NCBI RefSeq assembly: GCF_007197575.1
Contig: NZ_CP041616.1
Span: forward strand, 1,860,001-1,924,000
Length of the DNA: 64,000 nt
Direction: 5' to 3'
DNA from: Ornithinimicrobium ciconiae
GTDB lineage: Bacteria > Actinomycetota > Actinomycetes > Actinomycetales > Dermatophilaceae
Part shown: one piece after another, positions 1 to 64,000 of the stretch
Layout: each line of letters begins with the position of its first letter
How positions within the stretch are numbered: the first letter of the stretch is position 1
Position numbers and translations under genes: made by a program
The notes under the pieces: model-generated
What the model saw: only the letters and a program-made list of their open reading frames with translations
What the model was told of the DNA's origin: nothing
Databases searched by the model: none

Positions 1-463
1 GGCCGGGGATGGTGCGGGCGTACGAGCCGGTCGCCAGGACCACGTTCTTGCCGGTCAGGGTGCGGTCGCCGACCTGCACGGTGCTGGGGGAGGTCAGCTG
101 ACCGTGCCCCTCGACATACTCGATAGTGGCCGAGCTGACCAGGCCCTGCAGGCCCTTGTAGAGCCGACCGACCACGCCGTCCTTGTAGGAGTGCACCGTG
201 GCGAGGTCGATCGAGTCGAGCGTGGCGTTGACGCCGAACTTGGCGCCGGTGCGGGCGGAGTCGGCGACCTCGGCGGCGTGCAGCAGGGCCTTGGTCGGGA
301 TGCAGCCGCGGTGCAGGCACGTGCCACCGAGCTTGTCCTTCTCGACCAGGGCCACGCTCAGGCCCAGCTGCGCAGCGCGCAGCGCGCACGAATAGCCACC
401 GCTGCCACCACCCAGGATCACGATGTCGTAGGTGCGCTCTGCATCGGGTGGGGTGTCTGCCAT
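1..463 (-). CDS. lpdA: Dihydrolipoyl dehydrogenase (5' part only)
   Basis: This is the FAD-dependent E3 subunit that reoxidises dihydrolipoamide in 2-oxoacid dehydrogenase complexes and the glycine cleavage system. Only the first 154 codons are present; the gene runs off the left edge. An FAD-binding GGGSGG motif lies at residues 18-23. The redox-active disulfide sits in GGTCLHRGCIP, with Cys49 and Cys54. A later stretch VVLATGS is typical of the family. The start is ATG at 461-463, and CAAGAT six bases upstream could be a -10 box for a leaderless transcript. The gene is divergent from the small gene at 519. gcvT lies 2.4 kb away, so LpdA could serve both the pyruvate/oxoglutarate complexes and glycine cleavage, but that is inference. 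Family assignment is secure. Confidence 0.95.
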   Translation of the reverse strand, partial: MADTPPDAERTYDIVILGGGSGGYSCALRAAQLGLSVALVEKDKLGGTCLHRGCIPTKALLHAAEVADSARTGAKFGVNATLDSIDLATVHSYKDGVVGRLYKGLQGLVSSATIEYVEGHGQLTSPSTVQVGDRTLTGKNVVLATGSYARTIPG

Positions 464-505
464 GTGAGCATCTTGTCAAACACTGGGCCAGCGGACCACC
501 GAGGG

Positions 506-511
506 TAATCT
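506..511 (+). promoter_or_regulatory. -10 box TAATCT, leaderless start for the gene at 519
   Basis: TAATCT ends seven bases before the ATG at 519, which puts the expected transcription start on the start codon. No good -35 is seen. It supports ATG 519 over the internal ATG at 600. Confidence 0.5.
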
Positions 512-518
512 CCCTCCC

Positions 519-872
519 ATGGCGTGGTGGAGACGACGAAAGAATCAGGGTGCTGCCGGGGGCGGCTCGACGGTCGATGGCCGCAAGGACGGTCCGGCCA
601 TGGCGATCGACCACAAGGCGGTGCGTGCCTATACCGAGGGGTGGGTCGCCAGCCACAAGGGCGTCGAGGCGTATGTCGAGCCGGCCACCAACGTCAGCAC
701 CACCACCTTGATCCTGATCGCGACCGACGGCGAGTGGACGCGCCGGGCCGTCGGCACGCCCAAGGCGGGGTTTGAGCTGGGCCGACTGCTCGGCATCCCG
801 GTGTATGACGTGAACCAGACCGGCTATCCCGCCCGGATGCGCGAGTGGAACCGCCGTCACAAGAAGTCCTGA
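519..872 (+). CDS. Conserved hypothetical protein, 117 aa
   Basis: I do not recognise a characterised family. The protein has a basic, glycine-rich N-terminus (residues 1-27) and then a compact alpha/beta-looking domain with a conserved-looking centre: RAYTEGWVASHKGVEAYVEP, followed by TTTLILIATDGEWTRR and a tail rich in Arg/Lys/His. No signal peptide or membrane segment is visible. A -10 box TAATCT seven bases upstream of ATG 519 supports a leaderless start there; ATG 600 is the alternative start and would remove the basic tail. It is divergent from lpdA. The clean reading frame and plausible composition make it a real gene; its function is unknown. Confidence 0.8.
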   Translation: MAWWRRRKNQGAAGGGSTVDGRKDGPAMAIDHKAVRAYTEGWVASHKGVEAYVEPATNVSTTTLILIATDGEWTRRAVGTPKAGFELGRLLGIPVYDVNQTGYPARMREWNRRHKKS

Positions 873-953
873 GGCGCGTCCGCGGATAACGAGTCGTGCG
901 GGCGCCCAGTCCATGACAGGCTGACGGCACGCAGCAACCACGGGAGGTGGCCC

Positions 954-1163
954 ATGACTGACGACAAGTCAGCAGATCAGACCAGCGGCAGTGACCATGT
1001 CGAGGACGACGTCAAGCGCAAGTTCCGCGAGGCGCTGGACCGCAAGCAGGGGCACGGCGGCAAGGACGTCTCGGACCACTCCGAGCACGGCAAGGTGGAG
1101 AACGCCGCGCGTGCCAAGACCTCCGGTGCCCAGCAGATGTTCCGTCGCAAGAGCGGCGGCTGA
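954..1163 (+). CDS. DUF5302 family small protein
   Basis: This 69-residue, highly charged protein matches the actinobacterial DUF5302 family as I remember it: an acidic N-terminus, the core KRKFREALDRKQ, then HGKVENAARAKTSGAQQMFRRKSGG. It is soluble and low in hydrophobic residues, probably largely helical or disordered. A strong ribosome-binding site GGGAGGTGG precedes the ATG by three to six bases. It is followed closely by a strong hairpin terminator at 1183, so it forms a single-gene unit or ends one. No function has been established for the family. Confidence 0.85.
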   Translation: MTDDKSADQTSGSDHVEDDVKRKFREALDRKQGHGGKDVSDHSEHGKVENAARAKTSGAQQMFRRKSGG

Positions 1164-1182
1164 GCCCGCAGCCACGTGACAC

Positions 1183-1217
1183 AGCACCCCCGGTCCAGCA
1201 GGACCGGGGGTGCTTTG
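1183..1217. terminator. Intrinsic terminator between DUF5302 gene and pepA
   Basis: A 14-bp perfect stem (AGCACCCCCGGTCC and its complement, 1183-1196 and 1200-1213) with a short loop is followed by TTGTTGT. It lies between two convergent genes and can serve both. Confidence 0.85.
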
Positions 1218-1246
1218 TTGTGCGCAGGAGCGGGCGCTCCCAGCGA

Positions 1247-2743
1247 TCAGGCGTAGGACTCGGCCAGGGCGATGAGGGCCCGGACACCTGAGCCTGTGCC
1301 GCCGGTGGGGGTGTAGCCCCACGCGGACTTCTCGTTGAACGCCGGGCCGGCGATGTCGATGTGCGACCAGTCGATGGCGGTGCCGGCGTCGTTCTTGCCG
1401 ACGAACTCCTCGAGGAACTTCGCGGCGACCATCATGCCGCCGGCGCGGTCACCGGTGTGCTTGAGGTCTGCCACGGGGGAGTCCATCGAGCCGCGGATCT
1501 CCTCCGGCAGCGGCATGCCCCAGGCGGACTCGCCGACCTGGTTAGCGGCCTCGGTGACCCGCTCCCGCAGCGCGTCGTCGTTGGCCATGACACCCATCGT
1601 GCGGTTGCCCAACGCGATGACGCAGGCGCCGGTGAGGGTGGCGATGTCGACGATGGCGTCCGGCTTCTGCTCCGAGGCCAGGGCGATCCCGTCGGCCATG
1701 ACCAGGCGGCCCTCGGCGTCGGTGTTGATGATCTCGACGGTGCGTCCACCGCGCATCGTGACGATGTCGCCGGGGCGCTGGGCCAGGTCACCGGTCATGT
1801 TCTCCGCCAGGCAGAGATAGCCAGTCACCGCGACCGGCACCTTGAGCTCGGCCAGGGCCAGCACCGAGGCGGCCACGGCGGCAGCACCGGCCATGTCGCA
1901 CTTCATGGTCACCATGCCGGTGCCGGGCTTGATGCACAGGCCGCCGGAGTCGAAGGTGATGCCCTTGCCAACGAGGGCCAGGTGAGCCTTGGCGCCGCGC
2001 GGCTTGTAGGTCATCGTGACCAGCCGCGGCGGGCGACCAGAGCCCTGCCCGACGCCCAGGATCCCGCCGCAGCCCTCGGACTGCAGCTTGTCGGCGTCCC
2101 AGACCTCGAGGCTGACCTTGCTGCCCTTGGCCCGGTTGCTCACCGACTGCGCGAAGGTCTCGGGGTAGAGCACGTTGGGCGGGGTGTTGACCAGGTCGCG
2201 GGCATAGCGCACCGCGTCGGCGACGACGGCTGCGCGCCCGGCGACGTCACCCTTGTGACGACCCTTGGCGTGGATCTGCGCGGAGGCCAGCGGCGCCTTG
2301 GCCTTGGCCGCCTTGCCCTCTCCGAGGAAGGTCTGGAAGGCATAGCCGCCGAGCAGGACGCCCTCGGCGACGGCCCCGGCATACTCGCTGCTGCCCAGGG
2401 CGAAGACGGCCGAGTCCTTGCCGGTCAGGGCACGCACCCCGGCCCCGGCAGCGCGGCGATAACGCTCGGCCGGGTCCGGCACGCTCGCGTCGGCCTTGCC
2501 GGTGCCCACGACCAGGACCAGCTTGGCGCCGACACCGGGCACCCCTGCGAGCTTGACGACCTCGTCGGCCTTGCCGCTCGCCCCGGTCGTGCTCAGGTGC
2601 TCGGTCACGTAGGCCTGGGTGTTCTTGGGCAGATCGGTGCCCTCAGCCAGGACCGCGCCGTCCTCCCCGGTGGTCGAAGCCAGGACGAGAGCGTCAACCT
2701 TGGCGCTCGCGAACTTGCCGTCAGTCAGTGTGATGGTGGTCAT
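1247..2743 (-). CDS. pepA: Leucyl aminopeptidase (M17)
   Basis: This is a cytosolic dizinc aminopeptidase that removes N-terminal residues such as leucine and, in some bacteria, processes Cys-Gly from thiol turnover. The 498 residues are normal for the family. The N-terminal half is the variable macrodomain-like region; the catalytic half starts near residue 180. Signature elements are GKGITFDSGG (about residues 259-268), which carries metal and catalytic residues, and the family signature NTDAEGRL (about 338-345). No signal peptide is present. The start ATG at 2741-2743 faces gcvT across 77 bases. The gene corresponds in order to mycobacterial pepB next to gcvT. Confidence 0.95.
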   Translation of the reverse strand: MTTITLTDGKFASAKVDALVLASTTGEDGAVLAEGTDLPKNTQAYVTEHLSTTGASGKADEVVKLAGVPGVGAKLVLVVGTGKADASVPDPAERYRRAAGAGVRALTGKDSAVFALGSSEYAGAVAEGVLLGGYAFQTFLGEGKAAKAKAPLASAQIHAKGRHKGDVAGRAAVVADAVRYARDLVNTPPNVLYPETFAQSVSNRAKGSKVSLEVWDADKLQSEGCGGILGVGQGSGRPPRLVTMTYKPRGAKAHLALVGKGITFDSGGLCIKPGTGMVTMKCDMAGAAAVAASVLALAELKVPVAVTGYLCLAENMTGDLAQRPGDIVTMRGGRTVEIINTDAEGRLVMADGIALASEQKPDAIVDIATLTGACVIALGNRTMGVMANDDALRERVTEAANQVGESAWGMPLPEEIRGSMDSPVADLKHTGDRAGGMMVAAKFLEEFVGKNDAGTAIDWSHIDIAGPAFNEKSAWGYTPTGGTGSGVRALIALAESYA

Positions 2744-2807
2744 CGGTGTCCGTTTCAGTCGTCATTGACAGGTCGCAGGGTGCATTGAGCCTAACTGCAC
2801 GGGGGAC

Positions 2808-2813
2808 TACGGT
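2808..2813 (+). promoter_or_regulatory. -10 box TACGGT, leaderless gcvT
   Basis: TACGGT ends seven bases before ATG 2821. No ribosome-binding site lies between them, so translation probably starts on a leaderless mRNA. There is no room for a glycine riboswitch. Confidence 0.5.
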
Positions 2814-2820
2814 GTGACGC

Positions 2821-3921
2821 ATGGCAGCCGACTCGCACAAGACCTCGCCCGTCCATGATCGTCACCTGGCCCTCGGGGCCAAGATGGCCGACTTCAGCGG
2901 GTGGCAGATGCCCATTGAGTATGCCGGGGTGAAGGCTGAGCACACCGCCGTCCGTGAGCGGGTGGGCCTGTTTGACGTCAGCCACCTCGGCAAGGCGCTG
3001 GTGCGGGGTCCGGGGGCGCGGGACTTCGTCAACAACTGCTTCACCAACGACCTGGGTCGGATCGAGGTCGGCCAGGCGCAGTACACGATGTGCTGCAACT
3101 CCGAGGGCGGCGTGGTCGACGACCTGATCCAGTATCTGCGCTCGGACGAGGAGATCTTCCTCATCCCCAACGCCGCCAACAACTCCGAGGTCGTGCGGAT
3201 GCTGACCGAGGCGGCCCCCGAGGGCATCGAGGTCATCAACCAGCACACCGACTACGGCGTCCTGGCGGTCCAGGGCCCCCAGAGCGACGAGGTGCTCACC
3301 GCCCTCGGTCTGCCGGTCGGCCACGACTACATGACCTATGTCGAGGCGACCTGGGAGGGGCTGCCGGTCATCGTCTGCCGCACCGGTTACACCGGCGAGC
3401 GCGGCTATGAGTTGCTGCCGGCCTGGGCCGCGACCGGCGACTTGTGGGACGCCCTGGTGGTCGCGATGAAGCCCTATGACGGAGCACCTGCCGGCCTCGG
3501 CGCGCGGGACACGCTGCGCACCGAAATGGGTTATGCGCTGCACGGCAACGAGTTGTCCACCGAGATCACCCCGGTCATGGCCCGCACCGGGTGGGCCGTG
3601 GGCTGGAAGAAGGACACCTTCTGGGGCAAGGACGCGCTCGAGGCTCAGAAGGAGGCCAAGGACACCCGCATCTCCTGGGGCCTGGACGTCACCGGCCGCG
3701 GCATCCCGCGCCCGGGCTGCGAGGTGCGGACCGGCGACGGGACCGTCATCGGCACCGTCACCTCGGGCACCTTCTCGCCCACGCTCGGCAAGGGCGTGGC
3801 CCTGGCGCTGCTGGACCGCTCGGCCGTCGAGGGCGACGATGTGGTCATCGACGTCCGTGGCCGCGACGTGACGGCGCAGGTGAAGAAGCCTCCGTTCGTG
3901 GACGTCGGCGTCCGGGAGTGA
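2821..3921 (+). CDS. gcvT: Glycine cleavage system T protein (aminomethyltransferase)
   Basis: GcvT takes the aminomethyl group from the lipoylated H protein and transfers the carbon to tetrahydrofolate, releasing ammonia. The 366 residues are full length for the family. The folate-binding N-terminal part contains [12 protein letters not shown] and FDVSHLGK; the middle has [11 protein letters not shown] and GLGARDTLR; the C-terminal barrel has [20 protein letters not shown]. All are classic GcvT motifs. GcvH and GcvP are not in this window, so the system is split. lpdA, the L protein, is close by at the left edge. The gene is divergent from pepA. Confidence 0.95.
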
Positions 3922-3992
3922 CCCCACGCTGCGACTGAGCAGCCGGGCTCGGTGTGAGGGGTGAGATCGCGACAGCCGGCCGGGCAGTGCGA

Positions 3993-5336
3993 TCAGGCGC
4001 GTGCTAGCCAGTCGCGGACGGCGCGAGCGGTGACCTCTGTCAGGCTCGAGGCCGCGTCGTGCAGTGCAGCGTCCGCGCCGAGTTCGTCGACTAGGGACCA
4101 CACGGCGGCGAAACCCGCCTCGTGATGATGGGTGTCCGGGACGGCATCGACGGCCCCGGCGACGGCGATCGTGGGCACGCCACAGGCGGCAGCGAGCTGT
4201 GCGAGCGCGACAGGCCCCTTGCCAAAGCGGCTCTGGGCATCCAGGGTGCCCTCTCCGGTCAGCACCAGGTCCGCCCGGTCCAGCGCTGCGGGGACACCGA
4301 TCAGGTCCATCACCAGCTCCCCGCCGGACCGGATCGAAGCGCCCAGGAAGGTCACCAGACCCCAGCCGAGGCCGCCCGCAGCGCCGGCCCCCGGGAGATC
4401 TCGGGCACGGAGGGTGCTATCTCGGGCACGCAGGGTGCTGTCTCGGGCACGGAGGGTGCTGCCTCGGGCACGGAGGGTGCTGTGGTGATGGGTGGCAGCC
4501 TCCACACGTTCCGCGACGGTGCGCAGACCCCGCTCCAGCAACTCCACCTCGTGCGGCCCGGCACCCTTCTGCGGCGCATAGACCGCGGCCGCCCCGGTGG
4601 GCCCGAGCAACGGATTGGTGACGTCGGTGGCGGCCACGAAGGTGGTCTCATGGACCCGTGGATCCAGGCCGCGCAGGTCGATCGCCGCCACCTGCTCGAG
4701 CTCGCCGGGCGCCACAGCGATGCCGCGGGCATCCACGAAGCGCACCCCGAGCGACGAGGCGAGCCCGACCCCGCCGTCAGTGGTGGCGACGCCGCCCAGG
4801 CCCACGATGATGCGGGTCGCTCCCGTGGCCCAGGCCTGTCCGACCAGGGTGCCGAGGCCGGCGCTGCTCGCCCGCAACGCGGTCTCGGGTCCGGGTGTCG
4901 AAGCACGGGTGGCTGAGTCACCAGATGACTCAGCCACCCGTCTCGGGACAGGGCCACCTCGTGCAGTCACCCCTGCGAGCAGCTGCAGGCCGCAGGCCTG
5001 GGCGGACTCCAGCACCGCGGTGTCCCCGAGGAGGGCAAAGGTCGCCTCGACCGGGTCACCCAGGGGGCCGGGCACGGTGCACGTGTGCCGGGTGGCCCCG
5101 GTCGCCAGGACCGTCTCGACCGTGCCCTCCCCGCCGTCGGCGAGAGTGAACTGCTCCACGTGAGCTCCGGGAGCCACGGAGAGCACCCCGGCGGTCATGG
5201 CGGCGGCCGCCGCGGCGCCGGTGAGGGTGCCCTTGAACTTGTCCGGCGCGACGAGGATCCGCGGCGTCTGCGAGTCCGGCGCGACGAGGATCCGCGGCAC
5301 CTGCGAGCTGGACACCCGGCGATCGGCTGGGGGCAC
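3993..5336 (-). CDS. Glycerate kinase (GlxK/GarK family) with repeat-expanded linkers
   Basis: This enzyme phosphorylates D-glycerate to 2- or 3-phosphoglycerate. Family motifs include PRILVAPDKFKGTLTG near the N-terminus, LADGGEGTVETV, GLGGVATTDGGVG and LTGEGTLDAQSRFGKGP. It is longer than the usual 370-380 residues because of three repeat insertions: an 11-codon duplication of SQ(V/T)PRILVAPD at the N-terminus, a segment built on a 16-bp inverted repeat (4905-4941), and four STLRARx units (4398-4481). I prefer GTG 5336, since GGAGGA ends six bases before it; a TTG at 5363 is the upstream alternative. The gene is convergent with gcvT. A second, shorter glycerate kinase lies at 19436, and that one holds the syntenic position. 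The repeats keep frame, so the enzyme is probably functional. Confidence 0.9.
   Translation of the reverse strand: MPPADRRVSSSQVPRILVAPDSQTPRILVAPDKFKGTLTGAAAAAAMTAGVLSVAPGAHVEQFTLADGGEGTVETVLATGATRHTCTVPGPLGDPVEATFALLGDTAVLESAQACGLQLLAGVTARGGPVPRRVAESSGDSATRASTPGPETALRASSAGLGTLVGQAWATGATRIIVGLGGVATTDGGVGLASSLGVRFVDARGIAVAPGELEQVAAIDLRGLDPRVHETTFVAATDVTNPLLGPTGAAAVYAPQKGAGPHEVELLERGLRTVAERVEAATHHHSTLRARGSTLRARDSTLRARDSTLRARDLPGAGAAGGLGWGLVTFLGASIRSGGELVMDLIGVPAALDRADLVLTGEGTLDAQSRFGKGPVALAQLAAACGVPTIAVAGAVDAVPDTHHHEAGFAAVWSLVDELGADAALHDAASSLTEVTARAVRDWLARA
4398..4481. repeat. Four 21-bp tandem repeats inside glycerate kinase
   Basis: Units of the form (A/G)(T/C)CTCGGGCACGGAGGGTGCT occupy 4398-4418, 4419-4439, 4440-4460 and 4461-4481, differing at one to three positions. 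Each encodes seven residues, so copy-number change keeps the frame. Confidence 0.9.
4905..4941. repeat. Perfect 16-bp inverted repeat inside glycerate kinase
   Basis: ACGGGTGGCTGAGTCA (4905-4920) is followed by CCAGA and its exact complement (4926-4941). An 8-bp direct repeat GTCTCGGG lies at 4882-4889 and 4940-4947. It falls within an apparent in-frame insertion (residues reading AESSGDSA) not expected in this family. Confidence 0.85.
5241..5306. repeat. 33-bp tandem duplication at the 5' end of glycerate kinase
   Basis: Copies at 5241-5273 and 5274-5306 differ at only two positions. They duplicate eleven codons reading SQ(V/T)PRILVAPD, the first beta strand of the enzyme. Confidence 0.9.
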
Positions 5337-5375
5337 CTGACCTCCTCCGTCTGTGAGGGCCAAACCTAGTCGCTG

Positions 5376-6245
5376 TCAGCGGGACAGCTGCGCCGCGTCC
5401 CCGTGCGCATGGGCCAGCTTCTCGGGGTTGCGCACCAGATAGAGGGCGGTGACCAGACCGCCCTCGACCCGGATGGTCGCCACCACGTCAAGCACCCCGT
5501 CACCAAAGAAGCGCAGGGCCGGCTGCCCGTTGACCATGGCGAGGTCATAGGTCATCAGGTCCGGATACTTGCCGAAGACCGCGGCCATCCAGCGCAGCGC
5601 CTTGTCCGCCCCGTGGATCGGCCGCAAGGCCGCCTGCTTGAGGCCGCCGCCGTCGGAGAACAGCACGACGTCCGGGGCGAGGACCTCCATGAGCGGCTGC
5701 AGGTCCCCACCCGCAGCGGCGTCGAGGAAGAGTCGCATGACCTGCTCGACCTGCGAGTTCGCGGCCGGCTCGGGGCGTCGGCTGCGCACCGCACGCCCGG
5801 CCCGGCTCGCGACCTGACGCACGGCCGCCGGCGACTTGTCCACCGCCGCGGCGATCTCGGCATACTCAAAACCAAACACCTCACGCAGGACGAAGACGGC
5901 CCGCTCGGTGGGGGAGAGGGTCTCTAGGACCATCAGCATCGCCGTGGACACCGAGTCCGCCAGCTCGACGTCGTCGGCCACGTCAGGCCCGGTGAGCAGC
6001 GGCTCGGGCAGCCACGGACCCACATAGGTCTCGCGGCGGCGGTGGAGGGTGCGCAGCCGGTTGAGCGCCTGCCGGGTGACGATCCGCACGAGATAGGCAC
6101 GCGGGTCACGGACGGTGGAGCGATCCACGTCAGCCCAGCGCAGCCAGGTCTCCTGCACGACGTCCTCGGCGTCGGCGGCCGAGGAGAGCATCTCGTAGGC
6201 CACCGTGAAAAGCAGGCTGCGGTGATCGTGGAAGGGGTCGCTCAC
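5376..6245 (-). CDS. ECF41-type sigma factor with fused NTF2-like domain (SigJ-like)
   Basis: This is an alternative RNA polymerase sigma factor that needs no separate anti-sigma protein; its C-terminal SnoaL/NTF2-like domain regulates activity. Region 2 covers about residues 5-75 (DAEDVVQETWLRW). Region 4 covers about 110-165 (LSPTERAVFVLREVF, then helix-turn-helix). The linker and domain beyond contain SDGGGLKQA near residue 198, which resembles the DGGGK motif of ECF41 sigmas. It overlaps the upstream decarboxylase-like gene by four bases (stop/start ATGA-type overlap), so the two are co-transcribed and coupled. This pairing is the hallmark of the ECF41 group. The inducing signal is not known. 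Confidence 0.92.
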   Translation of the reverse strand: MSDPFHDHRSLLFTVAYEMLSSAADAEDVVQETWLRWADVDRSTVRDPRAYLVRIVTRQALNRLRTLHRRRETYVGPWLPEPLLTGPDVADDVELADSVSTAMLMVLETLSPTERAVFVLREVFGFEYAEIAAAVDKSPAAVRQVASRAGRAVRSRRPEPAANSQVEQVMRLFLDAAAGGDLQPLMEVLAPDVVLFSDGGGLKQAALRPIHGADKALRWMAAVFGKYPDLMTYDLAMVNGQPALRFFGDGVLDVVATIRVEGGLVTALYLVRNPEKLAHAHGDAAQLSR

Positions 6246-6856
6246 TGGGCCAACGGTGCCAGGTCGCAGGAGTCTGCAAAACCCTGGGAGGACAGGCCCA
6301 TCGCCGAGTTGGCGCGGGACCGCATGTTTTCCACCGCGATCAGCTGGGTGAGCTCCACCAGGGCGGCCGAGCCGAGGCGCTCGTGCAGGGAGGTGACCAT
6401 CTCATCGGTCACCTCCAACGGGGTGCGGCTCATCGCCTCGGCATAGGCCATGACGTCGCGCTCGAGATCGGTGAAGACGCTGCTCTGCCGCCAGACCGGG
6501 ACCTGGCGGGCCTTGTCCTCGTCCAGCCCGTCGGTGTGGGCCATGAAGTAGCCGAAGTCCAGGCACCAGGTGCACCCGATGGTGGCCGCGGAGGCCATGA
6601 CGGCATAGGTCTTCAGGTGCGGGTCGCACGCGGACAGCTTAGCGACCCGGCGCTCAAACCCCAGCAGGGCACGGGTGAGGGGGCCGTGGTGGAGCAGGAC
6701 GTAGGCGAAGTCGGGGACGGCGCCGTAGGTGCGCCGGGCGTAGGCGCTCAGCGCCCTGCCGACCAGGGTGCTCAGGTCGGCCTGGGGGATGCGGAAGGTG
6801 CTGGATATGCGGTGCTCCTCAATGCTCGGACGCCCCCGGGTGGGGCGGCTGACCAT
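6242..6856 (-). CDS. Carboxymuconolactone decarboxylase-like (AhpD-type) protein, ECF41 partner
   Basis: This 204-residue all-helical AhpD/CMD-fold protein has a redox-type CxxC in GCTWCLDFGYF at about residues 94-98, followed by the usual helix. Such proteins act as peroxidase-linked reductases or decarboxylases; the substrate here is unknown. It is first in a two-gene operon with the ECF41 sigma factor, and in that group the partner gene is normally the sigma factor's own target. ECF41-like promoter motifs lie directly upstream (6860-6909). If the downstream promoter were used, the transcript would begin on or inside the annotated ATG; the upstream one leaves a leader of about twenty bases. 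The family is certain, the role inferred. Confidence 0.9.
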   Translation of the reverse strand: MVSRPTRGRPSIEEHRISSTFRIPQADLSTLVGRALSAYARRTYGAVPDFAYVLLHHGPLTRALLGFERRVAKLSACDPHLKTYAVMASAATIGCTWCLDFGYFMAHTDGLDEDKARQVPVWRQSSVFTDLERDVMAYAEAMSRTPLEVTDEMVTSLHERLGSAALVELTQLIAVENMRSRANSAMGLSSQGFADSCDLAPLAQ

Positions 6857-6859
6857 GAA

Positions 6860-6909
6860 GACACCGTGCGGTCCCGATCTGTGACACCGCGGTCGGCGGA
6901 GCTGTGACC
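6860..6909 (-). promoter_or_regulatory. Two overlapping ECF41-type promoters
   Basis: On the minus strand GGTCACA (6909-6903) is followed 16 bases later by TGTC (6886-6883). That TGTC also begins TGTCACA (6886-6880), which is followed 16 bases later by another TGTC (6863-6860). The ECF41 consensus, as I recall it, is TGTCACA, 16 bases, CGTC. Confidence 0.65.
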
Positions 6910-6910
6910 T

Positions 6911-6939
6911 GGCGCGCCCTGGCGCGCCCTGGCGCGCCC
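6911..6939. repeat. GGCGCGCCCT repeated three times
   Basis: Three adjacent 10-bp units (the third ends in GGCGCGCCC) fill the gap between the end of cobU and the ECF41 promoters. Each contains the palindrome GGCGCGCC. Confidence 0.8.
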
Positions 6940-6943
6940 GGGG

Positions 6944-7525
6944 TCAGCGGGACAGTGCGGAGCTGTGCGTGCTGCTGAGCACGGACGGGGCGTCGCTGAG
7001 GTCCACGACCCGGCCACCGACGATGAGGTGGACCCGCTCACTCACCGCACTGAACCTGTTGTTGACGTAGGACAGCGCATGTCGGTAGGTCGACTCGCGT
7101 CCGGTCATTGCCTCACCGCCCCAGCCCACCTCGTCGGAGATCGCGACGACCTCCTGGGGGAGTGAGCGATAGACCACCAGCAACTCGTCGATCACAGGCT
7201 CCAGCGTCCCAATCGCCTGCTCGTCCGAGCGCCACAAGTCCTGACTGTCGAGCAGCTGCCACACCCAGTGCGACAGCGTGTCGATGAGCACCGGTTTGCG
7301 GGACTGCAGCAGGGCTCGCGTCAGCTGGGTCGTCTCGATCGTGTCCCAGCCCTCCGGACGCTGGGCGCGCAGCTCGCGCACCCGCGCCGACCAGGCCTGG
7401 TCCGGGGCGTCTGCCACCTTGGGGCCAGTGGCGACGTAGGTGATCGAAGGGTGAGCGGCCAGCAAGGCGGCTGCGTAGTCGGACTTGCCATTGCGTGCTG
7501 CACCCAGCACGAGCGTTGTTGACAT
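6944..7525 (-). CDS. cobU: Adenosylcobinamide kinase / adenosylcobinamide-phosphate guanylyltransferase
   Basis: CobU phosphorylates adenosylcobinamide and then attaches GMP, activating it for joining to the lower ligand in B12 assembly or salvage. The 193 residues are full length. The P-loop GAARNGKS lies at residues 8-15, and ISDEVGWGG (near residue 128) is the second family motif. The ending HLIVGGRVVDLS is also typical. No other corrinoid gene and no cobalamin riboswitch lie nearby, although the mycobacterial counterpart region holds cobT and cobS. It starts at ATG 7523-7525. The gene follows the SCO2322 gene on the same strand with a 115-base gap. Confidence 0.93.
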   Translation of the reverse strand: MSTTLVLGAARNGKSDYAAALLAAHPSITYVATGPKVADAPDQAWSARVRELRAQRPEGWDTIETTQLTRALLQSRKPVLIDTLSHWVWQLLDSQDLWRSDEQAIGTLEPVIDELLVVYRSLPQEVVAISDEVGWGGEAMTGRESTYRHALSYVNNRFSAVSERVHLIVGGRVVDLSDAPSVLSSTHSSALSR

Positions 7526-7640
7526 GTTGCGAGACCTCTAATGACGGGGGTGAAGCACACCTTAGTGGACGCGATCTTCCCCCGAATGGTCGCGGGTGCC
7601 GTGACTGGGCAGTCCTGTGAAAACTGCTGGTCGCGGGTTG

Positions 7641-8822
7641 TCAGGGGCGTGGCGGACCGCCCTGGTCGTCGGGGTAGCCCTGGTCATCGGGGTGGTGCCC
7701 GTCGCCGGGGTAGCCCTGGTCGCCGGGGTAACCCTGGTCGTCGGGGTAACTCTGGTCGTCGGGGTAGCCCTGGTCGTCTTGGCGTTGCCCGCTGCCGGGG
7801 TAGCCCTGGTCGTCGGGATAGCGGACGTCGCCCTCGCCGTAGCCGTCCTCGCCCAGGGCGTCCTCGCCGCGCCGGTTGCGGGCCGCGGTCGCGACCCACG
7901 CGAGCAGGCCCACGATGGCGACGACCCCAACGATCCAGACCCAGGGCGGTATGCCGCCAGATCCGTCCTCGACATCGCTCGCCTCGTCGGGGGTCGGCGC
8001 GGCCGAGTCCTCCTCGGTCGCCTCATCTGTCGCCTCGTCCGTGGCCTCCTCATCGGTGGTGGCGTCCTCGGTCTCCTCCCCGGTGCCCTCGTCCGTCGCC
8101 GCGTCATCGGTCATTGCGTCATCGGTCGTCGCGTCGTCGGTGGCGGCCGGGTCGGTGGTCTCCCCGCCGGTCTGCTCGTCGGTGGGATCCTCCGTGGCCG
8201 TCGGCTCGTCGGTCGCCTCCCCGCCGCCCTCACCGGGAAGGGCGATGATCGGCTCGCCGGCAGCAATCACCGGGATCTCGATCTCGTCGTCCTCGGCGAG
8301 TTGCTCCGGGGTGGGCTCGGCGATCTCGTCGCCACAGCCGCCGGCGGAGGGGAAACCGCCGATGCCACAGATGAAGCCGCCGTCATCGGTGCGCAGGTCC
8401 TGGGCGGCGATCTCCAGCACCTGCTGGGAGGTGGCGTCCGTGTCGGCCACCACGCACTGCGCGCCGGGGTCGAACGGGGTCTCACCCTCGGGGGCATCGA
8501 CGTCGCGACCGGGGTCGACGACGACGCCGATGCGCTTCATGCCGTCCTCGGCCGGGGTGTCCGCGCAGATCTCGTCAAAGGTCAGGACCCCGCGCGGCAC
8601 CCGCACGTCGTCGTCTGCGGACACCGCGAACCGATAGCCCTCGACCGTGCCGTCGTCGGGCACGAAGGTGCCGGCCCCCTCGGAGGCGAAGCCCCACTCG
8701 TCGTCGGTGAGCTGGAAGAAGCCCCAGAACTGATAACCCACCGCGTGCGCGGCGCCGGGGGCCATCAGGGCCGCGACGAGAGCCAGAGCGAGGGCGGCAG
8801 CGAGCCGACGAAAGCGCGTCAT
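7641..8822 (-). CDS. SCO2322 family surface protein
   Basis: This is an exported, membrane-anchored protein of 393 residues and unknown function. A signal peptide (residues 1-27, ending AAHA) is followed by a domain beginning GYQFWGFFQLTDDEWGFA, typical of the SCO2322 family, with Cys pairs up to about residue 160. Next comes an acidic Thr/Asp/Glu-rich spacer (about 200-285), a membrane helix (PPWVWIVGVVAIVGLLAWVA) with a positive stop-transfer, and a C-terminal tail of DDQGYP repeats that should be cytoplasmic. No LPXTG motif is present. TAAGGT six bases upstream of ATG 8822 suggests a leaderless transcript. It lies next to cobU; members of this family sit near cobalt/cobalamin genes in Streptomyces as I recall. 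Confidence 0.85.
   Translation of the reverse strand: MTRFRRLAAALALALVAALMAPGAAHAVGYQFWGFFQLTDDEWGFASEGAGTFVPDDGTVEGYRFAVSADDDVRVPRGVLTFDEICADTPAEDGMKRIGVVVDPGRDVDAPEGETPFDPGAQCVVADTDATSQQVLEIAAQDLRTDDGGFICGIGGFPSAGGCGDEIAEPTPEQLAEDDEIEIPVIAAGEPIIALPGEGGGEATDEPTATEDPTDEQTGGETTDPAATDDATTDDAMTDDAATDEGTGEETEDATTDEEATDEATDEATEEDSAAPTPDEASDVEDGSGGIPPWVWIVGVVAIVGLLAWVATAARNRRGEDALGEDGYGEGDVRYPDDQGYPGSGQRQDDQGYPDDQSYPDDQGYPGDQGYPGDGHHPDDQGYPDDQGGPPRP
7644..7820. repeat. DDQGYP-encoding tandem repeats at the end of the SCO2322 gene
   Basis: Variants of GGGTAGCCCTGGTCGTC recur through this stretch in steps of 12-18 bases. They encode a tail of YPDDQGYPG-like units that follows the membrane helix. Confidence 0.8.
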
Positions 8823-8828
8823 GGGCCA

Positions 8829-8834
8829 ACCTTA
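8829..8834 (-). promoter_or_regulatory. -10 box TAAGGT, leaderless SCO2322 gene
   Basis: On the minus strand TAAGGT is six bases from the ATG at 8822. Confidence 0.5.
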
Positions 8835-8899
8835 GTCAGGTGGCCCATGACGCGCCTGGATGCTGTGCCGGGCCCCTGCCAGTGCAGCGGCCCCCGACG

Positions 8900-9523
8900 T
8901 TACTTCTTGCCGCCGAGCAGCCCGCCCAGCAGGTCGTCCAGGCCGAACCCGCCCTGGCCTCCCTGGCCCTGCGGGCTCTGGCCCATCGCGCCGCCGAGCA
9001 GGTCGCCGAGCAGGTCCCCGACGCCGCCCTGACCGGCCGGAGCCTGCGGCGCCGCGTCCGACTGGGTCGGTGCCGGTGAGCCACCGGTGGCTCCGCCGAG
9101 AATGTCACCCATTGCTCCGCCCAGGCCACCATTACCGCTGAGCTTCTTGGCCAGGAAGGAGAGCACGATCGGCGCGAGGATCGGCAGCAGCTTCTTGATC
9201 AGCCCACCACCGGCGCCGCCGCCGAGGCCGCCCAGCTGGTTGACCACGGCGTCACCCTGGCTGCCGAAGATGTGGTTGACGATCTTGGCGCCGTCGTCGG
9301 TGTTGACATTGCTCAGGTCACTGAGGTCGCCCTCTGTGTGGTCGCCCAACGCGTTGGTCAGTGCTGCGGCACCCTCTGGCTGACGGGCGTTGGCGCTCAG
9401 GCCCCCCACCAGGGCGGGCAGCACCTGCTGGACTGCTGCCGAGACCTCTGCCTCGTCTGCACCCACCTGCTGCGCGAGCTGGGAGACGGGGATCGCGGAC
9501 AGCAACTCGTCGTACTGGCTCAT
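8900..9523 (-). CDS. DUF937 domain protein
   Basis: The 207 residues begin MSQYDELLSAIPVSQLAQQVG and continue with EVSAAVQQVLPALVGGLSAN, the helical DUF937 pattern. The middle (about residues 105-135) is a hydrophobic LLPILAPIVLSFLAKKL segment. The rest is a low-complexity Gly/Gln/Pro tail ending in three copies of a DLLGGLLGG-like motif. No signal peptide is seen. DUF937 proteins are of unknown function, sometimes grouped with YidB-like proteins. I chose ATG 9523 because GAGAGGAC precedes it at good spacing; the open frame extends further upstream but without family similarity. It is a single gene, divergent from the small gene at 9615. Confidence 0.88.
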   Translation of the reverse strand: MSQYDELLSAIPVSQLAQQVGADEAEVSAAVQQVLPALVGGLSANARQPEGAAALTNALGDHTEGDLSDLSNVNTDDGAKIVNHIFGSQGDAVVNQLGGLGGGAGGGLIKKLLPILAPIVLSFLAKKLSGNGGLGGAMGDILGGATGGSPAPTQSDAAPQAPAGQGGVGDLLGDLLGGAMGQSPQGQGGQGGFGLDDLLGGLLGGKK

Positions 9524-9602
9524 CTGGTGTGGTCCTCTCATCCGTGCGTCGGCCCCTTCTGGACCGGCCCGGCTCGACTTTAGGCCACCACGGCGATGTG
9601 CG

Positions 9603-9608
9603 TAGGGT
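9603..9608 (+). promoter_or_regulatory. -10 box TAGGGT, leaderless small gene at 9615
   Basis: TAGGGT ends six bases before ATG 9615. Confidence 0.5.
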
Positions 9609-9614
9609 GAACGG

Positions 9615-9836
9615 ATGAGCGATGTGTTCACATGGCAGTACGGCGACGCACAGGGAAATCCGATCCCTGACCTGGGGCTGACGGGGGTGGCGTTCCCGAG
9701 CCAGGCCGAGGCTGAGGCGTGGCTGTCCGAGGAGTGGCACACCCTGGCCGACGCCGGGGTGAAGTCGGTGACGCTGCTCAGCAGCGACCAGGAGGTCTAC
9801 GGGCCGATGAGTCTGAGCCCGGCCGACCTGGAGTGA
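9615..9836 (+). CDS. Small conserved hypothetical protein, 73 aa
   Basis: I do not recognise a named family. The 73 residues are acidic and soluble, with no signal or membrane segment. The pattern FTWQYGDAQGNPIPDLGL, then FPSQAEAEAWLSEEW and GVKSVTLLSSDQEVYGPMSL looks like a small folded alpha/beta domain. A -10 box TAGGGT six bases upstream supports a leaderless start at ATG 9615. It converges on the DUF3043 gene, with only three bases between the two stop codons. It is probably real; the function is unknown. Confidence 0.8.
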   Translation: MSDVFTWQYGDAQGNPIPDLGLTGVAFPSQAEAEAWLSEEWHTLADAGVKSVTLLSSDQEVYGPMSLSPADLE

Positions 9837-9839
9837 TCC

Positions 9840-10427
9840 TCAGCGGCGGTGGGCCACGACGGGCTCGCCGCGCTTGATCTGGGGTCGCGGCACGCGCGAC
9901 ATGCGCATCTGCAGGGAGCGGAGCGCGACATACCACCCGAGCCCGCCGGCGGCGCTCTCGCCGAACTCCTCGGTGACGCGCTTCTTGACCCGGCGGGTGA
10001 GGAACCAGGCGTCCAGGACGCCAATGGCCATCACGCCATAGACCAGCGGCAGGATGAGCAACTGCATCCGCGGGTTGGTCCCGGCAAAGAGCATCAGGGC
10101 CAGCACGATCAGCATCAGCGGCAGCAGGAACTCACCGATGTTCCAGCGGGCGTCGACGATGTCGCGCGCCAGCCGCTTGGCCCCGCCCTGGTCCCGCTTG
10201 GGCAGATACTTCTCCTCGCCGCGCAGCATGCCCTGCCGGACCTGCTCACGCTCGGCCCGCTGACGGGTCTTGACGTCAGCCTTGGCCGCCTTGGCGTTGC
10301 CGACGAGGGGTCGCTTGTTGGCGGCCTCCTGGTCCCTGCGCTTGGGCGTCGGACGGTTCTTGGCGCCCGGGCGCTCCTGGATCATCGGAGTCGGCTCTGG
10401 CTCGGGGGCGGCTTTCTTGCGGAACAC
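9840..10427 (-). CDS. DUF3043 domain membrane protein
   Basis: This is an actinobacterial integral membrane protein of unknown function (mycobacterial Rv2206-like). The 195 residues start with a basic, proline-rich cytoplasmic region containing KKAAPEPEPTP and KNRPTPKRRDQEAANKRPL, typical of DUF3043. Two transmembrane helices follow (FLLPLMLIVLALMLFAG and LLILPLVYGVMAIGVLDAWFL), then a basic tail ending MRMSRVPRPQIKRGEP. I chose GTG 10427 because TACAGT six bases upstream is a good -10 box for a leaderless mRNA, and family members begin with FRK/FRR after the initiator. It is divergent from the dipeptidase, the two starts being 39 bases apart. Confidence 0.88.
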   Translation of the reverse strand: MFRKKAAPEPEPTPMIQERPGAKNRPTPKRRDQEAANKRPLVGNAKAAKADVKTRQRAEREQVRQGMLRGEEKYLPKRDQGGAKRLARDIVDARWNIGEFLLPLMLIVLALMLFAGTNPRMQLLILPLVYGVMAIGVLDAWFLTRRVKKRVTEEFGESAAGGLGWYVALRSLQMRMSRVPRPQIKRGEPVVAHRR

Positions 10428-10433
10428 CCCACC

Positions 10434-10459
10434 ACTGTATGTCGTGCTGCGGCTATCGT
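10434..10459. promoter_or_regulatory. Divergent pair of -10 boxes for DUF3043 gene and dipeptidase
   Basis: Minus strand TACAGT (10439-10434) is six bases from GTG 10427. Plus strand TATCGT (10454-10459) is seven bases from GTG 10467. Both imply leaderless transcripts from a very compact divergent promoter. Confidence 0.5.
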
Positions 10460-10466
10460 CGGCCAC

Positions 10467-11897
10467 GTGACTTCCCAAAACCCCACTGCAGCGACGAGTC
10501 CCGACCCCCGCGCCGCCGAGCTGGCCGCTCGGGTGGCGGACCTGATGCCGGCGGTGCGCGCCGACCTCGAGGCGTTGACCCGCATCCCGTCGGTCTCCCT
10601 GGACTCCTTCGACCAGCAGCACGTGGACGACTCCGCCCAGGCCGTGGCCGACCTGCTCGCCGCAGAGGGCATGGAGGTGCGGATCGTGCGCGAGGGTGGC
10701 CGCCCCGCGGTGATCGGGCACCTGCCCGGACCCGAGGGCGCCCCCACGGTGCTGCTCTACGCCCACCACGACGTGCAACCCCCCGGTGACGAGTCCGACT
10801 GGAACACACCGATGTTCGAGCCGACCGAGATCGACGGACGGCTCTATGCCCGCGGCATCGCCGATGACAAGGCCGGCGTCATGGCGCACGTCGCCGCGCT
10901 GCGCGCCCACGGGGGCAAGCCTCCCGTCTCGGTGACCGTCTTCGTCGAGGGCGAGGAGGAGATCGCCTCCCAGTCCCTGCCGGCCATCCTGGAGAAGCAC
11001 GGCGAGAGCCTGCAGGCTGATGCGATCGTGCTGGCCGACAGCCAGAACTGGAAGATCGGCGTCCCCGCGCTGACCACCACGCTGCGCGGACTGGTCCGTG
11101 TCGTGGTCGAGGTCAAGGCACTCGAGCACGGGGTGCACTCCGGCATGTTCGGTGGTGCGGTCCCCGACGGGCTCACCGCGCTGGCCCGCCTGCTGGCCAC
11201 CCTGCACGATGAGGAGGGCAATGTCGCTGTGGCGGGGTTGCAGACCTCTGAGGCCGCCGACCTGGACTATCCGGAGGAGGTGCTGCGCACCGACTCCGGT
11301 CTGGCCGAGGGTGTGCAGCCCATCGGGTCCGGGTCGTTCCTGTCCCGCCTGTGGACCAGGCCGTCGATGACCGTGATCGGCATCGACGCGCCGAGCGTGG
11401 CCAAGGCCGCCAACCTGCTCACCCCGGTCGGGCGTGCCAAGCTGTCGATGCGCATCCACCCTGCGGAGGTGCCGGACACGGCATACGAGCTGCTCAAGAA
11501 GCACCTGGAGGACAATGCGCCCTGGGGCTGCCAGGTGACCGTCACCCTCGATGACCAGGGACAGGGCTTCGCCGCCGATGCGCAGGGACCCGTCTATGAG
11601 CAGGCACGTGCGGCCTTCCGCGACGCCTGGGACGGCACCGAGCCGGTCGACATCGGCGTCGGCGGGTCGATCCCGTTCGTCGCTTCGTTTGCCGAGCGGT
11701 TCCCGGACGCGGCGATCCTGGTCACCGGTGTGGAGGACCCCGACACCCGCGCGCACGCCGCCAACGAGAGCCTGCACCTGGCCGAGTTCGAGCGTGTCTG
11801 CCTCGCCGAGGCGCTGCTGCTCGAACGGCTGGGCGCCACAAACCTCTCACCGAATGCGCCGTGTGGCGCTTCCAACCCCACCGAACGCATGGAGTGA
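10467..11897 (+). CDS. M20 family dipeptidase
   Basis: This is a cytosolic dizinc metallopeptidase of the M20 (PepV/CNDP/DapE-like) family that hydrolyses dipeptides or related amides. In its 476 residues, LLYAHHDVQPPGDESDW holds the first metal His and Asp, RGIADDKAG the bridging Asp, and FVEGEEEIAS the catalytic Glu pair. VHSGMFGG and IPFVASF are also family motifs. GTG 10467 is chosen because it follows a -10 box TATCGT at leaderless spacing and leaves no residues upstream with family similarity. It is the first gene of a tight operon; its stop overlaps the next start region (TGATGATG). Confidence 0.93.
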   Translation: MTSQNPTAATSPDPRAAELAARVADLMPAVRADLEALTRIPSVSLDSFDQQHVDDSAQAVADLLAAEGMEVRIVREGGRPAVIGHLPGPEGAPTVLLYAHHDVQPPGDESDWNTPMFEPTEIDGRLYARGIADDKAGVMAHVAALRAHGGKPPVSVTVFVEGEEEIASQSLPAILEKHGESLQADAIVLADSQNWKIGVPALTTTLRGLVRVVVEVKALEHGVHSGMFGGAVPDGLTALARLLATLHDEEGNVAVAGLQTSEAADLDYPEEVLRTDSGLAEGVQPIGSGSFLSRLWTRPSMTVIGIDAPSVAKAANLLTPVGRAKLSMRIHPAEVPDTAYELLKKHLEDNAPWGCQVTVTLDDQGQGFAADAQGPVYEQARAAFRDAWDGTEPVDIGVGGSIPFVASFAERFPDAAILVTGVEDPDTRAHAANESLHLAEFERVCLAEALLLERLGATNLSPNAPCGASNPTERME

Positions 11898-11899
11898 TG

Positions 11900-12913
11900 A
11901 TGGCTGGCCAAGGCACATATGTCGAGGAGTCCTTCGAGCGGGACACCCGCTACATCCCGACGCGGATCACCGCTGACGGACGCGACGGCTTCCCGGTCGA
12001 GGCGGGCCGTTACCGCCTCGCGGTGAGCCGGGCCTGTCCGTGGGCGCACCGCACGACGATCGTGCGCCGCCTGCTCGGGCTGGAGACGGTGCTGTCGATG
12101 GCGGTCGCCGGACCGACGCACGACTCGGACAGCTGGACGTTTGACCTCGACCCCGGGGGAGTGGACCCGGTGCTCGGCATCGCCAAGCTCAAGGACGCCT
12201 ACGAGGCCCGGCCGGACGGTTACAAGCCCGGCGTGACGGTGCCCGCCATCGTGGACACCACGACCGGGCAGGTGGTGACCAACGACTTCGCGCAGATCAC
12301 GCTGGACTTCTCCACGGAGTGGACGGCCTTCCACCGCGACAACGCGCCCGATCTCTATCCCGAGGCGCTGCGCGCGGAGATCGACGAGGTCGCCGAGCTG
12401 ATCTATCAGGACGTCAACAATGGCGTCTACCGCTGCGGTTTCGCGGGAAAGCAGGAGTCCTACGAGAAGGCCTATGACCGGCTCTTCGCCCGCCTTGACT
12501 GGCTGGAGGAGCGACTGGCGACGCAGCGCTATCTGGTGGGGGAGACGATCACCGAGGCCGACATCCGGCTCTTCACCACGCTCGTGCGCTTTGACGCGGT
12601 CTATCACGGACACTTCAAGTGCAACCGGTCCAAGCTCTCCGAGATGCCGGTCCTGTGGGCCTATGCGCGCGACCTCTTCCAGACCCCCGGCTTTGGCGAC
12701 ACCGTCAACTTCGAGCACATCAAGGCGCACTACTACGAGGTGCACACCGACATTAACCCGACTGCCATCGTGCCCAAGGGGCCGGACCCCTCCGGGTGGC
12801 TGACCGAGCACGGGCGCGAGGCCCTCGGCGGTATGCCGTTCGGCCAGGGCGCCCCGCCCGGCTCGGTCGCCGCCGGTGAAGAGGTCCCGTCGCTGGAGCA
12901 GGACCGTGGCTGA
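11900..12913 (+). CDS. Glutathionyl-hydroquinone reductase-like GST (ECM4/YqjG family)
   Basis: This Omega-like glutathione S-transferase superfamily protein reduces thiol-hydroquinone conjugates. The 337 residues are normal for the ECM4/YqjG group. The catalytic cysteine lies in SRACPWAHR (about residues 42-50), and the thiol-binding loop includes VPAIVDTTTGQVVTNDF. The C-terminal helical domain contains YLVGETITEADIRLF and FKCNRSKLSEMPVLWAYAR. Actinobacteria normally use mycothiol rather than glutathione, so the real thiol partner here may differ; that is inference. GGAG five bases before ATG 11900 decides the start over ATG 11897. The gene overlaps the next one by eight bases. Confidence 0.9.
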   Translation: MAGQGTYVEESFERDTRYIPTRITADGRDGFPVEAGRYRLAVSRACPWAHRTTIVRRLLGLETVLSMAVAGPTHDSDSWTFDLDPGGVDPVLGIAKLKDAYEARPDGYKPGVTVPAIVDTTTGQVVTNDFAQITLDFSTEWTAFHRDNAPDLYPEALRAEIDEVAELIYQDVNNGVYRCGFAGKQESYEKAYDRLFARLDWLEERLATQRYLVGETITEADIRLFTTLVRFDAVYHGHFKCNRSKLSEMPVLWAYARDLFQTPGFGDTVNFEHIKAHYYEVHTDINPTAIVPKGPDPSGWLTEHGREALGGMPFGQGAPPGSVAAGEEVPSLEQDRG

Positions 12914-13844
12914 CACCAGGGCCGGTGACCGCAGCGACCTGACCTGGGTCGTCGCGCTCGCGGCGTGCTTCTGGGGCACCTCGGCGCTGCTGCGTGAGCC
13001 GCTGGCGATGGTGCTGGATGCCGCGACGATCGTGATGTATGAGCACCTGGTCCTGGTCCTACTGCTCCTGCCGTGGCTGATCCCGGCGCTGCGGCGCTGG
13101 TCGACGGCACCCCCGCGGGTGCGCGTCGGTGCCGTGGTGATCGGTGCGGGCTCCTCTGCGCTGGCCACGACCCTGTTCACCGCGGCCTTCCGCCTCGGTG
13201 ACCCGATCACCCCGCAGATCCTGCAGAAGCTGCAGCCGTTGGTCGCGATCCTGCTGGCTGCGGTCATCCTGGGGGAGCGGTTGCGGCCGCGGTTCTGGTG
13301 GTTCGCGGTCCCGGCGCTGGCCGGGGCCTGGCTGATGACCTTCCCCGAGCCGTTCTCGGTGCGCATCGGTGACGCCACGGCGGCCCTGCTGGCGCTAGGT
13401 GCGGCGACCCTGTGGGGTGCCGGCACGGTGCTCGGCCGCCTAGTCGACGGACACCTCGGTCCCAAGGACACCCTGGCCCTGCGGTTCGGCTTCGGGCTGC
13501 CCGCGGCTGCCGTGATCGTGGCGGTGTCCGGGTCAGGATGGACGATGCCGATGGACCGGGTGCCGCAGTTGTTGGTGCTGGCGTTGATCCCCGGGGCGCT
13601 GGCGCTGGGGCTCTACTACATCGGACTGCGCCGCACGGCGGCGTCTCGGGCCACCCTGGCGGAGCTGATGTTCCCGGTGACCTCGGTCCTGGTCGGCGTC
13701 ACCCTCATGGACACGACCCTGACCTGGAGCAGGTGGCTCGGGGTCGCGATCGTGGTGCTCTCCGTGACGGGCCTGACGCTGCACGAGGCGCGTGCGTCGC
13801 GGACCGGCGTGGTCCAACAGCCCTCGGCTGTGTCCGCGCACTGA
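12906..13844 (+). CDS. EamA/DMT superfamily permease
   Basis: This is an inner-membrane drug/metabolite transporter of about ten helices arranged as two EamA repeats. The first repeat begins LTWVVALAACFWGTSALL and contains PLVAILLAAVILGERLRPRFW; the second repeat contains ELMFPVTSVLVGVTL and ends RWLGVAIVVLSVTGL. Both GER-like loop motifs of the family are visible. The substrate cannot be read from sequence. GTG 12906 overlaps the GST-like gene by eight bases, so it is translationally coupled and third in the operon with the dipeptidase. Export of an amino acid or thiol conjugate would fit its neighbours, but nothing proves it. Confidence 0.9.
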   Translation: MADTRAGDRSDLTWVVALAACFWGTSALLREPLAMVLDAATIVMYEHLVLVLLLLPWLIPALRRWSTAPPRVRVGAVVIGAGSSALATTLFTAAFRLGDPITPQILQKLQPLVAILLAAVILGERLRPRFWWFAVPALAGAWLMTFPEPFSVRIGDATAALLALGAATLWGAGTVLGRLVDGHLGPKDTLALRFGFGLPAAAVIVAVSGSGWTMPMDRVPQLLVLALIPGALALGLYYIGLRRTAASRATLAELMFPVTSVLVGVTLMDTTLTWSRWLGVAIVVLSVTGLTLHEARASRTGVVQQPSAVSAH

Positions 13845-13853
13845 CGTCCCCTG

Positions 13854-15188
13854 TCAGTTCTGGTCCGCTGTCGGCTCGGGTGTCGGGTCGGGCACGCGGT
13901 GCCCGTTGGCCAGATCCTCGGCCCGCCCTGCCTCGCGCACCTCGTGCACGGTGCCGGGCACCGATGCGGCATAGAGCAGCACGAGAGCCACGGCCGCGCT
14001 GATGGCGACGGCCAGGATGGGCCCGGTGAGCACGTGCATGCGCCAGGATCCGGTGAGGAAGAACGGGAAGATGACGAGCGTGACCACGGCGGACCCCAGC
14101 GCGGTCCACGACCAGGCCAACCACAGGCCATCACCTCGCCGACCCAGGCGCCACCAGTCAAAGATGGTCCACACCTGACCGATGACACCGGCCGTGGCGC
14201 AGAACAGCGCCATGGTGACCAGGGTGTCGCCCCGGAACCCGTCGGACTCCATCACCGAGCGCATGCCGCCCCCGCTCCCGTCGATGCCCGGGTTGCCGAT
14301 GGGCAGCAGCATCATCCCGAACGGGGCGACCAGTGCGACGGCCTTGAGGCAGCGCAGCGCCATGGTCGAGTTGGTGAAGCTGCTCGGCATGCTCCGCCGT
14401 TCGGATCCGGCGGACCCCTCTGCGGCGAGACTTCGACGGTAGGGCCCTCGTGGCTTGTCTGTATCCAGGGTCCACCAGTCACCGAGGGGCAGGGCCGCGG
14501 CACGGTCGGCGGTGGCCTGGTCGATGAGTTGACGCGTGCGCAGCACGTCGAGGACCTCACGACGCTCTGCGATGAGGGACTCCTGTTGCTCCGGGGGTAG
14601 GACCCGCATCAGCGCGCCGCGCGCCTGGGCACGGACGGAGTGCACGGTCCCCGGTCGCGAGGCGAACAGTTGCGCTCCGAGGGCCACCGCTGCGAGGACG
14701 ACGGTGGCCACCACCGGGGGCCGCACCACGTCCGGTTGCACTGATCCCATTGCGGGTGAGGGCGACAGCCACGCAAGCCACAGGACGCCGACCAGAAGGG
14801 CGATCACCGAGGAGATGATGCCCAGCAGTTCACGGCGGCGGCCGAGATGCCACCAGGAGAGCAGGGTCCACGTCTGTGCGCTCAGGGCCAGGAAGAAGCA
14901 GACGATCACGACCCTCTCGAGGGTCTCGCCAAGGATCAGCCAGGGCACCAGACCGGGTCTCCCGATCCCGAGCTGGTCCGGCCATCCCAGGGGAGCCAGG
15001 AAAGCGATGACGGGCGCAGCGCTCAGCAGGAGTCGCGCGACGCGCTCGATGCCCTCTCCGCGGATCCGTCCACGCACCGACGGGACATCGCGGCCCAGCG
15101 CGGCCTCGAGGTCGGTGAAGGACACACCCTTCTCGGATGGAGCGTCCGTCGCCATCCGCACCGCGGCGCCAGTCTTGGACTCAGACAC
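13854..15188 (-). CDS. Multi-pass membrane protein with an internal tandem duplication
   Basis: I do not recognise this 444-residue family. It consists of two homologous halves. Each has several membrane helices and the motif WT-x3-WW-x-LGRR (half 1: TWTLLSWWHLGRR; half 2: VWTIFDWWRLGRR), then a run of helices and the motif PGTVHxVR (half 1: RPGTVHSVRAQARGAL; half 2: VPGTVHEVREAGRAED). Soluble linkers lie between and after them. The start GTG 15188 has GGGGGAG seven bases upstream. It is convergent with the DMT permease and divergent from the lipoprotein at 15270. The genes around it look accessory rather than part of the conserved core. The function is unknown; it has no enzyme motif that I can see. 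Confidence 0.85.
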   Translation of the reverse strand: MSESKTGAAVRMATDAPSEKGVSFTDLEAALGRDVPSVRGRIRGEGIERVARLLLSAAPVIAFLAPLGWPDQLGIGRPGLVPWLILGETLERVVIVCFFLALSAQTWTLLSWWHLGRRRELLGIISSVIALLVGVLWLAWLSPSPAMGSVQPDVVRPPVVATVVLAAVALGAQLFASRPGTVHSVRAQARGALMRVLPPEQQESLIAERREVLDVLRTRQLIDQATADRAAALPLGDWWTLDTDKPRGPYRRSLAAEGSAGSERRSMPSSFTNSTMALRCLKAVALVAPFGMMLLPIGNPGIDGSGGGMRSVMESDGFRGDTLVTMALFCATAGVIGQVWTIFDWWRLGRRGDGLWLAWSWTALGSAVVTLVIFPFFLTGSWRMHVLTGPILAVAISAAVALVLLYAASVPGTVHEVREAGRAEDLANGHRVPDPTPEPTADQN

Positions 15189-15269
15189 TAAGAATCTCCC
15201 CCGTTGGCCACCGCAGTAGTGTTGCATCTGGCGGACGGCCCTGATGCCCACGACGGAGTGAGGGGTGCG

Positions 15270-16214
15270 ATGAGATGGTCGGCGTTGGTGGCGGCGGGTG
15301 CTGTGACGATGGCTCTTGCTGGGTGCGGCTCGGAGACCGCACCACCGGCTGGGGATCGGTCGACATCGACGGGTGATGGCGCGTTCACCACGACGGGGTC
15401 AGCGAGCAGTTCCTCAAGCCCGGTGATCGATCCCGGTGTGGAGCTGGTGGCACACGGCATACTCATGCAGCGGGAGCCGTCAGCCGACGTCGAGATCTGC
15501 ATCGGGGGAGTGGCTGAGTCGCTCCCGCCCCAGTGCAGCGGCCCGACGCTGGAGGGTGAGTTCGACTGGGACACAGTGGAGGCACGGTCACAGAGCGGGG
15601 TCACCTGGACCGACGAGTCCTACTTCGCGGTGGGGCACTACACCGCAGGAGAGGCCGATGAGGGCACGATCGCGTTGACCCGGCCGGTCAGTGCTGACCC
15701 GCCCGATGGTTTCACCCCGCCAGAGTTCGAGGACACGGGTTTTCCGCAGCTGTGTGACGATCCCACGGCGGACATCGCCGATGTCGACCAGGCCGCGCGG
15801 ACAGAGGGAAGCGGAGGTTTCGACGAGGAACAGGCGCTCCAGGAACGGCTTCACACCCTCGACGGCTATGTCACTTCGTGGGTCTCCGATGGTGGCCCAC
15901 TGATGAACGTGGTGGTCAACTCCGACCCGGAGACCGCGCGCGCGGCCTTGCGTGAGGTCTTCCAGGGGCCGCTCTGCGTCGTCCAGCGGGACCTGCCCTC
16001 AGAGGAGGATGCGCGGGCTGCGCAGGAGGCGCTCAGCGCTGAGTGGGACGAACTGCAACTTCTAGGAGCCGGCAGCGGCGGAGTGACCGGCGTGCCGAGT
16101 GCCTATGTGACTCTCGCGGACCAGGCGACCGTCGACCGGATCCACGAACTGGTCTCGCCCTGGCTGACTCCGGACCAGATCGTGATCAACAGCGCGCTAC
16201 AGCCGCTGGAGTGA
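15270..16214 (+). CDS. Secreted lipoprotein, unknown function
   Basis: This is a lipoprotein of 314 residues. The signal MRWSALVAAGAVTMALAGC contains a clear lipobox LAGC with Cys19. A Ser/Thr-rich tether follows (about 20-50), then a mostly acidic globular domain with four or more cysteines (EICIGG, PPQCSG, LCDDP, PLCVVQ) that could form disulfides. No catalytic motif is evident. ATG 15270 is chosen because the signal peptide starts there. It is divergent from the duplicated membrane protein and ends at a strong bidirectional terminator. Its role may be tied to those neighbours, but I cannot show that. Confidence 0.85.
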   Translation: MRWSALVAAGAVTMALAGCGSETAPPAGDRSTSTGDGAFTTTGSASSSSSPVIDPGVELVAHGILMQREPSADVEICIGGVAESLPPQCSGPTLEGEFDWDTVEARSQSGVTWTDESYFAVGHYTAGEADEGTIALTRPVSADPPDGFTPPEFEDTGFPQLCDDPTADIADVDQAARTEGSGGFDEEQALQERLHTLDGYVTSWVSDGGPLMNVVVNSDPETARAALREVFQGPLCVVQRDLPSEEDARAAQEALSAEWDELQLLGAGSGGVTGVPSAYVTLADQATVDRIHELVSPWLTPDQIVINSALQPLE

Positions 16215-16257
16215 GCCCGTGGCGTGGGTTTCGGCTCGCGCCGCGCGGGACACAACA

Positions 16258-16287
16258 AAGGGCGCTCCCCGCGTGGGGAGCGCCCTT
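16258..16287. terminator. Bidirectional intrinsic terminator
   Basis: A 13-bp perfect stem AAGGGCGCTCCCC (16258-16270) with a GCGT loop and its complement (16275-16287) lies between convergent genes. A/T runs flank both sides. Confidence 0.85.
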
Positions 16288-16302
16288 CGTGTGAACTCGA
16301 CG

Positions 16303-17091
16303 TCAGTTGTTCTCGGTCGACTCGTCTGTGCTGACGTCGGGAGCGGAAGTCACCTCAGCGGTGTCCACCGTCTGCTCCTCGACCGGCTCGGTCTCCTCGA
16401 CTACGGGTGCCTCCACTGCGGGCTCCTCAATGGCAGGTGCTTCGACAGTTGGCTCCTCGACGGTCTCGATCGGCGTCTCAGTCTCGACAGCGGGCTCTTC
16501 GGCCACGGAACTAGGCTCTGAGATGGAGTCTGTGCAGCCAGGAGGCGAGACGGCAGACGTCGTAACGCCTTCACGCTCCACCATGCAGTCGCTCTTCCGG
16601 ATCCACTCCCAGCCGATGGCCTGGCCTTCATTCGGACTGCTTCCATAGCCTCCCGACGTGACGTAGAAAGTCACTGAACCAGCCCCCGCAGGGATGCAGA
16701 CGGAATTAGTGCTGGTGGTCCCGCAAGTGCCAACGGTGCACCCTGTGTTTACTGGCGCACAGGTAGCGGGATTTGTTACAACGCTGTGGACGCCAACCGG
16801 CGTCGTCCCGATCGTGTACGACGTGAACTTTATGTAGAAGTCCTCGTCAGATGGGTTCGCCACCGTCACCGGCACCCCGTAGGACTGCTTGGGAACACAC
16901 GAGGTCGTGCAACTATTGCCCGGATTCTTGTACGCGTTGGAGAAGTCGAAGACCGGCGGCGGCGGTACGGACGAGGCGGCCATCGCCGGTGCGGCAGAGG
17001 CCACCACCACGGCAGGCACTGCCCAGGCGGCGCCCTTGACGATAGTGCGGCGAGCTGGGCGCGATCCCGACGTGTTGGTCTCGGTGGCCAT
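16303..17091 (-). CDS. Tat-exported cell-surface protein, paralog 1
   Basis: This is an exported protein of 262 residues. A twin-arginine leader PARRTIVKGAAWAVPAVVV ends near residue 39 (AMAAS). The mature domain (about 45-180) is rich in Ser/Thr/Gly with several cysteines (NSCTTSCVP, TCAPVNTGCTVGTCG, VCIPAG) and looks like a beta-sandwich. The C-terminal 75 residues are an acidic Glu/Pro/Val/Thr repeat tail (EEPTVEAP-like units). There is no LPXTG motif or C-terminal membrane helix, so the tail may bind the wall non-covalently or project outward. It shares the leader and a promoter motif with the gene at 17225. A TTGACG/TATCCT promoter precedes it. Function unknown. Confidence 0.82.
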   Translation of the reverse strand: MATETNTSGSRPARRTIVKGAAWAVPAVVVASAAPAMAASSVPPPPVFDFSNAYKNPGNSCTTSCVPKQSYGVPVTVANPSDEDFYIKFTSYTIGTTPVGVHSVVTNPATCAPVNTGCTVGTCGTTSTNSVCIPAGAGSVTFYVTSGGYGSSPNEGQAIGWEWIRKSDCMVEREGVTTSAVSPPGCTDSISEPSSVAEEPAVETETPIETVEEPTVEAPAIEEPAVEAPVVEETEPVEEQTVDTAEVTSAPDVSTDESTENN

Positions 17092-17136
17092 GCGGTGGTT
17101 CCCCTCTAAATGTGGACAGGCAGGAGCTTCAGCGCA

Positions 17137-17188
17137 AGGATACCCGGGATAGTGGAAGCGTCAAGTTGACACCCCCATTTGGTCAAGG
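17137..17188 (-). promoter_or_regulatory. Promoter and shared upstream box of Tat paralog 1
   Basis: On the minus strand TTGACG (17164-17159) and TATCCT (17142-17137) are 16 bases apart, a good vegetative promoter. Upstream lies CCTTGACCAAA (17188-17178), identical over 11 bases to a box before paralog 2. Confidence 0.6.
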
Positions 17189-17224
17189 TTAGGCAAACGA
17201 AAGGAAGAGGCACCGCGTGAGGCG

Positions 17225-18001
17225 TCAGCCGACGGTGAACTGCACTTCTTCCTTCTCCACCGCGGCCGGCTGGGTGGTCGCGACTTCCGGGGACGCATCT
17301 TCGGGCGATGCAGTCTGTGCGGCCGTGTCCGTGTCCGTGGCAGCGCTCTCGGCGTTCGCCTCGGCGTCCGGCTCAACCTTCTCGTAGTACACAACGTTGC
17401 TGGGGAAGCTCACCTCACGGGTGAAGGCGATGGTCTCGCCGTTGATCCCTACCGAACGCGTGATCTTTTGTCGCCGGTTGTTCGGGCAGGAGCCGTTGCT
17501 TGTTCCTACGAAGTGTGGCCGTCCGTTCAGCACGACCTCAGGAAGCCCGTCTGAGCCGGTGCCATTGCTGTACGAGCCACTGTAGGTGGATCGATACAGG
17601 TAGAAGCCCTCCGAGTCGGTGCCGACAGAGGTCGGCGTGGACCAGCCGTTGTTGCCCGTGTCTGTCTGCCAGGAGACCTGATAAGGAAGGTGAATTGTCA
17701 GACTCGGAGCAGTCGTGATCTGCGAGCTGGTCGCGTCCCACACCCACAGCCCGAGCCTTGTCCCGTTGTAGTAGCCGGCGCCGTCGTGGTACCCGTCGTA
17801 GCGGACCCGGCAGGTGGAGAAGGGCCACCCGGTTGTCCCGCGTGAGATCACGACCCACCCGTTGAGGCCAGGCTCAGGGGATGCGGCCATTGCGGGTGCC
17901 GCGGCGGCTAGGGTGACGGCGGGCACAGCCCAGGCGGCACCCTTGACGATGGTGCGGCGGCTGGCGCTGCGTGGAGCCGCGTCGGTCTGAGCGTCGGGCA
18001 T
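17225..18001 (-). CDS. Tat-exported cell-surface protein, paralog 2
   Basis: This protein of 258 residues has a leader SRRTIVKGAAWAVPAVTLAA nearly identical to that of the protein at 16303. The mature domain (about 45-200) is rich in Trp, Tyr, Gly and Ser (GLNGWVVISRG, RLGLWVWDATSS, GFYLYRSTYSGSYSNG), which suggests a beta-rich carbohydrate- or surface-binding fold, followed by an acidic Ala/Thr/Glu/Asp tail. No sorting signal is visible. The mature part is not obviously homologous to paralog 1 apart from leader and tail style. ATG 18001 is chosen for GGAGGGG eight bases upstream; TTG 18004 is possible. It has its own promoter. Function unknown. Confidence 0.82.
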   Translation of the reverse strand: MPDAQTDAAPRSASRRTIVKGAAWAVPAVTLAAAAPAMAASPEPGLNGWVVISRGTTGWPFSTCRVRYDGYHDGAGYYNGTRLGLWVWDATSSQITTAPSLTIHLPYQVSWQTDTGNNGWSTPTSVGTDSEGFYLYRSTYSGSYSNGTGSDGLPEVVLNGRPHFVGTSNGSCPNNRRQKITRSVGINGETIAFTREVSFPSNVVYYEKVEPDAEANAESAATDTDTAAQTASPEDASPEVATTQPAAVEKEEVQFTVG

Positions 18002-18037
18002 CAAGAATTCCCCTCCGAGAGTTTGAGATTCACCACA

Positions 18038-18068
18038 GCCTTACGGACGGGCAAAGGTTTGGTCAAGG
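18038..18068 (-). promoter_or_regulatory. Promoter of Tat paralog 2
   Basis: On the minus strand TTGACC (18066-18061) and TAAGGC (18043-18038) are 17 bases apart. The -35 lies inside the box CCTTGACCAAA (18068-18058) shared with paralog 1. Confidence 0.6.
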
Positions 18069-18146
18069 AAAGTTCATGAATTGACAGTGTGATGTGTGCC
18101 ACATCCAGCTGTCGGCCTCCGCGTCAGAGCCAGCGAACGACAGCGC

Positions 18147-18152
18147 TAGGAT
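18147..18152 (+). promoter_or_regulatory. -10 box TAGGAT of the trpS leader transcript
   Basis: TAGGAT ends six bases before the ATG of the Trp leader peptide at 18159, so the mRNA should begin on that AUG. The -35 region is weak. Confidence 0.5.
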
Positions 18153-18158
18153 GACGCC

Positions 18159-18203
18159 ATGACAACGCGCGCTGCCTGGTGGCCGTCCACACGACGGCCC
18201 TGA
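18159..18203 (+). CDS. trpS leader peptide with tandem Trp codons
   Basis: This 14-residue open frame reads MTTRAAWWPSTRRP and stops at TGA 18201-18203. Two adjacent Trp codons (18177-18182) in so short a peptide, followed at once by competing hairpins and then trpS, are the hallmark of ribosome-mediated attenuation. The second Trp codon overlaps the first hairpin strand. A TAGGAT box six bases upstream suggests a leaderless transcript, so no ribosome-binding site is needed. The peptide itself need not have any function after synthesis. Confidence 0.8.
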   Translation: MTTRAAWWPSTRRP

Positions 18204-18250
18204 GCACGCACCCAGACCTGCACACCAAGGCCGTCCGAATGGGCGGCCTT
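18181..18250 (+). promoter_or_regulatory. Transcription attenuator of trpS
   Basis: Four strands can pair in alternative ways. Strand 1 is GGCCGTC (18181-18187), strand 2 GACGGCC (18193-18199), strand 3 AAGGCCGTCC (18227-18236) and strand 4 GGGCGGCCTT (18241-18250). Strands 1:2 and 3:4 form with Trp present, 3:4 being a 10-bp terminator-like stem with one G-U pair and a GAAT loop. A ribosome stalled on the Trp codons masks strand 1 and frees 2 to pair with 3 over seven perfect base pairs. No long U run follows strand 4, as is common in high-GC genomes. Confidence 0.75.
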
Positions 18251-18291
18251 GACCTGTGTCCGGGCAGCTCCCGGGCGGCGGAAAGGCGACC

Positions 18292-19434
18292 ATGACCACG
18301 CAGACCGACCCCACGGCATACGAGAACACGGAGGATGCCGGCGTCGGTGACGCCCTCGCCGCGTCCACCTCCGACGCCTCCCTGGCCCGCACCATCGCGC
18401 GCTCCACCCAGATCCAGACTGAGATCGACAAGGACCCGAGCCGGTTCCGGGTCCTCACCGGTGACCGCCCCACGGGCAACCTGCACCTGGGCCACTACTT
18501 CGGCACGCTGCGCAGCCGAGTTCGCCTGCAGCAGCGTGGAGTCGAGACCTGGATCCTGATCGCCGACTACCAGGTGATCACCGACCGGGACGGTGTCGGA
18601 CCGATCCGCGAGCGCGTCTACTCCGTGCTCGCCGACTACCTGGCCGCCGGGCTGGATCCCGACAACACCACGATCTTCACGCACTCGTCCGTCCCGGCGC
18701 TCAACCAGCTGATGCTGCCCTTCCTGTCGCTGGTCACCGACTCCGAGCTGCGCCGCAACCCCACGGTCAAGGCCGAGTTCGAGGCCACCGGCGGGCGTCC
18801 GATGTCGGGGCTGCTGCTGACCTATCCGGTGCACCAGGCCGCGGACATCCTGTTCTGCAAGGCCAACATCGTCCCGGTCGGCAAGGACCAGGTGCCGCAC
18901 CTGGAGCAGGCCCGCGTCATCGCCCGCCGCTTCGACGAGCGCTATGGCCGCGCCGACGCCGCGCAGCCGGTCTTCCCCGCACCCGAGGCACTGCTCTCCG
19001 AGGTCACCAACCTGCTCGGCACCGATGGCACCAAGATGTCGAAGTCCAAGGGCAACACCATCGAGCTCGGCATGGACGCCGACACCACCGCCAAAATCCT
19101 CAAGAAGGCCGTCACCGACGCCGACCGGACCATCACCTATGACCCGGTGGGGCGCCCGGAGGTCTCCAACCTGGTCATGCTCGCCGCGATGGCCAGCGAC
19201 CGAGACCCGCATGAGGTTGCAGCCGAGATCGGGGACGGCGGCGGTGGCACCCTCAAGAAGGTGGTCACCGAGGCCGTCAACGAGCACTTCGCCCCGATCC
19301 GGGAGCGGCGGGCGGAGCTCGCGGCCGACCCCGGCTATCTCGAGCAGGTCCTCGCCCGCGGCAACGCCCGCGCCAACGAGGTCGCCGAGGCCACCCTGGA
19401 CGAGGTCCGCACCGCGATGCAGATGACCTACTGA
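18292..19434 (+). CDS. trpS: Tryptophanyl-tRNA synthetase
   Basis: This class I aminoacyl-tRNA synthetase charges tRNA-Trp. The 380 residues include a 45-residue N-terminal extension before the Rossmann core. The HIGH-type motif is in GNLHLGHYFG (about residues 63-72), and the second motif is KMSKSKGN (about 249-256). GKDQVPHLEQARVIARRF is also typical. ATG 18292 follows GGAAAGG. The upstream region contains a Trp leader peptide and attenuator, so expression should rise when charged tRNA-Trp falls. The gene is followed by a glycerate kinase with a one-base gap between TGA and GTG, and the two probably form an operon. Confidence 0.95.
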   Translation: MTTQTDPTAYENTEDAGVGDALAASTSDASLARTIARSTQIQTEIDKDPSRFRVLTGDRPTGNLHLGHYFGTLRSRVRLQQRGVETWILIADYQVITDRDGVGPIRERVYSVLADYLAAGLDPDNTTIFTHSSVPALNQLMLPFLSLVTDSELRRNPTVKAEFEATGGRPMSGLLLTYPVHQAADILFCKANIVPVGKDQVPHLEQARVIARRFDERYGRADAAQPVFPAPEALLSEVTNLLGTDGTKMSKSKGNTIELGMDADTTAKILKKAVTDADRTITYDPVGRPEVSNLVMLAAMASDRDPHEVAAEIGDGGGGTLKKVVTEAVNEHFAPIRERRAELAADPGYLEQVLARGNARANEVAEATLDEVRTAMQMTY

Positions 19435-19435
19435 C

Positions 19436-20542
19436 GTGCGGGTCGTCCTCGCCGCCGGGCAGTATGCCGAGTGGCCCGGCCCCCTCGCCGCCTCCGAGAG
19501 GCTTGCGGCGGGCTGGGCACGGCATGCTCCTGACGACCAGGTGATCCTCGCGCCGGTGTCGGACGGCGGGTCCGGCTTCGTGGAGGTGCTGGCGCACGCC
19601 CTCGACGCCCAGCCGACCCCCGTGGTCGTTTCTGGCCCCTCGGGCCAGGAAGTGCCGGCACAGTTCCTGCTGCACAACGACACCACCTATGTCGAGGCCG
19701 GTCAGGCCGCCGGACGGCACCTGGCTCCCGACGTGCTCGAAGCGGTCGCGGCGCCGCCGGAGGGCGGGGCTGCAGCGGCCGTGACCGCTCTCAGCGCACT
19801 CACCAGCAGGGGCGTCGGTGAGCTCATCAACGCCGCCCTGGACACCGGCGCCTCCCGGATCGTCCTCGGCTGCGGCGACCTGGCCAGTCACGACGGGGGC
19901 GTCGGCCTGCTGCAGGCCCTCGGCGCCGGCGAGGACCTGGCCGATCTGCCAGCCGCCCGGCAGCGCCTGGCCGGCACGACCCTGGTCCTCGCAGCCGCCA
20001 CGGAGCTGCCCCTGACCGGCTTCCACGGCGCCAGCGCTGCCCTCGGCACCGAGCACGGAGTGCCCCCGGAGGTGACCCAACGGCTGGAGGAGACGCTGGG
20101 GCTGCTCACCGAGCGGGTCAACCGGATCCTGCCGCAGCGCAAGGACCTGCTGACCGGCCAGCGGATCCGCCCCGAGCGCACCGACGGAGCCGGGGTCGGC
20201 GGGGGAGTGGGCTATGCCGCGATCCTGCTCGGCGCCCAGCCGGTCGTCGGAGCCCGGTTCGTGATCGAGGAGATCGGCCTGGCCGACGTGCTCCCCGGTG
20301 CGCTCGTGGTGACCGGCGGGGTGGCATACGACTGGCAGAGCGTGCACGACGGCGTCATCGCCGAGGTCGCCCGGGCGGCGCTCGAGGTCGGCGCGCCCAG
20401 CATCGTGCTGGCCGAACGGGTCGAGGTCGGCCGGCGCGAGGGGATGTCGCTGGGCATCTCGGGCGCCTATGACCCGCGTCAGGGCGAGGACCTCGCGGGC
20501 CTGGCCGAGCGCGTGGCACGCACCTGGTCACCACGAAGGTGA
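19436..20542 (+). CDS. Glycerate kinase family protein (syntenic copy)
   Basis: This is a shorter, 368-residue member of the glycerate kinase family, corresponding in position to mycobacterial Rv2205c beside erpA. Family features include LAPVSDGGSGFVEVL, ALDTGASRIVLGCGDLASHDGGVGL and the C-terminal VVTGGVAYDWQSVHDG. The first motif LAAGQYAEWPGPLAASE is divergent from the usual DKFKG pattern (compare the gene at 3993), and LTGEGxxD is replaced by VTGGVAYDW. It may therefore act on another substrate or be catalytically altered. GTG 19436 lies two bases after the trpS stop, so it is likely coupled to trpS. Confidence 0.85.
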   Translation: MRVVLAAGQYAEWPGPLAASERLAAGWARHAPDDQVILAPVSDGGSGFVEVLAHALDAQPTPVVVSGPSGQEVPAQFLLHNDTTYVEAGQAAGRHLAPDVLEAVAAPPEGGAAAAVTALSALTSRGVGELINAALDTGASRIVLGCGDLASHDGGVGLLQALGAGEDLADLPAARQRLAGTTLVLAAATELPLTGFHGASAALGTEHGVPPEVTQRLEETLGLLTERVNRILPQRKDLLTGQRIRPERTDGAGVGGGVGYAAILLGAQPVVGARFVIEEIGLADVLPGALVVTGGVAYDWQSVHDGVIAEVARAALEVGAPSIVLAERVEVGRREGMSLGISGAYDPRQGEDLAGLAERVARTWSPRR

Positions 20543-20691
20543 CGATGGCGGTGACGATGGCGGTGACGGCTGGCCGCGGCCGGTGGTTGTCCTTTCCGCG
20601 ATGAGTCGTACCCTGGGATGCAGGGAACAACACCGCCGGAGGTGGCGTTGCGCCCGACGAGCAGGCTTTTTCGACAGACAGGACGGACACC

Positions 20692-21066
20692 ATGAGCGTT
20701 CAGGACACTGAGACCGAGACCACCACCGCAACCACGGCGGAGCACGGCGTCGTCCTGACGGCCGTCGCAGCCGAGAAGGTCAAGTCCCTGCTGGCGCAGG
20801 AGGGTCGTGACGACCTGCGCCTGCGCATCGGCGTGCAGCCGGGCGGCTGTTCCGGCCTGATCTACCAGCTCTACTTCGACGAGCGCACCCTTGACGGTGA
20901 CCTCACCTCCGACTTCGACGGTGTCTCCGTCGTGGTGGACCGGATGAGCGCTCCCTACCTCGACGGCGCCAGCATCGACTTCGCCGACACCATCGAGAAG
21001 CAGGGCTTCACCATCGACAACCCCAACGCCGGCAGCTCCTGCGCCTGCGGCGACTCCTTCGGCTGA
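20692..21066 (+). CDS. erpA: Iron-sulfur cluster insertion protein (A-type carrier)
   Basis: ErpA/HesB-type carrier that delivers Fe-S clusters to apoproteins. In 124 residues it has the three conserved cysteines: one in GVQPGGCSGLIYQLYF (about residue 56) and the pair near the end in GSSCACGDSF. The N-terminal 18 residues are a Thr/Glu-rich, probably disordered tail. A start ATG at 20692 follows a GGACGGACACC leader. It sits 150 bases after the glycerate kinase and is closed by a strong terminator. The order erpA, adoK matches the mycobacterial arrangement. Confidence 0.95.
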   Translation: MSVQDTETETTTATTAEHGVVLTAVAAEKVKSLLAQEGRDDLRLRIGVQPGGCSGLIYQLYFDERTLDGDLTSDFDGVSVVVDRMSAPYLDGASIDFADTIEKQGFTIDNPNAGSSCACGDSFG

Positions 21067-21089
21067 GCCGACTCACGCACGAGCGCAAC

Positions 21090-21124
21090 GAACGGCCGGT
21101 TCCCCACGCGGGGACCGGCCGTTC
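21090..21124 (+). terminator. erpA terminator
   Basis: A GC-rich stem GAACGGCCGGTTCCCC (21090-21105), ACGC loop and near-perfect complement to 21124 follows the erpA stop by 24 bases. One base is bulged. Confidence 0.8.
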
Positions 21125-21344
21125 GCCGCGTGGGGGGCGTGAAGCCGGGCCGGTAGTTCTGGGTCGTCGGCCTGCAGGTCTGGCTCTTCGAACTGCATGT
21201 GCAGAACCGGCGCCCTGACACCCGACACGCCGCAGCGCTCGTGGCACGGTGCGCAACGCGCGGGGGACGTGTGCGCGGCACGCGCACGTCGAGCCGAGCC
21301 GGGCGCGCAAGACGGCGCGCTCGGTCGGGGGTCGGGTTCCGCGA

Positions 21345-21350
21345 TAGGTT
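21345..21350 (+). promoter_or_regulatory. -10 box TAGGTT, leaderless adoK
   Basis: TAGGTT ends six bases before GTG 21357. Confidence 0.5.
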
Positions 21351-21356
21351 GCGGCC

Positions 21357-22331
21357 GTGAAGATTGCTGTCTGCGGGTCCATCGCCACCGACCACCTGAT
21401 GACTTACCAGGGACGATTTGCCGACTCCCTGGTGGCCGACCAGCTCGCCAAGATCTCGGTCTCCTTCCTCGTGGAGGACCTGCAGGTCCGCCGCGGCGGC
21501 ATCGGCGCCAATATCAGTTTTGGGATGGCCCGCCTCGGACACCACCCAGTGCTGGTCGGCGCCGTCGGGGAGGACTTCGCCTCCTATCGGTCCTGGCTGG
21601 AGCGGCACGGCGTCAACTGCGAGCACATCCACGTCTCCGAGATGCGTCACACCGCCCGGTTCGTGTGCACCACCGATGAGGACATGGCCCAGATCGCCTC
21701 GTTCTATGCCGGCGCCATGAGCGAGGCCCGCCAGATCGAGCTCGGCCCGATCGTGACCAGCGTCGGCGGCATCGACCTGGTGATGGTCAGCCCGGACGAC
21801 CCCGAGGCGATGCTGCGCCACTCCGACGAGTGCCGCACCCGCGGCATCGCGTTCGCGGCCGATCCCAGCCAGCAGCTGGCGGTCATGGACGGGGCCTCGA
21901 TCCGCCAGCTCATCGACGGCGCGACCTACCTGTTCACCAATGAGTACGAGGCGGCGATGACCGAGCAGAAGACCGGCTGGTCGGCGCAGGAGATCCTCGA
22001 GCGGGTCGGCACCCGGGTGATCACTCGTGGGAAGGACGGGGCGAGCGTCCTGCGCCTTGGACAAGAGCCCATCGAGGTGCCGATCGCCACCGACGTGCAC
22101 CGGGTCGACCCCACCGGGGTGGGCGACGCCTTCCGCGCCGGATTCCTGGCAGGCCTGGCCTGGGAACTACCGCTGCGGCGCTGTGCCGAGCTCGGCTCGA
22201 CCCTGGCCGGCTATGTCCTGGAGACCGTCGGCACCCAGGAGTACACCTTCGACACCGCCCACTTCCTCGACCGGTTCACCCAGGCCTACGGTGACCAGGC
22301 CGGGGCCGAGGTCGCCGCGCGCATGGCCTGA
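21357..22331 (+). CDS. adoK: Adenosine kinase (PfkB family)
   Basis: This ribokinase-family enzyme phosphorylates adenosine to AMP; it is the bacterial-type AdoK known from mycobacteria (Rv2202c). The 324 residues align closely with that protein as I remember it: IAVCGSIATDHLMTYQGRF at the N-terminus, RRGGIGANISFGMARLG, TARFVCTTDEDMAQIASFY, GAMSEAR and FAADPSQQLA. The anion hole and catalytic Asp are in DPTGVGDAFRAGF (about residue 250). The GTG 21357 start lies at leaderless distance from TAGGTT. It is followed 14 bases later by aat. It stands between erpA and the cta genes, as in mycobacteria. Confidence 0.93.
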   Translation: MKIAVCGSIATDHLMTYQGRFADSLVADQLAKISVSFLVEDLQVRRGGIGANISFGMARLGHHPVLVGAVGEDFASYRSWLERHGVNCEHIHVSEMRHTARFVCTTDEDMAQIASFYAGAMSEARQIELGPIVTSVGGIDLVMVSPDDPEAMLRHSDECRTRGIAFAADPSQQLAVMDGASIRQLIDGATYLFTNEYEAAMTEQKTGWSAQEILERVGTRVITRGKDGASVLRLGQEPIEVPIATDVHRVDPTGVGDAFRAGFLAGLAWELPLRRCAELGSTLAGYVLETVGTQEYTFDTAHFLDRFTQAYGDQAGAEVAARMA

Positions 22332-22345
22332 GCAGGATCGACCGT

Positions 22346-23017
22346 ATGCCGATCGAGCCGCCACTGTCTCCGTGGAACCTGGACCTCGGGCAGGCCCAGC
22401 CGGGGGAGGACCTCGTGGGAGTCGGGGCCGACCTGGCGCCCGGCACGCTGCTCAGCGCCTACCGCTCCGGGCTGTTCCCGATGGGGCTGGGTCCCCGCGG
22501 CGGCGGGGTGCTCGGGTGGTGGTCCCCGGACCCGCGCGGGGTCCTCTTTCCCAATGACCTGAGAGTCAGCCGCTCGCTGCGCCGATCCATGACCCGCTTC
22601 GAGTTCCGGGTGGACACCGCCTTCGAGGAGGTCGTGGACGGGTGTGCCGCGCCCGGACGCGCCGGGCGGTGGATCACCCCCTCTATCGCCCGGGCCTATG
22701 CCGAGCTGCACCACCTGGGGTGGGCCCACTCCGTGGAGACCTGGCAGGACGGCGAGCTCGTCGGTGGTCTGTATGGCGTCGCCATCGGTGGTCTGTTTGC
22801 GGGCGAGTCGATGTTCCACCGGGCCACTGATGCCTCCAAGGCGGCCCTGGTGCACCTGGTTTCCCTGGTCTCCGCGACCGACGGGCTGATCGACGTCCAG
22901 TGGTGGACCGAGCACCTGGCCACGCTGGGGGTCACCGAGGTGAGCCGCACGGCATACGCGCAGCTGCTCGCTGACGCCCGCCGGCAGCCGCTCCCGCCGG
23001 CCTTCGGGCGCCCGTGA
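22346..23017 (+). CDS. aat: Leucyl/phenylalanyl-tRNA-protein transferase
   Basis: Aat adds Leu or Phe to proteins with N-terminal Lys or Arg, making them N-end-rule substrates for ClpS/ClpAP. The 223 residues are typical. Hallmark sequences are AYRSGLFPMG (about 39-48), WWSPDPRGVL, RWITPSIARAYAELH, and the core GGLYGVAIGGLFAGESMFH. IDVQWWTEHLATLGV near the end is also family-specific. The gene starts 14 bases after adoK; CAGGAT seven bases before the ATG could give it its own leaderless promoter. No ClpS gene is in the window. Confidence 0.95.
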   Translation: MPIEPPLSPWNLDLGQAQPGEDLVGVGADLAPGTLLSAYRSGLFPMGLGPRGGGVLGWWSPDPRGVLFPNDLRVSRSLRRSMTRFEFRVDTAFEEVVDGCAAPGRAGRWITPSIARAYAELHHLGWAHSVETWQDGELVGGLYGVAIGGLFAGESMFHRATDASKAALVHLVSLVSATDGLIDVQWWTEHLATLGVTEVSRTAYAQLLADARRQPLPPAFGRP

Positions 23018-23062
23018 CCACGCGAATCCCACCAGCCCCACGCCGCGCAGGGGCCACCTGGA

Positions 23063-23088
23063 GGTGAGACACAACTTCGTGTCCCACC
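23063..23088 (+). terminator. Possible weak terminator after aat
   Basis: GGTGAGACAC (23063-23072) and GTGTCCCACC (23079-23088) pair with one mismatch around a 6-base loop, 45 bases after the aat stop and before the cta promoter. There is no U run. Confidence 0.35.
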
Positions 23089-23116
23089 CTGCCCTCCCCT
23101 CGGGCGTCCAAGGGGG

Positions 23117-23122
23117 TAGGCT
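23117..23122 (+). promoter_or_regulatory. -10 box TAGGCT of the ctaCDF operon
   Basis: TAGGCT would start transcription about 30 bases before the ctaC start, leaving room for the GAGG ribosome-binding site. A convincing -35 is not seen. Confidence 0.35.
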
Positions 23123-23158
23123 CTGCACGGTAAACACGGTTCGATAGTGAGGTGCGCA

Positions 23159-24079
23159 TTGCAACGGCAGACTGCCCCTGCCCCCGCCCGTCGCCGCAGG
23201 ACAAGAGTCGGTGGCCTCGGGGCCATGGCTGCGCTCGTCCTGTTGCTCAGTGGGTGTGGTGCCGAGTTCCGGCGTGGTTACCTCCCCGAGCCGGTCACGG
23301 AGATCGGCCCCAAGGTCGTCGCCTTCTGGAACTGGACCTGGATCGCGGCACTGGCGATCGGTGTCCTCGTCTGGGGACTGACACTGTGGTGCATCGTGGC
23401 CTATCGCCGCAAGAAGGACGAGAAGGGTCTGCCGCCGCAGATCCGCTACAACGTCCCGATCGAGATCGTCTACACCGTCGTGCCGGTGATGATGGTGCTG
23501 GTCCTGTTCGGCAAGACCGTCGAGCTGCAGCACGAGATGGTCGACACCTCCCAGCCCGCCGACGTCACGGTCAACGCGATCGGCAAGAAGTGGTCCTGGG
23601 ACTTCAACTACGTCGAGGCTGAGGCCCACATCGCCGGCGAGCAGGCGTTCGAACTGCACACCGGTGAGCCCGGTGTCATGGAGACGCTGCCCACCCTCGT
23701 CCTGCCGGTCGACAGCCGCATCGAGTTCGTGCTGACCTCGCGCGATGTCATCCACTCCTTCTGGGTGCCGCAGTTCCTGACCAAGCTGGACATGCTGCCC
23801 GGACAGGTCAACACCTTCCAGGCCGTGACCACGACCGAGGGCACCTTCCAGGGCAAGTGTGCGGAGTTGTGCGGCGCCTACCACTCGCAGATGCTGTTCC
23901 AGGTGCAGGTCGTCTCCCAGGAGGAGTACGACGCGTTCATCGAGAACCTCAAGGCGACCGGCGGCGATGGCCTGCTCGGCAACGAGTACAACCTCTACGG
24001 TCTGCACGAGGGTGAGCCCGAGAAGCTGCCGCCGGCCCTGCTTGAGGACTACAACGCCACGTCCGAGGAGGAGAACTGA
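23159..24079 (+). CDS. ctaC: Cytochrome c oxidase subunit II
   Basis: This subunit of the aa3 oxidase accepts electrons at the dinuclear CuA site. It is a lipoprotein: a basic leader, hydrophobic stretch and lipobox LLSGC lie near residues 30-35. Two transmembrane helices follow ([18 protein letters not shown] and [15 protein letters not shown]), then the cupredoxin domain. CuA ligands are visible in HSFWVPQF and [12 protein letters not shown] (C-x3-C-x3-H-x2-M). I choose TTG 23159 because GAGG lies six bases upstream; GTG 23147 would add four residues. ctaD overlaps by one base, so the three cta genes form an operon. Confidence 0.95.
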
Positions 24080-25890
24080 TGGCCATCACGACGACACGGC
24101 CCTCAGACGAGATGGTGCCGGCGCGTGAGCCCGGCGCGCCCAAGAGGAGTCTTGGCAAACTTTTCGTCAGCTGGATCACCACCACTGACCACAAGGTCAT
24201 CGGCAACCTCTACTTCATCACCACCGTCGCCTGGTTCATGTTCGGCGGACTGCTGGCGCTGATCATCCGCGCCGAGCTGTGGACCCCCGGTCTGCAGGTC
24301 GTGGACAACCCCGAGCAGTTCAACCAGATGTTCACCATGCACGGCACCATCATGCTGCTGCTGTTTGCGACACCGCTGTTTGCCGGCTTCGCCAACGCGC
24401 TCATGCCGCTGCAGATCGGTGCGCCTGACGTCGCCTTCCCGCGGCTGAACATGTTCGCCTTCTGGCTGTTCCTGTTCGGCGGTCTGATCGCTGCTGCCGG
24501 GTTCATCACGCCCAGCGGCGCCGCAGCCTTCGGTTGGTTCGCCTACCAGCCACTAGCCGGTCCTGCGCACAGTCCTGGGCTCGGCGGTGACCTCTGGGTG
24601 ATGGGTCTGGCTCTGGCCGGCTTCGGCACGATCTTGGGTGCGGTCAACTTCATCACCACGATCGTGTGCCTGCGGGCGCCCGGCATGACGATGTTCCGGA
24701 TGCCGATCTTCACCTGGACCGTCCTGGTGACCTCGATCCTGATCCTGATGGTCTTCCCGGTCCTGGCAGCCGCCATGTTCGGCATGGCCGCAGACCGGAT
24801 CACCGGTGCGCATATCTATGACCCGGCTCATGGCGGGGCCATGCTGTGGCAGCACCTGTTCTGGTTCTTCGGCCACCCCGAGGTCTATATCATCGCGCTG
24901 CCGTTCTTCGGCATCATCTCCGAGATCCTGCCGGTCTTCAGCCGCAAGCCGATCTTCGGCTACAAGACGCTGATCTTCGCGACGGTCGCCATCGCGGCCC
25001 TGTCGGTCAGCGTGTGGGCCCACCACATGTACGCCACTGGCGCGGTGCTTCTGGAGTTCTTCGCGATCATGACGATGCTGATCGCCGTGCCGACCGGAGT
25101 GAAGTTCTTCAACTGGGTCGGCACCATGTGGGGAGGCCATCTCACCTTCGAGACGCCGATGCTGTGGTCCTTGGGCTTCCTGGTCACCTTCCTGTTCGGT
25201 GGTCTGACCGGTGTCATCCTGGCCAGCCCGGTGCTCGACTTCCACGTCACTGACTCCTACTTCGTCGTCGCGCACTTCCACTACGTCGTCTTCGGCACCG
25301 TGGTGTTCGCGATGTTCGCCGGCTTCTACTTCTGGTGGCCGAAGTTCACCGGGCACATGCTCGACGAGCGACTGGGCAAGCTGCACTTCTGGATGTTGTT
25401 CTTCGGCTTCCACGGCACCTTCCTGATCCAGCACTGGCTGGGTGCGATGGGTATGCCGCGCCGCTATCCCGACTACATGCCGGAGGACGGCTTCACCTGG
25501 ATGAACCAGGTGTCGACGGTGTCTGCCTTCCTGCTGGGCGCCTCCATGCTGCCCTTCCTGTATGCCGTGTGGAAGAGTTTCAAGACCGAGAAGGTCACCG
25601 TCGACGACCCCTGGGGTTGGGGCGCCTCGCTCGAGTGGGCCACCTCCTGCCCGCCGCCGCGGCACAACTTCAACTCCATCCCGCGCATCCGCTCGGAGCG
25701 CCCGGCCTTCGACCTGCACCACTCCAACGTGGCCACGCTCGAGTCTGCCGAGCCCGACAAGGGCGTCCTGGAGACACTCCTGGGCGGTCCGGACACGGAC
25801 CCGGAGGGACGCGACGGCACGGTCACCGGTGGCACCAAGGGGTTCGGTGACGAGGATGAGCACGGTCCGACTGATGGAGGCACCCGATGA
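24079..25890 (+). CDS. ctaD: Cytochrome c oxidase subunit I
   Basis: This is the catalytic heme-copper subunit that reduces O2 and pumps protons. The 603 residues contain twelve predicted helices. [14 protein letters not shown] carries a low-spin heme His. [14 protein letters not shown] (about 258-272) carries the CuB His and the crosslinked Tyr. HHMYATG has the next CuB histidines. [16 protein letters not shown] has the high-spin and low-spin heme ligands. The C-terminal 90 residues form a hydrophilic tail ([21 protein letters not shown]) usual in Actinobacteria. The start ATG overlaps the ctaC stop and the end overlaps ctaF by four bases. Confidence 0.97.
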
Positions 25891-26297
25891 AGGTTGAGTA
25901 CAAGCTTTTCCTCTACCTAGTCGCCTTCTTCGCCATCGCGGCGTCGATCTACAGCTACTGGACCATCTCCACCGGCCGGGACGAGTGGGTCGGCATCGTG
26001 GGGCTGACCCTGACCTCGATCATGTGCGCGCTGGTCGCGTGGTACCTCCACAAGACGGGCCGCAGCCTGGACGCGCGTCCGGACGACGACCCCGAGGGCG
26101 AGATCGCCCAGCAGGCCGGCCCCTACGGCCACTTCAGCCCGCACTCGTGGTGGCCGCTGTGGCTGGGGCTGTCGGCCGCAGCCGTCTTCCTGGGCGTGGC
26201 CATCGGATGGTGGATGGTGCTCATTGCCGCGCCGTTCCTGGCCATCGCCACCGTCGGCTGGGTCTTCGAGTACTTCCGCGGAGAGCACGCCGTCTGA
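25887..26297 (+). CDS. ctaF: Cytochrome c oxidase subunit IV (actinobacterial)
   Basis: This small membrane subunit of the actinobacterial aa3 oxidase and bcc-aa3 supercomplex has 136 residues with four predicted helices: [39 protein letters not shown], a hairpin pair near 90-130 ([38 protein letters not shown]). [25 protein letters not shown] is the typical middle loop. It starts four bases before the ctaD stop and ends the operon ahead of a strong terminator. Confidence 0.93.
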
Positions 26298-26317
26298 GAT
26301 CCCTGACCTCTCCCCAT

Positions 26318-26349
26318 CGGCCGTCGCACCAACACTGGTGCGGCGGCCG
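26318..26349 (+). terminator. Terminator of ctaCDF
   Basis: CGGCCGTCGCACCA (26318-26331), ACAC loop and its complement (26336-26349) with one G-U pair are followed by TTGTCATCTT. The remaining 206 bases up to the peptidase gene contain nothing I can name. Confidence 0.85.
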
Positions 26350-26555
26350 TTGTCATCTTGGCTGGGCCACTACGGTCGGCGCTGCGCGCGCCGTGCTGGC
26401 CGTGGACGCCTCTGTGGACGCCGTACTGGTCCCTCGGCCCTCCCTACCCCCTGATCGCCCGTCAGGATCGCTCACAGGCACTGTGGGAGACCTCTCGCGC
26501 GCTGCGACCGTGTGGGACGGCGTGACGCTGAGGTGAACCCAGCCCGGCGCTGAGG

Positions 26556-26987
26556 TCAACCCCAGCCGAGGGCGTGGAGTTTCTCGTCGTCGATGCCAAA
26601 GTGGTGGGCGATCTCGTGGACCACGGTGACGGCGATCTCCTCGATCACCTCGTCGCGGTCACGGCACATGCGCAGGGTGGGTCCGCGGAAGATGGTGATG
26701 CGGTCAGGCATCTCCCCGCCCCAGTCGCCGCGCTCGGTGAGCGGGATCCCGTCATACACACCCAGCAGCTCAGGGTCGTCGGCAGGAGGCTCGTCTTCGA
26801 CGAAGAAGACCACATTGTCCAGCAGGTCCATCAGCTGGGCAGGGACCTCGTCCAGGGCGTCCCCGACGGCCTCCTCGAACTCCTCCCGGCTCATCTCCAC
26901 CGGCTCGGTTGGGAGGTCGCCCTCGTGGGTGTGACGGTGCGGGTCGGCGGGGTCGGGGGAGGCGCTCAGCGGGTCGTCATCGGGCAC
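26556..26987 (-). CDS. Zincin-like metallopeptidase family protein (DUF1025 type)
   Basis: This small metallopeptidase-like protein has 143 residues. After an acidic N-terminus comes a fold with PEDDEPPADDPELLGVYDGIPL-like loop, RITIFRGPTLRMCRD and the zinc motif HEIAHHFGIDDEKLHALGW (about residues 123-141), an HExxH with a downstream Asp/His. Related proteins occur in many Actinobacteria; substrates are unknown. The start GTG at 26987 has a near-consensus -10 CATACT six bases upstream. It is separated from qcrB by a strong terminator, so it is probably independent of the respiratory operon. Confidence 0.88.
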   Translation of the reverse strand: MPDDDPLSASPDPADPHRHTHEGDLPTEPVEMSREEFEEAVGDALDEVPAQLMDLLDNVVFFVEDEPPADDPELLGVYDGIPLTERGDWGGEMPDRITIFRGPTLRMCRDRDEVIEEIAVTVVHEIAHHFGIDDEKLHALGWG

Positions 26988-27029
26988 CTGGCCAGTATGC
27001 CGCAGCGACGTCGCCCGACTCCCAAAGAG

Positions 27030-27065
27030 TGATGGCCGTGGTGCCCGTGGGCACCACGGCCATCA
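27030..27065 (-). terminator. Terminator of the ctaE-qcrCAB operon
   Basis: A perfect 16-bp stem TGATGGCCGTGGTGCC (27030-27045), CGTG loop and complement (27050-27065) lies 40 bases beyond the qcrB stop. On the minus strand it is followed by CTCTTTGGG. Confidence 0.85.
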
Positions 27066-27104
27066 GCCGTGCGGTGTGGAGCCGGGATCGGCTCCGTCAG
27101 CGAT

Positions 27105-28883
27105 TCAGCGCTGCTGGTCCGAGCGTCGGCCAGCAGTCACGTCCGCGCGGTCCACCGACTCCTCGATGGACTCGGCCTGCCCGCCGGGCAGGGACTCCTG
27201 AGACACGGCGTCGTGCTCACCGTGGTGGTGGGCGGCGGCCAGCTCCGAGGGAGTGACCGGCTCGACGCGGTCCTTGAAGTAGAACTCCGACAGCTTGCGG
27301 CGCACCGACTCGAGCATGCCGTAGGGCTTGTCCACGCCGTACTCGTCCGTATCCGGTCCTGCGGTGAGGGACAGCGGTCGCTGGGCATCGTGCTGGACCA
27401 GGTGCCAGCGGTCGTGCTCGCTGAGCTCCTCGTGCACCTCGTAGAAACGTCCCTCCGGGGTGCGCATGATCCGGCCGGTCTCGGTGCCGTGCAGCACCAG
27501 GTCACGGTCGGCCCGCTGCAGCGACAGGCACAGTCGCTTGACCAGCATGAAGGTGACGACCGGTGCGAGGAAGAACAGGACCCGCAGCGCGACCGTGATG
27601 TCGTTGATCGACAGGTGGAGCTTGATCGCGATGATGTCGTTGATGGTGGCGATCGCCAGCACCAGGTACATCGAGATCGCGGCCGCTCCGACCGCGGTAC
27701 GGACCGGGGCGTTGCGGGGCCGGTCCAGCACGTGGTGCTCACGCTGGTCGCCGGTGATCCATCGCTCGACGAACGGGTAGACGCCCATGATGACGAACAC
27801 CAGCGGCAGCAGCACCAGGGACCCGAGGAAGATCTGCGGGGCGAAGGTGTAGCCGAACAGGTTGAACTCCATCCAGCCAGGCAACAGTCGTAGCGCTCCG
27901 TCGGAGAACCACATGTAGAAGTCTGGCTGCGATCCGGCCGTGACCTGACCCGGATCGTAGGGGCCGTAGGCCCACACGGCGTTGATCGTGACCGTGGCCG
28001 AGATCAGCGCAGTGATGCCGAAGACGATGAAGAAGAAACCACCGGCCTTGGCGGTGTAGACCGGGAGCAGCGGGAAGCCGACCACGTTGTTGTTGGTGCG
28101 TCCCGGGCCGGGGTACTGCGTGTGCTTGTGCCAGAACACCAGGAAGATGTGGACGGCGAACAGGCCGACCAGGAGGGCTGGCAACAGCAGCACGTGGGCG
28201 ATGTAGAGGCGCGGGATGATCAGCTCGCCGGGGAACTGTCCGCCGAAGATGAAGAAGGTCATGTAGGTGCCGATGACCGGTGCGGAGGAGACGAACCCGT
28301 TCATGGCCCGGATGCCGGTGCCGGAGAGCAGGTCGTCCGGCAGGGAGTAGCCGGCGAAGCCCTCGACGATGGCCAGCAGGGACAGGACCGTGCCGATCAC
28401 CCAGTTGAGCTCACGCGGCTTGCGGAACGCGCCGGTGAAGAAGACGCGGGCGACGTGGAGTGCGATACCCACGATGAAGATCAGGGCCGCCCAGTGGTGC
28501 AGCTGACGGATCAGCAGACCACCCTTGATGTCGAAGGAGATGTCCAGGGTGGAGGCATAGGCCTCACTCATCCCGACGCCCTTGAGCGGCACGAAGGACC
28601 CGTCATAGATCACGTGTCCCATGCTGGGCACGAACCAGAACGTTAGGAACGTTCCCGTGATGAGGCAGATGATCATCGAGTACATCGCGATCTCGCCGAG
28701 CAGGAACGACCAGTGGTCGGGGAAGACCTTCTTGAACAGACCGAAGCCCTTGGCGACGCCAAGGCGCTCGTCGGCCCAGACCAGGGGAGGGGGCAGCTTG
28801 GGGTCGGCAGCGTCTGTGGCGGTCTCGGTCTCGACCCCGGACTGCTCGCGCACCGCGTCTGCGCCCTGCGGAATTGTCGTCAT
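27105..28883 (-). CDS. qcrB: Cytochrome bc1 complex cytochrome b subunit
   Basis: QcrB is the di-heme membrane core of the menaquinol:cytochrome c reductase. In 592 residues the b6-like half has LHHWAALIFIVGIALH and the Qo-region GYSLPDDLLSGTGIRAMNG, with the heme histidines in HHWAAL and VHIFLVFWHKHTQ. The PEWY-equivalent region reads PDFYMWFSDGALRL. A long C-terminal cytoplasmic extension (about residues 430-592) is characteristic of Actinobacteria, whose menaquinol oxidase works as a bcc-aa3 supercomplex. It starts at ATG 28883, overlapping the end of qcrA by a base, and is the last gene of the operon. Confidence 0.97.
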   Translation of the reverse strand: MTTIPQGADAVREQSGVETETATDAADPKLPPPLVWADERLGVAKGFGLFKKVFPDHWSFLLGEIAMYSMIICLITGTFLTFWFVPSMGHVIYDGSFVPLKGVGMSEAYASTLDISFDIKGGLLIRQLHHWAALIFIVGIALHVARVFFTGAFRKPRELNWVIGTVLSLLAIVEGFAGYSLPDDLLSGTGIRAMNGFVSSAPVIGTYMTFFIFGGQFPGELIIPRLYIAHVLLLPALLVGLFAVHIFLVFWHKHTQYPGPGRTNNNVVGFPLLPVYTAKAGGFFFIVFGITALISATVTINAVWAYGPYDPGQVTAGSQPDFYMWFSDGALRLLPGWMEFNLFGYTFAPQIFLGSLVLLPLVFVIMGVYPFVERWITGDQREHHVLDRPRNAPVRTAVGAAAISMYLVLAIATINDIIAIKLHLSINDITVALRVLFFLAPVVTFMLVKRLCLSLQRADRDLVLHGTETGRIMRTPEGRFYEVHEELSEHDRWHLVQHDAQRPLSLTAGPDTDEYGVDKPYGMLESVRRKLSEFYFKDRVEPVTPSELAAAHHHGEHDAVSQESLPGGQAESIEESVDRADVTAGRRSDQQR

Positions 28884-29956
28884 CAGCCACGCTCCCAGAA
28901 GCTCGGGCCGACTGGCTCGGCGAAGCCGTCAGCTGCCACGAGATAACCATTCTCGACCGTGATGGGGAGCTGCGGCAGCGGCCGCTTGGCCGGACCGAAG
29001 ATCACCCTGCAGTCGTCTGTCATGTCGAAGGTCGACTGGTGGCAGGGGCAGAGCAGGTGGTGCGTCTGCCGCTCATACAAGGCCACCGGGCAGCCGACGT
29101 GGGTGCAGATCTTGGAGTAGGCCACGATGCCGTCGACGCCCCAGTCGCGCTGCTTCTGGCTCTTGATCAGGTCGGGGTTGAGGCGGACCAGCAGCACTGA
29201 GGAGTGCGCCTTGACCTCCATGACCTCCAGGGCCGAGGGGGCGTCCTCCCCGTGGGTTGCCTCCCCGACGAAGCCCTCCGGGAGCACGTGGATCACAGAT
29301 CCCTGCGACACCATCTCCGGGGTGATGGGCGTGCCTGACGGGTCGATCATCAGCCTCAGCCCCTTCTTCCAGGCCGTGTGCTCCAGCGTGTCACCCGGGA
29401 GCGGACCGAGCCCGCCAACCACCTGCAGGGCGAGCGGCAGCGCGAACAGACCCAGCGCACCGCCGGCGGTGAGCAGCAGCATCGGACGGCGGTGCAACTG
29501 CGCACCTCGGTAACCGTCGGAGAGGATCGTGGCGGCCTCGTCCCGCGCGGCCTTGTCGGAGGCCTGCAGGTGACGCTCCTCAACCACCTCGGTGTCCGAC
29601 ATGAGCGTCTTGGCCCAGTGGACGGCGCCCAGACCGATGCCCAGCATCGAGGCAGCCAGGCTCAGCCCGAGGATCAGGTGGTAGAGGTTGATCGGCCCGA
29701 TGAGGATCAGCTCACCGCGCAGGTTGGGGTCAACCACGAAGTAGGCCACCAGGAAAACCAGTGCGCCCAGGATGGACAGGGTGAACAGCGCGTTGACCTG
29801 GTGCTCGGCGCGCTTGGCGGCGCCCTCGTCAAGGTCGGCACGACGCGGCCGGTGTGGGGGCAGACCGGGGTTCTCGAACCGGTCGGCGGGGCCCGCCTCG
29901 ACGTAGGTCGCGGGCTTGCCGTGCGTGTCGCGCACAGCGATCTGGTCGTCACTCAT
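28883..29956 (-). CDS. qcrA: Cytochrome bc1 complex Rieske iron-sulfur subunit
   Basis: QcrA carries the [2Fe-2S] cluster that takes the first electron from menaquinol. The 357 residues include three transmembrane helices in the first 200 residues, as in other Actinobacteria, rather than one. The Rieske motifs are CTHVGC and CPCHQSTF (about residues 294-318). The C-terminal part FGPAKRPLPQLPI is typical. ATG 29956 is preceded by an overlapping GTG at 29959 that abuts the qcrC stop TAG; either could be used. It lies between qcrC and qcrB in the standard order qcrCAB. Confidence 0.96.
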   Translation of the reverse strand: MSDDQIAVRDTHGKPATYVEAGPADRFENPGLPPHRPRRADLDEGAAKRAEHQVNALFTLSILGALVFLVAYFVVDPNLRGELILIGPINLYHLILGLSLAASMLGIGLGAVHWAKTLMSDTEVVEERHLQASDKAARDEAATILSDGYRGAQLHRRPMLLLTAGGALGLFALPLALQVVGGLGPLPGDTLEHTAWKKGLRLMIDPSGTPITPEMVSQGSVIHVLPEGFVGEATHGEDAPSALEVMEVKAHSSVLLVRLNPDLIKSQKQRDWGVDGIVAYSKICTHVGCPVALYERQTHHLLCPCHQSTFDMTDDCRVIFGPAKRPLPQLPITVENGYLVAADGFAEPVGPSFWERG

Positions 29957-29958
29957 CA

Positions 29959-30771
29959 CTAGGCCGCCTTTCGTCCCAGCCAGACGGCAGCGGCGATGAA
30001 CAGGCCGATGCCGAGGGTCCAGATGAACAGGGCGTCACCGGCGGGTCCAAGCGACCCGAGGTCGTGACCTCCGTGCGCGTTGCCGCCTTCCTCGATGTTG
30101 TTGATGAAGGCGATGACGTCTTCCTTCTCCTGCGGAGTGATCGTTGCGTCGTTGAAGACCGGCATGGACTGCGGACCGGTCAGCATCGCCGAGTACATGT
30201 GGCGGTTGTCCACGTTCATCAGGCTCGGAGCGTACTTGCCGCGGGTCAGCGCACCACCCTGGGCTGAGGAGTTGTGGCACATGGCGCAGTTGGTGCGGAA
30301 GATCTTGCCGCCGTTGGCGATGTCGGCGTTGACCAGGTCGAGGAACTCCGCGTCCGGCAGGCCGGGACCCGGGCCCAGGGAGTCGATGAAGGCCCCCATC
30401 TGCTCGATCTGCTTGTCCGAGAAGTTGACCTGGTTGGGGTTCGCCGGAGCCTGCACGCCCGGGGAGGCCAGCGGCATACGCCCGGTGCCGACCTGGAAGT
30501 CGACGGCGGCGGAGCCGACGCCCACCAGCGAGGGGCCTTCCGTGCCGTTGCCCTCGGCGTTCTTGCCGTGGCAGCTGGCGCAGTTGGCCAGGAAGAGCTT
30601 TTCACCCTCCTCGGCATCGCCAACCGCTCCCGTGCTGTTCGATGCTGCAGAGGCATTAACGGGGGCGGTGGGCTGCAGGGCCGCGTAGGCGGTGCCGGTG
30701 AAGGTCAGGCCCAGGAAGAGCAGGACGATCAGGGCGATCGGGCTGCGTCGGTATGCGGCGAGCTTGCTCAC
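29959..30771 (-). CDS. qcrC: Cytochrome bc1 complex di-heme cytochrome c subunit
   Basis: QcrC is the membrane-anchored cytochrome cc that passes electrons straight to the oxidase, so no soluble cytochrome c is needed. In 270 residues it has an N-terminal membrane anchor or signal (ALIVLLFLGLTFTGTAYA), two CxxCH heme sites, CASCHG and CAMCHN, with their distal Met regions, and a C-terminal helix (ALFIWTLGIGLFIAAAVWLG). I choose GTG 30771, with GAGGAG six bases before it; the open frame upstream adds a serine/proline-rich stretch of no family similarity. Confidence 0.96.
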   Translation of the reverse strand: MSKLAAYRRSPIALIVLLFLGLTFTGTAYAALQPTAPVNASAASNSTGAVGDAEEGEKLFLANCASCHGKNAEGNGTEGPSLVGVGSAAVDFQVGTGRMPLASPGVQAPANPNQVNFSDKQIEQMGAFIDSLGPGPGLPDAEFLDLVNADIANGGKIFRTNCAMCHNSSAQGGALTRGKYAPSLMNVDNRHMYSAMLTGPQSMPVFNDATITPQEKEDVIAFINNIEEGGNAHGGHDLGSLGPAGDALFIWTLGIGLFIAAAVWLGRKAA

Positions 30772-30820
30772 GCGGCACTCCTCGGTCGGGGGTGGATCAG
30801 GGGACGGGGCAGTCTGGCGG

Positions 30821-31474
30821 TCATTGGAGGATGTAGATGATGAAGAACAGGGCAACCCACACCACGTCGACGAAGTGCCAGTAATAGGAGACGACGTGCG
30901 CGCCGACCTTCTGGGCGTGGGTATAACGCTTGGCGGTGAAACTGCGGCCGATGATCAGCAGGAAGGCGATCAACCCTCCGGCGACGTGGATGCCGTGGAA
31001 GCCGGTGGTGATGTAGAAGACCGAGCCGTAAGGATCGGAGTTGAGCATCACGCCCTCGCTGATCAGGGTCGCGTACTCCCAGATCTGGCCGGCGACGAAG
31101 GTCATGCCGAACAGATAGGTCAGGACGAACCACTCGCGCATGCCCCAGCCGCGGATGTCGAACAGGCGTCCCGACCGGGAGACCTTGCCCTCCTCAGCCT
31201 TGAACACCCCGATCTGACACCAGACGGAAGAGATCACCAGGATCGAGGTGTTGGCCAGTGCGAACGGCACGTTGAGCATGGCCGTCTTCTCGTCCCACAG
31301 CTCGGTGGAGACCGCGCGGATCGTGAAGTACATCGCGAAGAGGCCCGCGAAGAACATGACCTCACTGGAGAGCCACACGATCGTGCCGACCTGGGTCATG
31401 CTCGGACGCGTCGCCGGAGCCTGCGTTGCCTCGAACGCCCGGCCTGGTGCGCCTGAAGTTGCTGCTGTTGTCAT
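30821..31474 (-). CDS. ctaE: Cytochrome c oxidase subunit III
   Basis: This seven-helix subunit of the aa3 oxidase stabilises proton uptake and the active site. In 217 residues [29 protein letters not shown] begins the conserved part; key family pieces are [34 protein letters not shown] and [18 protein letters not shown] 31474 or the in-frame GTG 31480 could start it; neither has a good ribosome-binding site. It is first in the ctaE-qcrCAB operon, the normal actinobacterial arrangement, and is divergent from the pseudo-receiver gene. Confidence 0.95.
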
Positions 31475-31651
31475 CGCCACGCGCGCTATTATTGCCTACG
31501 TAGCAACCGAAGGGACAGTGCCCCTCCGATCCGGCGTGCCCCCGACCGTCGGTGAGCACGGCTTGTGGCTGAGGCCGGGAGCCCTGGGGTCGGGCGACAC
31601 CCGCACGGCGCCCTCGACGGCACCGTGCGACCGGACGTGGGCGAGCGTGGG

Positions 31652-31657
31652 TACGAT
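31652..31657 (+). promoter_or_regulatory. -10 box TACGAT, leaderless pseudo-receiver gene
   Basis: TACGAT ends six bases before ATG 31664. This decides the start over upstream in-frame codons. Confidence 0.5.
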
Positions 31658-31663
31658 TCGGGT

Positions 31664-32074
31664 ATGACCGCCGCGACCGAAGCCAAGTCCTCCGTCACCA
31701 GCGTCTCGGTGCTGCTCTTCAGCAGCGACCGCGCCACCCGCGATGCCGTGCGCATGGGTGTGGGCTCACGCCCGGCCGAGGATGTGGCCATCGGTGCGTG
31801 GCACGAGTGCGCGACCGCCGACGGGGTGATGCTGACCCTCAAGGAGGAGACGGTCGACGTGATCATCCTCGACGGGGAGTCCCAGCCCTATGGCGGCCTC
31901 GGTGTCTGCCGGCAGATCAAGAACGAGGTCTATGACTGCCCGCCGATCATGGTCCTCATCGGTCGACCCGGTGACGGCTGGCTCGCCGCGTGGTCACAGG
32001 CCGACGCCGTCGTCCCGCACCCGCTGGACCCGGCCACGCTGGCGCGCGGCGTCGCTGATCTCGCACGCCTGTGA
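31664..32074 (+). CDS. Stand-alone receiver-like (pseudo-response-regulator) protein
   Basis: This 136-residue protein has a CheY-like alpha/beta fold and no output domain. Strand 1 reads VSVLLFSSDRATRDA, with one Asp where receivers have an acidic pair. Strand 3 VDVIILDGESQPYGG keeps the phospho-acceptor-like Asp. The conserved Lys-Pro of strand 5 is replaced by VPHPLDP, so normal phosphorylation chemistry is doubtful. No histidine kinase is near. It overlaps trpD by four bases, so the two are coupled. A role in controlling tryptophan or respiratory genes is only a guess from position. Confidence 0.8.
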   Translation: MTAATEAKSSVTSVSVLLFSSDRATRDAVRMGVGSRPAEDVAIGAWHECATADGVMLTLKEETVDVIILDGESQPYGGLGVCRQIKNEVYDCPPIMVLIGRPGDGWLAAWSQADAVVPHPLDPATLARGVADLARL

Positions 32075-33114
32075 GTCAGGAGCCCACCACCTGGTCCGAC
32101 CTGTTGACCACCCTGTGCACGGGTGGTGACCTGACGACCGAGGAAGCGGCGTGGGCGATGGACCGCGTCATGCGGGGGGAGGCCTCTCCGGCGCGGCTGG
32201 CCGCCTTCCTGACTGCACTGCGGACCAAGGGCGAGACCGCGGCCGAGATGCAGGGTCTGGCCGACACGATGTTGGCGCACGCACTGCGCTTTGCGGTCGA
32301 TGGGCCCAGCCTCGACATCGTCGGCACCGGTGGCGACCGCGCCCACACCGTCAATATCTCCACGATGTCCTCGGTCGTGGCGGCCGGGGCCGGGGTGCCG
32401 GTGGTCAAGCACGGCAACCGGGCGGCGTCCTCATCCTCCGGCTCGGCCGACGTGCTCGAGGCTCTCGGTGTCCGTCTCGACGCGACACCCGAGCAGGTCG
32501 TCTCGATCTTTCGCGAGGTCGGCATCACCTTCTGCTTTGCCCTGACCTTCCACCCCTCCTTCCGCCACTCGGCGGAGGTGCGCCGGGATCTGGGGATCGC
32601 CACGGCGTTCAACTTCCTCGGTCCGCTCACCAACCCCGCCCAGCCGCAGTATGCCGCCGTCGGGGTTGCCGATGCCCGCATGGCGCCGCTGGTGGCCGGC
32701 GTGTTCGCCGGACGTGGCAAGGACGCCGTCGTCTTTCGCGGGGACGACGGGCTCGATGAGCTGACCACCTCCGGCAACTCCCACGTCTGGTGGGTGCACG
32801 AGGGACGCGTGCAGGAGTTCGACCTGTCCCCGGAGCTGGTCGGCCTGACCGTCCACCCGGTCTCCGAGCTGCGTGGCGCCGACGCCCAGCACAATGCTGA
32901 CGTCGCACGACGCCTGTTTGCGGGTGAGCAGGGAGCGCCGCGCGTCGCGGTCCTGCTCAACGCCGGCACCGCCCTGACGCTGACGGCCCACCAGCCGACG
33001 TCGCAGGAAGAGTTCGTGGCAGCGGTCAGCGACGGGGTCGCTCGGGCTGCCGAGTCCATTGACTCTGGCAAGGCCACCAGCCTCATCGAGCGTTGGGCAG
33101 CTGCGACCGCCTGA
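32071..33114 (+). CDS. trpD: Anthranilate phosphoribosyltransferase
   Basis: TrpD joins anthranilate to PRPP in the second step of tryptophan synthesis. The 347 residues contain the PRPP site DIVGTGGDRAHTVNIST (about residues 78-94), KHGNRAASSSSGSADVLEALG (about 112-132) and FLGPLTNPAQPQ. The start GTG at 32071 overlaps the pseudo-receiver stop. No other trp biosynthesis gene is nearby, which is usual for this location in Actinobacteria. Tryptophan demand is also reflected in the attenuated trpS gene 14 kb away. Confidence 0.96.
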   Translation: MSQEPTTWSDLLTTLCTGGDLTTEEAAWAMDRVMRGEASPARLAAFLTALRTKGETAAEMQGLADTMLAHALRFAVDGPSLDIVGTGGDRAHTVNISTMSSVVAAGAGVPVVKHGNRAASSSSGSADVLEALGVRLDATPEQVVSIFREVGITFCFALTFHPSFRHSAEVRRDLGIATAFNFLGPLTNPAQPQYAAVGVADARMAPLVAGVFAGRGKDAVVFRGDDGLDELTTSGNSHVWWVHEGRVQEFDLSPELVGLTVHPVSELRGADAQHNADVARRLFAGEQGAPRVAVLLNAGTALTLTAHQPTSQEEFVAAVSDGVARAAESIDSGKATSLIERWAAATA

Positions 33115-33342
33115 GCGTGCTGCGGTGGAATTTCCTGTCCCCCAACACGACAGGGAGTGAGGCAACACCCTTGAGTCAGTCAGAGTTCATCCTCCAGAGG
33201 TATGACGAGGCGCGCGTCTGTGGCTAGGTTCCTTGGTAAGCCCATAGGTTGCTCTTGACCTCCGGCTTAACGCCAAGCCCGTGCCGCTCACTCGGTTTCC
33301 TCGGGTAGCCGCAGGGGTCGACCACCACTGAGGGGTTCCACC

Positions 33343-36300
33343 GTGTCACGAACGCACCATCCAACCCACCGCTATCGACTCGGCGCTGCCACCCTGGCGG
33401 CGCTTTTGATGACGACTGGGCTCACCGCAGCCCACGCCACTCCGTCCGAACCGTCCGGCCCCGAGAGCAATGCTGCTGCGGCGACCGACAGCAGCTCGGA
33501 CTCCCACAGCGCCTCGCTGTTGGCCGAGCCGCAGCGGCACGCACCCAACCACTACGGCAGCTCCCCGTTTACCCCCCGCGAGGCGACCGACAGTCTGTTC
33601 GTCGTCGATGAGAGTCCCGGTCTGGACACCGGCTGCACCTTCCGCAACGGTGGCCCGCTCGTCTTTGACATCGAGGTGGACCGGGTCCTCGGTGTCGTCG
33701 CGGAGGACGGTAAGCCATCCGAGCGCGACCGACTGTTAGAGGCTGGCCTGTTGTCGCAGTTCGCAAGTCTGCGCATGCCCGCCTATGACGTGGACTTCGA
33801 CGCTGTCGTCCCGCCATACAACCCCGAGCGTGACCGTGTGCTGTTCAACGGACAGGTCGTGCAGGAGGAGTGGCTGACCGGCGAGAACGATGTCTGGAAG
33901 ATGAACCAGTTCCTCGTGCCGATCGAGTGGGTCAAGTTCGCCGAGGATCCCGGCAAGGGAGGAACCCCTGAACCGGCGATCAACACGATCACCATCGAGA
34001 TCGACACCGCGAACACCATTGAGGCGTGGTGCACGTCCATCGATTGGGCCGAACTGTCGTTCAGCATGCCGCGCCCGACCGTCTTTGCGCACGGCATCAT
34101 CTCCGAGTCGAAGATTTGGAGGGACCTGTGGTCACCCAGACTGCAGGAGGTTGGCATCTACACCCATGACACTCTGGACATGGGTTGGCTCGACTCGATC
34201 GCCAACAACGCCGCCGAGATCGGTGGTGCGGTCGAGGAGACGCGCGAGCGTTATGGCGTCGACAGCGTCAACATGGTCGTGCATAGCAAGGGGGGTCTCG
34301 ACTCGCGCCACTACGTCGAGAACAACGAGGGCGTTGACCGCATCGTTCAACTCGGGACACCGAACGCTGGCAGTCCACTGGCTGACCTGGCCCAGGTGAT
34401 TCTGCTGAAGGTCGGTGGCTTGGGCGGGAGCCTGATCGGAGGGCTCGCTGCCCCAGCCGGCGTCCAACTGACCACGCCCTACATGTGGCTCTACAACAAC
34501 ACCCACGCGCTGAGCCCCGAGGTGGACTTCTCAGTGATGGCCGGTGACTACGACCCCGCCGGATGCGTCCTGGCCTGCTTGGTCGACCGGTTCCTGCTCC
34601 AGGTGACCGGGCAGGGCGACACCATTGTCCCACTCTGGTCCGCCCACCGATTTGCCAGCATGCTCCCCTACACCCACAACTCTTCAGGAACCACCAAGGA
34701 CGCCACCCACAGCGGCCTGCACAAGTCCACCGCGATCCTGCAGGTGATGCGCCCCACCGTGGAGCAGCCGGGACTCGACGACGCCGGGGTGGTTGCGTCG
34801 ACACCGTCAGCCTCATCCGCGCCGGCTGCGGAGGGCCCAGTGGCCCAACTGCCGCAGCACACGGCGACGGTGGGTGGACTGGCCTCGGGGGGGTCCGGCG
34901 ATCATGAAGTGCCGATTGACGCCTCCTCACCGACCTTCGTGTCGGTGCTCTACACGGCAGGAACCCCGCTGACCGTGGAGCTCCTCTCGCCGTCGGGTGA
35001 CCGGGTTACCCCGAGCACTCCCGGGGTGGAGTTCGAAGACCGCGAGGTGGAGGGCACCCGCCTTGCGGTCTACCTCCTCCCCAGCCCCGAGGTGGGGGCC
35101 TGGACCGTGGAGGTCGGTGGTGGTGGTGCTGACACGGCATACGCCATCCACGCCTGGCCTGTCGACAGCAGTGTCTCCCTCACCGTCGACCTGCCCGAGC
35201 CCAGCGTGGCCTCGGGCGCCGCGGTGCCGGTGCACGCCACTCTGGTGGACGGCGTCACCCCGCTGACTGGCGCCGAGGTGTCGGCTCACGTGCTGCGTCC
35301 GGACGACAGCTCGGTCGAGGTCTCCCTCGTCGACGACGGAACGGGCGCTGATGAGACGGCGGGCGACGGGGTCTACTCAGGCACGCTCACCACGGCGGCC
35401 GTCGGCATGTACCGCGTCGGCATCGACGCCTCCGGCGACACAGACGAGGGCACACCCTTCAGCCGGGAGGCCTTCGCGCTGGTGACCGCGAGTAGCGGCG
35501 AGGCCACGGTGAGCGACTTCGCCGACCAGGGTGTCGACACCAACGCCAACGAGCTGTATGACCAGCTCCAGGTGTCCCTGCAGGTGGACGTCGAGGCGGC
35601 CGGCACCTACCGGGTCTTCGGTGAACTGACCGACAGCGACGGGAACAGCCAGACCAGCAGCACGGTCGTTGACCTGCCAGCGGGCAGCTCGCCGGTGGCC
35701 TTCACCTTCGACGGTGCCACGATCTATGACGCCGGTGTTGACGGGCCCTACACCCTCTCGGAGCTGCGCATCACCGAGGAGTCTGACCTGGCCCTGATGC
35801 CGGTGACCCACCTGACGGATGTGCACACCACCAGTGCCTACGGTTTCGGGGAGTTTGAGCACTCTGGGCTACGGCTGACCGGAGTCGGGACCGCCGAGGG
35901 TGTGGACTTGGACGGCAACGGCCTGTTCGACCAGCTGGCCGTCACGGTGCAGGTGCATGCTGACGCCGCGGGCTACTACGAGTGGTCTGGTCAACTGCGC
36001 TCACCCGAGGGGACCGAGCTGGACTTCGAGTCTGGTGCCGCGAACTTCTCCGTGGGCAACAACGACCTGACCTTTGTCTTCGATGGCTGGGCCATCGGTG
36101 AGAGCGGTGAGGACGGCCCCTACCGCATCACGGATGTCCTGGTCTTCGGCGCGGGACACAACCTGGTCGCGGGCGAGGCCTACCAGACACCCGACTTCAC
36201 CGCCGACCAGTTCGAGGGATATCGCGGCGAGGTCGAGCGCATCGCTGGGGCAGACCGCTACGAGACCGCCGCCTTGATCGCCCAAGAGGCGCCGGCGAGT

Positions 36301-37137
36301 AGTGCGGAGGTGCTGGTCGCCAGCGGGCAGAACTTCCCGGACGCCCTGGCAGCCTCCGGGGCCGCCGGAGCAGCTCCTGGACCGTTGCTGTTGGCCAAGG
36401 CCGACGCCGTGCCAGCAGTGACCCGTGCCGAGATCCAGCGGCGTGTCACGGAGGGCGGCCCCCAGGCGCTCAGCGTGGCAGGCGGGTCCCTGGTGATCCA
36501 CCCGAGCATCGTGGCAGCGCTGTCCGCTCTGGCCGGCACCCAGGCCGAGGTCCACTCGGGCATCGACCGCTATGCCACGGCCGCGGCCATCGCGGCGGCG
36601 ACGGTTGATGAAGGTGCCACGGCCTATGTGGTCAGCGGCCTGGACTACCCCGATGCCCTGACAGCGGCGACCCTTGCTGCTCCTGAGCAGGGCTCGGTGC
36701 TGTTGACCCGTCCGGACAGGCTGCCGAACGCCACGGTGGCCCAGTTGGAAGCCCAGGCACCGGAGCGGATCGTCATCGTCGGCGGCACCGGAGCCGTCTC
36801 CCATGACGTGCTCGAGGCCTTGGAGGACTATGCCCCCACGGTCGTGCGGGTCTCCGGTGGAGACCGGTATGCCACGGCTGCCGCGGTGTCCGACAGCTTC
36901 GACACCGGTGTCGACGTGCTCTACGTCGCCACGGGTGAGAACTACCCTGATGCCCTCACGGTGGCGGCACTGGCCGGACAGCAGGGCGCACCAGTCCTGC
37001 TGGCGCAGGCGGACAACCTGCCGGCCGTCTCCGCGGCGGCGGCGGACCGGCTGCAGCCAGACCGGATCGTGGTCGTTGGCGGCACCGGAGCCGTGTCTGA
37101 TGCGGTGCTGGAGGAGTTGGAGGCCTACCTGAACTGA
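33343..37137 (+). CDS. Secreted lipase-like alpha/beta hydrolase with CWB2 cell-wall-binding repeats
   Basis: This very large exported protein has 1264 residues. A signal peptide (residues 1-32, ending AHA) is followed by an unassigned region, then an alpha/beta hydrolase domain (about 240-475). The oxyanion region is TVFAHGIISESKIWRD and the nucleophile elbow is VVHSKGG (Ser near 314), similar to triacylglycerol lipases. An all-beta middle part (about 510-960) contains two EF-like/repeat domains with DTNANELYDQL and DLDGNGLFDQL, which could bind calcium. Three CWB2 repeats close the protein (about 963-1060, 1066-1160, 1165-1264), each with a DRY-T-A motif, for non-covalent wall anchoring. 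GTG 33343 has GAGGGG upstream. It interrupts the conserved trpD to exonuclease order, so it may be acquired. Confidence 0.88.
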   Translation: MSRTHHPTHRYRLGAATLAALLMTTGLTAAHATPSEPSGPESNAAAATDSSSDSHSASLLAEPQRHAPNHYGSSPFTPREATDSLFVVDESPGLDTGCTFRNGGPLVFDIEVDRVLGVVAEDGKPSERDRLLEAGLLSQFASLRMPAYDVDFDAVVPPYNPERDRVLFNGQVVQEEWLTGENDVWKMNQFLVPIEWVKFAEDPGKGGTPEPAINTITIEIDTANTIEAWCTSIDWAELSFSMPRPTVFAHGIISESKIWRDLWSPRLQEVGIYTHDTLDMGWLDSIANNAAEIGGAVEETRERYGVDSVNMVVHSKGGLDSRHYVENNEGVDRIVQLGTPNAGSPLADLAQVILLKVGGLGGSLIGGLAAPAGVQLTTPYMWLYNNTHALSPEVDFSVMAGDYDPAGCVLACLVDRFLLQVTGQGDTIVPLWSAHRFASMLPYTHNSSGTTKDATHSGLHKSTAILQVMRPTVEQPGLDDAGVVASTPSASSAPAAEGPVAQLPQHTATVGGLASGGSGDHEVPIDASSPTFVSVLYTAGTPLTVELLSPSGDRVTPSTPGVEFEDREVEGTRLAVYLLPSPEVGAWTVEVGGGGADTAYAIHAWPVDSSVSLTVDLPEPSVASGAAVPVHATLVDGVTPLTGAEVSAHVLRPDDSSVEVSLVDDGTGADETAGDGVYSGTLTTAAVGMYRVGIDASGDTDEGTPFSREAFALVTASSGEATVSDFADQGVDTNANELYDQLQVSLQVDVEAAGTYRVFGELTDSDGNSQTSSTVVDLPAGSSPVAFTFDGATIYDAGVDGPYTLSELRITEESDLALMPVTHLTDVHTTSAYGFGEFEHSGLRLTGVGTAEGVDLDGNGLFDQLAVTVQVHADAAGYYEWSGQLRSPEGTELDFESGAANFSVGNNDLTFVFDGWAIGESGEDGPYRITDVLVFGAGHNLVAGEAYQTPDFTADQFEGYRGEVERIAGADRYETAALIAQEAPASSAEVLVASGQNFPDALAASGAAGAAPGPLLLAKADAVPAVTRAEIQRRVTEGGPQALSVAGGSLVIHPSIVAALSALAGTQAEVHSGIDRYATAAAIAAATVDEGATAYVVSGLDYPDALTAATLAAPEQGSVLLTRPDRLPNATVAQLEAQAPERIVIVGGTGAVSHDVLEALEDYAPTVVRVSGGDRYATAAAVSDSFDTGVDVLYVATGENYPDALTVAALAGQQGAPVLLAQADNLPAVSAAAADRLQPDRIVVVGGTGAVSDAVLEELEAYLN

Positions 37138-37145
37138 TCCGGTCC

Positions 37146-37187
37146 ACGCATTCGCCCCCGCCCGAACCTTGGCGGGGGCGAATGCGT
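37146..37187. terminator. Bidirectional terminator between the CWB2 lipase and the Lrp-domain gene
   Basis: A perfect 17-bp stem ACGCATTCGCCCCCGCC (37146-37162), an 8-base loop and its complement (37171-37187) separate convergent genes. Confidence 0.9.
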
Positions 37188-37195
37188 GCGGGGGA

Positions 37196-37477
37196 CTACT
37201 CGTCCAGGCCGATGGAGAACGCGGCCGCGAGGTCCTGGCTGGAGTAGGTGCGGAAGGCGATGTGCGTCTCGGTCTCCTGCACGCCCTCGATCTTGTTGAG
37301 ACGGTCGGCGATGACGTCGGCGAAGTCCTCGTGCTTGGAGACACGGGCCACCGCGATCAGATCGACATTGCCGGTCACCGAGTAGACCTCGGAGATCCCC
37401 TCGATCTCGGCGATGGCCTGAGCGGCCTCGGGGATGCGGGCTACGTCGGCCTTGATCAACACGATGGCGGAAATCAC
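37196..37477 (-). CDS. Stand-alone Lrp/AsnC ligand-binding (RAM) domain protein
   Basis: The 93 residues are one RAM domain: AIVLIKADVARIPEAAQAI, EGISEVYSVTGNVDLIAV, LNKIEGVQETETHIAF. The N-terminal DNA-binding half of Lrp-type regulators is missing, and the gene is not truncated, since it has its own start and -10 box (TAGAGT six bases from GTG 37477). Such proteins can form decamers and sense amino acids, or modulate full-length Lrp paralogs. It is conserved near trpD in Actinobacteria, which hints at amino-acid sensing. It is convergent with the CWB2 lipase. Confidence 0.9.
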   Translation of the reverse strand: MISAIVLIKADVARIPEAAQAIAEIEGISEVYSVTGNVDLIAVARVSKHEDFADVIADRLNKIEGVQETETHIAFRTYSSQDLAAAFSIGLDE

Positions 37478-37483
37478 GGCACC

Positions 37484-37489
37484 ACTCTA
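37484..37489 (-). promoter_or_regulatory. -10 box TAGAGT, leaderless Lrp-domain gene
   Basis: On the minus strand TAGAGT is six bases from GTG 37477. It overlaps the stop codon of the next gene upstream (37487). Confidence 0.5.
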
Positions 37490-39253
37490 GTGGGCGGCAC
37501 GCAGCGCCCCCGGCGGGCGCTCCAGAGGAGAGGGCGCAACGTCGCCCCAGGGCTCGGAGAAGTCGCTCCAGCGCCGCGCCATCGGCTCCAACTGGGCCCG
37601 CGCCGCGCCGGCGCCACCGACCGGGCAGGTCCACTCTCCGTCCATCGTGACCAGCCTGGTGCCCGGGGCCTCCAGCCACTTCAGCACCAGCTCGGCCTCC
37701 TCCGGGTGGGCAGCCGGAGCCGGGGCCGTCGGCTCCGGCACCACCTCGGCGGTGGCCCGCACGGCCTCGATGAAGGGCATCGGGTCGGCGCCGCGCGGGG
37801 TCACGGTGGTCCCGGCGAGTCGGCCATAGCGCACGCACACCACCTCCCAGCCCCCAGCATCCCGGCGGCGGGCCGCGACGATCTCGGGGGCGGAGGACAG
37901 CGGTGCCAGGCGTTGAGCCCGGGCGGTGGCCCGGACCAGGGCGAGCATCCGGTCGCGCAGGCTCGTGGCGTCCTCAAACCGTTCCTGCTCGGCCAGGGTG
38001 TCCAGCTTGGCCCGCAGCGATGAGAGCAGATCCCGGCCATCTCCGATCAGGGCAGTGGCAGCCTGACTGGCGACATCGGCATACTCCTCGCTGGTCTGCT
38101 CCCCGATGCAGGGTGCGCCGCACCGTCCCATCTCGAAGAGGACACACGGGCTCTTGCGCGAGCGCGCCGAGAGGGACTGGGTGCACTGGCGCAGGGGCAC
38201 CACCTCGTGCACCGCGAACACGGCGGCCTCGGCGCTCTTGCGGGACCCGAACGGACCGGCGTAGTGCGCCCCGTCGCCACGGACCTGGCGCACGATCGAC
38301 AGTCGGGGGAACGGCTCGACGGTCAGCTTGACCCACAGCGCCTTCTCCGGGTGGCGCGAGCGGCGGTTGTAACGCGGCTTGTGCTCAGCGATCAGCCGCA
38401 GCTCACGCACTTGCGCCTCCAGTTGGGTCGCGCAGACGATCGGGGTGATCGACTCAGCGATGCCCACCATCTCCGCCATGCGGCGCCGCGACTCCGAGGC
38501 GGTGAAGTAGGTGCGGGTGCGCCGGCGGATGTCGACGGCCGTGCCGACATAGAGCGGCTCGCCACTGCTGTCCTTGAAGACATAGACCCCGGGGGCCGAG
38601 GGCATCGCGTCCGCCAGGAAGCGCTTGCGGCGCTGGGCAGTGGTCACCCGGCTGGTGTAGCTCTGCAGCTCCTCCAGGGTGTGGACCCCGAGGTTGCCCA
38701 CCCGCTCCATGAGCCCGTGCAGCACGTCAACGGTCGCGCGGGCGTCGTGCAGCGCACGGTGGTCCGGGGTGGTGCTGGCTCCGAAGAGGGTGGCCAGGCT
38801 GGACAGCTTGTGGTTGGGCGCCTCGTCACGGTGGACCAGTTGGCGGGCCAGGCGCACCGTGTCCAGGACCGCGAACCCCGGCCACGGGTGGCCGGTCTGC
38901 CGCGCGGCCGCCTTGAGGAAGGAGATGTCGAAGCCGGCGTTGTGGGCCACCAGGACCGCGCCGCGCGCGAACTCCAGGAAGGCCGGCAGCGCCGCGTCGA
39001 TGCGCGGGGAGTCCGCCACCATCGCGTTGGAGATGCCGGTGAGCACGGTGATGAATGCCGGGATCGGGGTGCTCGGCCGGACCAGCGTCTGGAACTCACC
39101 GAGGACCTCACCGCCGCGCACCTTCACAGCACCGATCTCGGTGATGCCGCAGTCAGCGGGGGAGCCGCCAGTCGTCTCGAGGTCGACGACCACGAATGTG
39201 ACATCCGACAGGGGGACCCCCAGGTCGTCGAATGTCTCCTGCACCATCTGCAT
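37487..39253 (-). CDS. DEDD exonuclease fused to a UvrC-like GIY-YIG nuclease
   Basis: This two-nuclease fusion of 588 residues corresponds to mycobacterial Rv2191. The N-terminal DnaQ-like exonuclease (about 15-185) has VVVDLETTGG (motif I), LVAHNAGFDISFL (motif II) and DHRALHDARATVDV (motif III, HxxxxD). A UvrC/Cho-like half follows. PGVYVFKDSSGEPLYVGTA (about 222-240) is the GIY-YIG start, RELRLIAEHKPRYNRRSR the next family element, and a Cys-rich RKSPCVLFEMGRCGAPCIGE resembles the UvrC cysteine cluster. It probably acts in DNA repair by incision and trimming. ATG 39253 is chosen because TACGTT lies six bases upstream. Real UvrC is a different gene. Confidence 0.9.
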   Translation of the reverse strand: MQMVQETFDDLGVPLSDVTFVVVDLETTGGSPADCGITEIGAVKVRGGEVLGEFQTLVRPSTPIPAFITVLTGISNAMVADSPRIDAALPAFLEFARGAVLVAHNAGFDISFLKAAARQTGHPWPGFAVLDTVRLARQLVHRDEAPNHKLSSLATLFGASTTPDHRALHDARATVDVLHGLMERVGNLGVHTLEELQSYTSRVTTAQRRKRFLADAMPSAPGVYVFKDSSGEPLYVGTAVDIRRRTRTYFTASESRRRMAEMVGIAESITPIVCATQLEAQVRELRLIAEHKPRYNRRSRHPEKALWVKLTVEPFPRLSIVRQVRGDGAHYAGPFGSRKSAEAAVFAVHEVVPLRQCTQSLSARSRKSPCVLFEMGRCGAPCIGEQTSEEYADVASQAATALIGDGRDLLSSLRAKLDTLAEQERFEDATSLRDRMLALVRATARAQRLAPLSSAPEIVAARRRDAGGWEVVCVRYGRLAGTTVTPRGADPMPFIEAVRATAEVVPEPTAPAPAAHPEEAELVLKWLEAPGTRLVTMDGEWTCPVGGAGAARAQLEPMARRWSDFSEPWGDVAPSPLERPPGALRAAH

Positions 39254-39259
39254 GAGACG

Positions 39260-39265
39260 AACGTA
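39260..39265 (-). promoter_or_regulatory. -10 box TACGTT, leaderless exonuclease fusion gene
   Basis: On the minus strand TACGTT is six bases from ATG 39253. It decides among several possible starts. Confidence 0.5.
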
Positions 39266-39491
39266 GGACGCGGCACTGACACTGGGCCGCAGACATCCCG
39301 GAGCAGGACGTTTCACCCGCCCCGGCCGAGACCGGATCGACACCGGTGATCCCGGGCGTGTCGCGGCGTCGACCCCGTGGACCCGGTGCGGGCGGCAGGG
39401 TCCGCTGCCAGGTCGGTGGCAGGGGTCTGTCACACCCTCCCCCTAGCGTTTTTGACAACAGGTGGAGACGACTCAGATGGAGGTGAGATCA

Positions 39492-39761
39492 ATGAGCGTG
39501 ACCATTGATTGTGAGAGCTGCCCGGTCCGTGGGCGGCACTGTGGTGACTGCATCGTGCCGGTGCTCGGGCGGGTCTGGTTGGCAGACCCACAGCCGGTGA
39601 GCCAGCCGGTGACCCAGCCGCAGGAGCGGGCGGCGACCCTGTCGTTGGACTTTGAGGAGACCGAGGCCCTGGAGTCCTTCGTGCGGGCCGGACTGGTCAG
39701 TCGGGCCGAGGCCAGCCGGGTCCGGGCACACAGCACCGCCCCATCGATCGCGGCCGGCTGA
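39492..39761 (+). CDS. Small Cys-rich conserved protein, 89 aa
   Basis: I do not recognise a characterised family. The first 25 residues carry four cysteines in IDCESCPVRGRHCGDCIVP, which could bind zinc or an iron-sulfur cluster or form disulfides. A Pro/Gln-rich linker follows, then LSLDFEETEALESFVRAGLVSRAEASRVRAH, which looks like a short helical hairpin. GGAGGTGAG four bases before ATG 39492 decides the start over an upstream in-frame ATG at 39477. No signal peptide is visible. It is divergent from the exonuclease fusion and ends 60 bases before a lipoprotein gene. Confidence 0.82.
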   Translation: MSVTIDCESCPVRGRHCGDCIVPVLGRVWLADPQPVSQPVTQPQERAATLSLDFEETEALESFVRAGLVSRAEASRVRAHSTAPSIAAG

Positions 39762-39809
39762 CCGAGGGCCTGGTCGCCTGCCAGCCCCGGCCGTTCGGTC
39801 ACCTGCGCC

Positions 39810-39815
39810 TACCCT
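39810..39815 (+). promoter_or_regulatory. -10 box TACCCT, leaderless lipoprotein peptidase gene
   Basis: TACCCT ends six bases before GTG 39822. Confidence 0.5.
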
Positions 39816-39821
39816 GATCGG

Positions 39822-40664
39822 GTGCGTATGACGGGTGCCCGGGCCAGTGCTGCCCTGCTGGCCCTGACCCCCCTCCTGGGGGTCGGTGGCTGCTCGGTGG
39901 CGACACCGCGTGCTCCCGCAGAGGCCAGCGTCAGCAGCGGTGCCGGAGACGCGGGGCAGAGCGCAGACCTGACCGAGCGGGTCGAGGTCAGCGGGAGCGC
40001 GGGACCGGAGCGGATCGCGGCCTACCAGGCGATGACGGTCACGGCGCTGGAGCGGGTCGAGGACCTGTGGGGACAGGGTGCGGTGCGCTGGTCGGTGCGG
40101 GTGGAACTGCCCGCCACCGCTGCGGAGTTTGAGGAGTTGACCGGAGCCGCAGCGGGGGCGCAGGTGCCAGCCACCACGGTGGGCTCGATGGGGCAGGCCC
40201 ACATCGTGGTGCACCCCGACTCCTGGGACCTGCTCACACCCCAGGGGCGACAGGCCGTGCTCACCCACGAGGTGACCCACCTGAGCCAGCAGGGGGACGG
40301 GTCGGTGCCGAGCTGGCTGGGCGAGGGTCTGGCTGAGTACACCGCCCACCGCGACTCCGACCTCCCACCCGCCAAGATCGCCGGGTCAGCGTTGGAGGAC
40401 GTGCGCGCGGGGCCGGTGCCCACCACCTGGCCGGACCCGACCACACGGTCACGTGGGACGGACCCGGCGTGGCGCGACTACGCGCTGTCCTGGCTGGCCT
40501 GTCGCTACATCGCTGAGACATGGTCGGAGGAGGCGTTGCTGGAGCTCTCTGCGACCGTCGCCGGCGGGTTGACCGTGAAGGAGGCGATGCCCGAGGTGCT
40601 GGGCACCACCGAGACGAACGCCCTGGCAGGGTGGGGAGTGTGGCTGCGCGAGATCGCCGGCTGA
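39822..40664 (+). CDS. Lipoprotein with gluzincin-type metallopeptidase motif
   Basis: This 280-residue protein has a signal peptide with lipobox VGGC (Cys near residue 24), so it should be anchored to the outer face of the membrane. A Ser/Ala/Gly-rich spacer precedes the domain. The zinc site is LTHEVTHLSQQ (about residues 147-157), an HExxH, followed by GEGLAEYTA, which supplies the third ligand Glu. This is the MA-clan/gluzincin pattern seen in DUF2268-like and M1-like small peptidases. The substrate is unknown. GTG 39822 has a -10 box at leaderless distance; ATG 39828 is also possible. Confidence 0.87.
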   Translation: MRMTGARASAALLALTPLLGVGGCSVATPRAPAEASVSSGAGDAGQSADLTERVEVSGSAGPERIAAYQAMTVTALERVEDLWGQGAVRWSVRVELPATAAEFEELTGAAAGAQVPATTVGSMGQAHIVVHPDSWDLLTPQGRQAVLTHEVTHLSQQGDGSVPSWLGEGLAEYTAHRDSDLPPAKIAGSALEDVRAGPVPTTWPDPTTRSRGTDPAWRDYALSWLACRYIAETWSEEALLELSATVAGGLTVKEAMPEVLGTTETNALAGWGVWLREIAG

Positions 40665-40823
40665 TCACGAACCCGCCTGTGACCAGGAGCCCGCCACAGC
40701 ACGCTGGTGCACCGACCCCGCTGAAACCCCGCTGAAATCCCCTCGCACACAGGCGGGCTGGCCTCTAACCTCGACAGGCGTCCCTCCGTCCGGGAGGGCG
40801 CTCCCCAGAAAGAGACAAGGACC

Positions 40824-41999
40824 ATGGAAAGGATCTCCCCGACCCTCGTGAGCTGGGCGTCGATCATCGACCCCGTCACCCGCGAGCAGGCGGAGCGCAC
40901 CGCGCGCATGCCGTTCATCCACCCGCACCTGGCGCTCATGCCGGATGCTCAACTCGGCAAGGGGGCGACGGTTGGATCGGTCATCCCCACCGACGGCGCC
41001 ATCATGCCTGCCGCAGTGGGCGTGGACATCGGCTGCGGCATGGTGGCCGTGCGCACCCAGCTGCACGAGAGCGACCTGCCCGAGGACCGCTCGAGTGTGC
41101 GCAGGGCCATCGCCTCAGAGGTGCCGCTGTCCGCAGGGGGAGCCAACCGGACGATCGGACGCGAGCACACGATCACCCGACTCGACCAACTGACCGGTGG
41201 GGCGCAGGAGATCGAGCTGGACCCCACGGCATACGCCAAGGCCTGGCGTCACCAGCTGGGAACTCTCGGCTCGGGCAACCACTTCCTGGAGGTGACCCTG
41301 GATGAGTCGGGCATGGTGTGGCTGTTCCTGCACTCAGGCAGCCGCGGGGTCGGCAACCGGATCGCGACCCACCACACGCAGGTGGCGCAGGACTACTGCC
41401 GGCGGCACTTCATCAGCCTGCCGGACGATGACCGTGACCTGGCCTACCTCGTCGAGGGCACGGCAGAGTTCGACGCCTATGTCCGCGAGATGCGGTGGGC
41501 CCAGACCTATGCGCTGCTCAACCGCGAGGAGATGATGGACCGGATGGTCGCCTGCCTCCAGGAGTGGGTCGGCGTGGAGGTCCAGCGGGTCGAGGAGATC
41601 AACTGCCACCACAACTACACCGAGCCGGAGCGGCACTTCGGCCGTGACGTCTGGCTGTCCCGCAAGGGGGCGATCTCCGCGCGGGAGGGTGAGGCCGGTC
41701 TCATCCCGGGCTCGATGGGCACCGCGTCGTATGTCGTGGAGGGCCTGGGCAACCCCGTTGCCCTGCACTCAGCACCCCATGGCGCGGGCCGGGTGTACTC
41801 GCGGACGAAGGCCCGCAAGACCTTCACCCTCGAGCAGTTGGCGCAGGCCATGGAGGGCATCGAGTATGAGCACTCGGCGGCCTTTCTGGACGAGATCCCC
41901 GGGGCCTACAAGGACATCGACCAGGTGATGGCGGACGCGTCGGAGCTGGTGCGGGTCCGGCACACGCTCCGGCAGATCGTCAACGTCAAGGGGACCTGA
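40824..41999 (+). CDS. rtcB: RNA-splicing ligase RtcB
   Basis: RtcB joins RNA 3'-phosphate (or 2',3'-cyclic phosphate) to 5'-hydroxyl ends using GTP and Mn2+. In 391 residues the metal site Asp and Cys are in AVGVDIGCGMVAV (about residues 64-76). GSGNHFLEV, FLHSGSRGVGNRI and INCHHNYTEPE provide His and Asp ligands. The GMP-accepting His lies in HGAGRVYSR (about 315-323). No rtcA, archease or rtcR is next to it, so it may act alone in RNA repair. The start ATG 40824 has an AAGAGACAAGGA leader. Confidence 0.96.
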   Translation: MERISPTLVSWASIIDPVTREQAERTARMPFIHPHLALMPDAQLGKGATVGSVIPTDGAIMPAAVGVDIGCGMVAVRTQLHESDLPEDRSSVRRAIASEVPLSAGGANRTIGREHTITRLDQLTGGAQEIELDPTAYAKAWRHQLGTLGSGNHFLEVTLDESGMVWLFLHSGSRGVGNRIATHHTQVAQDYCRRHFISLPDDDRDLAYLVEGTAEFDAYVREMRWAQTYALLNREEMMDRMVACLQEWVGVEVQRVEEINCHHNYTEPERHFGRDVWLSRKGAISAREGEAGLIPGSMGTASYVVEGLGNPVALHSAPHGAGRVYSRTKARKTFTLEQLAQAMEGIEYEHSAAFLDEIPGAYKDIDQVMADASELVRVRHTLRQIVNVKGT

Positions 42000-42038
42000 G
42001 GCGCTCGCCCCACCGTGCGCTCGGCCGGGGGAGAGGGG

Positions 42039-43829
42039 TCAGCTGTAGAGCGCCTCGATGTTGGCGGCGAAGTCCTTGGTCACCAGGTTGCGCTTGAGCT
42101 TCATCGACGGCGTCAGATAGCCGTTCTCCTCGGTGAAGTCGTCCTCGAGGAAGTCGAACTTGCGGATCGACTCGGCCTTGCTCACCGACTGGTTGGCGGC
42201 GTCGATGGCCTTCTGGACCGCGGCCCGCAGCTCCTCGTTGGCGTGCAACTGCTCGGTGGACAGGTCGGTGAGGTTGTGCCGCTCCAGCCAGCCCGGCATC
42301 ACCTCGGGGTCGAGGGTGATCAGGGCGGCGACGAACGGCTTGCCCTCGCCCACGACCAGCGCCTGGGAGATCAGCGGTGTCGCGCGCAGCTGGTCCTCCA
42401 GCGGGCCGGGGGAGACGTTCTTGCCGCCGGCGGTCACCAGGATCTCCTTGGCGCGACCGGTGATCTTGATGAAGCCCTGCTCGTCGAGCTCGCCGAGGTC
42501 ACCGGTGTGGAACCAGCCGTCCTCGTCGATCGCGGCGGCGGTGGCCTCGGGGTTGTTCAGGTAGGAGCTGAAGACGTTGACACCGCGGACCAGCACCTGC
42601 CCGTCCTGGATCTTGACACCCACGCCCGGCAGGGGGCGGCCGACCGTGCCGATCTTGATCAGCTCGGGCGTGTTGACCGACACCGGTGCCGTGGTCTCGG
42701 TCAGGCCATAACCCTCGAGGATGGTGATGCCGACGCCGCGATAGAAGTGGCCCAGCCGCTCGCCGAGCGCCGCCCCGCCGCTGACCGCGAACTGCACCTT
42801 GCCGCCCATCGCCTCGCGCAGCTTCTTGTAGACCAACCGGTCGAAGAGAGCATGCTGGGCCTTGAGCAGCAGGCCCGGCCCGTTGGGGGTGTCTTGGGCC
42901 CGGCTGTGCTTGCCCGCCACCTCAGCGGCCCGCAGGAAGATCGCCCCACGACCGCCGTCGATGGCCTTCTGCACCGCCGAGTTGTAGACCTTCTCGAACA
43001 CCCGCGGGACAGCCAGGATGAAGGTCGGCTGGAAGGCGGCGAGGTCAGGCAGCAGGTTCTTGACGTCCGGGGTGTGCCCCAGCTGGACCCCGGCCTGCAG
43101 CACGAGCACCTGGATGAGCCGGGCAAAGACGTGCGCCAACGGCAGGAAGAGCAGGGTCTTGGCGCCCTCGACCCGCAGGACCTGCTCGAGACGCTCGATG
43201 GCGTTCTCGCCCAGGGCCAGGAAGTTGCCGTGGGTCAGCTCGGCACCCTTGGGCCGCCCTGTCGTGCCGGACGTGTAGATGATCGTCGCGGTCGAGGAGC
43301 GGGTGACCTGGGCGCGGCGCGCCTCGACGTCCTCGTCGGCGATGTCCTTGCCGGCGGTCACCAGCTCCTCCAGGCCACCACCGTCGATCTGCCACACGTC
43401 GTGCAGGTCCGGGGTCTCCTCACGGATGCCGGCCACCAGCTGGTGGTGCGCCGGTGCCTCGACGACGATCGCCACCGCACCGGAGTCCTGCAGGATCCAC
43501 GACGCCTGCTGGGCCGAGGAGGTCTCATAGACCGGCACGGGCACCGCCCCGGCCGTCCACAGGGCGAAGTCGGTCAGCGTCCACTCATAGCGCGTGCGGC
43601 TCATCACGGCCACGCGGTCACCGATGTTGATGCCGGCGGCGATGAATCCCTTGGCCAGGTCACGCACCTCACGGTTCCAGTCCGCGGCGGTGACATCGCG
43701 CCATACGTCCTCGACCTGGCGGGCCAGCAGCGGACGGTGCGGCTCGGCGGCCGCCCAGTCGTGGGGGATGTCGGACAGGTTCCCGTCCTCGCGTGGCGCA
43801 ACCAATGGGGGAACTTCAAACTCCTGCAC
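42039..43829 (-). CDS. Long-chain fatty-acid-CoA ligase (FadD15-like)
   Basis: This AMP-forming enzyme activates long-chain fatty acids to acyl-CoA. The 596 residues match the FadD15/long-chain ACSL group. The phosphate loop is IIYTSGTTGRPKGAELTHGN (about residues 178-197). VFARLIQVLVL, GYGLTETTAP and WFHTGDLGELDEQGFIKITGR (adenylation and hinge) follow, and the catalytic Lys region is LTPSMKLKRNLV near the C-terminus. I start at GTG 43829 because AAGGAG lies five bases upstream. The gene is divergent from the SRPBCC gene. Its place corresponds to mycobacterial Rv2187, next to the acyltransferase and SRPBCC genes, suggesting a shared role in membrane lipid synthesis. Confidence 0.94.
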   Translation of the reverse strand: MQEFEVPPLVAPREDGNLSDIPHDWAAAEPHRPLLARQVEDVWRDVTAADWNREVRDLAKGFIAAGINIGDRVAVMSRTRYEWTLTDFALWTAGAVPVPVYETSSAQQASWILQDSGAVAIVVEAPAHHQLVAGIREETPDLHDVWQIDGGGLEELVTAGKDIADEDVEARRAQVTRSSTATIIYTSGTTGRPKGAELTHGNFLALGENAIERLEQVLRVEGAKTLLFLPLAHVFARLIQVLVLQAGVQLGHTPDVKNLLPDLAAFQPTFILAVPRVFEKVYNSAVQKAIDGGRGAIFLRAAEVAGKHSRAQDTPNGPGLLLKAQHALFDRLVYKKLREAMGGKVQFAVSGGAALGERLGHFYRGVGITILEGYGLTETTAPVSVNTPELIKIGTVGRPLPGVGVKIQDGQVLVRGVNVFSSYLNNPEATAAAIDEDGWFHTGDLGELDEQGFIKITGRAKEILVTAGGKNVSPGPLEDQLRATPLISQALVVGEGKPFVAALITLDPEVMPGWLERHNLTDLSTEQLHANEELRAAVQKAIDAANQSVSKAESIRKFDFLEDDFTEENGYLTPSMKLKRNLVTKDFAANIEALYS

Positions 43830-43881
43830 GGGCGCTCCTTCGCAGCGGTGGTCGACGGACCCCACTTTAGCCGCGGCGGTA

Positions 43882-43887
43882 TACCCT
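43882..43887 (+). promoter_or_regulatory. -10 box TACCCT, leaderless SRPBCC gene
   Basis: TACCCT ends seven bases before ATG 43895. Confidence 0.45.
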
Positions 43888-43894
43888 GCCGTGC

Positions 43895-44362
43895 ATGGCC
43901 GACCGCACTGAATCCTCCATCCTCATTCCCGCACCGCCGAGTGCGGTGATCGATGTGATCTCCGACTTCGAGGAGTATCCGCAGTGGGCCGATTTCAAGG
44001 CGGCCCAGATCCTGTCCGAGGACGACGGCGGCTGGGCCGACGAGGTGGAGTTCACCCTCGAGGCCGGCATGATCAAGGACACCTATGTCCTCGGCTATGA
44101 CTGGGAGATCACCGAGAGCGGAGAGGGACAGGTCTCCTGGCACCTGGTGCGCGCGAGCGTGCTGAAGGCGATGACCGGCTCCTATGCCCTGTCCGCGGTC
44201 GACATGCCGACCGCGCCCGACGGGGTGGGCACGCAGGTGCGCTATCAGCTGCAGGTCGACGTCAAGATCCCGATGCTGGGCGCGATGAAGCGCAAGGCGG
44301 AGAAGATGATCGTGGACACCGCCCTGAAGTCGCTCTCCGAGCGAGTGGTCGCGCGTGGCTGA
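43895..44362 (+). CDS. SRPBCC (START-like) family protein
   Basis: This small, 155-residue protein has the helix-grip fold that forms a deep hydrophobic cavity for lipids or polyketides. Family features are the first strand TESSILIPAPPSAVIDVISDFEEYPQWADF, the middle strands and the long C-terminal helix AMKRKAEKMIVDTALKSLSERV. It corresponds to mycobacterial Rv2185c (TB16.3). The ligand is unknown. It overlaps the following gene by eight bases, so the two are coupled, and lies opposite the FadD15-like ligase, which fits a lipid-related role. Confidence 0.9.
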   Translation: MADRTESSILIPAPPSAVIDVISDFEEYPQWADFKAAQILSEDDGGWADEVEFTLEAGMIKDTYVLGYDWEITESGEGQVSWHLVRASVLKAMTGSYALSAVDMPTAPDGVGTQVRYQLQVDVKIPMLGAMKRKAEKMIVDTALKSLSERVVARG

Positions 44363-44876
44363 GTCCGCCGGGTCTAACTCCGCCCGCGACACCTGGGGGT
44401 CCGGCCAGGTCGAGCACGAGGCACGCCAACTAGTCGAGGCCGCGGCGCGCTGGCTCTCCGCGGTGCCCGACAGCCGGGAGTATGCCGACCGCTCGGTGGA
44501 TCGCGAGGCGGAGGCCGAGGCGGCGGCCGGGTTGGGCGACGCCGACGGTGACGGGGCAGGGCCGGGCGGCGCTGAGGAGTCTGCTGCCGCCGGCGCGTCA
44601 GGAGAGCACCTGTGTCGCGGCTGCCCGTGGTGCCGGGCCAAGGCCGCGGCAGCCGGGCCGATCGGGGCGGACGCCCTGGAGTCCCTGGCGCACCTGCTGG
44701 GGTCGGCGGCCGAGAGCCTGGCGCTGTTTGCCCAGTCGCGTCGTGAGACGGCCGAGCAGATGGCACGTGAGGCTGAGCGTGCTGCTGAGGACGATGAGTC
44801 TGCTGACCATCCGGATCACGGTGACGCGGCAGCGTCGGAAAATCACGGTGACGCGGCAGCGTCGGAAATGGGTTGA
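44355..44876 (+). CDS. Actinobacterial hypothetical protein (DUF5304-like)
   Basis: This protein of 173 residues is alanine/glutamate-rich. The conserved-looking core is HEARQLVEAAARWLSA and a CRGCPWCRAKAAA motif with three cysteines, followed by helix ALESLAHLLGSAAESLALFAQSRRE. From memory, Streptomyces proteins labelled DUF5304 sit between SRPBCC and ROK glucokinase genes as here; I cannot check this. The N-terminal third and the C-terminal tail are low complexity; the last 18 residues are a 9-residue duplication (HGDAAASEx twice). It is coupled to the SRPBCC gene. Function unknown. Confidence 0.75.
   Translation: MAESAGSNSARDTWGSGQVEHEARQLVEAAARWLSAVPDSREYADRSVDREAEAEAAAGLGDADGDGAGPGGAEESAAAGASGEHLCRGCPWCRAKAAAAGPIGADALESLAHLLGSAAESLALFAQSRRETAEQMAREAERAAEDDESADHPDHGDAAASENHGDAAASEMG
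44817..44870. repeat. 27-bp tandem duplication at the end of the DUF5304-like gene
   Basis: Copies at 44817-44843 and 44844-44870 are nearly identical and encode HGDAAASEN/HGDAAASEM. The second copy lies in the ribosome-binding region of the next gene (start 44881). Confidence 0.9.
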
Positions 44877-44880
44877 GCTC

Positions 44881-45870
44881 GTGGCGGTCAACATCGGGAT
44901 CGATGTCGGTGGCACCGGCATCAAGGGGGCAGCGGTCGGCGAGGACGGCACCCTGAGCCACCGCAGTGAGCGGGTCACGCCCGCGCAGGACGTCGACGCC
45001 ATCAGCGGGGCCATCGCTGACCTGATCCGCGAGATCGCCTCCGCCGCCGAGCGAGAGGGCCAGCAGGTCGACGCCGTCGGGGTGGCCTGCGCCGGCTTCA
45101 TCGACTCCGCCGGTGGCACGGTCCTCTTCGCGCCCAACCTGGCCTGGCGCGACGCACCGCTCAAGGCACGCCTGGAGGCCTCGGTCGGGCGGCCCATCTT
45201 CTTGGAAAACGACGCCAACGCCGCAGCCTGGGGGGAGTTCCGGTTTGGCGGGGCGCGCGAGGCCGACGACATGCTGCTGGTCACCATCGGCACCGGGGTC
45301 GGCGGTGGCATCGTCAGCGACGGTGAGCTGCTGCGCGGCTCCGAGGGCGTCGCGGCGGAGATCGGACACCTGAGGGTGATGCCCGAGGGCGTCCGCTGTG
45401 GGTGCGGCAACCGCGGCTGCTTGGAGTCCTACGCCTCCGGCACCGCCCTGGTCCGCGAGGCGCGCGAGCTGGTCAGCGGCGGCAGCCCGCACGCCGGGGC
45501 GCTGAGCGACCTGTGCGGTGGGGACCCGCAGTCGCTGACCGGCCAGATGGTGACCCAGGCGGCGACCGCGGGCGATCCGGCCGCCACCGAGCTCTTTGCC
45601 GACCTGGGCCGCTGGCTCGGAGAAGGCATCGCCAGCATGGTCGCGATCCTCGACCCCGAGCTCATCGTCATCGGCGGCGGTGTCAGTGAGGCCGGTGACC
45701 TGCTGCTCGGCCCGACGGAGGTGGCCTTCGCCCGCCAGCTGACCGGCCGCGGACACCGGCGGCAGGCCGACATCGTCCTGGCCGTGCTGGGCAATGACGC
45801 CGGGATGATCGGGGCGGCCGACCTGGCCGCCCGTCGGGCTGGCGCGACCGGTGCTCCGGTCGGTGACTGA
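44881..45870 (+). CDS. ROK family glucokinase
   Basis: This ATP-dependent sugar kinase of the ROK family has 329 residues and resembles actinobacterial glucokinase GlkA. The ATP-phosphate motif is IGIDVGGTGIKGAAV at the N-terminus. ENDANAAAWGEF holds the catalytic Asp. The zinc-binding ROK signature is CGCGNRGCLESYASG (about residues 178-192), preceded by EIGHLRV with the fourth ligand. The start GTG 44881 is only five bases after the previous stop. A paralogous ROK gene follows directly. Glucose phosphorylation is the likely activity, by family similarity. Confidence 0.92.
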   Translation: MAVNIGIDVGGTGIKGAAVGEDGTLSHRSERVTPAQDVDAISGAIADLIREIASAAEREGQQVDAVGVACAGFIDSAGGTVLFAPNLAWRDAPLKARLEASVGRPIFLENDANAAAWGEFRFGGAREADDMLLVTIGTGVGGGIVSDGELLRGSEGVAAEIGHLRVMPEGVRCGCGNRGCLESYASGTALVREARELVSGGSPHAGALSDLCGGDPQSLTGQMVTQAATAGDPAATELFADLGRWLGEGIASMVAILDPELIVIGGGVSEAGDLLLGPTEVAFARQLTGRGHRRQADIVLAVLGNDAGMIGAADLAARRAGATGAPVGD

Positions 45871-45882
45871 CGGCATACAGCC

Positions 45883-46890
45883 GTGTCCGTGACGCAGGAC
45901 GCCCTCGACGACGCGCTGGCGATCGGTGTGGATGTCGGCGGGACCAAGGTCATCGCCGGACTGGTTGACGCCGGCGGCAACGTCCTGGCACGAGCCCGGC
46001 GCGACACCCCCGGGCGGACCACTGAGGCGTCGGTCGTCGAGGACGTCATCGTGGACACGGTGACCGAGATCCAACGCACGGCGGCCGTCGAGCACCCGAG
46101 TCGTCCCGTGCTCGGGGTCGGTCTGGGAGCCGCCGGGTTCGTCTCGGCGGACCGCAGCACCGTCGTCTTCGCCCCGCACCTGGCCTGGCGCGACGAGCCG
46201 ATCCGGGACCGGCTGGTCGAGCGGCTCGCGACACCTGTGGTGCTCGACAACGACGCGAACGCGGCCGCGTGGGCGGAGTTCCGCTTTGGTGCCGGGCAGG
46301 CAGAGCCGCGGCTGCTGCTGGTGACCCTGGGGACCGGCATCGGCGGAGCACTCGTGCTGGACGGGCGGGTCGAGCGGGGCCGGCACGGGTTGGCGGGGGA
46401 GTACGGCCACATGCAGGTCGTCCCGGACGGGGAGCGTTGCGAGTGCGGCAACCGGGGCTGCTGGGAGCAGTACTCCTCGGGCCGGGCCATGCAGCGCGAG
46501 GCCCGGGAGATGCTCGAGCAGGACAGCCCGTATGCAGCTGGGCTGGCGGCATACTGCGACGGCGACCCCGCGCGGGTGGAGGGTCACCACGTCACCCGGG
46601 CGGCGCGCGACGGGGATGTCGCGGCCCTGGAGCTGCTGGGTGACGTGGGCCGGTGGCTCGGTCTGGGCCTGGCCAACCTGGCCGCCGCCTTCGACCCGGG
46701 ACGGATCGTGGTGGGCGGTGGGGTCAGCGAGGCCGGAGACCTGCTGCTGGAGCCGGCCCGCGAGATGTTTGCCCGCAGGCTGACCGGACGTGGGCACCGG
46801 CCGGTCCCGCCGATCCTGGCCGCACAGCTGGGGCCTTCGGCCGGGATGGTGGGTGCCGCCGAGATGGTGCGCGAGGAGCACCGGGGATGA
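45883..46890 (+). CDS. Second ROK family kinase
   Basis: This 335-residue paralog of the preceding kinase shows the same order of motifs: IGVDVGGTKVIAGLV, DNDANAAAWAEF, EYGHMQVVPDGERCECGNRGCWEQY and GGGVSEAGDLLLEP. It keeps all three zinc cysteines and the catalytic Asp, so it should be active. The two genes are tandem and presumably came from duplication, although sequence similarity is moderate. The substrate may be glucose or another hexose. The start GTG 45883 is 12 bases after the first kinase. It overlaps the next gene by four bases. Confidence 0.9.
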   Translation: MSVTQDALDDALAIGVDVGGTKVIAGLVDAGGNVLARARRDTPGRTTEASVVEDVIVDTVTEIQRTAAVEHPSRPVLGVGLGAAGFVSADRSTVVFAPHLAWRDEPIRDRLVERLATPVVLDNDANAAAWAEFRFGAGQAEPRLLLVTLGTGIGGALVLDGRVERGRHGLAGEYGHMQVVPDGERCECGNRGCWEQYSSGRAMQREAREMLEQDSPYAAGLAAYCDGDPARVEGHHVTRAARDGDVAALELLGDVGRWLGLGLANLAAAFDPGRIVVGGGVSEAGDLLLEPAREMFARRLTGRGHRPVPPILAAQLGPSAGMVGAAEMVREEHRG

Positions 46891-47798
46891 CGTCACGGAT
46901 CCGGGTGGCCAGCTACAACCTGCGGGGGCTGAAGGACGACCCGGGGGCGGCTGCCGAGGTGGTGCGCCGCATCGACCCCGACGTGCTCCTGCTCCAGGAG
47001 GTGCCGCGGCATCCCTTCTCCGGGGTGCGGATCTGGCTCTTTGCCCGGCGTTGCGGGTTGAGGTGGTCCGGGCGGACGCGACGCCTGTCGGGCACCGGGA
47101 TGATGACCAGCTATCGGGTGGCGGCCACGGACTCTGTCGACATCAAGCTGCCCGTGGCCCCGCGGGGCAACCCGCGCAGCTACTCCGCCGCCCAGGTGCG
47201 GATGCGCGGTGGCCGGGCCGTCACCGTTGTCTCCCTGCACCTCTCGCTCCTGGAGGACGAGCGGGTCACCCATGCGACGCGGATCCTGCACGAGGTGACG
47301 ACCGGGCAGGCATTGGGTGGCACGGGCCTGGGTGGCAAAGGCCTGGGTGGCATAGGTCTGGGTGGCCGCCTGGGTGGCCGCCTGGTGCGGGTGCTCGCCA
47401 CCGGCCCCCACCGGGTGTCCCGGCTGATCCGCGGCATCCTCGGACAGAGCGGTGCTGACGACCGGCGTCGGGGCTTGCGTGCGGACGACCGGCTTCGGGG
47501 CTGGCGTGCCGACGCGCCGATGATCGTGGGCGGTGACCTCAACGAGGACTCGAGTGGCCGCGCGTGGGGGCTGCTAGCCGACCGCCTGGCCATGGTCAGT
47601 TCGGACCGGCCGACCTTCCCTGCCAAGAGCCCGCGTCGGCCGATCGACGCGATCTTTGCCACCAGCGAGCTCACGGTGCTGCCGCACGAGGAGGTGGAGT
47701 TGGAGGCGGAGCTGCTGTCGGCCGCCACCGACCACCTGCCGGTCTGGGTGGACTTCGACAGTGCGCCCAACGGTGGGGACCCGGCAGCGACCCAGTGA
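46887..47798 (+). CDS. Endonuclease/exonuclease/phosphatase family protein
   Basis: This EEP (DNase I-like) fold hydrolase has 303 residues. Family motifs are RVASYNLRGLKDD (N-terminal Asn), VLLLQEVPRH (catalytic Glu), VVSLHLSLLEDER, IVGGDLNEDSSG (metal and catalytic Asp/Asn), RPIDAIFATSEL and SAATDHLPVWVDF (catalytic Asp-His). No signal peptide is present, so it is probably intracellular; phosphodiester or inositol-phosphate substrates are possible. The middle linker (about residues 143-208) contains two repeat expansions, LGGxG units and a 9-residue duplication, not needed for the fold. It overlaps the ROK kinase and ends the operon. Confidence 0.88.
   Translation: MTSRIRVASYNLRGLKDDPGAAAEVVRRIDPDVLLLQEVPRHPFSGVRIWLFARRCGLRWSGRTRRLSGTGMMTSYRVAATDSVDIKLPVAPRGNPRSYSAAQVRMRGGRAVTVVSLHLSLLEDERVTHATRILHEVTTGQALGGTGLGGKGLGGIGLGGRLGGRLVRVLATGPHRVSRLIRGILGQSGADDRRRGLRADDRLRGWRADAPMIVGGDLNEDSSGRAWGLLADRLAMVSSDRPTFPAKSPRRPIDAIFATSELTVLPHEEVELEAELLSAATDHLPVWVDFDSAPNGGDPAATQ
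47313..47381. repeat. LGGxG-encoding 12-15-bp repeats in the EEP gene
   Basis: Five units of CTGGGTGGC plus three or six bases encode LGGTG, LGGKG, LGGIG, LGGR, LGGR in the linker of the EEP protein. Confidence 0.85.
47457..47510. repeat. 27-bp tandem duplication in the EEP gene
   Basis: Units at 47457-47483 and 47484-47510, beginning GACGACCGGC, differ at a few bases and encode DDRRRGLRA/DDRLRGWRA. Confidence 0.85.
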
Positions 47799-47810
47799 AG
47801 TGACGGCGGA

Positions 47811-47933
47811 ACCGCACGCGACGGACGCAGCGTCGACCACGCGGGACCACACGCCACGGACGCAGCGTCGACCACGCGGGACCGCACGCCACGGGTGCCG
47901 TACCGACCGCGCGGGACCGCACGCCACGGACCG
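47811..47933. repeat. 35-bp intergenic tandem repeats, three and a half copies
   Basis: Copies start at 47811, 47846, 47881 and (partial) 47916. Each begins ACC(G/A)CACGC and the full ones end GCGCGGG or CACGCGGG. The first two differ at two positions; the third is more divergent. They fill the gap between convergent genes and are not in a credible reading frame. Confidence 0.9.
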
Positions 47934-47956
47934 TCCACCCGGCCTCCGCGAGCGAT

Positions 47957-47998
47957 TGGGGTGCAGAAGCGGGCACCGGTGACCGGTCTTGCACCCCA
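47957..47998. terminator. Possible terminator between convergent genes
   Basis: TGGGGTGCA (47957-47965) and TGCACCCCA (47990-47998) can pair around a 24-base segment that itself holds repeated ACCGGT. It lies just past the 35-bp repeats. Confidence 0.4.
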
Positions 47999-48068
47999 GA
48001 ACGTTGATGGCGTCAGTTGGCAGGCGCGACCGGACCTGATGCAGGGTGCTGCCTGTGCTGCAGCCGGT

Positions 48069-48782
48069 CTAGACCTGGGCCCCGCCGGATGAGTCGGTGT
48101 AGTCACGGCTCTTGGGCAACCGCAGGAACAGCAGCACGACACCGGCCACCGACATCAGGATGCCCAGCGGTGTCCACCAGTCGGCACGCAGGACGTTGAA
48201 GACCTCGCTGAGGATCACCAGCAGCGGCCCGCCCAGCAGGCCGGCCACGATCGCCCACAGGTGGAGATCCCCAGCGGGAAGCGGAGGGTTGGGCTGGATG
48301 AAGTGCTCCTCCTCATCCGACTCCTCCCAGCTGCGCCACGCATCGGTGGGCGGGGGGGACTCGTGATGGGGCGGCTCGTCGTGAGGAGGCCGTCGATTGG
48401 ACGGGACCTGCGGGCGGGCGGGCTGGTCCGGCGTCGGCGAGACGGGAGGCGGCGAGACGCGAGGCGGCGGCTCGGACCAGGGCGGGTTGGTGCCGTCGGC
48501 GTCAGCGTGGTGGGAGCCCGAGCGTGCGTCGTCGCCACCGGGGGAGCCAGCGGCAGGAGGCTCAGGACGGCGGGGCGTCGGTGGCCACGGGTTGGGGTCG
48601 TCAAAGCCCTCGAGAGGTCGGGTGGCTTCGCGACGATGCTCCCGGGCGCGACGAAGCGCCTCCTGTCGACGTTGCTGCGACTCGGCGTGCTCCGCGCGCA
48701 GGCCGGCGACGATCTCGTCGAAGCGTGCGTCGATGTCGGCCCCGTCGTCCGGGCGGTCCTCGCGACCCAGTCCGTCAGTCAC
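48069..48782 (-). CDS. Hypothetical membrane protein with Pro-rich cytoplasmic region
   Basis: I do not recognise a characterised family. The 237 residues begin with a charged, coiled-coil-like segment (DARFDEIVAGLRAEHAESQQRRQEALRRAREHRRE). A long Pro/Ser/His-rich disordered stretch follows (about 55-155), then a short acidic motif WRSWEESDEEEHFIQPNPPLP and two transmembrane helices (LWAIVAGLLGGPLLVILSEVF, LGILMSVAGVVLLFLRL). The EEHFxPPxPPLP motif before two helices is common in actinobacterial proteins of unknown function encoded near alpha/beta hydrolases. GTG 48782 overlaps the upstream hydrolase by eight bases; GTG 48785 is equally possible. Confidence 0.82.
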   Translation of the reverse strand: MTDGLGREDRPDDGADIDARFDEIVAGLRAEHAESQQRRQEALRRAREHRREATRPLEGFDDPNPWPPTPRRPEPPAAGSPGGDDARSGSHHADADGTNPPWSEPPPRVSPPPVSPTPDQPARPQVPSNRRPPHDEPPHHESPPPTDAWRSWEESDEEEHFIQPNPPLPAGDLHLWAIVAGLLGGPLLVILSEVFNVLRADWWTPLGILMSVAGVVLLFLRLPKSRDYTDSSGGAQV

Positions 48783-49542
48783 CACGCGCCACCTTGTCCA
48801 CAAAGTCCAGTGTCGCAGCAATCAGCGAATCACCATCATGGTCCAGCGTGGCCACGTGGGCAGACTCCTCCAACCACTGCACCGTCACGTCGGTGCTGCC
48901 GACCTCGGCAAGGAAGGTCTCGGCCGACAAGGGCGGGACGATCTTGTCGTGCCGGGAGCGCATCAGGAGCACCGGTTGACGCACCTGGGGCAGCTCACGC
49001 ACCAGCCGCGGCCACTGCTCGGTGAAGGAGTCGAAGGCTCGCAACGGGGTCCACTTGTAGGCCAGCTCTCGCGGCGGACCCTCACGCAGGATGTCGTCGG
49101 CGAGGCCCTGAGCCACCGGCACGACGTGCTTGAGGGTCGGGATCACCCGCAGCCGCCAGTCGGTTGCCGCGAAGGCCGGGTTGACCAGCACCAGGCCGTC
49201 GACGAGATCGGGCCGGTGGGCAGCCACGTCCGTGACCAGGGCACCGCCCAGGCTCAGCCCGAAGCAGACGACTGTGCGGTGCCCGGCGCGCAACTGCTCG
49301 GCGGCGGTGACGGTGGCAGCCAGCCAGTCGGCATACCGCGTCCGGGCCATGTCCTGCCACCGCGTGCCGTGGCCGGGGAGCAACGGAGCGGACACCGTGA
49401 ACCCCTGCTCGGCGAGGTGCTCGGCGACCGGCCGGACCATCTGCGGGGAGGACGTCATCCCGTGCATCAGCAGCACTGCGGTGTCGGCGCGTTCGCCGAC
49501 ACCGGCGGAGTGGATCGGCTCGGCGCCCTCAAGGATCTGCAC
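48775..49542 (-). CDS. Alpha/beta hydrolase (esterase/monoacylglycerol lipase type)
   Basis: This 255-residue cytosolic serine hydrolase is of the carboxylesterase/monoacylglycerol-lipase type. The oxyanion motif is LLMHGMTSSPQ (about 24-34). The nucleophile elbow is CFGLSLGGAL (Ser near residue 96). The acid is in RSRHDKIVPP and the His in EESAHVATLDHD. It is followed by a membrane protein gene with which it overlaps. Its neighbour on the opposite strand is a phospholipid acyltransferase, so a role in lipid turnover is plausible. CAAGAT six bases before GTG 49542 could be its -10 box. Confidence 0.9.
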   Translation of the reverse strand: MQILEGAEPIHSAGVGERADTAVLLMHGMTSSPQMVRPVAEHLAEQGFTVSAPLLPGHGTRWQDMARTRYADWLAATVTAAEQLRAGHRTVVCFGLSLGGALVTDVAAHRPDLVDGLVLVNPAFAATDWRLRVIPTLKHVVPVAQGLADDILREGPPRELAYKWTPLRAFDSFTEQWPRLVRELPQVRQPVLLMRSRHDKIVPPLSAETFLAEVGSTDVTVQWLEESAHVATLDHDGDSLIAATLDFVDKVARGD

Positions 49543-49642
49543 AGGACGATCTTGTCATGACAGACTTCGAGCCTGGTTGGTTGTCTCCCGTGCCCCAGCC
49601 AGGAAGTGCCCTAGCATGTCCGGGACCTGCGAGGAGGCTCTG

Positions 49643-50785
49643 GTGCTCTATTGGCTGATGAAGAACGTCCTGATCGGGCCGTTCGTCAGGACCCTCTTCA
49701 AGCCGTGGGTCGAGGGTGAGGAGAACGTCCCCGAGCACGGCGGTGCGATCTTCGCCAGCAACCACCTCAGCTTTTCGGACTCGGTCTTCCTGCCGCTGGT
49801 CGTCGATCGGCGGATGACCTTTCCGGCCAAGATGGAGTACTTCACCGGCACGGGTGTCAAGGGCTGGTTGACCAAGAACTTCTTCAAGGGCATGGGCCAG
49901 ATCCCGATCGACCGCTCCGGTGGCGAGGCGAGTATGGCGGCACTGAACTCCGGCCTGAAGGTCCTGAAGCGTGGGGAGTTGTTCGGCATCTACCCCGAGG
50001 GCACCCGCAGCCCGGACGGCAAGCTCTACAAGGGCAAGACCGGTGTGGCGCGGATGGCGCTGGAGGCGAAGGTGCCGGTCATTCCGGTGGCCATGATCGA
50101 CACGGACAAGGCGCAGCCCACCGGTCAGGTGATCCCCAACGTCAAGCGGGGCCAGGTCGGGATCCGGTTCGGAAAGCCCCTGGACTTCTCCCGCTACGAG
50201 GGGATGGAGGACGACCGGACCGTCCTGCGCTCGATCACCGACGAGATCATGTATGAACTCATGCAGCTCTCGGGCCAGGAGTACGTCGACGTGTATGCGG
50301 CCTCGGTCAAGGACCGCATCGCAGCGCGCGCCAAGGCTGCGGTGGAGGGAGCCCGGGTCGCCGTGGACAAGGCCGTGGACCAGACGAAGGTGACGGCCGA
50401 GCAGGTGCGCAGCCAGGTCGAGGGGCGCGTGGAGACCGCACGGACCCAGATCGAGGGGGGCGTCCAGTCGGCTCGGACCCAGATCGAGGGGCAGATCGAG
50501 ACCGCCAAGACCCAGTTCGAGCAGGTAGGGGAGCAGCTGCGGTCCCGGCAGGCCAAGTCCGACGAGCCCACGGGCGAGGACGACAACCCGGCAGCCGGCG
50601 ACGAGAGCCCTGCCGAGGAGAGCTCTGCCGACGAGAGCCCTGCCGACGAGCGCTCTGCCGACGAGAGCCCCGTCAACGAGAGCCCTGCCGAGGAGAGCCC
50701 TGCAGACCAGAGTGCTGCGGTGGAGAGCGTGCCCGCGCAGGCGGGTTCCGGCATACCGCAGGACGGCGACGAGCAGCACCGGTGA
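49643..50785 (+). CDS. 1-acylglycerol-3-phosphate acyltransferase-like (PlsC) with repeat tail
   Basis: This membrane-associated acyltransferase should make phosphatidic acid or a related lipid; it corresponds to mycobacterial Rv2182c. The PlsC domain covers about residues 1-225: FASNHLSFSDSVFLP (catalytic NHxSxxD), FFKGMGQIPIDRSGG, IYPEGTRSPDGKLYKGKTG and VIPVAMIDT. After it comes an unusual 150-residue tail, first amphipathic helical repeats of 11 residues (VETARTQIEGG, VQSARTQIEGQ, IETAKTQFEQV), then a disordered acidic stretch of DESPAE-like units. The helices resemble lipid-surface-binding apolipoprotein-like repeats. GTG 49643 is chosen for GAGGAGG five bases upstream. Confidence 0.9.
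   Translation: MLYWLMKNVLIGPFVRTLFKPWVEGEENVPEHGGAIFASNHLSFSDSVFLPLVVDRRMTFPAKMEYFTGTGVKGWLTKNFFKGMGQIPIDRSGGEASMAALNSGLKVLKRGELFGIYPEGTRSPDGKLYKGKTGVARMALEAKVPVIPVAMIDTDKAQPTGQVIPNVKRGQVGIRFGKPLDFSRYEGMEDDRTVLRSITDEIMYELMQLSGQEYVDVYAASVKDRIAARAKAAVEGARVAVDKAVDQTKVTAEQVRSQVEGRVETARTQIEGGVQSARTQIEGQIETAKTQFEQVGEQLRSRQAKSDEPTGEDDNPAAGDESPAEESSADESPADERSADESPVNESPAEESPADQSAAVESVPAQAGSGIPQDGDEQHR
50429..50527. repeat. Three 33-bp repeats encoding 11-residue amphipathic units
   Basis: Starting at 50429 the gene encodes three consecutive 11-mers with the pattern (V/I)ExAxTQxEx, after several more degenerate ones. The first two share ACCCAGATCGAGG. Confidence 0.75.
50602..50715. repeat. Degenerate repeats encoding an Asp/Glu/Ser/Pro tail
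   Basis: Units of GAGAGCCCTGCCGA(C/G)GA recur every 12-18 bases. They encode a disordered acidic tail of the acyltransferase. Confidence 0.8.
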
Positions 50786-50807
50786 GGTCGGCGCGCGCCG
50801 TGGCTCC

Positions 50808-50813
50808 TACGAT
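50808..50813 (+). promoter_or_regulatory. -10 box TACGAT, leaderless aroG
   Basis: TACGAT ends six bases before GTG 50820, between the acyltransferase stop and the start of aroG. Confidence 0.5.
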
Positions 50814-50819
50814 GACCTG

Positions 50820-52181
50820 GTGACCACGGACGTGACCGAACAGCCCCCCATCGGGCACCACTTCGACTGGGGCAATCTGCCGGCCAAGCAGCAGCCCACC
50901 TGGAGCGACGCCGAGGCGTTGGACCAGGCGGTGGCCCGGCTCAAGGGATTTCCTCCGCTGGTCTTTGCCGGTGAGTGCGACGTGCTGCGCGAAAAGCTCG
51001 GGGCCGTGGCGCGCGGCGAGGCCTTTCTGCTCCAGGGTGGGGACTGTGCCGAGACGCTCGAGGGGGTGACCGGGCCCAACATCCGCAACCGGATCAAGAC
51101 CATCCTGCAGATGGCGGTGGTGCTTACCTATGGCGCGGGCATGCCGGTGGTCAAGGTCGGACGGCTCGCTGGTCAGTTCGCCAAGCCCCGGTCCTCCGAC
51201 ACCGAGACCCGCGACGGGGTGACGCTGCCGGCTTATCGCGGCGACATGGTCAATGGCTTTGAGTTCTCCCCCGAGGCCCGTGCGCACAACCCCGCCCGCA
51301 TGGTTGACGTCTATCACGCGAGTTCCTCCACATTGAACCTCGTGCGGGCCTTCACCAGTGGTGGCTATGCCGACCTGCGCAGCGTGCACACCTGGAACAA
51401 GGGTTTCCTGTCCTCACCCGCTCAGGCGCGCTATGAGCAGATGGCCACCGAGATCGACCGGGCGGTGCGCTTCCTGGAGGCCTCCGGGGTGGCCGACGCC
51501 GAGGAGCTGCGCCGCGTCGAGTTCTACTCCAGCCACGAGGCGCTGGTGCTGGACTACGAGCGGGCCCTGACCCGCCGGGACTCACGCACCGGGCTGCCCT
51601 ACAACACCTCGGGGCACTTCATCTGGGCCGGGGAGCGCACCCGCGACCTGGACGGGGCGCACATCGACTTCCTGTCCAGGGTGCACAACCCGATCGGGGT
51701 CAAGCTCGGCCCGACGGCGACGCGCGACGACGTGCTCGGGCTGCTCGACAAGCTCGACCCCGAGCGCACACCAGGGCGGCTGACCTTCATCACCCGCATG
51801 GGTGCCGACAAGATCCGTGACCTGCTGCCCCCGCTGCTGGAGAGCGTCGGCGAGGAGGCGGGCAAGGTGGCCTGGGTCTGTGACCCCATGCACGGCAACA
51901 CCTTTGCCTCGCCGAGCGGGCACAAGACGCGCCGCTTCGAGGATGTCATCGACGAGGTCGCCGGCTTCTTCGAGGTGCACCGTGCCCTGGGCACCTGGCC
52001 GGGCGGCATCCACATCGAGCTGACCGGCAACGACGTCACGGAGTGTGTCGGGGGCTCGGGCGCCCTGGACGTGCAGGACCTGGGACTGCGTTATGAGACC
52101 GTCTGCGACCCTCGTCTGAACCACCAGCAGAGCCTGGACATGGCCTTCCAGGTCGCTGCGATGCTCGAGGCCGGCCGGTGA
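50820..52181 (+). CDS. aroG: 3-deoxy-7-phosphoheptulonate synthase, class II
   Basis: This class II (plant-like) DAHP synthase performs the first step of aromatic amino-acid synthesis from PEP and erythrose 4-phosphate. The 453 residues are normal. Motifs include [34 protein letters not shown] (metal Cys), [54 protein letters not shown] and [12 protein letters not shown] (metal His/Glu). The GTG 50820 start fits a leaderless message. It overlaps the next gene's possible starts. The position matches mycobacterial Rv2178c near pknL. Confidence 0.96.
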
Positions 52182-52198
52182 GTGGAGGGGTGAGCGCC

Positions 52199-53272
52199 GT
52201 GCCCGACAAGGTCGAGTCGGCGGGGCCCGGGGTGATCGCCGACCTGCGCTCCGACACCCTCACCCGCCCCACCGAGGCGATGCGGCAGGCGATGGCCTGG
52301 GCCGAGGTCGGCGACGACGTGTATGCCGAGGACCCGACCGTTCTGGCCCTCCAGCGCCAGGTGGCCGATCTGCTCGGTCACGAGGACGCGCTCTTCACAC
52401 CCACCGGGTCGATGGCCAACCAGCTGGGAGTGCGCCTGCACGTGGCGCCCGGCCAGGAACTGGTCACCGACGACCTGGCGCACGTGCTCCGCGCCGAGAT
52501 GGGGGCTGCTGCCGTGCTCAGCGGCATCTCCGCCCGCAGCTATCCGACGGTCGGTGGCCTGCTGGACGTGGACGCCGCGATGACCCTGGCGGTCACCGAC
52601 GGCGGCGCCTATCAGGTCGGCACGTCCTGCGTGGTGGTCGAGAACACCCACAACTTTGGCGGTGGCACCGTCCAGCCGCTGGAGTCGATGCAGGAGCTGC
52701 ACCGGCGTGCCCACGAGCGCGGCATGGCCGTCCACCTGGATGGTGCCCGGCTCTGGAACGCCCACGTCGCCACGGGCGTCCCGCTCGCGGACTACGCCGC
52801 GTGCGCCGACACCGTGTCGGTCTGCCTGAGCAAGGGGTTGGGTGCCCCGGTCGGCTCCCTCCTCGTCGGATCTGCCGACCGTATGGCGGAGGCCCGGGTC
52901 TGGCGGAAGCGTTTCGGTGGTGGGATGCGCCAGGTGGGGATCCTGGCGGCGGCTGGCCGGTATGCGCTGGAGCACCAGCTGGAGCGGCTCGCCGAGGACC
53001 ACGCACGGTGCCAGCAGGTCGCGCAGGCTGTGGTGGCGGTGCGTCCCGACGCAGTCGACCCCACCGCGGTGCACACCAACATCCTGGTCCTCCAGGTCGC
53101 CCCGGCCGGCTGGACCGGCGCAGACTTCATCGCGGCCGCGGGGGAGCGGGGCGTCCTGGGGTATGCCACAGGGCCGGGCAGCGTCCGTTTCGTGTGGCAC
53201 CTGGACGTCGACGACGCCCAGACCGACCACGCAGCCGCTGTCCTCGGCGAACTGCTGTCGTCGCGCGACTGA
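52199..53272 (+). CDS. Low-specificity L-threonine aldolase family protein
   Basis: This PLP-dependent enzyme of the aspartate aminotransferase fold cleaves threonine or similar beta-hydroxy amino acids to glycine and an aldehyde. In 357 residues [18 protein letters not shown] and [15 protein letters not shown] start the domain. [36 protein letters not shown] (PLP Asp) and [15 protein letters not shown] (Schiff-base Lys) follow. GGAGGGG eight bases upstream favours GTG 52199; GTG 52178 and GTG 52190 are alternatives, the first overlapping aroG. Glycine made here could enter the GcvT pathway. It is convergent with pknL. Confidence 0.92.
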
Positions 53273-55222
53273 TCAGACGACCTCGAGGACGATCTCGGTG
53301 CCCTTGGGCACCATCTCGCCGGGCTCGATGCTCTGGCGCCGGACCGTGCCGAAGTAGCCGCCGATCAGGTCCTCCCGGGTGACCGTGAACCCGGCCTCGG
53401 TGAGCACCTCCTCGGCCTCGGAGAACTGGTCGCCCACGACGCTGGGGACCTCGACCAGCTCAGGGCCCTTGGAGATCGTCAGCGTGACCGGGTCGTTGCG
53501 GTAGCCGGTGCCCGACGCGGGACTCTGGGAGACCACGTGGCCCTCGTCGACGGAGTCGCTGAAGACCCGGTCGGGACTGACCGACACGGTGAACCCGGCG
53601 TCGTTGAGCGTCTCCTCGGCGTCCTCCTGCGGCTGGCCGGTGACGTCACTGATCTCGATCGGCTCGCGGCCCTTGCTGACCGTGAGCGTGACCTCGGCCT
53701 CCGGCTTGAGCTCGGCACCCTCCTGCGGCTCGACCGAGATGACCTGGCCCTTGGGGATCGACTCGTCAAAGACCAGGTCCGGCTCGGCCATCGTGAGGTT
53801 GGCGTCGGCGATCATGGGCTCCGCCTGCTCGAGCGTGCGACCGATGACGGGCGGGACGGCATACCTCTCCGGCCCCTGGGAGACGGTGAGGGTGACGTCG
53901 GTGCCGTGCCGCAGCGAGGTGCCGGGCTCGTGCGAGGCGGCCATCACCACGTCCGCAGCCATTGTCTCGGAGTAGGCCAGCTCGACCACGGTGTCCAGCT
54001 CCTCGGCGTCCAGCGCCTCGGTGGCCTCGGTCTGGGTGAGGCCGACCAGCGTGGGGACGGGGGAGTGCACCCCGGGACCCTCGGTGAAGTACCAGGCGGC
54101 CCCGGCACCGCCGGCGCCGATGAGGACCAGGAGTATGCCGAGCAGCCAGCCAGCGACACTCAACCGTCGGCGGGGGCGCCGGGGGGCAGCGCTGGCGCGC
54201 ACCGGCCTGGCGGGGCGCGCGGGCCGGTTGCCGTGGGTGCGCGCGTAGTGCTCCGGGGCGGCGCGGGGCACCGCCATGGTGTCGGCGGCCCGCAGCGGGC
54301 GGGTGTGGTCAAAAGCCTGGGTCAGGTCGCCGTCGTCCGGCAGCCGCTGCCCCGGCAGGGCGTCCAGCTCCCCGTCGGACAGCTGACCGACGGAGTGACG
54401 CAACTGGGTCAGCGCCGCGGACCCGTCAGTGGGCCGGCGCTCGGGATCGGTGGCCGAGGCCCACTGGATGAAGGCGTCGATTTCGGCGGGGACGGTGGCG
54501 ACCTGGTCCGCGGCGCGGGGGACGTCGTGGTGCACGTGGGCATAGGCCACCTGCACCGGGCTGTCACCGGGGAAGGCCTTGACACCGGTGAGCAGCTCAT
54601 AGAACAACAGGCCCGCGGAGTAGATGTCGCTGCGCTCGTCCGTGCGGCCCCGCTGGACCTGCTCGGGTGCCAGGTAGGCCGCTGTGCCCCAGACCAGCTC
54701 GTTGCTCTGGCTCGCGGTGGCAGCGGTGACCGCCCTGGCCAGGCCGAAGTCGGCGACCTTGACCATGCCGTCGGTGCGGATCAGGACGTTCTCGGGCTTG
54801 ACGTCGCGGTGCGCCAGGCCTGCCTCGTGGGCCGCGGCGAGCGCCTGCAGCACCGGGTCGAGATAGGCGGCGGCGTCCCGCACGCTGTGGGCACCGTGCT
54901 CCTTGATGACCTCGCGCAGGGTGTGGCCCTCGACGAGCTCCATGGCGAGGAAGACGTAGCCGTCGTCCTCGCCCTGGTCGAAGACGGACACCACGTGCGG
55001 GTGGGACAGCCGTGCGGCGGTGCGGGCCTCCTGACGGAAGCGCGTGACGAACTCGTCGTCACCGGCGAGGTGGGCGTGCATGATCTTGAGCGCGACCTTG
55101 CGTTCCAGGCGCAGGTCGGTGGCGCTGTAGACCGAGGCCATGCCGCCCTTGGCGAGCAGGGACTCGACGCGGTATCGACCGTCGAGGACGCGGTCGATCA
55201 CGGCGGAGGTCGCAGTGCTCAC
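53273..55222 (-). CDS. pknL: Ser/Thr protein kinase PknL with extracellular PASTA domains
   Basis: This transmembrane Hanks-type kinase has 649 residues. The kinase domain (about 12-275) has the Gly loop LAKGGMASVY, catalytic HRDVKPENV, DFGLA and GTAAYLAPEQ. A basic Pro/Arg juxtamembrane part leads to one helix (WLLGILLVLIGAGGAGAAWYF). Outside are four PASTA domains (about residues 385-649), each with a P-x-x-x-G start and an SxGP-like end, that bind cell-wall muropeptides. The name follows its place beside the Rv2175c gene, the known PknL substrate in mycobacteria; mycobacterial PknL itself lacks PASTA domains as I recall, while corynebacterial PknL has them. GTG 55222 has TATCCT six bases upstream. 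Confidence 0.92.
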   Translation of the reverse strand: MSTATSAVIDRVLDGRYRVESLLAKGGMASVYSATDLRLERKVALKIMHAHLAGDDEFVTRFRQEARTAARLSHPHVVSVFDQGEDDGYVFLAMELVEGHTLREVIKEHGAHSVRDAAAYLDPVLQALAAAHEAGLAHRDVKPENVLIRTDGMVKVADFGLARAVTAATASQSNELVWGTAAYLAPEQVQRGRTDERSDIYSAGLLFYELLTGVKAFPGDSPVQVAYAHVHHDVPRAADQVATVPAEIDAFIQWASATDPERRPTDGSAALTQLRHSVGQLSDGELDALPGQRLPDDGDLTQAFDHTRPLRAADTMAVPRAAPEHYARTHGNRPARPARPVRASAAPRRPRRRLSVAGWLLGILLVLIGAGGAGAAWYFTEGPGVHSPVPTLVGLTQTEATEALDAEELDTVVELAYSETMAADVVMAASHEPGTSLRHGTDVTLTVSQGPERYAVPPVIGRTLEQAEPMIADANLTMAEPDLVFDESIPKGQVISVEPQEGAELKPEAEVTLTVSKGREPIEISDVTGQPQEDAEETLNDAGFTVSVSPDRVFSDSVDEGHVVSQSPASGTGYRNDPVTLTISKGPELVEVPSVVGDQFSEAEEVLTEAGFTVTREDLIGGYFGTVRRQSIEPGEMVPKGTEIVLEVV

Positions 55223-55228
55223 TCCTTG

Positions 55229-55234
55229 AGGATA
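55229..55234 (-). promoter_or_regulatory. -10 box TATCCT, leaderless pknL
   Basis: On the minus strand TATCCT is six bases from GTG 55222. Confidence 0.5.
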
Positions 55235-55329
55235 CGGAGCCTGAGCAGGAAAACCGCGGAGGCGGGCGCTGCGGGCGGGCGGTGGCACTGTCGTGCCGGT
55301 GCTCGAGCGCGCTGTGACACACTGACGCC

Positions 55330-55722
55330 GTGGTGAATGTGAGCAGTGAAACCTCCGGTTCCACCCCGGAGACAAACCCTGACGACCTGACGAACTGGCT
55401 GGCCGTGCCGGACATCATGGAGTTGACCGGCGCCTCCCTGGCGCAGGTGAAGACCTGGCTGCAGGAGCGCGAGCTCATTGGTGTCCGCCGTGGCCCCAAC
55501 AAGGCGCTCTATGTGCCCGCCTCCTTCCTCACCGAGGAGGGTCCGCTCTTCGCGCTGCGCGGGACGGTCACGGTGCTGAGCGACGGCGGCTATCGCGATG
55601 AGGAGATCATCGCCTGGCTCCACGAGGCCGATGACACCCTGCCCGGTGGCAGCGCCATCGAGTCGCTGCGGGCCGGCAGCAAGACCGAGGTGCGCCGCCG
55701 CGCGCAGGAGATGGCGCTCTAG
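55330..55722 (+). CDS. Rv2175c family DNA-binding protein
   Basis: This 130-residue winged-helix DNA-binding protein resembles mycobacterial Rv2175c. The N-terminal 22 residues are Ser/Thr-rich (SSETSGSTPETNP) and include possible phosphosites; in mycobacteria an N-terminal Thr is phosphorylated by PknL and this lowers DNA binding. The helix-turn-helix is WLAVPDIMELTGASLAQVKTWLQ, with RGPNKALYVPASFL as wing. A C-terminal helical part follows. It is divergent from pknL, 107 bases away, so the kinase and its likely substrate are kept together. Target genes are unknown. Confidence 0.92.
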   Translation: MVNVSSETSGSTPETNPDDLTNWLAVPDIMELTGASLAQVKTWLQERELIGVRRGPNKALYVPASFLTEEGPLFALRGTVTVLSDGGYRDEEIIAWLHEADDTLPGGSAIESLRAGSKTEVRRRAQEMAL

Positions 55723-55764
55723 TCCTCAGCCGGTCAGGACCCAGCGCAGCGCGGTTGTCCGGGC

Positions 55765-56166
55765 TCAGCGTGAGGAGTCACCGGTCCGGGCCACGAGCTC
55801 GATCTCGATCCGCGCACCCAGCGGCAGCTCCGCCACGGCCACCGTGGTGCGTGCCGGGTAGGGAGCCGTGAAGATCGTGGCATAGACCTCGTTGAGGTCG
55901 GCGAAGTCCGCCATCGACGTCAGATAGACGTTCACCTTGATGACGTCAGCGAAGGTGGCGTTCGCGGCGGAGAGCACCCGTTCGAGGTTGGCGAAGACCC
56001 GTCGTGTCTGGGCAGCCACGTCGCCGTCAACGAGGGCGCCCGTCGCCGGATCGATCGGGGTCTGCCCGGACAGGAAGAGCAGGCCGGACGCCTCGTCCCG
56101 AGCCGCGACCGAGTACGGTCCGATGGGTTGCGGGGCATCGGCCGCTGAGATGGGGGTGTGGCCCAC
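55765..56166 (-). CDS. RidA family protein
   Basis: RidA proteins hydrolyse reactive enamine/imine intermediates made by PLP enzymes such as threonine dehydratase. The 133 residues contain the family pattern PQPIGPYSVA, LLFLSGQTPIDPATG, VFANLERVLSAANATFADVIKVNVYL and PARTTVAVAELPLGARIEIELVA, with the conserved Arg of PARTT. I choose GTG 56166 for AAGGTGG five bases upstream; GTG 56175 is three codons earlier. It lies downstream of nothing in particular and is convergent with the Rv2175c gene. The PLP-dependent threonine aldolase nearby is a possible source of substrate, but that is a guess. Confidence 0.92.
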   Translation of the reverse strand: MGHTPISAADAPQPIGPYSVAARDEASGLLFLSGQTPIDPATGALVDGDVAAQTRRVFANLERVLSAANATFADVIKVNVYLTSMADFADLNEVYATIFTAPYPARTTVAVAELPLGARIEIELVARTGDSSR

Positions 56167-56294
56167 GGGGTCCACCTTTCGTCGAAGGTGCTCCCGAGGG
56201 TAGACGGCACACCCTTAGGGTCCTGCGTGGCCCTCCGCCGCCCCAGCACCCCCAGTGCCGCCGACCCGCAGCCGGCCTCGTGCCGAGGGCGTCG

Positions 56295-57386
56295 TCAGGT
56301 CGCGCGGGCGGTGCTGATCTCCACGAGGTCGGCCAGGGCAGCGCGGCCCTCCTCGGTCAGTCCGGGAGTCTGGGACAGGGCGTTGCGGGCGGCGTCGGCA
56401 GCCTGCGCGATCATCGTCTCGGTCGCGCTGACGGCACCGACGCGCTCGAGGAGGTCACGGCATACAGCCACCTGCTCGTCGCTCAGATCTGGCCGACCCA
56501 GCAGGTCCAGCAGGGTGTTGCCGTCCTGCTCGCTGCCCAGTCCGAGAGCGTGGGCGATCAGCACGGTCCGCTTGCCCTCGCGCAGGTCGTCGCCGGCCGG
56601 CTTGCCGGTGGTCTCCGGGTCGCCATAGACCCCCAGGACGTCGTCGCGGATCTGGAACGCCTCGCCGAGAGCCAGACCGTATGCCGACAGGCCGGCAAGC
56701 GTGTCCGCCCCCGCTCCCGCAGCGTGTGCACCGATCAGGAGAGGCTGCTCGACGCTGTATTTCCCACTCTTGTAACGGATCACGGTGCGGCAACGGGCGA
56801 GACGCTCGGTGTAGTCCAGGTCTTCCCAGCCCTGGGCGGCGTCCAGGACGTCGAGATATTGACCGCCCATCAGCTGGGTGCGCATGGTGTCGAATTCATC
56901 TCTGGCAGCAGCGATCTCACCTGCTGGCAACCCCGAGGTCGCAAAGGCGCTGTCGCACCAGGTGAGGCAGAGGTTGCCGGCCAGGATCGCGGCGGCGTGG
57001 CCGAAGCGGTCGGACTCCCCGGACCAGGACTGCTGTTGGTGGTCGGCGGCAAAGGTGCGGTGTGCGGTGGGTCGACCCCGCCGCAGGTCGGAGTCGTCCA
57101 TGACGTCGTCGTGCAGCAGGGCGGCAGCCTGGAACAGCTCCATCGAGCTCGCGGCGCGGATCAGTTCGGGGGAGTCGGCGCCACCCAGTGCGCGATAGCC
57201 CCAGTAGAGGAAGGCCGCGCGCAGCCGCTTGCCGCCGCTGAGCAGCGCGGCCACCTCGTCGATGAGACGGGTGACCTGGGGGCCCAGCTCAGTCAGGATC
57301 TGACGCTGGTGGACGAGGTCCGCGTCGAGCGCCTCCTGCACGCGCTCGCGCAGACGCGGCACATCGATGGGATGGGGAGTGGGCAC
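56295..57386 (-). CDS. Polyprenyl (geranylgeranyl-type) diphosphate synthase
   Basis: This trans-prenyltransferase elongates IPP onto allylic diphosphates and corresponds to mycobacterial Rv2173 (idsA2). In 363 residues the first Asp-rich motif is LLHDDVMDDSDLRRG (about residues 96-110), the second GEAFQIRDDVLGVYGD (about 240-255), with GGKRLRAAF at the N-terminal. The residue pattern before the first motif (MELFQAAAL) lacks very bulky residues, so a product of C20 or longer is likely. TAGGCT six bases before GTG 57386 suggests a leaderless transcript. Neither Phe-terminal product length nor a partner gene is clear here; carotenoid and menaquinone side chains are candidates. Confidence 0.93.
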   Translation of the reverse strand: MPTPHPIDVPRLRERVQEALDADLVHQRQILTELGPQVTRLIDEVAALLSGGKRLRAAFLYWGYRALGGADSPELIRAASSMELFQAAALLHDDVMDDSDLRRGRPTAHRTFAADHQQQSWSGESDRFGHAAAILAGNLCLTWCDSAFATSGLPAGEIAAARDEFDTMRTQLMGGQYLDVLDAAQGWEDLDYTERLARCRTVIRYKSGKYSVEQPLLIGAHAAGAGADTLAGLSAYGLALGEAFQIRDDVLGVYGDPETTGKPAGDDLREGKRTVLIAHALGLGSEQDGNTLLDLLGRPDLSDEQVAVCRDLLERVGAVSATETMIAQAADAARNALSQTPGLTEEGRAALADLVEISTARAT

Positions 57387-57392
57387 GGGATG

Positions 57393-57398
57393 AGCCTA
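57393..57398 (-). promoter_or_regulatory. -10 box TAGGCT, leaderless polyprenyl synthase gene
   Basis: On the minus strand TAGGCT is six bases from GTG 57386. Confidence 0.5.
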
Positions 57399-57434
57399 CG
57401 GCGTCGGCATCGCGAGGGGCTCAGGGGTTGAGGA

Positions 57435-57457
57435 CTGTCGGTGGCATGTCGTACATT
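57435..57457 (+). promoter_or_regulatory. RecA-NDp / PafBC-type DNA-damage promoter
   Basis: CTGTCGGTG (57435-57443), eight bases, and TACATT (57452-57457) match the RecA-NDp consensus tTGTCRGTG-N8-TAnnnT known from mycobacterial DNA-damage genes, with only the first base different. Transcription would start near 57464, which excludes ATG 57446 and leaves a leader of about 117 bases. Confidence 0.7.
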
Positions 57458-57580
57458 CGTTCTATCGAACAAAGATGCGATATGCCGGGTGGAGATGTCG
57501 CTCTGGGTGGTCTTGAGAGGGCCATCGAGGAGCAGTCAACCAGTCCGGTCCGACAGTGCAACGAGCTTTCTGGAGGTGCG

Positions 57581-57973
57581 ATGAGCCGACGTTATGCAGA
57601 CCCGGTTGAGGTGCGGGTCGGTGGACTGCAGATCGGACGGTTGCCGGTGCTTCCCGCCGGGGTCGACGCGAGCGCTGCGCCCACCGCGTTTATCTGGCGT
57701 GGGCGGTTGCACGTCGTGCAATCCGTGCTGGATCACTGGACCCAGCGGTTGTCTTGGTGGCGCGCGCCCTCGGGAGAGGACCCGTCGGGGCAGGAGGACT
57801 CTGCCGCTCTGGGCGAGGACGCAGACGGCCACCGGGACGAGGCCCGTGAGCGGTTTCCGGAGTTGGAGCGTGAGGTCTGGCGGGTGGAGGCCAGCGCGGG
57901 ACGACTGATGCAGACCGGGATCTATGACCTGACCAAGGACGACCGGTGGCGCCTGGTGCGCGTCGCCGACTGA
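57581..57973 (+). CDS. DUF6504 family protein, first gene of the DNA-damage polymerase operon
   Basis: This protein of 130 residues belongs to an actinobacterial family (DUF6504 as I recall) that commonly sits beside DnaE2/Y-family polymerase genes. It begins MSRRYADPVEVRVGG and has PTAFIWRGRLHVVQSVLDHW, a variable acidic linker, and the ending WRVEASAG, GIYDLTKDDRWRLVRV. A compact beta-rich fold is likely. GGAGGTGCG right before ATG 57581 decides the start; the frame is open upstream to 57428 but that part has no family similarity. It lies 124 bases after a RecA-NDp-type promoter. Its role in translesion synthesis is unknown. Confidence 0.85.
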   Translation: MSRRYADPVEVRVGGLQIGRLPVLPAGVDASAAPTAFIWRGRLHVVQSVLDHWTQRLSWWRAPSGEDPSGQEDSAALGEDADGHRDEARERFPELEREVWRVEASAGRLMQTGIYDLTKDDRWRLVRVAD

Positions 57974-57982
57974 GGAGGAGCG

Positions 57983-58543
57983 ATGACCACAGTGACCGAA
58001 GGCACGAGGTCCCAGAGTGTGAGGTCCCAGAGTGTGAGGTCCCGGGGCGGGAGGGCCCGGGGTGTGGCGTCCCAGGGAGCGGTTTCCCAGGAAGCGGTGT
58101 CCCAGGGGGCGGTGTCCGAGATGCCGCTCGCATCGTCAGCGAGCACCGTGCTGGATCTGCTCGACCGGTCCCGGGCGGGGCTGGTCCAGGCCTGCCAGAG
58201 CCAGAGCACGGCTCAGCGCTACACCGAGGCGCACCTGGCTGCGCTGCGGGCGGCCGCTGCACTGATCGCGGCCCGCACCGTCACCACGGGCCGATCCCGT
58301 CCCCGCAGCGTGTGGGAGGTGCTGCCGCGACTGGCGCCGGAGCTCAGCGAGTGGGCGACGTTCTTTGCCTCGAGCGGTCGCCGGCGGCTGGCGCTGGAGC
58401 GTGGCTCCGGCATGGTCAGCCCGCGGGAGGCCGATGACCTGGTGCGCCAGTGCGAGACCTTCCTTGAGCTGGTCCGCGGCGCGCTGCACCTGCCGTTTGC
58501 CGAGCCGCTGCCCGGTGAGCTGGCTCCGACCACACCCTGGTGA
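57983..58543 (+). CDS. SAV_6107 family HEPN domain protein
   Basis: This 186-residue protein of the actinobacterial SAV_6107 family is assigned to the HEPN superfamily. The N-terminal 48 residues are a repeat-derived, disordered segment (RSQSVRS, SQEAVSQGAVSE). The helical domain contains ASTVLDLLDRSRAGLVQAC, then QRYTEAHLAALRAAAALIAAR, WEVLPRLAPELSEWATFFA and DLVRQCETFLELVRGAL. The R-x4-H of RYTEAH matches the catalytic Rx4-6H motif of HEPN ribonucleases, so an RNase or nucleic-acid-binding role is possible. GAGGAG precedes ATG 57983. It overlaps or abuts the polymerase gene and lies in a DNA-damage operon. Confidence 0.85.
   Translation: MTTVTEGTRSQSVRSQSVRSRGGRARGVASQGAVSQEAVSQGAVSEMPLASSASTVLDLLDRSRAGLVQACQSQSTAQRYTEAHLAALRAAAALIAARTVTTGRSRPRSVWEVLPRLAPELSEWATFFASSGRRRLALERGSGMVSPREADDLVRQCETFLELVRGALHLPFAEPLPGELAPTTPW
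57997..58112. repeat. Degenerate 15-18-bp repeats at the 5' end of the HEPN gene
   Basis: Motifs GAGGTCCCAGAGTGT (twice) and GGCGTCCCAGGGAGC, CAGGAAGCGGTGTCC, CAGGGGGCGGTGTCC recur. They encode a low-complexity N-terminus not needed for the helical domain. Confidence 0.75.
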
Positions 58544-58548
58544 CCTCC

Positions 58549-61500
58549 ATGACACAAGAGTTTGTGCACCTGCACGTCGCTTCGAGCCACTCGATGCGTT
58601 ACGGCGCCTCGACACCCGAGGCGTTGGTGGAGCGTGCCGTCCAGGAGGGACAGTCGATGCTCGCGCTGACCGACCGGGACGGTGCCTACGGGGCGGTCCG
58701 GTTCGTGCAGGCGTGTGCCCGGGCGGAGATCTCTGCGGTCCTGGGTGTTGACCTGGCTGTCGTCGAGCCTGCGGCCGGGCCCGGTGCCGGGTCGCCCGAC
58801 GGTCGGGGAGCCCGCTTCCCGGACCGGCCGTTGGATGGCCGAGTCCAAACCGCCGGGATCCGGTGGAACGGAGCGGAGGCGGCTGGCGATGGCCGTGCCA
58901 CCGGAGCCGACGGGTTCACCGGACTCAGCAGGTCGGGTGGGTCGGGCGTGACCCGCCCCACCCGCGCCCAGCCGGTCAAGGGGGGTGCCCTGGTGGATGA
59001 CCAGCACCCGCGGGTGACCGTGCTGGCCCGGGGACAGGCGGCCGGTCTGGAGCCCGGCCTGGGTTGGTCCCGGCTCTGTCGCCTCATCACCCACACCCAC
59101 TTGGCAGGGGAGCGTGGCAGCCCTCGGACCCACCGCGGGCTGCTGGCCCGCGCCGCGGCGCCGGTCGGCGAGCGGGAGGAGGCTGTCAGCCCGGTGGTGG
59201 TGCTGCTCGGACCCGACTCCGACGTGGGCCGGGCCCTGCTGCGCCGCAGGGTCGGACTGGCCCGTGAGCTGCTGCACCGGTGGCAGCAGTCGTTGCCGGC
59301 CGGGGCACTGGCGATCGAGGTCGTGTGCCACGGCGGCCCAGAGGACAGCCCGGCCAGCCTGCAACACGCTGCCCGGTTGTGGTCGCTGGCCCTGGAAGCT
59401 GGCCTGCCCGCGGTGCTGACCGCCGCAGTGCGGCACGCCACCGCGGAGCAGGCGCGGGTCGTGGACATCCTCGACGCGGCCCGCCGCATGGTCGCCCTCG
59501 ACGAGCGGCACCTGGACCGGGTCAGCACCGCCGGCCACCTGGCCGGCACGGGAGCGATGCGTGCGATCGCAGAGCGGGTCGCCGACGCGGTCGGCCCGTC
59601 GGTCCGGGCGGCCGACCTGTTGGCGGCCACCGACGCGCTGGCGCGAGAGTGCGTGCAGAGCCCGCGCAGCGACCTGGGCATCGGGGACGTCCATCTGCCC
59701 GAGCCTGAGGTGGTCGGGGTCAGCGGCACCGGGGAGGCCCAACAGGTCCTCACCGAACGCGTCCGCGCGGCGATCACCGACCGCTACGCAGGACACCCGT
59801 CGGCATACCTCACGCGGGTGCACGACCGGCTTGATGAGGAGCTGCGGGTCATCGCGGGTCTGGGCTACCCGACCTACTTCCTGACCGTCTCCACGGTGTG
59901 CGACCTGATCCGCGAGATGGGCGTGCGGGTGGCCGCGCGCGGGTCGGGGGCCGGCAGCCTGGTGAACTATCTGCTCGGCATCAGCGGTGTTGACCCGATC
60001 CGGCACGACCTGCTGATGGAGCGGTTCTGCTCCCCGTTGCGTGCTGAGCTGCCGGACATCGACATCGACGTGGAGTCCGCCCGCCGCACCGAGATCTATG
60101 AGCAGATCCTCGAGCGGTTCGGCTCCGAGCGGGTGACCTGCGTGTCGATGATGGAGACCTACCGGGTGCGGCACGCGATCCGCGACGTCGCCGCCACGAT
60201 GGGCCTGCCGCCGGGGGAGATCGACGTGATCGCCAAGGCGTTCCCGCACATCCGGGCCAAGGACGCCCGCGCTGCCATCCGCGACCTTCCCGAGCTGCGC
60301 AGGCACGGGTTCGACGCCCCGCGGATGCAGATGATGTTCGAGATGGTCGAGAGCCTGGACGGGCTGCCGCGGCACATCGCGCTGCACCCGTGCGGGGTGA
60401 TCCTGTCCAACACCGCACTGCTGGACCGCACGCCCGTGGAGGCGAGCTGGCTGGGCTTCCCGATGAGCCAGTTCGACAAGGACGATGTCGAGGACCTGGG
60501 GCTGCTCAAGCTCGATGTGCTCGGCATCCGCATGCAGTCGGCGATGGCTCACGCGGTCGCCGAGGTGGAACGGGTCGACGGGGTGCACATCGACCTGGAT
60601 GACCAGCAGCAGGTGCCCTACGACGACATCAAGACGTTCTCGCTGATCCAGTCGACGCGCACCCTGGGCTGCTTCCAGATCGAGTCGCCGGGGCAGCGCG
60701 AGCTCATCGGCAAATTCGGCCCCGAGACCTTCGGCGACATCATCATCGACATCTCACTGTTCCGGCCCGGGCCGGTGAAGTCCGACATGGTGCGGCCCTT
60801 CCTCAACGCACGGCAGGGGTGGGACGAGCCGCACTACCTGCACCCCTCGCTGATTCCCTATCTGGAGGAGACCGGCGGGGTCGTCGTCTTCCACGAGCAG
60901 GTGCTGCACCTGGTCGCCGAGACCACCGGCGTCACCCTCGCGCAGGCCGACGAGGTCCGCCGGGCACTGGGCACCCCACAGGGGCAGGCCGAGGTCGAGT
61001 CCTGGTGGCGCCCCGCAGCAGCAGCCCGGGGCTACTCAGCGCAGGACATCGACACGATCTGGGACGTGTTGGCGGCCTTCGCCTCGTTCGGGTTCTGCAA
61101 GGCGCACGCGGCGGCCTTCGCGGTGCCGACCTTCCACTCCGCGTGGCTCAAGACGCACCACACCGCGGCCTTCCTGGCCGGGGTGCTGACCCACGACCCC
61201 GGGATGTATCCCAAACGGTTGATCCTGGAGGAGGCCCGCGCCATGGGCGTGCACGTCCTCGGGCTGGACGTCAACGCCTCGGGGGAGAACTATCGAGTCG
61301 AACGGGTCACCGACGAGTGGTCCTCTGCCAGCGAGAGGCCAAGGCGACCGCCTCGGGCTGGACGCGGAGACATCGTCGACGCGCACATGGCACAGGTGGA
61401 GCAGCGGGCCTCGCGTTATGGCGTCCGGCTCTCGCTCGCCGAGGTCAAGGGCATCAGCAACGACGAGGTCGCCCGGATCATCGCCGGTCAGCCCTACCAC

Positions 61501-62574
61501 TCGCTCGGTGACCTCTGGCAACGGGCCCGCACCAGCCGTCCGGTCGTGGAGCGGCTGGTGCTGGCCGGAGGGTTCGACGAGCTGCACCGGGTGGGGACGG
61601 CCCGGTCCAGCACTGTGCGGCAGGGACCGACCCGGCGGGACCTGCTCCTGCACGTGGCCGAACTGGACCGGTGGAGCCGCCCCACGGTGTCCCGGGGACG
61701 CTCGCGGGCACGACAGGTCGCGCCTGTGCTGCCTGGATCATCGGCGTCATCGGCGTCATCAGGATCATCGGCGTCATCAGGGTCATCAAGGCCGGGGGAG
61801 GGGGCAGGTGAGATCGCGGCCCGCACCGGTGCCCAGGCCAGGGGACGCCGGAGCTGGCACCCCCGGCAGGCAGATCCGACCCAGCTGACCCTTGACCTCG
61901 GCGATGAGCCGGTGCTGCGCTCTGGCAGCGGGTTGCCGGAGATGACACCCCAGGAGCAGATGCTGGCTGAGCTGGAGGTGCTCGGCATGGACGTCAGCTC
62001 TCACGTGACCACCACCTTCCAGCCGATGCTGCAGGCGCTCGGGGTGGTCCCGGCCAACCAGCTGCTGACCCAACGCAGCCGCAGCGAGGTGCTGATCGCC
62101 GGAGCAAAGGTCGCCACCCAGACACCTCCGATCCGCTCGGGGCGACGGGTCGTCTTCCTCACCCTGGAGGACGGCACCGGCCCCAGTGACGCCACCTTCT
62201 TCGAAGACGTGCAGGGACCATTCGCCGAGACCGTCTTCCACTCCTTCCTGCTGGTGGTGCGCGGCATCACCCGGCGGACCGGTCCGCGGGGCATCTCGGT
62301 GCGTGCCACCGGTGCCTGGGAGATGACCGCGCTGGGTCGTGCCTTCGACACCGGCGGCATCGAGGCAGTGCGTGAGCTGATGGACTCTGCCGAGCACGAT
62401 GCCGTGGCCGGGGCGGAGCAGGCAGAGGAGGACGCGCGCCGGGCGGACCAGCAGCAGGGCCGCCGAGTGCTGCTGCACGCCTCCGGGTTCAAGCAGTCGC
62501 CCTATGCCGACACCAAGCCGGCCGGCCCGGGCAGCAAGCTGTGGCACTCCAGCCCAGGCAGCGCGGGGTGGTGA
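58549..62574 (+). CDS. dnaE2: DnaE2-type error-prone DNA polymerase III alpha subunit
   Basis: This C-family polymerase is the DNA-damage-associated second alpha subunit. The 1341 residues are longer than the usual 1050-1150. The PHP domain at the start is degenerate: FVHLHVASSHSMRYGAS lacks the His expected after HLHV and TDRDG has Arg for His. A long variable insert covers about residues 75-145. The polymerase core is intact: GSGAGSLVNYLLGISGVDP, and the catalytic Asp set in ELPDIDIDVES (about 500-510). The fingers, FRPGPVKSDMVRPFLN, follow. The C-terminus has an OB fold (RRVVFLTLEDGTG). A Ser/Ala repeat linker lies near 1062-1081. ATG 58549 or GTG 58540 may start it. It is in an operon with DUF6504, HEPN and Y-family genes. 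Confidence 0.93.
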   Translation: MTQEFVHLHVASSHSMRYGASTPEALVERAVQEGQSMLALTDRDGAYGAVRFVQACARAEISAVLGVDLAVVEPAAGPGAGSPDGRGARFPDRPLDGRVQTAGIRWNGAEAAGDGRATGADGFTGLSRSGGSGVTRPTRAQPVKGGALVDDQHPRVTVLARGQAAGLEPGLGWSRLCRLITHTHLAGERGSPRTHRGLLARAAAPVGEREEAVSPVVVLLGPDSDVGRALLRRRVGLARELLHRWQQSLPAGALAIEVVCHGGPEDSPASLQHAARLWSLALEAGLPAVLTAAVRHATAEQARVVDILDAARRMVALDERHLDRVSTAGHLAGTGAMRAIAERVADAVGPSVRAADLLAATDALARECVQSPRSDLGIGDVHLPEPEVVGVSGTGEAQQVLTERVRAAITDRYAGHPSAYLTRVHDRLDEELRVIAGLGYPTYFLTVSTVCDLIREMGVRVAARGSGAGSLVNYLLGISGVDPIRHDLLMERFCSPLRAELPDIDIDVESARRTEIYEQILERFGSERVTCVSMMETYRVRHAIRDVAATMGLPPGEIDVIAKAFPHIRAKDARAAIRDLPELRRHGFDAPRMQMMFEMVESLDGLPRHIALHPCGVILSNTALLDRTPVEASWLGFPMSQFDKDDVEDLGLLKLDVLGIRMQSAMAHAVAEVERVDGVHIDLDDQQQVPYDDIKTFSLIQSTRTLGCFQIESPGQRELIGKFGPETFGDIIIDISLFRPGPVKSDMVRPFLNARQGWDEPHYLHPSLIPYLEETGGVVVFHEQVLHLVAETTGVTLAQADEVRRALGTPQGQAEVESWWRPAAAARGYSAQDIDTIWDVLAAFASFGFCKAHAAAFAVPTFHSAWLKTHHTAAFLAGVLTHDPGMYPKRLILEEARAMGVHVLGLDVNASGENYRVERVTDEWSSASERPRRPPRAGRGDIVDAHMAQVEQRASRYGVRLSLAEVKGISNDEVARIIAGQPYHSLGDLWQRARTSRPVVERLVLAGGFDELHRVGTARSSTVRQGPTRRDLLLHVAELDRWSRPTVSRGRSRARQVAPVLPGSSASSASSGSSASSGSSRPGEGAGEIAARTGAQARGRRSWHPRQADPTQLTLDLGDEPVLRSGSGLPEMTPQEQMLAELEVLGMDVSSHVTTTFQPMLQALGVVPANQLLTQRSRSEVLIAGAKVATQTPPIRSGRRVVFLTLEDGTGPSDATFFEDVQGPFAETVFHSFLLVVRGITRRTGPRGISVRATGAWEMTALGRAFDTGGIEAVRELMDSAEHDAVAGAEQAEEDARRADQQQGRRVLLHASGFKQSPYADTKPAGPGSKLWHSSPGSAGW
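61735..61791. repeat. 9-bp repeats encoding a Ser/Ala/Gly linker in dnaE2
   Basis: TCATCGGCG and TCATCAGGA/G units alternate six times and encode SSASSASSGSSASSGSS. The stretch sits between the polymerase and the OB-fold region. Confidence 0.85.
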
Positions 62575-63881
62575 GCGAGGTGGTGGATGACCGCGGGTGC
62601 ACGATCCTGCACGTCGACATGGACGCCTTCTATGCCGCAGCGTCCCTGATCGACCGGCCCGAGCTGGTCGGCAAGCCGGTCGTCATCGGTGGTGGGATGC
62701 GCAGCGTCGTGCTGTCGGCGACCTACGAGGCCCGTGCCTACGGCATCCGGTCCGGCATCCCGATGGCCCGGGCGCGGCGGCTGTGCCCGCAGGCCGAGAT
62801 CGTCCGGCCCGACTACGACCGCTACAGCGCGATCTCCTCCGCGGTGATGGCCGTCTTCCGCGAGGTCACCCACCTGGTGGAGCCGGTCTCGATGGAGGAG
62901 GCCTTTCTGGACGTCTCCGCCGCGCGACGGCGTCTGGGTGGTCCTGCCCAGATCGGGCAGTGGATCCGCGACACGATCGCCGACGAGCAGCAGATCACCT
63001 GCTCGGTCGGCGGGGCCCCGACCAAGGTGGTGGCCAAGATGGCCTCCCGCGCGGCCAAGCCCGACGGGATGCTCATGGTGCCGCCGCACAAGGTGGTGGA
63101 CTTCCTGCACCCGCTGCCGGTCAGCGCGCTGTGGGGAGTGGGGCAGAGCACCGAGGCCGCGCTGCACCGGCTCGGGTTGCGCACGGTGGCTGACATCGCG
63201 CACCTTCCGATGGCCACGCTGACTCGGGCGATGGGGCACAACGGTGCCGTCCAGCTGCGCGACCTGGCCTGGGGGCGTGATGCGGGGCGGGTCACCCCGG
63301 TCCGGACCGAGCGCAGTGTCGGCTCCTCGGAGACCTTCCACCAGGACGTCGACGACCCCGCCGTCCTGAGACGGCAGTTGTTGCGGCTCAGTGACCGCAG
63401 CGCCACCCGGATGCGCCACTCCGGGCTGCTGGCCCGCACCGTGGTGCTGACCGTCCGGTTCTCCGACTTCACCACCATCACCCGGTCGCGCACCATGCGA
63501 GAGAGCACCGACGTCACCCGCGACATCTTCGCCACGGCCACCGCGTTGTATGCCGCACTCGGACTCCAACGGGCCCGGATTCGGTTGCTCGGGGTCCGGC
63601 TCGAGGGACTCACCGAGGCCGAGCACACCCCGGTGCAGGGTCGGCTGGACGAGCCCGAGCACGGGTGGCGGGACGCCGAGCGGGCGATGGACCGTGCGGC
63701 GCAGCGGTTTGGCAGCGGGATCGTGCGCCCGGCCAGCCTGGTCGTCCGGGACGAGGCACGCCGCGACGTCGAGGGTCGAGCGCCTCGGACCGAACGGGCA
63801 CCGGGGGACTCGGCGAGACGGTGGGGCGCGGCGGCCTGGTCTCCACGCGGTGGATCCACCGAGGTCAGCGGGGTGCGGTGA
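62571..63881 (+). CDS. dinB: Y-family DNA polymerase (Pol IV/DinB type)
   Basis: This translesion polymerase has 436 residues. The first catalytic Asp is in ILHVDMDAFYAA. YEARAYGIRSGIPM and the palm motif VSMEEAFLDVSAARR follow, with Glu where the second metal-ligand Asp of DinB (SxDEA) normally lies, though the following Glu is kept. VGGAPTKVVAKMASRAAKPDG and LPVSALWGVGQSTEAALHRLGLRTV (HhH) are intact, as is the little-finger domain. It has more catalytic residues than ImuB, which is inactive, so I favour an active Pol IV with a D-to-E change. The start GTG 62571 overlaps the dnaE2 stop (GTGA). It ends the operon. A short Arg-rich tail follows the finger domain; no obvious clamp-binding motif is seen. 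Confidence 0.92.
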   Translation: MSEVVDDRGCTILHVDMDAFYAAASLIDRPELVGKPVVIGGGMRSVVLSATYEARAYGIRSGIPMARARRLCPQAEIVRPDYDRYSAISSAVMAVFREVTHLVEPVSMEEAFLDVSAARRRLGGPAQIGQWIRDTIADEQQITCSVGGAPTKVVAKMASRAAKPDGMLMVPPHKVVDFLHPLPVSALWGVGQSTEAALHRLGLRTVADIAHLPMATLTRAMGHNGAVQLRDLAWGRDAGRVTPVRTERSVGSSETFHQDVDDPAVLRRQLLRLSDRSATRMRHSGLLARTVVLTVRFSDFTTITRSRTMRESTDVTRDIFATATALYAALGLQRARIRLLGVRLEGLTEAEHTPVQGRLDEPEHGWRDAERAMDRAAQRFGSGIVRPASLVVRDEARRDVEGRAPRTERAPGDSARRWGAAAWSPRGGSTEVSGVR

Positions 63882-63908
63882 GCGCCACAGCCCGGTCAGG
63901 AAACCTTT

Positions 63909-63973
63909 TTGACTCGTGGAGCGTCTTGAGGGTAGAGCCCCGGCTACCGCTGGAGCGGTTCCGGGCCTATCCT
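63909..63973 (+). promoter_or_regulatory. Promoter region of the next gene (outside the window)
   Basis: TTGACT (63909-63914) and two -10 candidates, GGTAGA (63931-63936) and TATCCT (63968-63973), lie after dinB. In related genomes the next gene is usually a small membrane protein before mraZ, but it is not visible here. Confidence 0.4.
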
Positions 63974-64000
63974 AGAAGAAGGGACGTCGTCGTCAGCACG

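Follow-up and report, generated by a model that had tools for sequence, protein, structure and literature searches.

A probable tryptophan-codon attenuator on a leaderless transcript upstream of the single trpS gene of Ornithinimicrobium ciconiae

The region upstream of the tryptophanyl-tRNA synthetase gene trpS in Ornithinimicrobium ciconiae almost certainly contains a real RNA switch. As judged from sequence and comparison, this switch very probably controls the only trpS gene of the genome through ribosome-mediated, trp-type transcription attenuation on a leaderless transcript. The evidence comprises a short ORF with two adjacent Trp codons (hereafter WW), a -10 box placed directly before it, a set of alternative RNA helices and the recurrence of this arrangement in many actinomycete lineages. 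The main doubt concerning transcription attenuation is the missing U-tract after the terminator-like hairpin.

Genomic context of trpS

The window, that is, the whole 64-kb stretch of DNA analyzed here, corresponds to positions 1860001-1924000 of a 4.09-Mb single-contig actinobacterial genome; coordinates refer to the window unless stated otherwise. An initial annotation of the sequence had taken the regulated gene for a tRNA synthetase, and family assignment agrees, as the downstream gene matches TIGR00233 with 230.6 bits (cut-off, 176.75). A search with this TrpS as query found one TrpRS in the genome. The nearest named relatives by TrpS identity all belong to Ornithinimicrobium (O. sp. F0845, 90%; O. 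murale, 89%; O. cavernae, 87%). The features of the locus are as follows.

18147..18152, + strand: -10 box TAGGAT, 6 nt before the leader ATG
18159..18203, + strand: leader ORF MTTRAAWWPSTRRP, presumed leaderless, 14 codons plus TGA (18201-18203)
18177..18182, + strand: regulatory Trp codons TGG TGG, codons 7 and 8 (from the sequence)
18181..18187, + strand: strand 1, GGCCGTC, 7 bp with strand 2
18193..18199, + strand: strand 2, GACGGCC, pairs with strand 1 or 3; begins 16 nt after the first Trp codon
18226..18236, + strand: strand 3, CAAGGCCGTCC; 18229-18235 pairs with strand 2 (antiterminator)
18241..18251, + strand: strand 4, GGGCGGCCTTG, terminator-like 11-bp hairpin with strand 3, without a U-tract
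18258..18276, + strand: small hairpin CCGGG...CCCGG between attenuator and ribosome-binding site (predicted fold, window only)
18280..18286, + strand: GGAAAGG, likely ribosome-binding site of trpS (from the sequence)
18292..19434, + strand: trpS, tryptophanyl-tRNA synthetase, 380 aa from ATG 18292, above the TIGR00233 cut-off, single copy

A divergent ORF upstream of trpS begins at 18004. This ORF (17225-18004) and its neighbor (16303-17091), both on the minus strand and both without an NCBIfam match, look like a pair of secreted proteins, putatively of the Tat type, with RRTIVKGAAWAVPAV and APAMAAS in both N-termini. Among tryptophan biosynthesis genes, trpD lies in the same window, about 13 kb from trpS (32107-33102, + strand, above the TIGR01245 cut-off), and trpB is found elsewhere on the contig, at 2508494. 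The trpE model TIGR00564 gave three matches in the genome, none reaching the cut-off. No leaderless WW leader was found in seven stretches of the genome scanned around trpB, trpD and the trpE-like loci.

Leader ORF and promoter

The TAGGAT box six bases upstream, the 14-codon frame and its two Trp codons were correct to the base in the initial annotation. TAGGAT is the sole TANNNT on the plus strand within 18005-18291. For the leader promoter, no -35 element is recognizable, and a consensus scan gives no sigma-70-type promoter. The position of the -10 box, its conservation in relatives, the lack of any other TANNNT and the lack of a Shine-Dalgarno (SD) sequence together point to a leaderless start, and the leader transcript presumably begins at or beside the leader AUG.

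Two other promoter candidates were considered and rejected. TTGACA at 18081-18086 resembles a -35 element and has no TANNNT at the usual spacing. An internal trpS promoter after the terminator was discarded as well, TANNNT being absent from 18153-18291.

To assess chance occurrence, 18100-18291 was dinucleotide-shuffled 20,000 times. Of the shuffled sequences, 51 contained a WW leader 8-26 codons long, none of which had a TANNNT at 5-8 nt, so the full set occurred in no shuffle. Across the 64-kb window, short WW ORFs are opened by 13 start codons (seven on the plus strand, six on the minus strand), and the -10 geometry is found at this site only.

Alternative helices and proposed mechanism

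The four strands drawn in the initial annotation (18181-18187; 18193-18199; 18227-18236, AAGGCCGTCC; 18241-18250, GGGCGGCCTT) hold as given, except that helix 3:4 is one pair longer. With the outer C-G pair 18226/18251 included, it comprises 11 bp with one G-U. Helices 1:2, 2:3 and 3:4 are mutually exclusive wherever they share a strand, and strand 2 lies just past a ribosome stalled at the Trp codons (offset 16 nt). The minimum free energy of 18159-18262 is -50.3 kcal/mol (z -4.28), a value reached by none of 200 shuffles. Taken alone, the 2:3 stretch has z -3.08 (2/200 shuffles as low) and the 3:4 stretch z -3.75 (1/200), and the 1:2 stretch is unremarkable by energy (z -1.38, 10/200). Letters similar to those of the small hairpin at 18258-18276 occur in the five other genus members with the element, the fold itself having been predicted for the window only.

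Under the proposed mechanism, transcription from TAGGAT would start on or beside the leader AUG, and a ribosome could therefore load on the bare 5' end once it is out of RNA polymerase. With ample Trp-tRNA, the ribosome would reach the UGA at 18201-18203 and cover strand 2; strands 3 and 4 would pair, and transcription would stop before trpS. If charged Trp-tRNA is short, the ribosome would stall on UGG UGG with strand 1 covered and strand 2 free. Helix 2:3 would then form and block 3:4, and trpS would be transcribed. In the absence of a ribosome, 1:2 and 3:4 would both form, which corresponds to a basal off state. Sequence and comparison establish the ORF, its codons, the -10 geometry and the alternative helices with their covariation; the start site, the translation of the leader, the stalling and the ending of transcription by 3:4 without a U-tract are the parts of this scheme that we infer.

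Architecture across 61 leaders

Upstream regions of up to 500 nt (fewer at contig ends) were examined at 199 trpS loci. These consist of 80 named loci, 30 loci from 29 genus genomes (window included; 31 genomes searched) and 89 class loci. The class loci were drawn from a 393-genome sample; apart from the window, every row with an identity of 56% or more was taken (47 rows), together with 42 rows of lower identity selected manually from among the high-ranking ones. Of 67 rows with a WW ORF, three were false (L051, L077 and L083, without leader geometry) and three were duplicates (L001, L002 and L017, on contigs shared with L085, L084 and L082), which leaves 61 leaders. These are not independent events, because several stem from close species.

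A strict TANNNT stands 5-8 nt before the leader start codon in 57/61 leaders; in the remaining four, CATACT or CATAAT lies 6-7 nt upstream of that codon. The background rate at other ATG or GTG codons of the same stretches is 63/2650; where several starts were possible, the script chose the one with a -10 box, so the -10 count is slightly favored. An SD-like sequence precedes the leader in one of the 61. This conservation supports the leaderless start that the initial annotation had proposed. The same annotation had called leaderless attenuation unusual, a view that is not supported, given a published case of the same combination before trpS in Streptomyces lividans, leaderless leader peptides reported for C. 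diphtheriae ilvB and Sinorhizobium meliloti trpL, and the geometry in 57/61 leaders.

Helix 3:4 is the longest and best conserved of the three, reaching at least 8 bp in 60/61 leaders; 2:3 reaches at least 6 bp in 57/61 and 1:2 at least 5 bp in 58/61. All three helices are possible at these lengths in 55/61. Strand 2 was searched from 12 nt to about 40 nt downstream of the first W. In 59/61 leaders it begins 15-21 nt beyond the initial base of that codon; in one leader the distance is 28 nt, and one has no strand 2. At a spacing of 15-21 nt, a ribosome stalled on the Trp codons would sit over strand 1, with strand 2 still exposed. Weak cases exist, with L153 and L155 fitting badly and L011, L070 and L112 having a 5-bp 2:3 helix.

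Within the genus, the leader peptides of the five other members with the element read MTVRTTWWPSTRRP, MTPVRSWWPSTRRP, MTNVRSCWWLSSRRP, MTVVCSWWPSTRRH and MTCVRSWWPST. Helix 1:2 is cut to 4 bp in G016, and helix 2:3 to 6 bp in G009. The putative ribosome-binding site GGAAAGG is kept in five of the six genus members carrying the element and reads AGAAAGG in G009.

Covariation

Compensatory change was measured in alignment A1, whose 16 rows are 14 selected from the 61 leaders and two Georgenia sequences with one W. For helices 1:2 and 3:4 together, the paired fraction of cells is 90.3%; column shuffles give 82.4%, and sliding the pairing by 1-3 columns gives 22.7-51.5%. Twenty cells are changed on both sides against a shuffled mean of 6.9, and 0/500 shuffles are as high. 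For 2:3, 97.3% of cells are paired against 94.3% in shuffles, with six double-changed cells against 2.5 (0/500 as high), all in one pair. Two of the five measures fail to exceed the shuffles, namely pairs with a double change (5 for 1:2 and 3:4; 120/500 shuffles as high) and further pair types (16; 146/500), and the same two measures fail for 2:3.

The clearest example is a four-site change. Positions 18186/18194/18234/18243 go from U, A, U, G/A to C, G, C, G, and the complementarity of 2:3 and 3:4 is kept in 6/6 changed rows. Two of these six show the matching change in strand 1, and the other four use a strand 1 shifted by one base. An analogous set is seen for L124 in the Streptomyces alignment A2, where CGCTCC/GGAGCG becomes CGCCCC/GGGGCG and GTTC becomes GTCC. 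The claim that 1:2, 2:3 and 3:4 can all pair is borne out in the window and supported by both conservation (55/61) and covariation.

A covariance model built from A1 scored 78.3 bits at this site, which is itself one of the 16 training rows. The next best match in the genome scored 25.6 bits and lies at 3052279-3052397 (E 0.0098), without a WW leader. In 148 class genomes, matches at E up to 0.01 were found in 65, and many of the weak ones are probably due to chance. Model searches yielded 37 loci (L215-L251), of which 26 adjoin a TrpRS and have a WW leader with a -10-like box, and seven are weak matches from the genome of the window itself that lack a leaderless WW leader. Three others (L237, L238 and L247) have Streptomyces-type leaders such as MFAHSTQNWWWTAHPAAH; the best NCBIfam match of the ORFs that follow is anthranilate synthase component I, below the cut-off in all cases, with frames cut by the locus end. 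These three leaders resemble the published trpL1 of S. lividans trpE, MFAHSTRNWWWTAHPAAH (PMC8079986), and so the element is of one kind with the trp biosynthesis attenuators of that group.

Further loci from these searches add variety. L251 (G144) has a WW leader, MIAYSFLWWPAS, with a -10 box and a model match; the fetched stretch has no TrpRS, and the longest downstream ORF has no NCBIfam match. In family f30 genomes, L231, L233, L234 and L250 hold a further TrpRS, 32-34% identical to that of the window, with the leaders MLTTPLALQWWPA, MLRNSFQWWPA and MLTTRSTQWWPA.

Distribution among relatives

The initial annotation had expected the WW codons and the complementarity to be kept in close relatives. 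This is so for the WW codons and strands 2, 3 and 4 in the six genus members that carry the element (G000, G002, G006, G009, G016 and G025, of 29 genomes with a TrpS match), and fails in the other 23, where the whole element is missing; these 23 include G005, which has the highest TrpS identity (92%). We read this patchy presence as a probable gain or loss of the whole module.

Among the named loci, a WW leader with a -10 box occurs in 15/80, a count in which three share contigs with genus genomes and two of the 80 loci have almost no upstream sequence. Class loci of the window's TrpS type have a WW leader in 38/47, with L136 cut off by the contig end, and class loci of other TrpRS types in 5/42 (L167, L180, L181, L182 and L185). 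L115 and L120 have leaderless leaders whose Trp codons are single or separated. In L014 and L015 (Georgenia ruanii and G. thermotolerans), the attenuator structure and the -10 box are kept and the second Trp codon is now Arg (WW to WR). These four loci, with one or separated W, were scored as lacking a leader. On a FastTree phylogeny of 184 rows, 58 of which have letters in fewer than half of the columns, the WW label requires 18 changes against a mean of 51 in shuffles. From this tree we say only that the label appears clustered, with several gains or losses.

Absence from G005 and most of the genus favors a reading without any regulation, in which a plain hairpin and a chance short ORF happen to lie upstream of trpS. 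The chance test, the presence in many actinomycete lineages, the covariation and the narrow spacing from codons to strand 2 all argue against that reading, and we regard it as very improbable.

Loci without the leader offer a further clue. A TANNNT 5-8 nt before an in-frame trpS start is found in 0/61 loci with the leader against 43/84 loci of the same type without a WW leader, and within the genus in 13/20 leader-less loci; for other TrpRS types the count is 2/45. A leader and a leaderless trpS thus exclude one another in these loci. These counts omit three duplicate contigs and three truncated or split loci, besides L001, L002 and L017. The pattern suggests that one leaderless promoter may serve either the leader or trpS itself.

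Proposed termination without a U-tract and alternative explanations

A U-tract after helix 3:4 is absent from the window, which has three T in the 9 nt past the stem, and a terminator scan for a stem plus T-run returned no site. Across the 61 leaders the count in these 9 nt ranges from 0 to 7 (2-3 in the six genus members), and at least four T are present in 22/61.

The lack of a U-tract would fit a translational attenuation, in which the alternative helices expose or hide the ribosome-binding site of trpS and transcription is not stopped. The distance from strand 4 to the trpS start, only 40 nt, would also suit this scheme. PMC13236596 says that cysteine genes of Mycobacterium smegmatis use translational attenuation, citing a paper with leaderless short ORFs in its title. 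Constrained folds speak against it, since the predicted accessibility from the ribosome-binding site to the AUG is 0.62 in the 'off' state (3:4) and 0.31 in the 'on' state (2:3), which is the wrong sign. Moreover, some homologous leaders do have T-runs after 3:4, as the 22/61 above show. Translational control therefore seems quite unlikely here.

Rho-dependent or other non-intrinsic termination under leader translation is a second way to account for the U-poor stem; helix 3:4 would then mainly shape or protect the 3' end. It draws on the low T counts of the genus and the 0-7 range among the 61 leaders, and on a survey of window hairpins. With long ORFs as crude stand-ins for genes, this survey found seven hairpins of at least 10 bp outside the ORF set; a spurious antisense ORF over trpS masked the attenuator's own hairpin. 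T-rich tails (4-5 T in 9 nt, on one strand) mark four of the seven listed (1183-1214, 9846-9871, 16258-16287 and 27030-27065), so this organism may prefer T-rich tails. In the other three (16218-16245, 20386-20413 and 37145-37188), neither side has more than two T in 9 nt, although 20386-20413 actually lies inside a glycerate kinase ORF. Against non-intrinsic termination stand the length and conservation of 3:4 (at least 8 bp in 60/61) and the 18-bp hairpin at 37145-37188, which follows an ORF end with one T in 9 nt on either strand, so that U-poor hairpins may serve as ends here. The genome thus has hairpins of both kinds, and how 3:4 would end transcription may be either way. We consider non-intrinsic termination improbable and retain transcription attenuation by 3:4 as the preferred reading.

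The same survey showed very strong hairpins (13-18 bp) near ORF ends at 37145-37188, 27030-27065 and 16258-16287. The latter two are T-poor on the plus side and have 4-5 T on the minus side.

In other phyla, T-boxes often precede synthetase genes, which raises the question of a T-box or another tRNA- or protein-sensing leader. Such elements are mentioned for ileS in Actinobacteria (PMC1262725). A search of 16000-20500 against Rfam at E up to 5 gave three weak matches, none in the leader and none a T-box, and a short Trp-rich ORF is present instead. A leader of this class is extremely improbable.

Relation to known attenuators

The E. coli trp operon attenuator is built on the logic of strands 1-4 and on two adjacent Trp codons, and the window element shares both. 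It has exclusive helices, with strand 2 past the stalled ribosome, and lacks the U-tract after 3:4. It further differs in that a synthetase gene is regulated and the transcript is predicted to be leaderless. The element thus appears to work like the E. coli-type trp attenuators, yet it is not a canonical member.

Among Streptomyces systems, trpRS1 is reportedly controlled by attenuation. Inducible, indolmycin-resistant TrpRS enzymes have been described in this genus (Kitabatake 2002; Vecchione and Sello 2009, as cited in PMC9437257). There, as proposed here, a synthetase gene is induced, but it is a second copy, whereas the trpS of the window is a single copy.

The closest precedent is trpL2 before trpS in S. 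lividans TK24, which PMC8079986 describes as leaderless, with two hairpins and no uridine-enriched sequence downstream; most of the leader peptides listed there are called leaderless. The window likewise has a short Trp ORF directly upstream of trpS, a -10 box placed for a start at the leader codon, two hairpins and no U-rich stretch. Unlike the window leader with its two Trp codons, trpL2 has one (MMTRTCTQLWRAA; PMC8079986). Its peptide is similar to the leader peptides of a TrpRS type (L180 and L224) that shares 35-37% identity with the TrpS of the window, which is itself of a different type.

An attenuator was predicted in 2005 before trpS2 of S. avermitilis and the trp operons of Streptomyces and Corynebacterium (PMC1262725). 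Those attenuators combine a Trp leader peptide, a terminator and an antiterminator with triples gGCC-rGCy-GGCC, and the window also has GGCC cores. Their trp-operon terminators have poly-U, in contrast to the putative terminator of the window. The word 'leaderless' is absent from the text of that paper.

Outside the actinomycetes, trpL/rnTrpL of Sinorhizobium meliloti encodes a 14-aa Trp leader peptide on an RNA that starts at the AUG (PMC7298713). The peptide length matches that of the window leader, but trpL precedes trpE(G) and belongs to an alphaproteobacterium. No report of leader-peptide attenuation in Ornithinimicrobium was found in a literature search lying mostly outside subscription journals. 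Within that literature, the broad distribution of such leaders across TrpRS types outside Streptomyces may likewise be unreported.

Implications

Given the S. lividans precedent, the window element does not represent a new mechanism; it adds a further well-supported case in a genus for which no report was found. Because a single -10 box precedes the leader ORF without an intervening 5' UTR, this clean and compact example of leaderless attenuation allows a direct test of how leaderless initiation is coupled to RNA folding. The 61 leaders include natural variants in which a T-run follows the terminator stem and others in which it is missing, and relatives with an apparently leaderless trpS provide a natural comparison. 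More tentatively, and with somewhat less than even confidence, we propose that leaderless Trp-codon attenuation may be an old and widespread means by which actinomycetes control trpS, found with several diverged TrpRS types and acquired or lost more than once as a module lying between a leaderless promoter and trpS, with a terminator that would work without a U-tract in several lineages, including this one.
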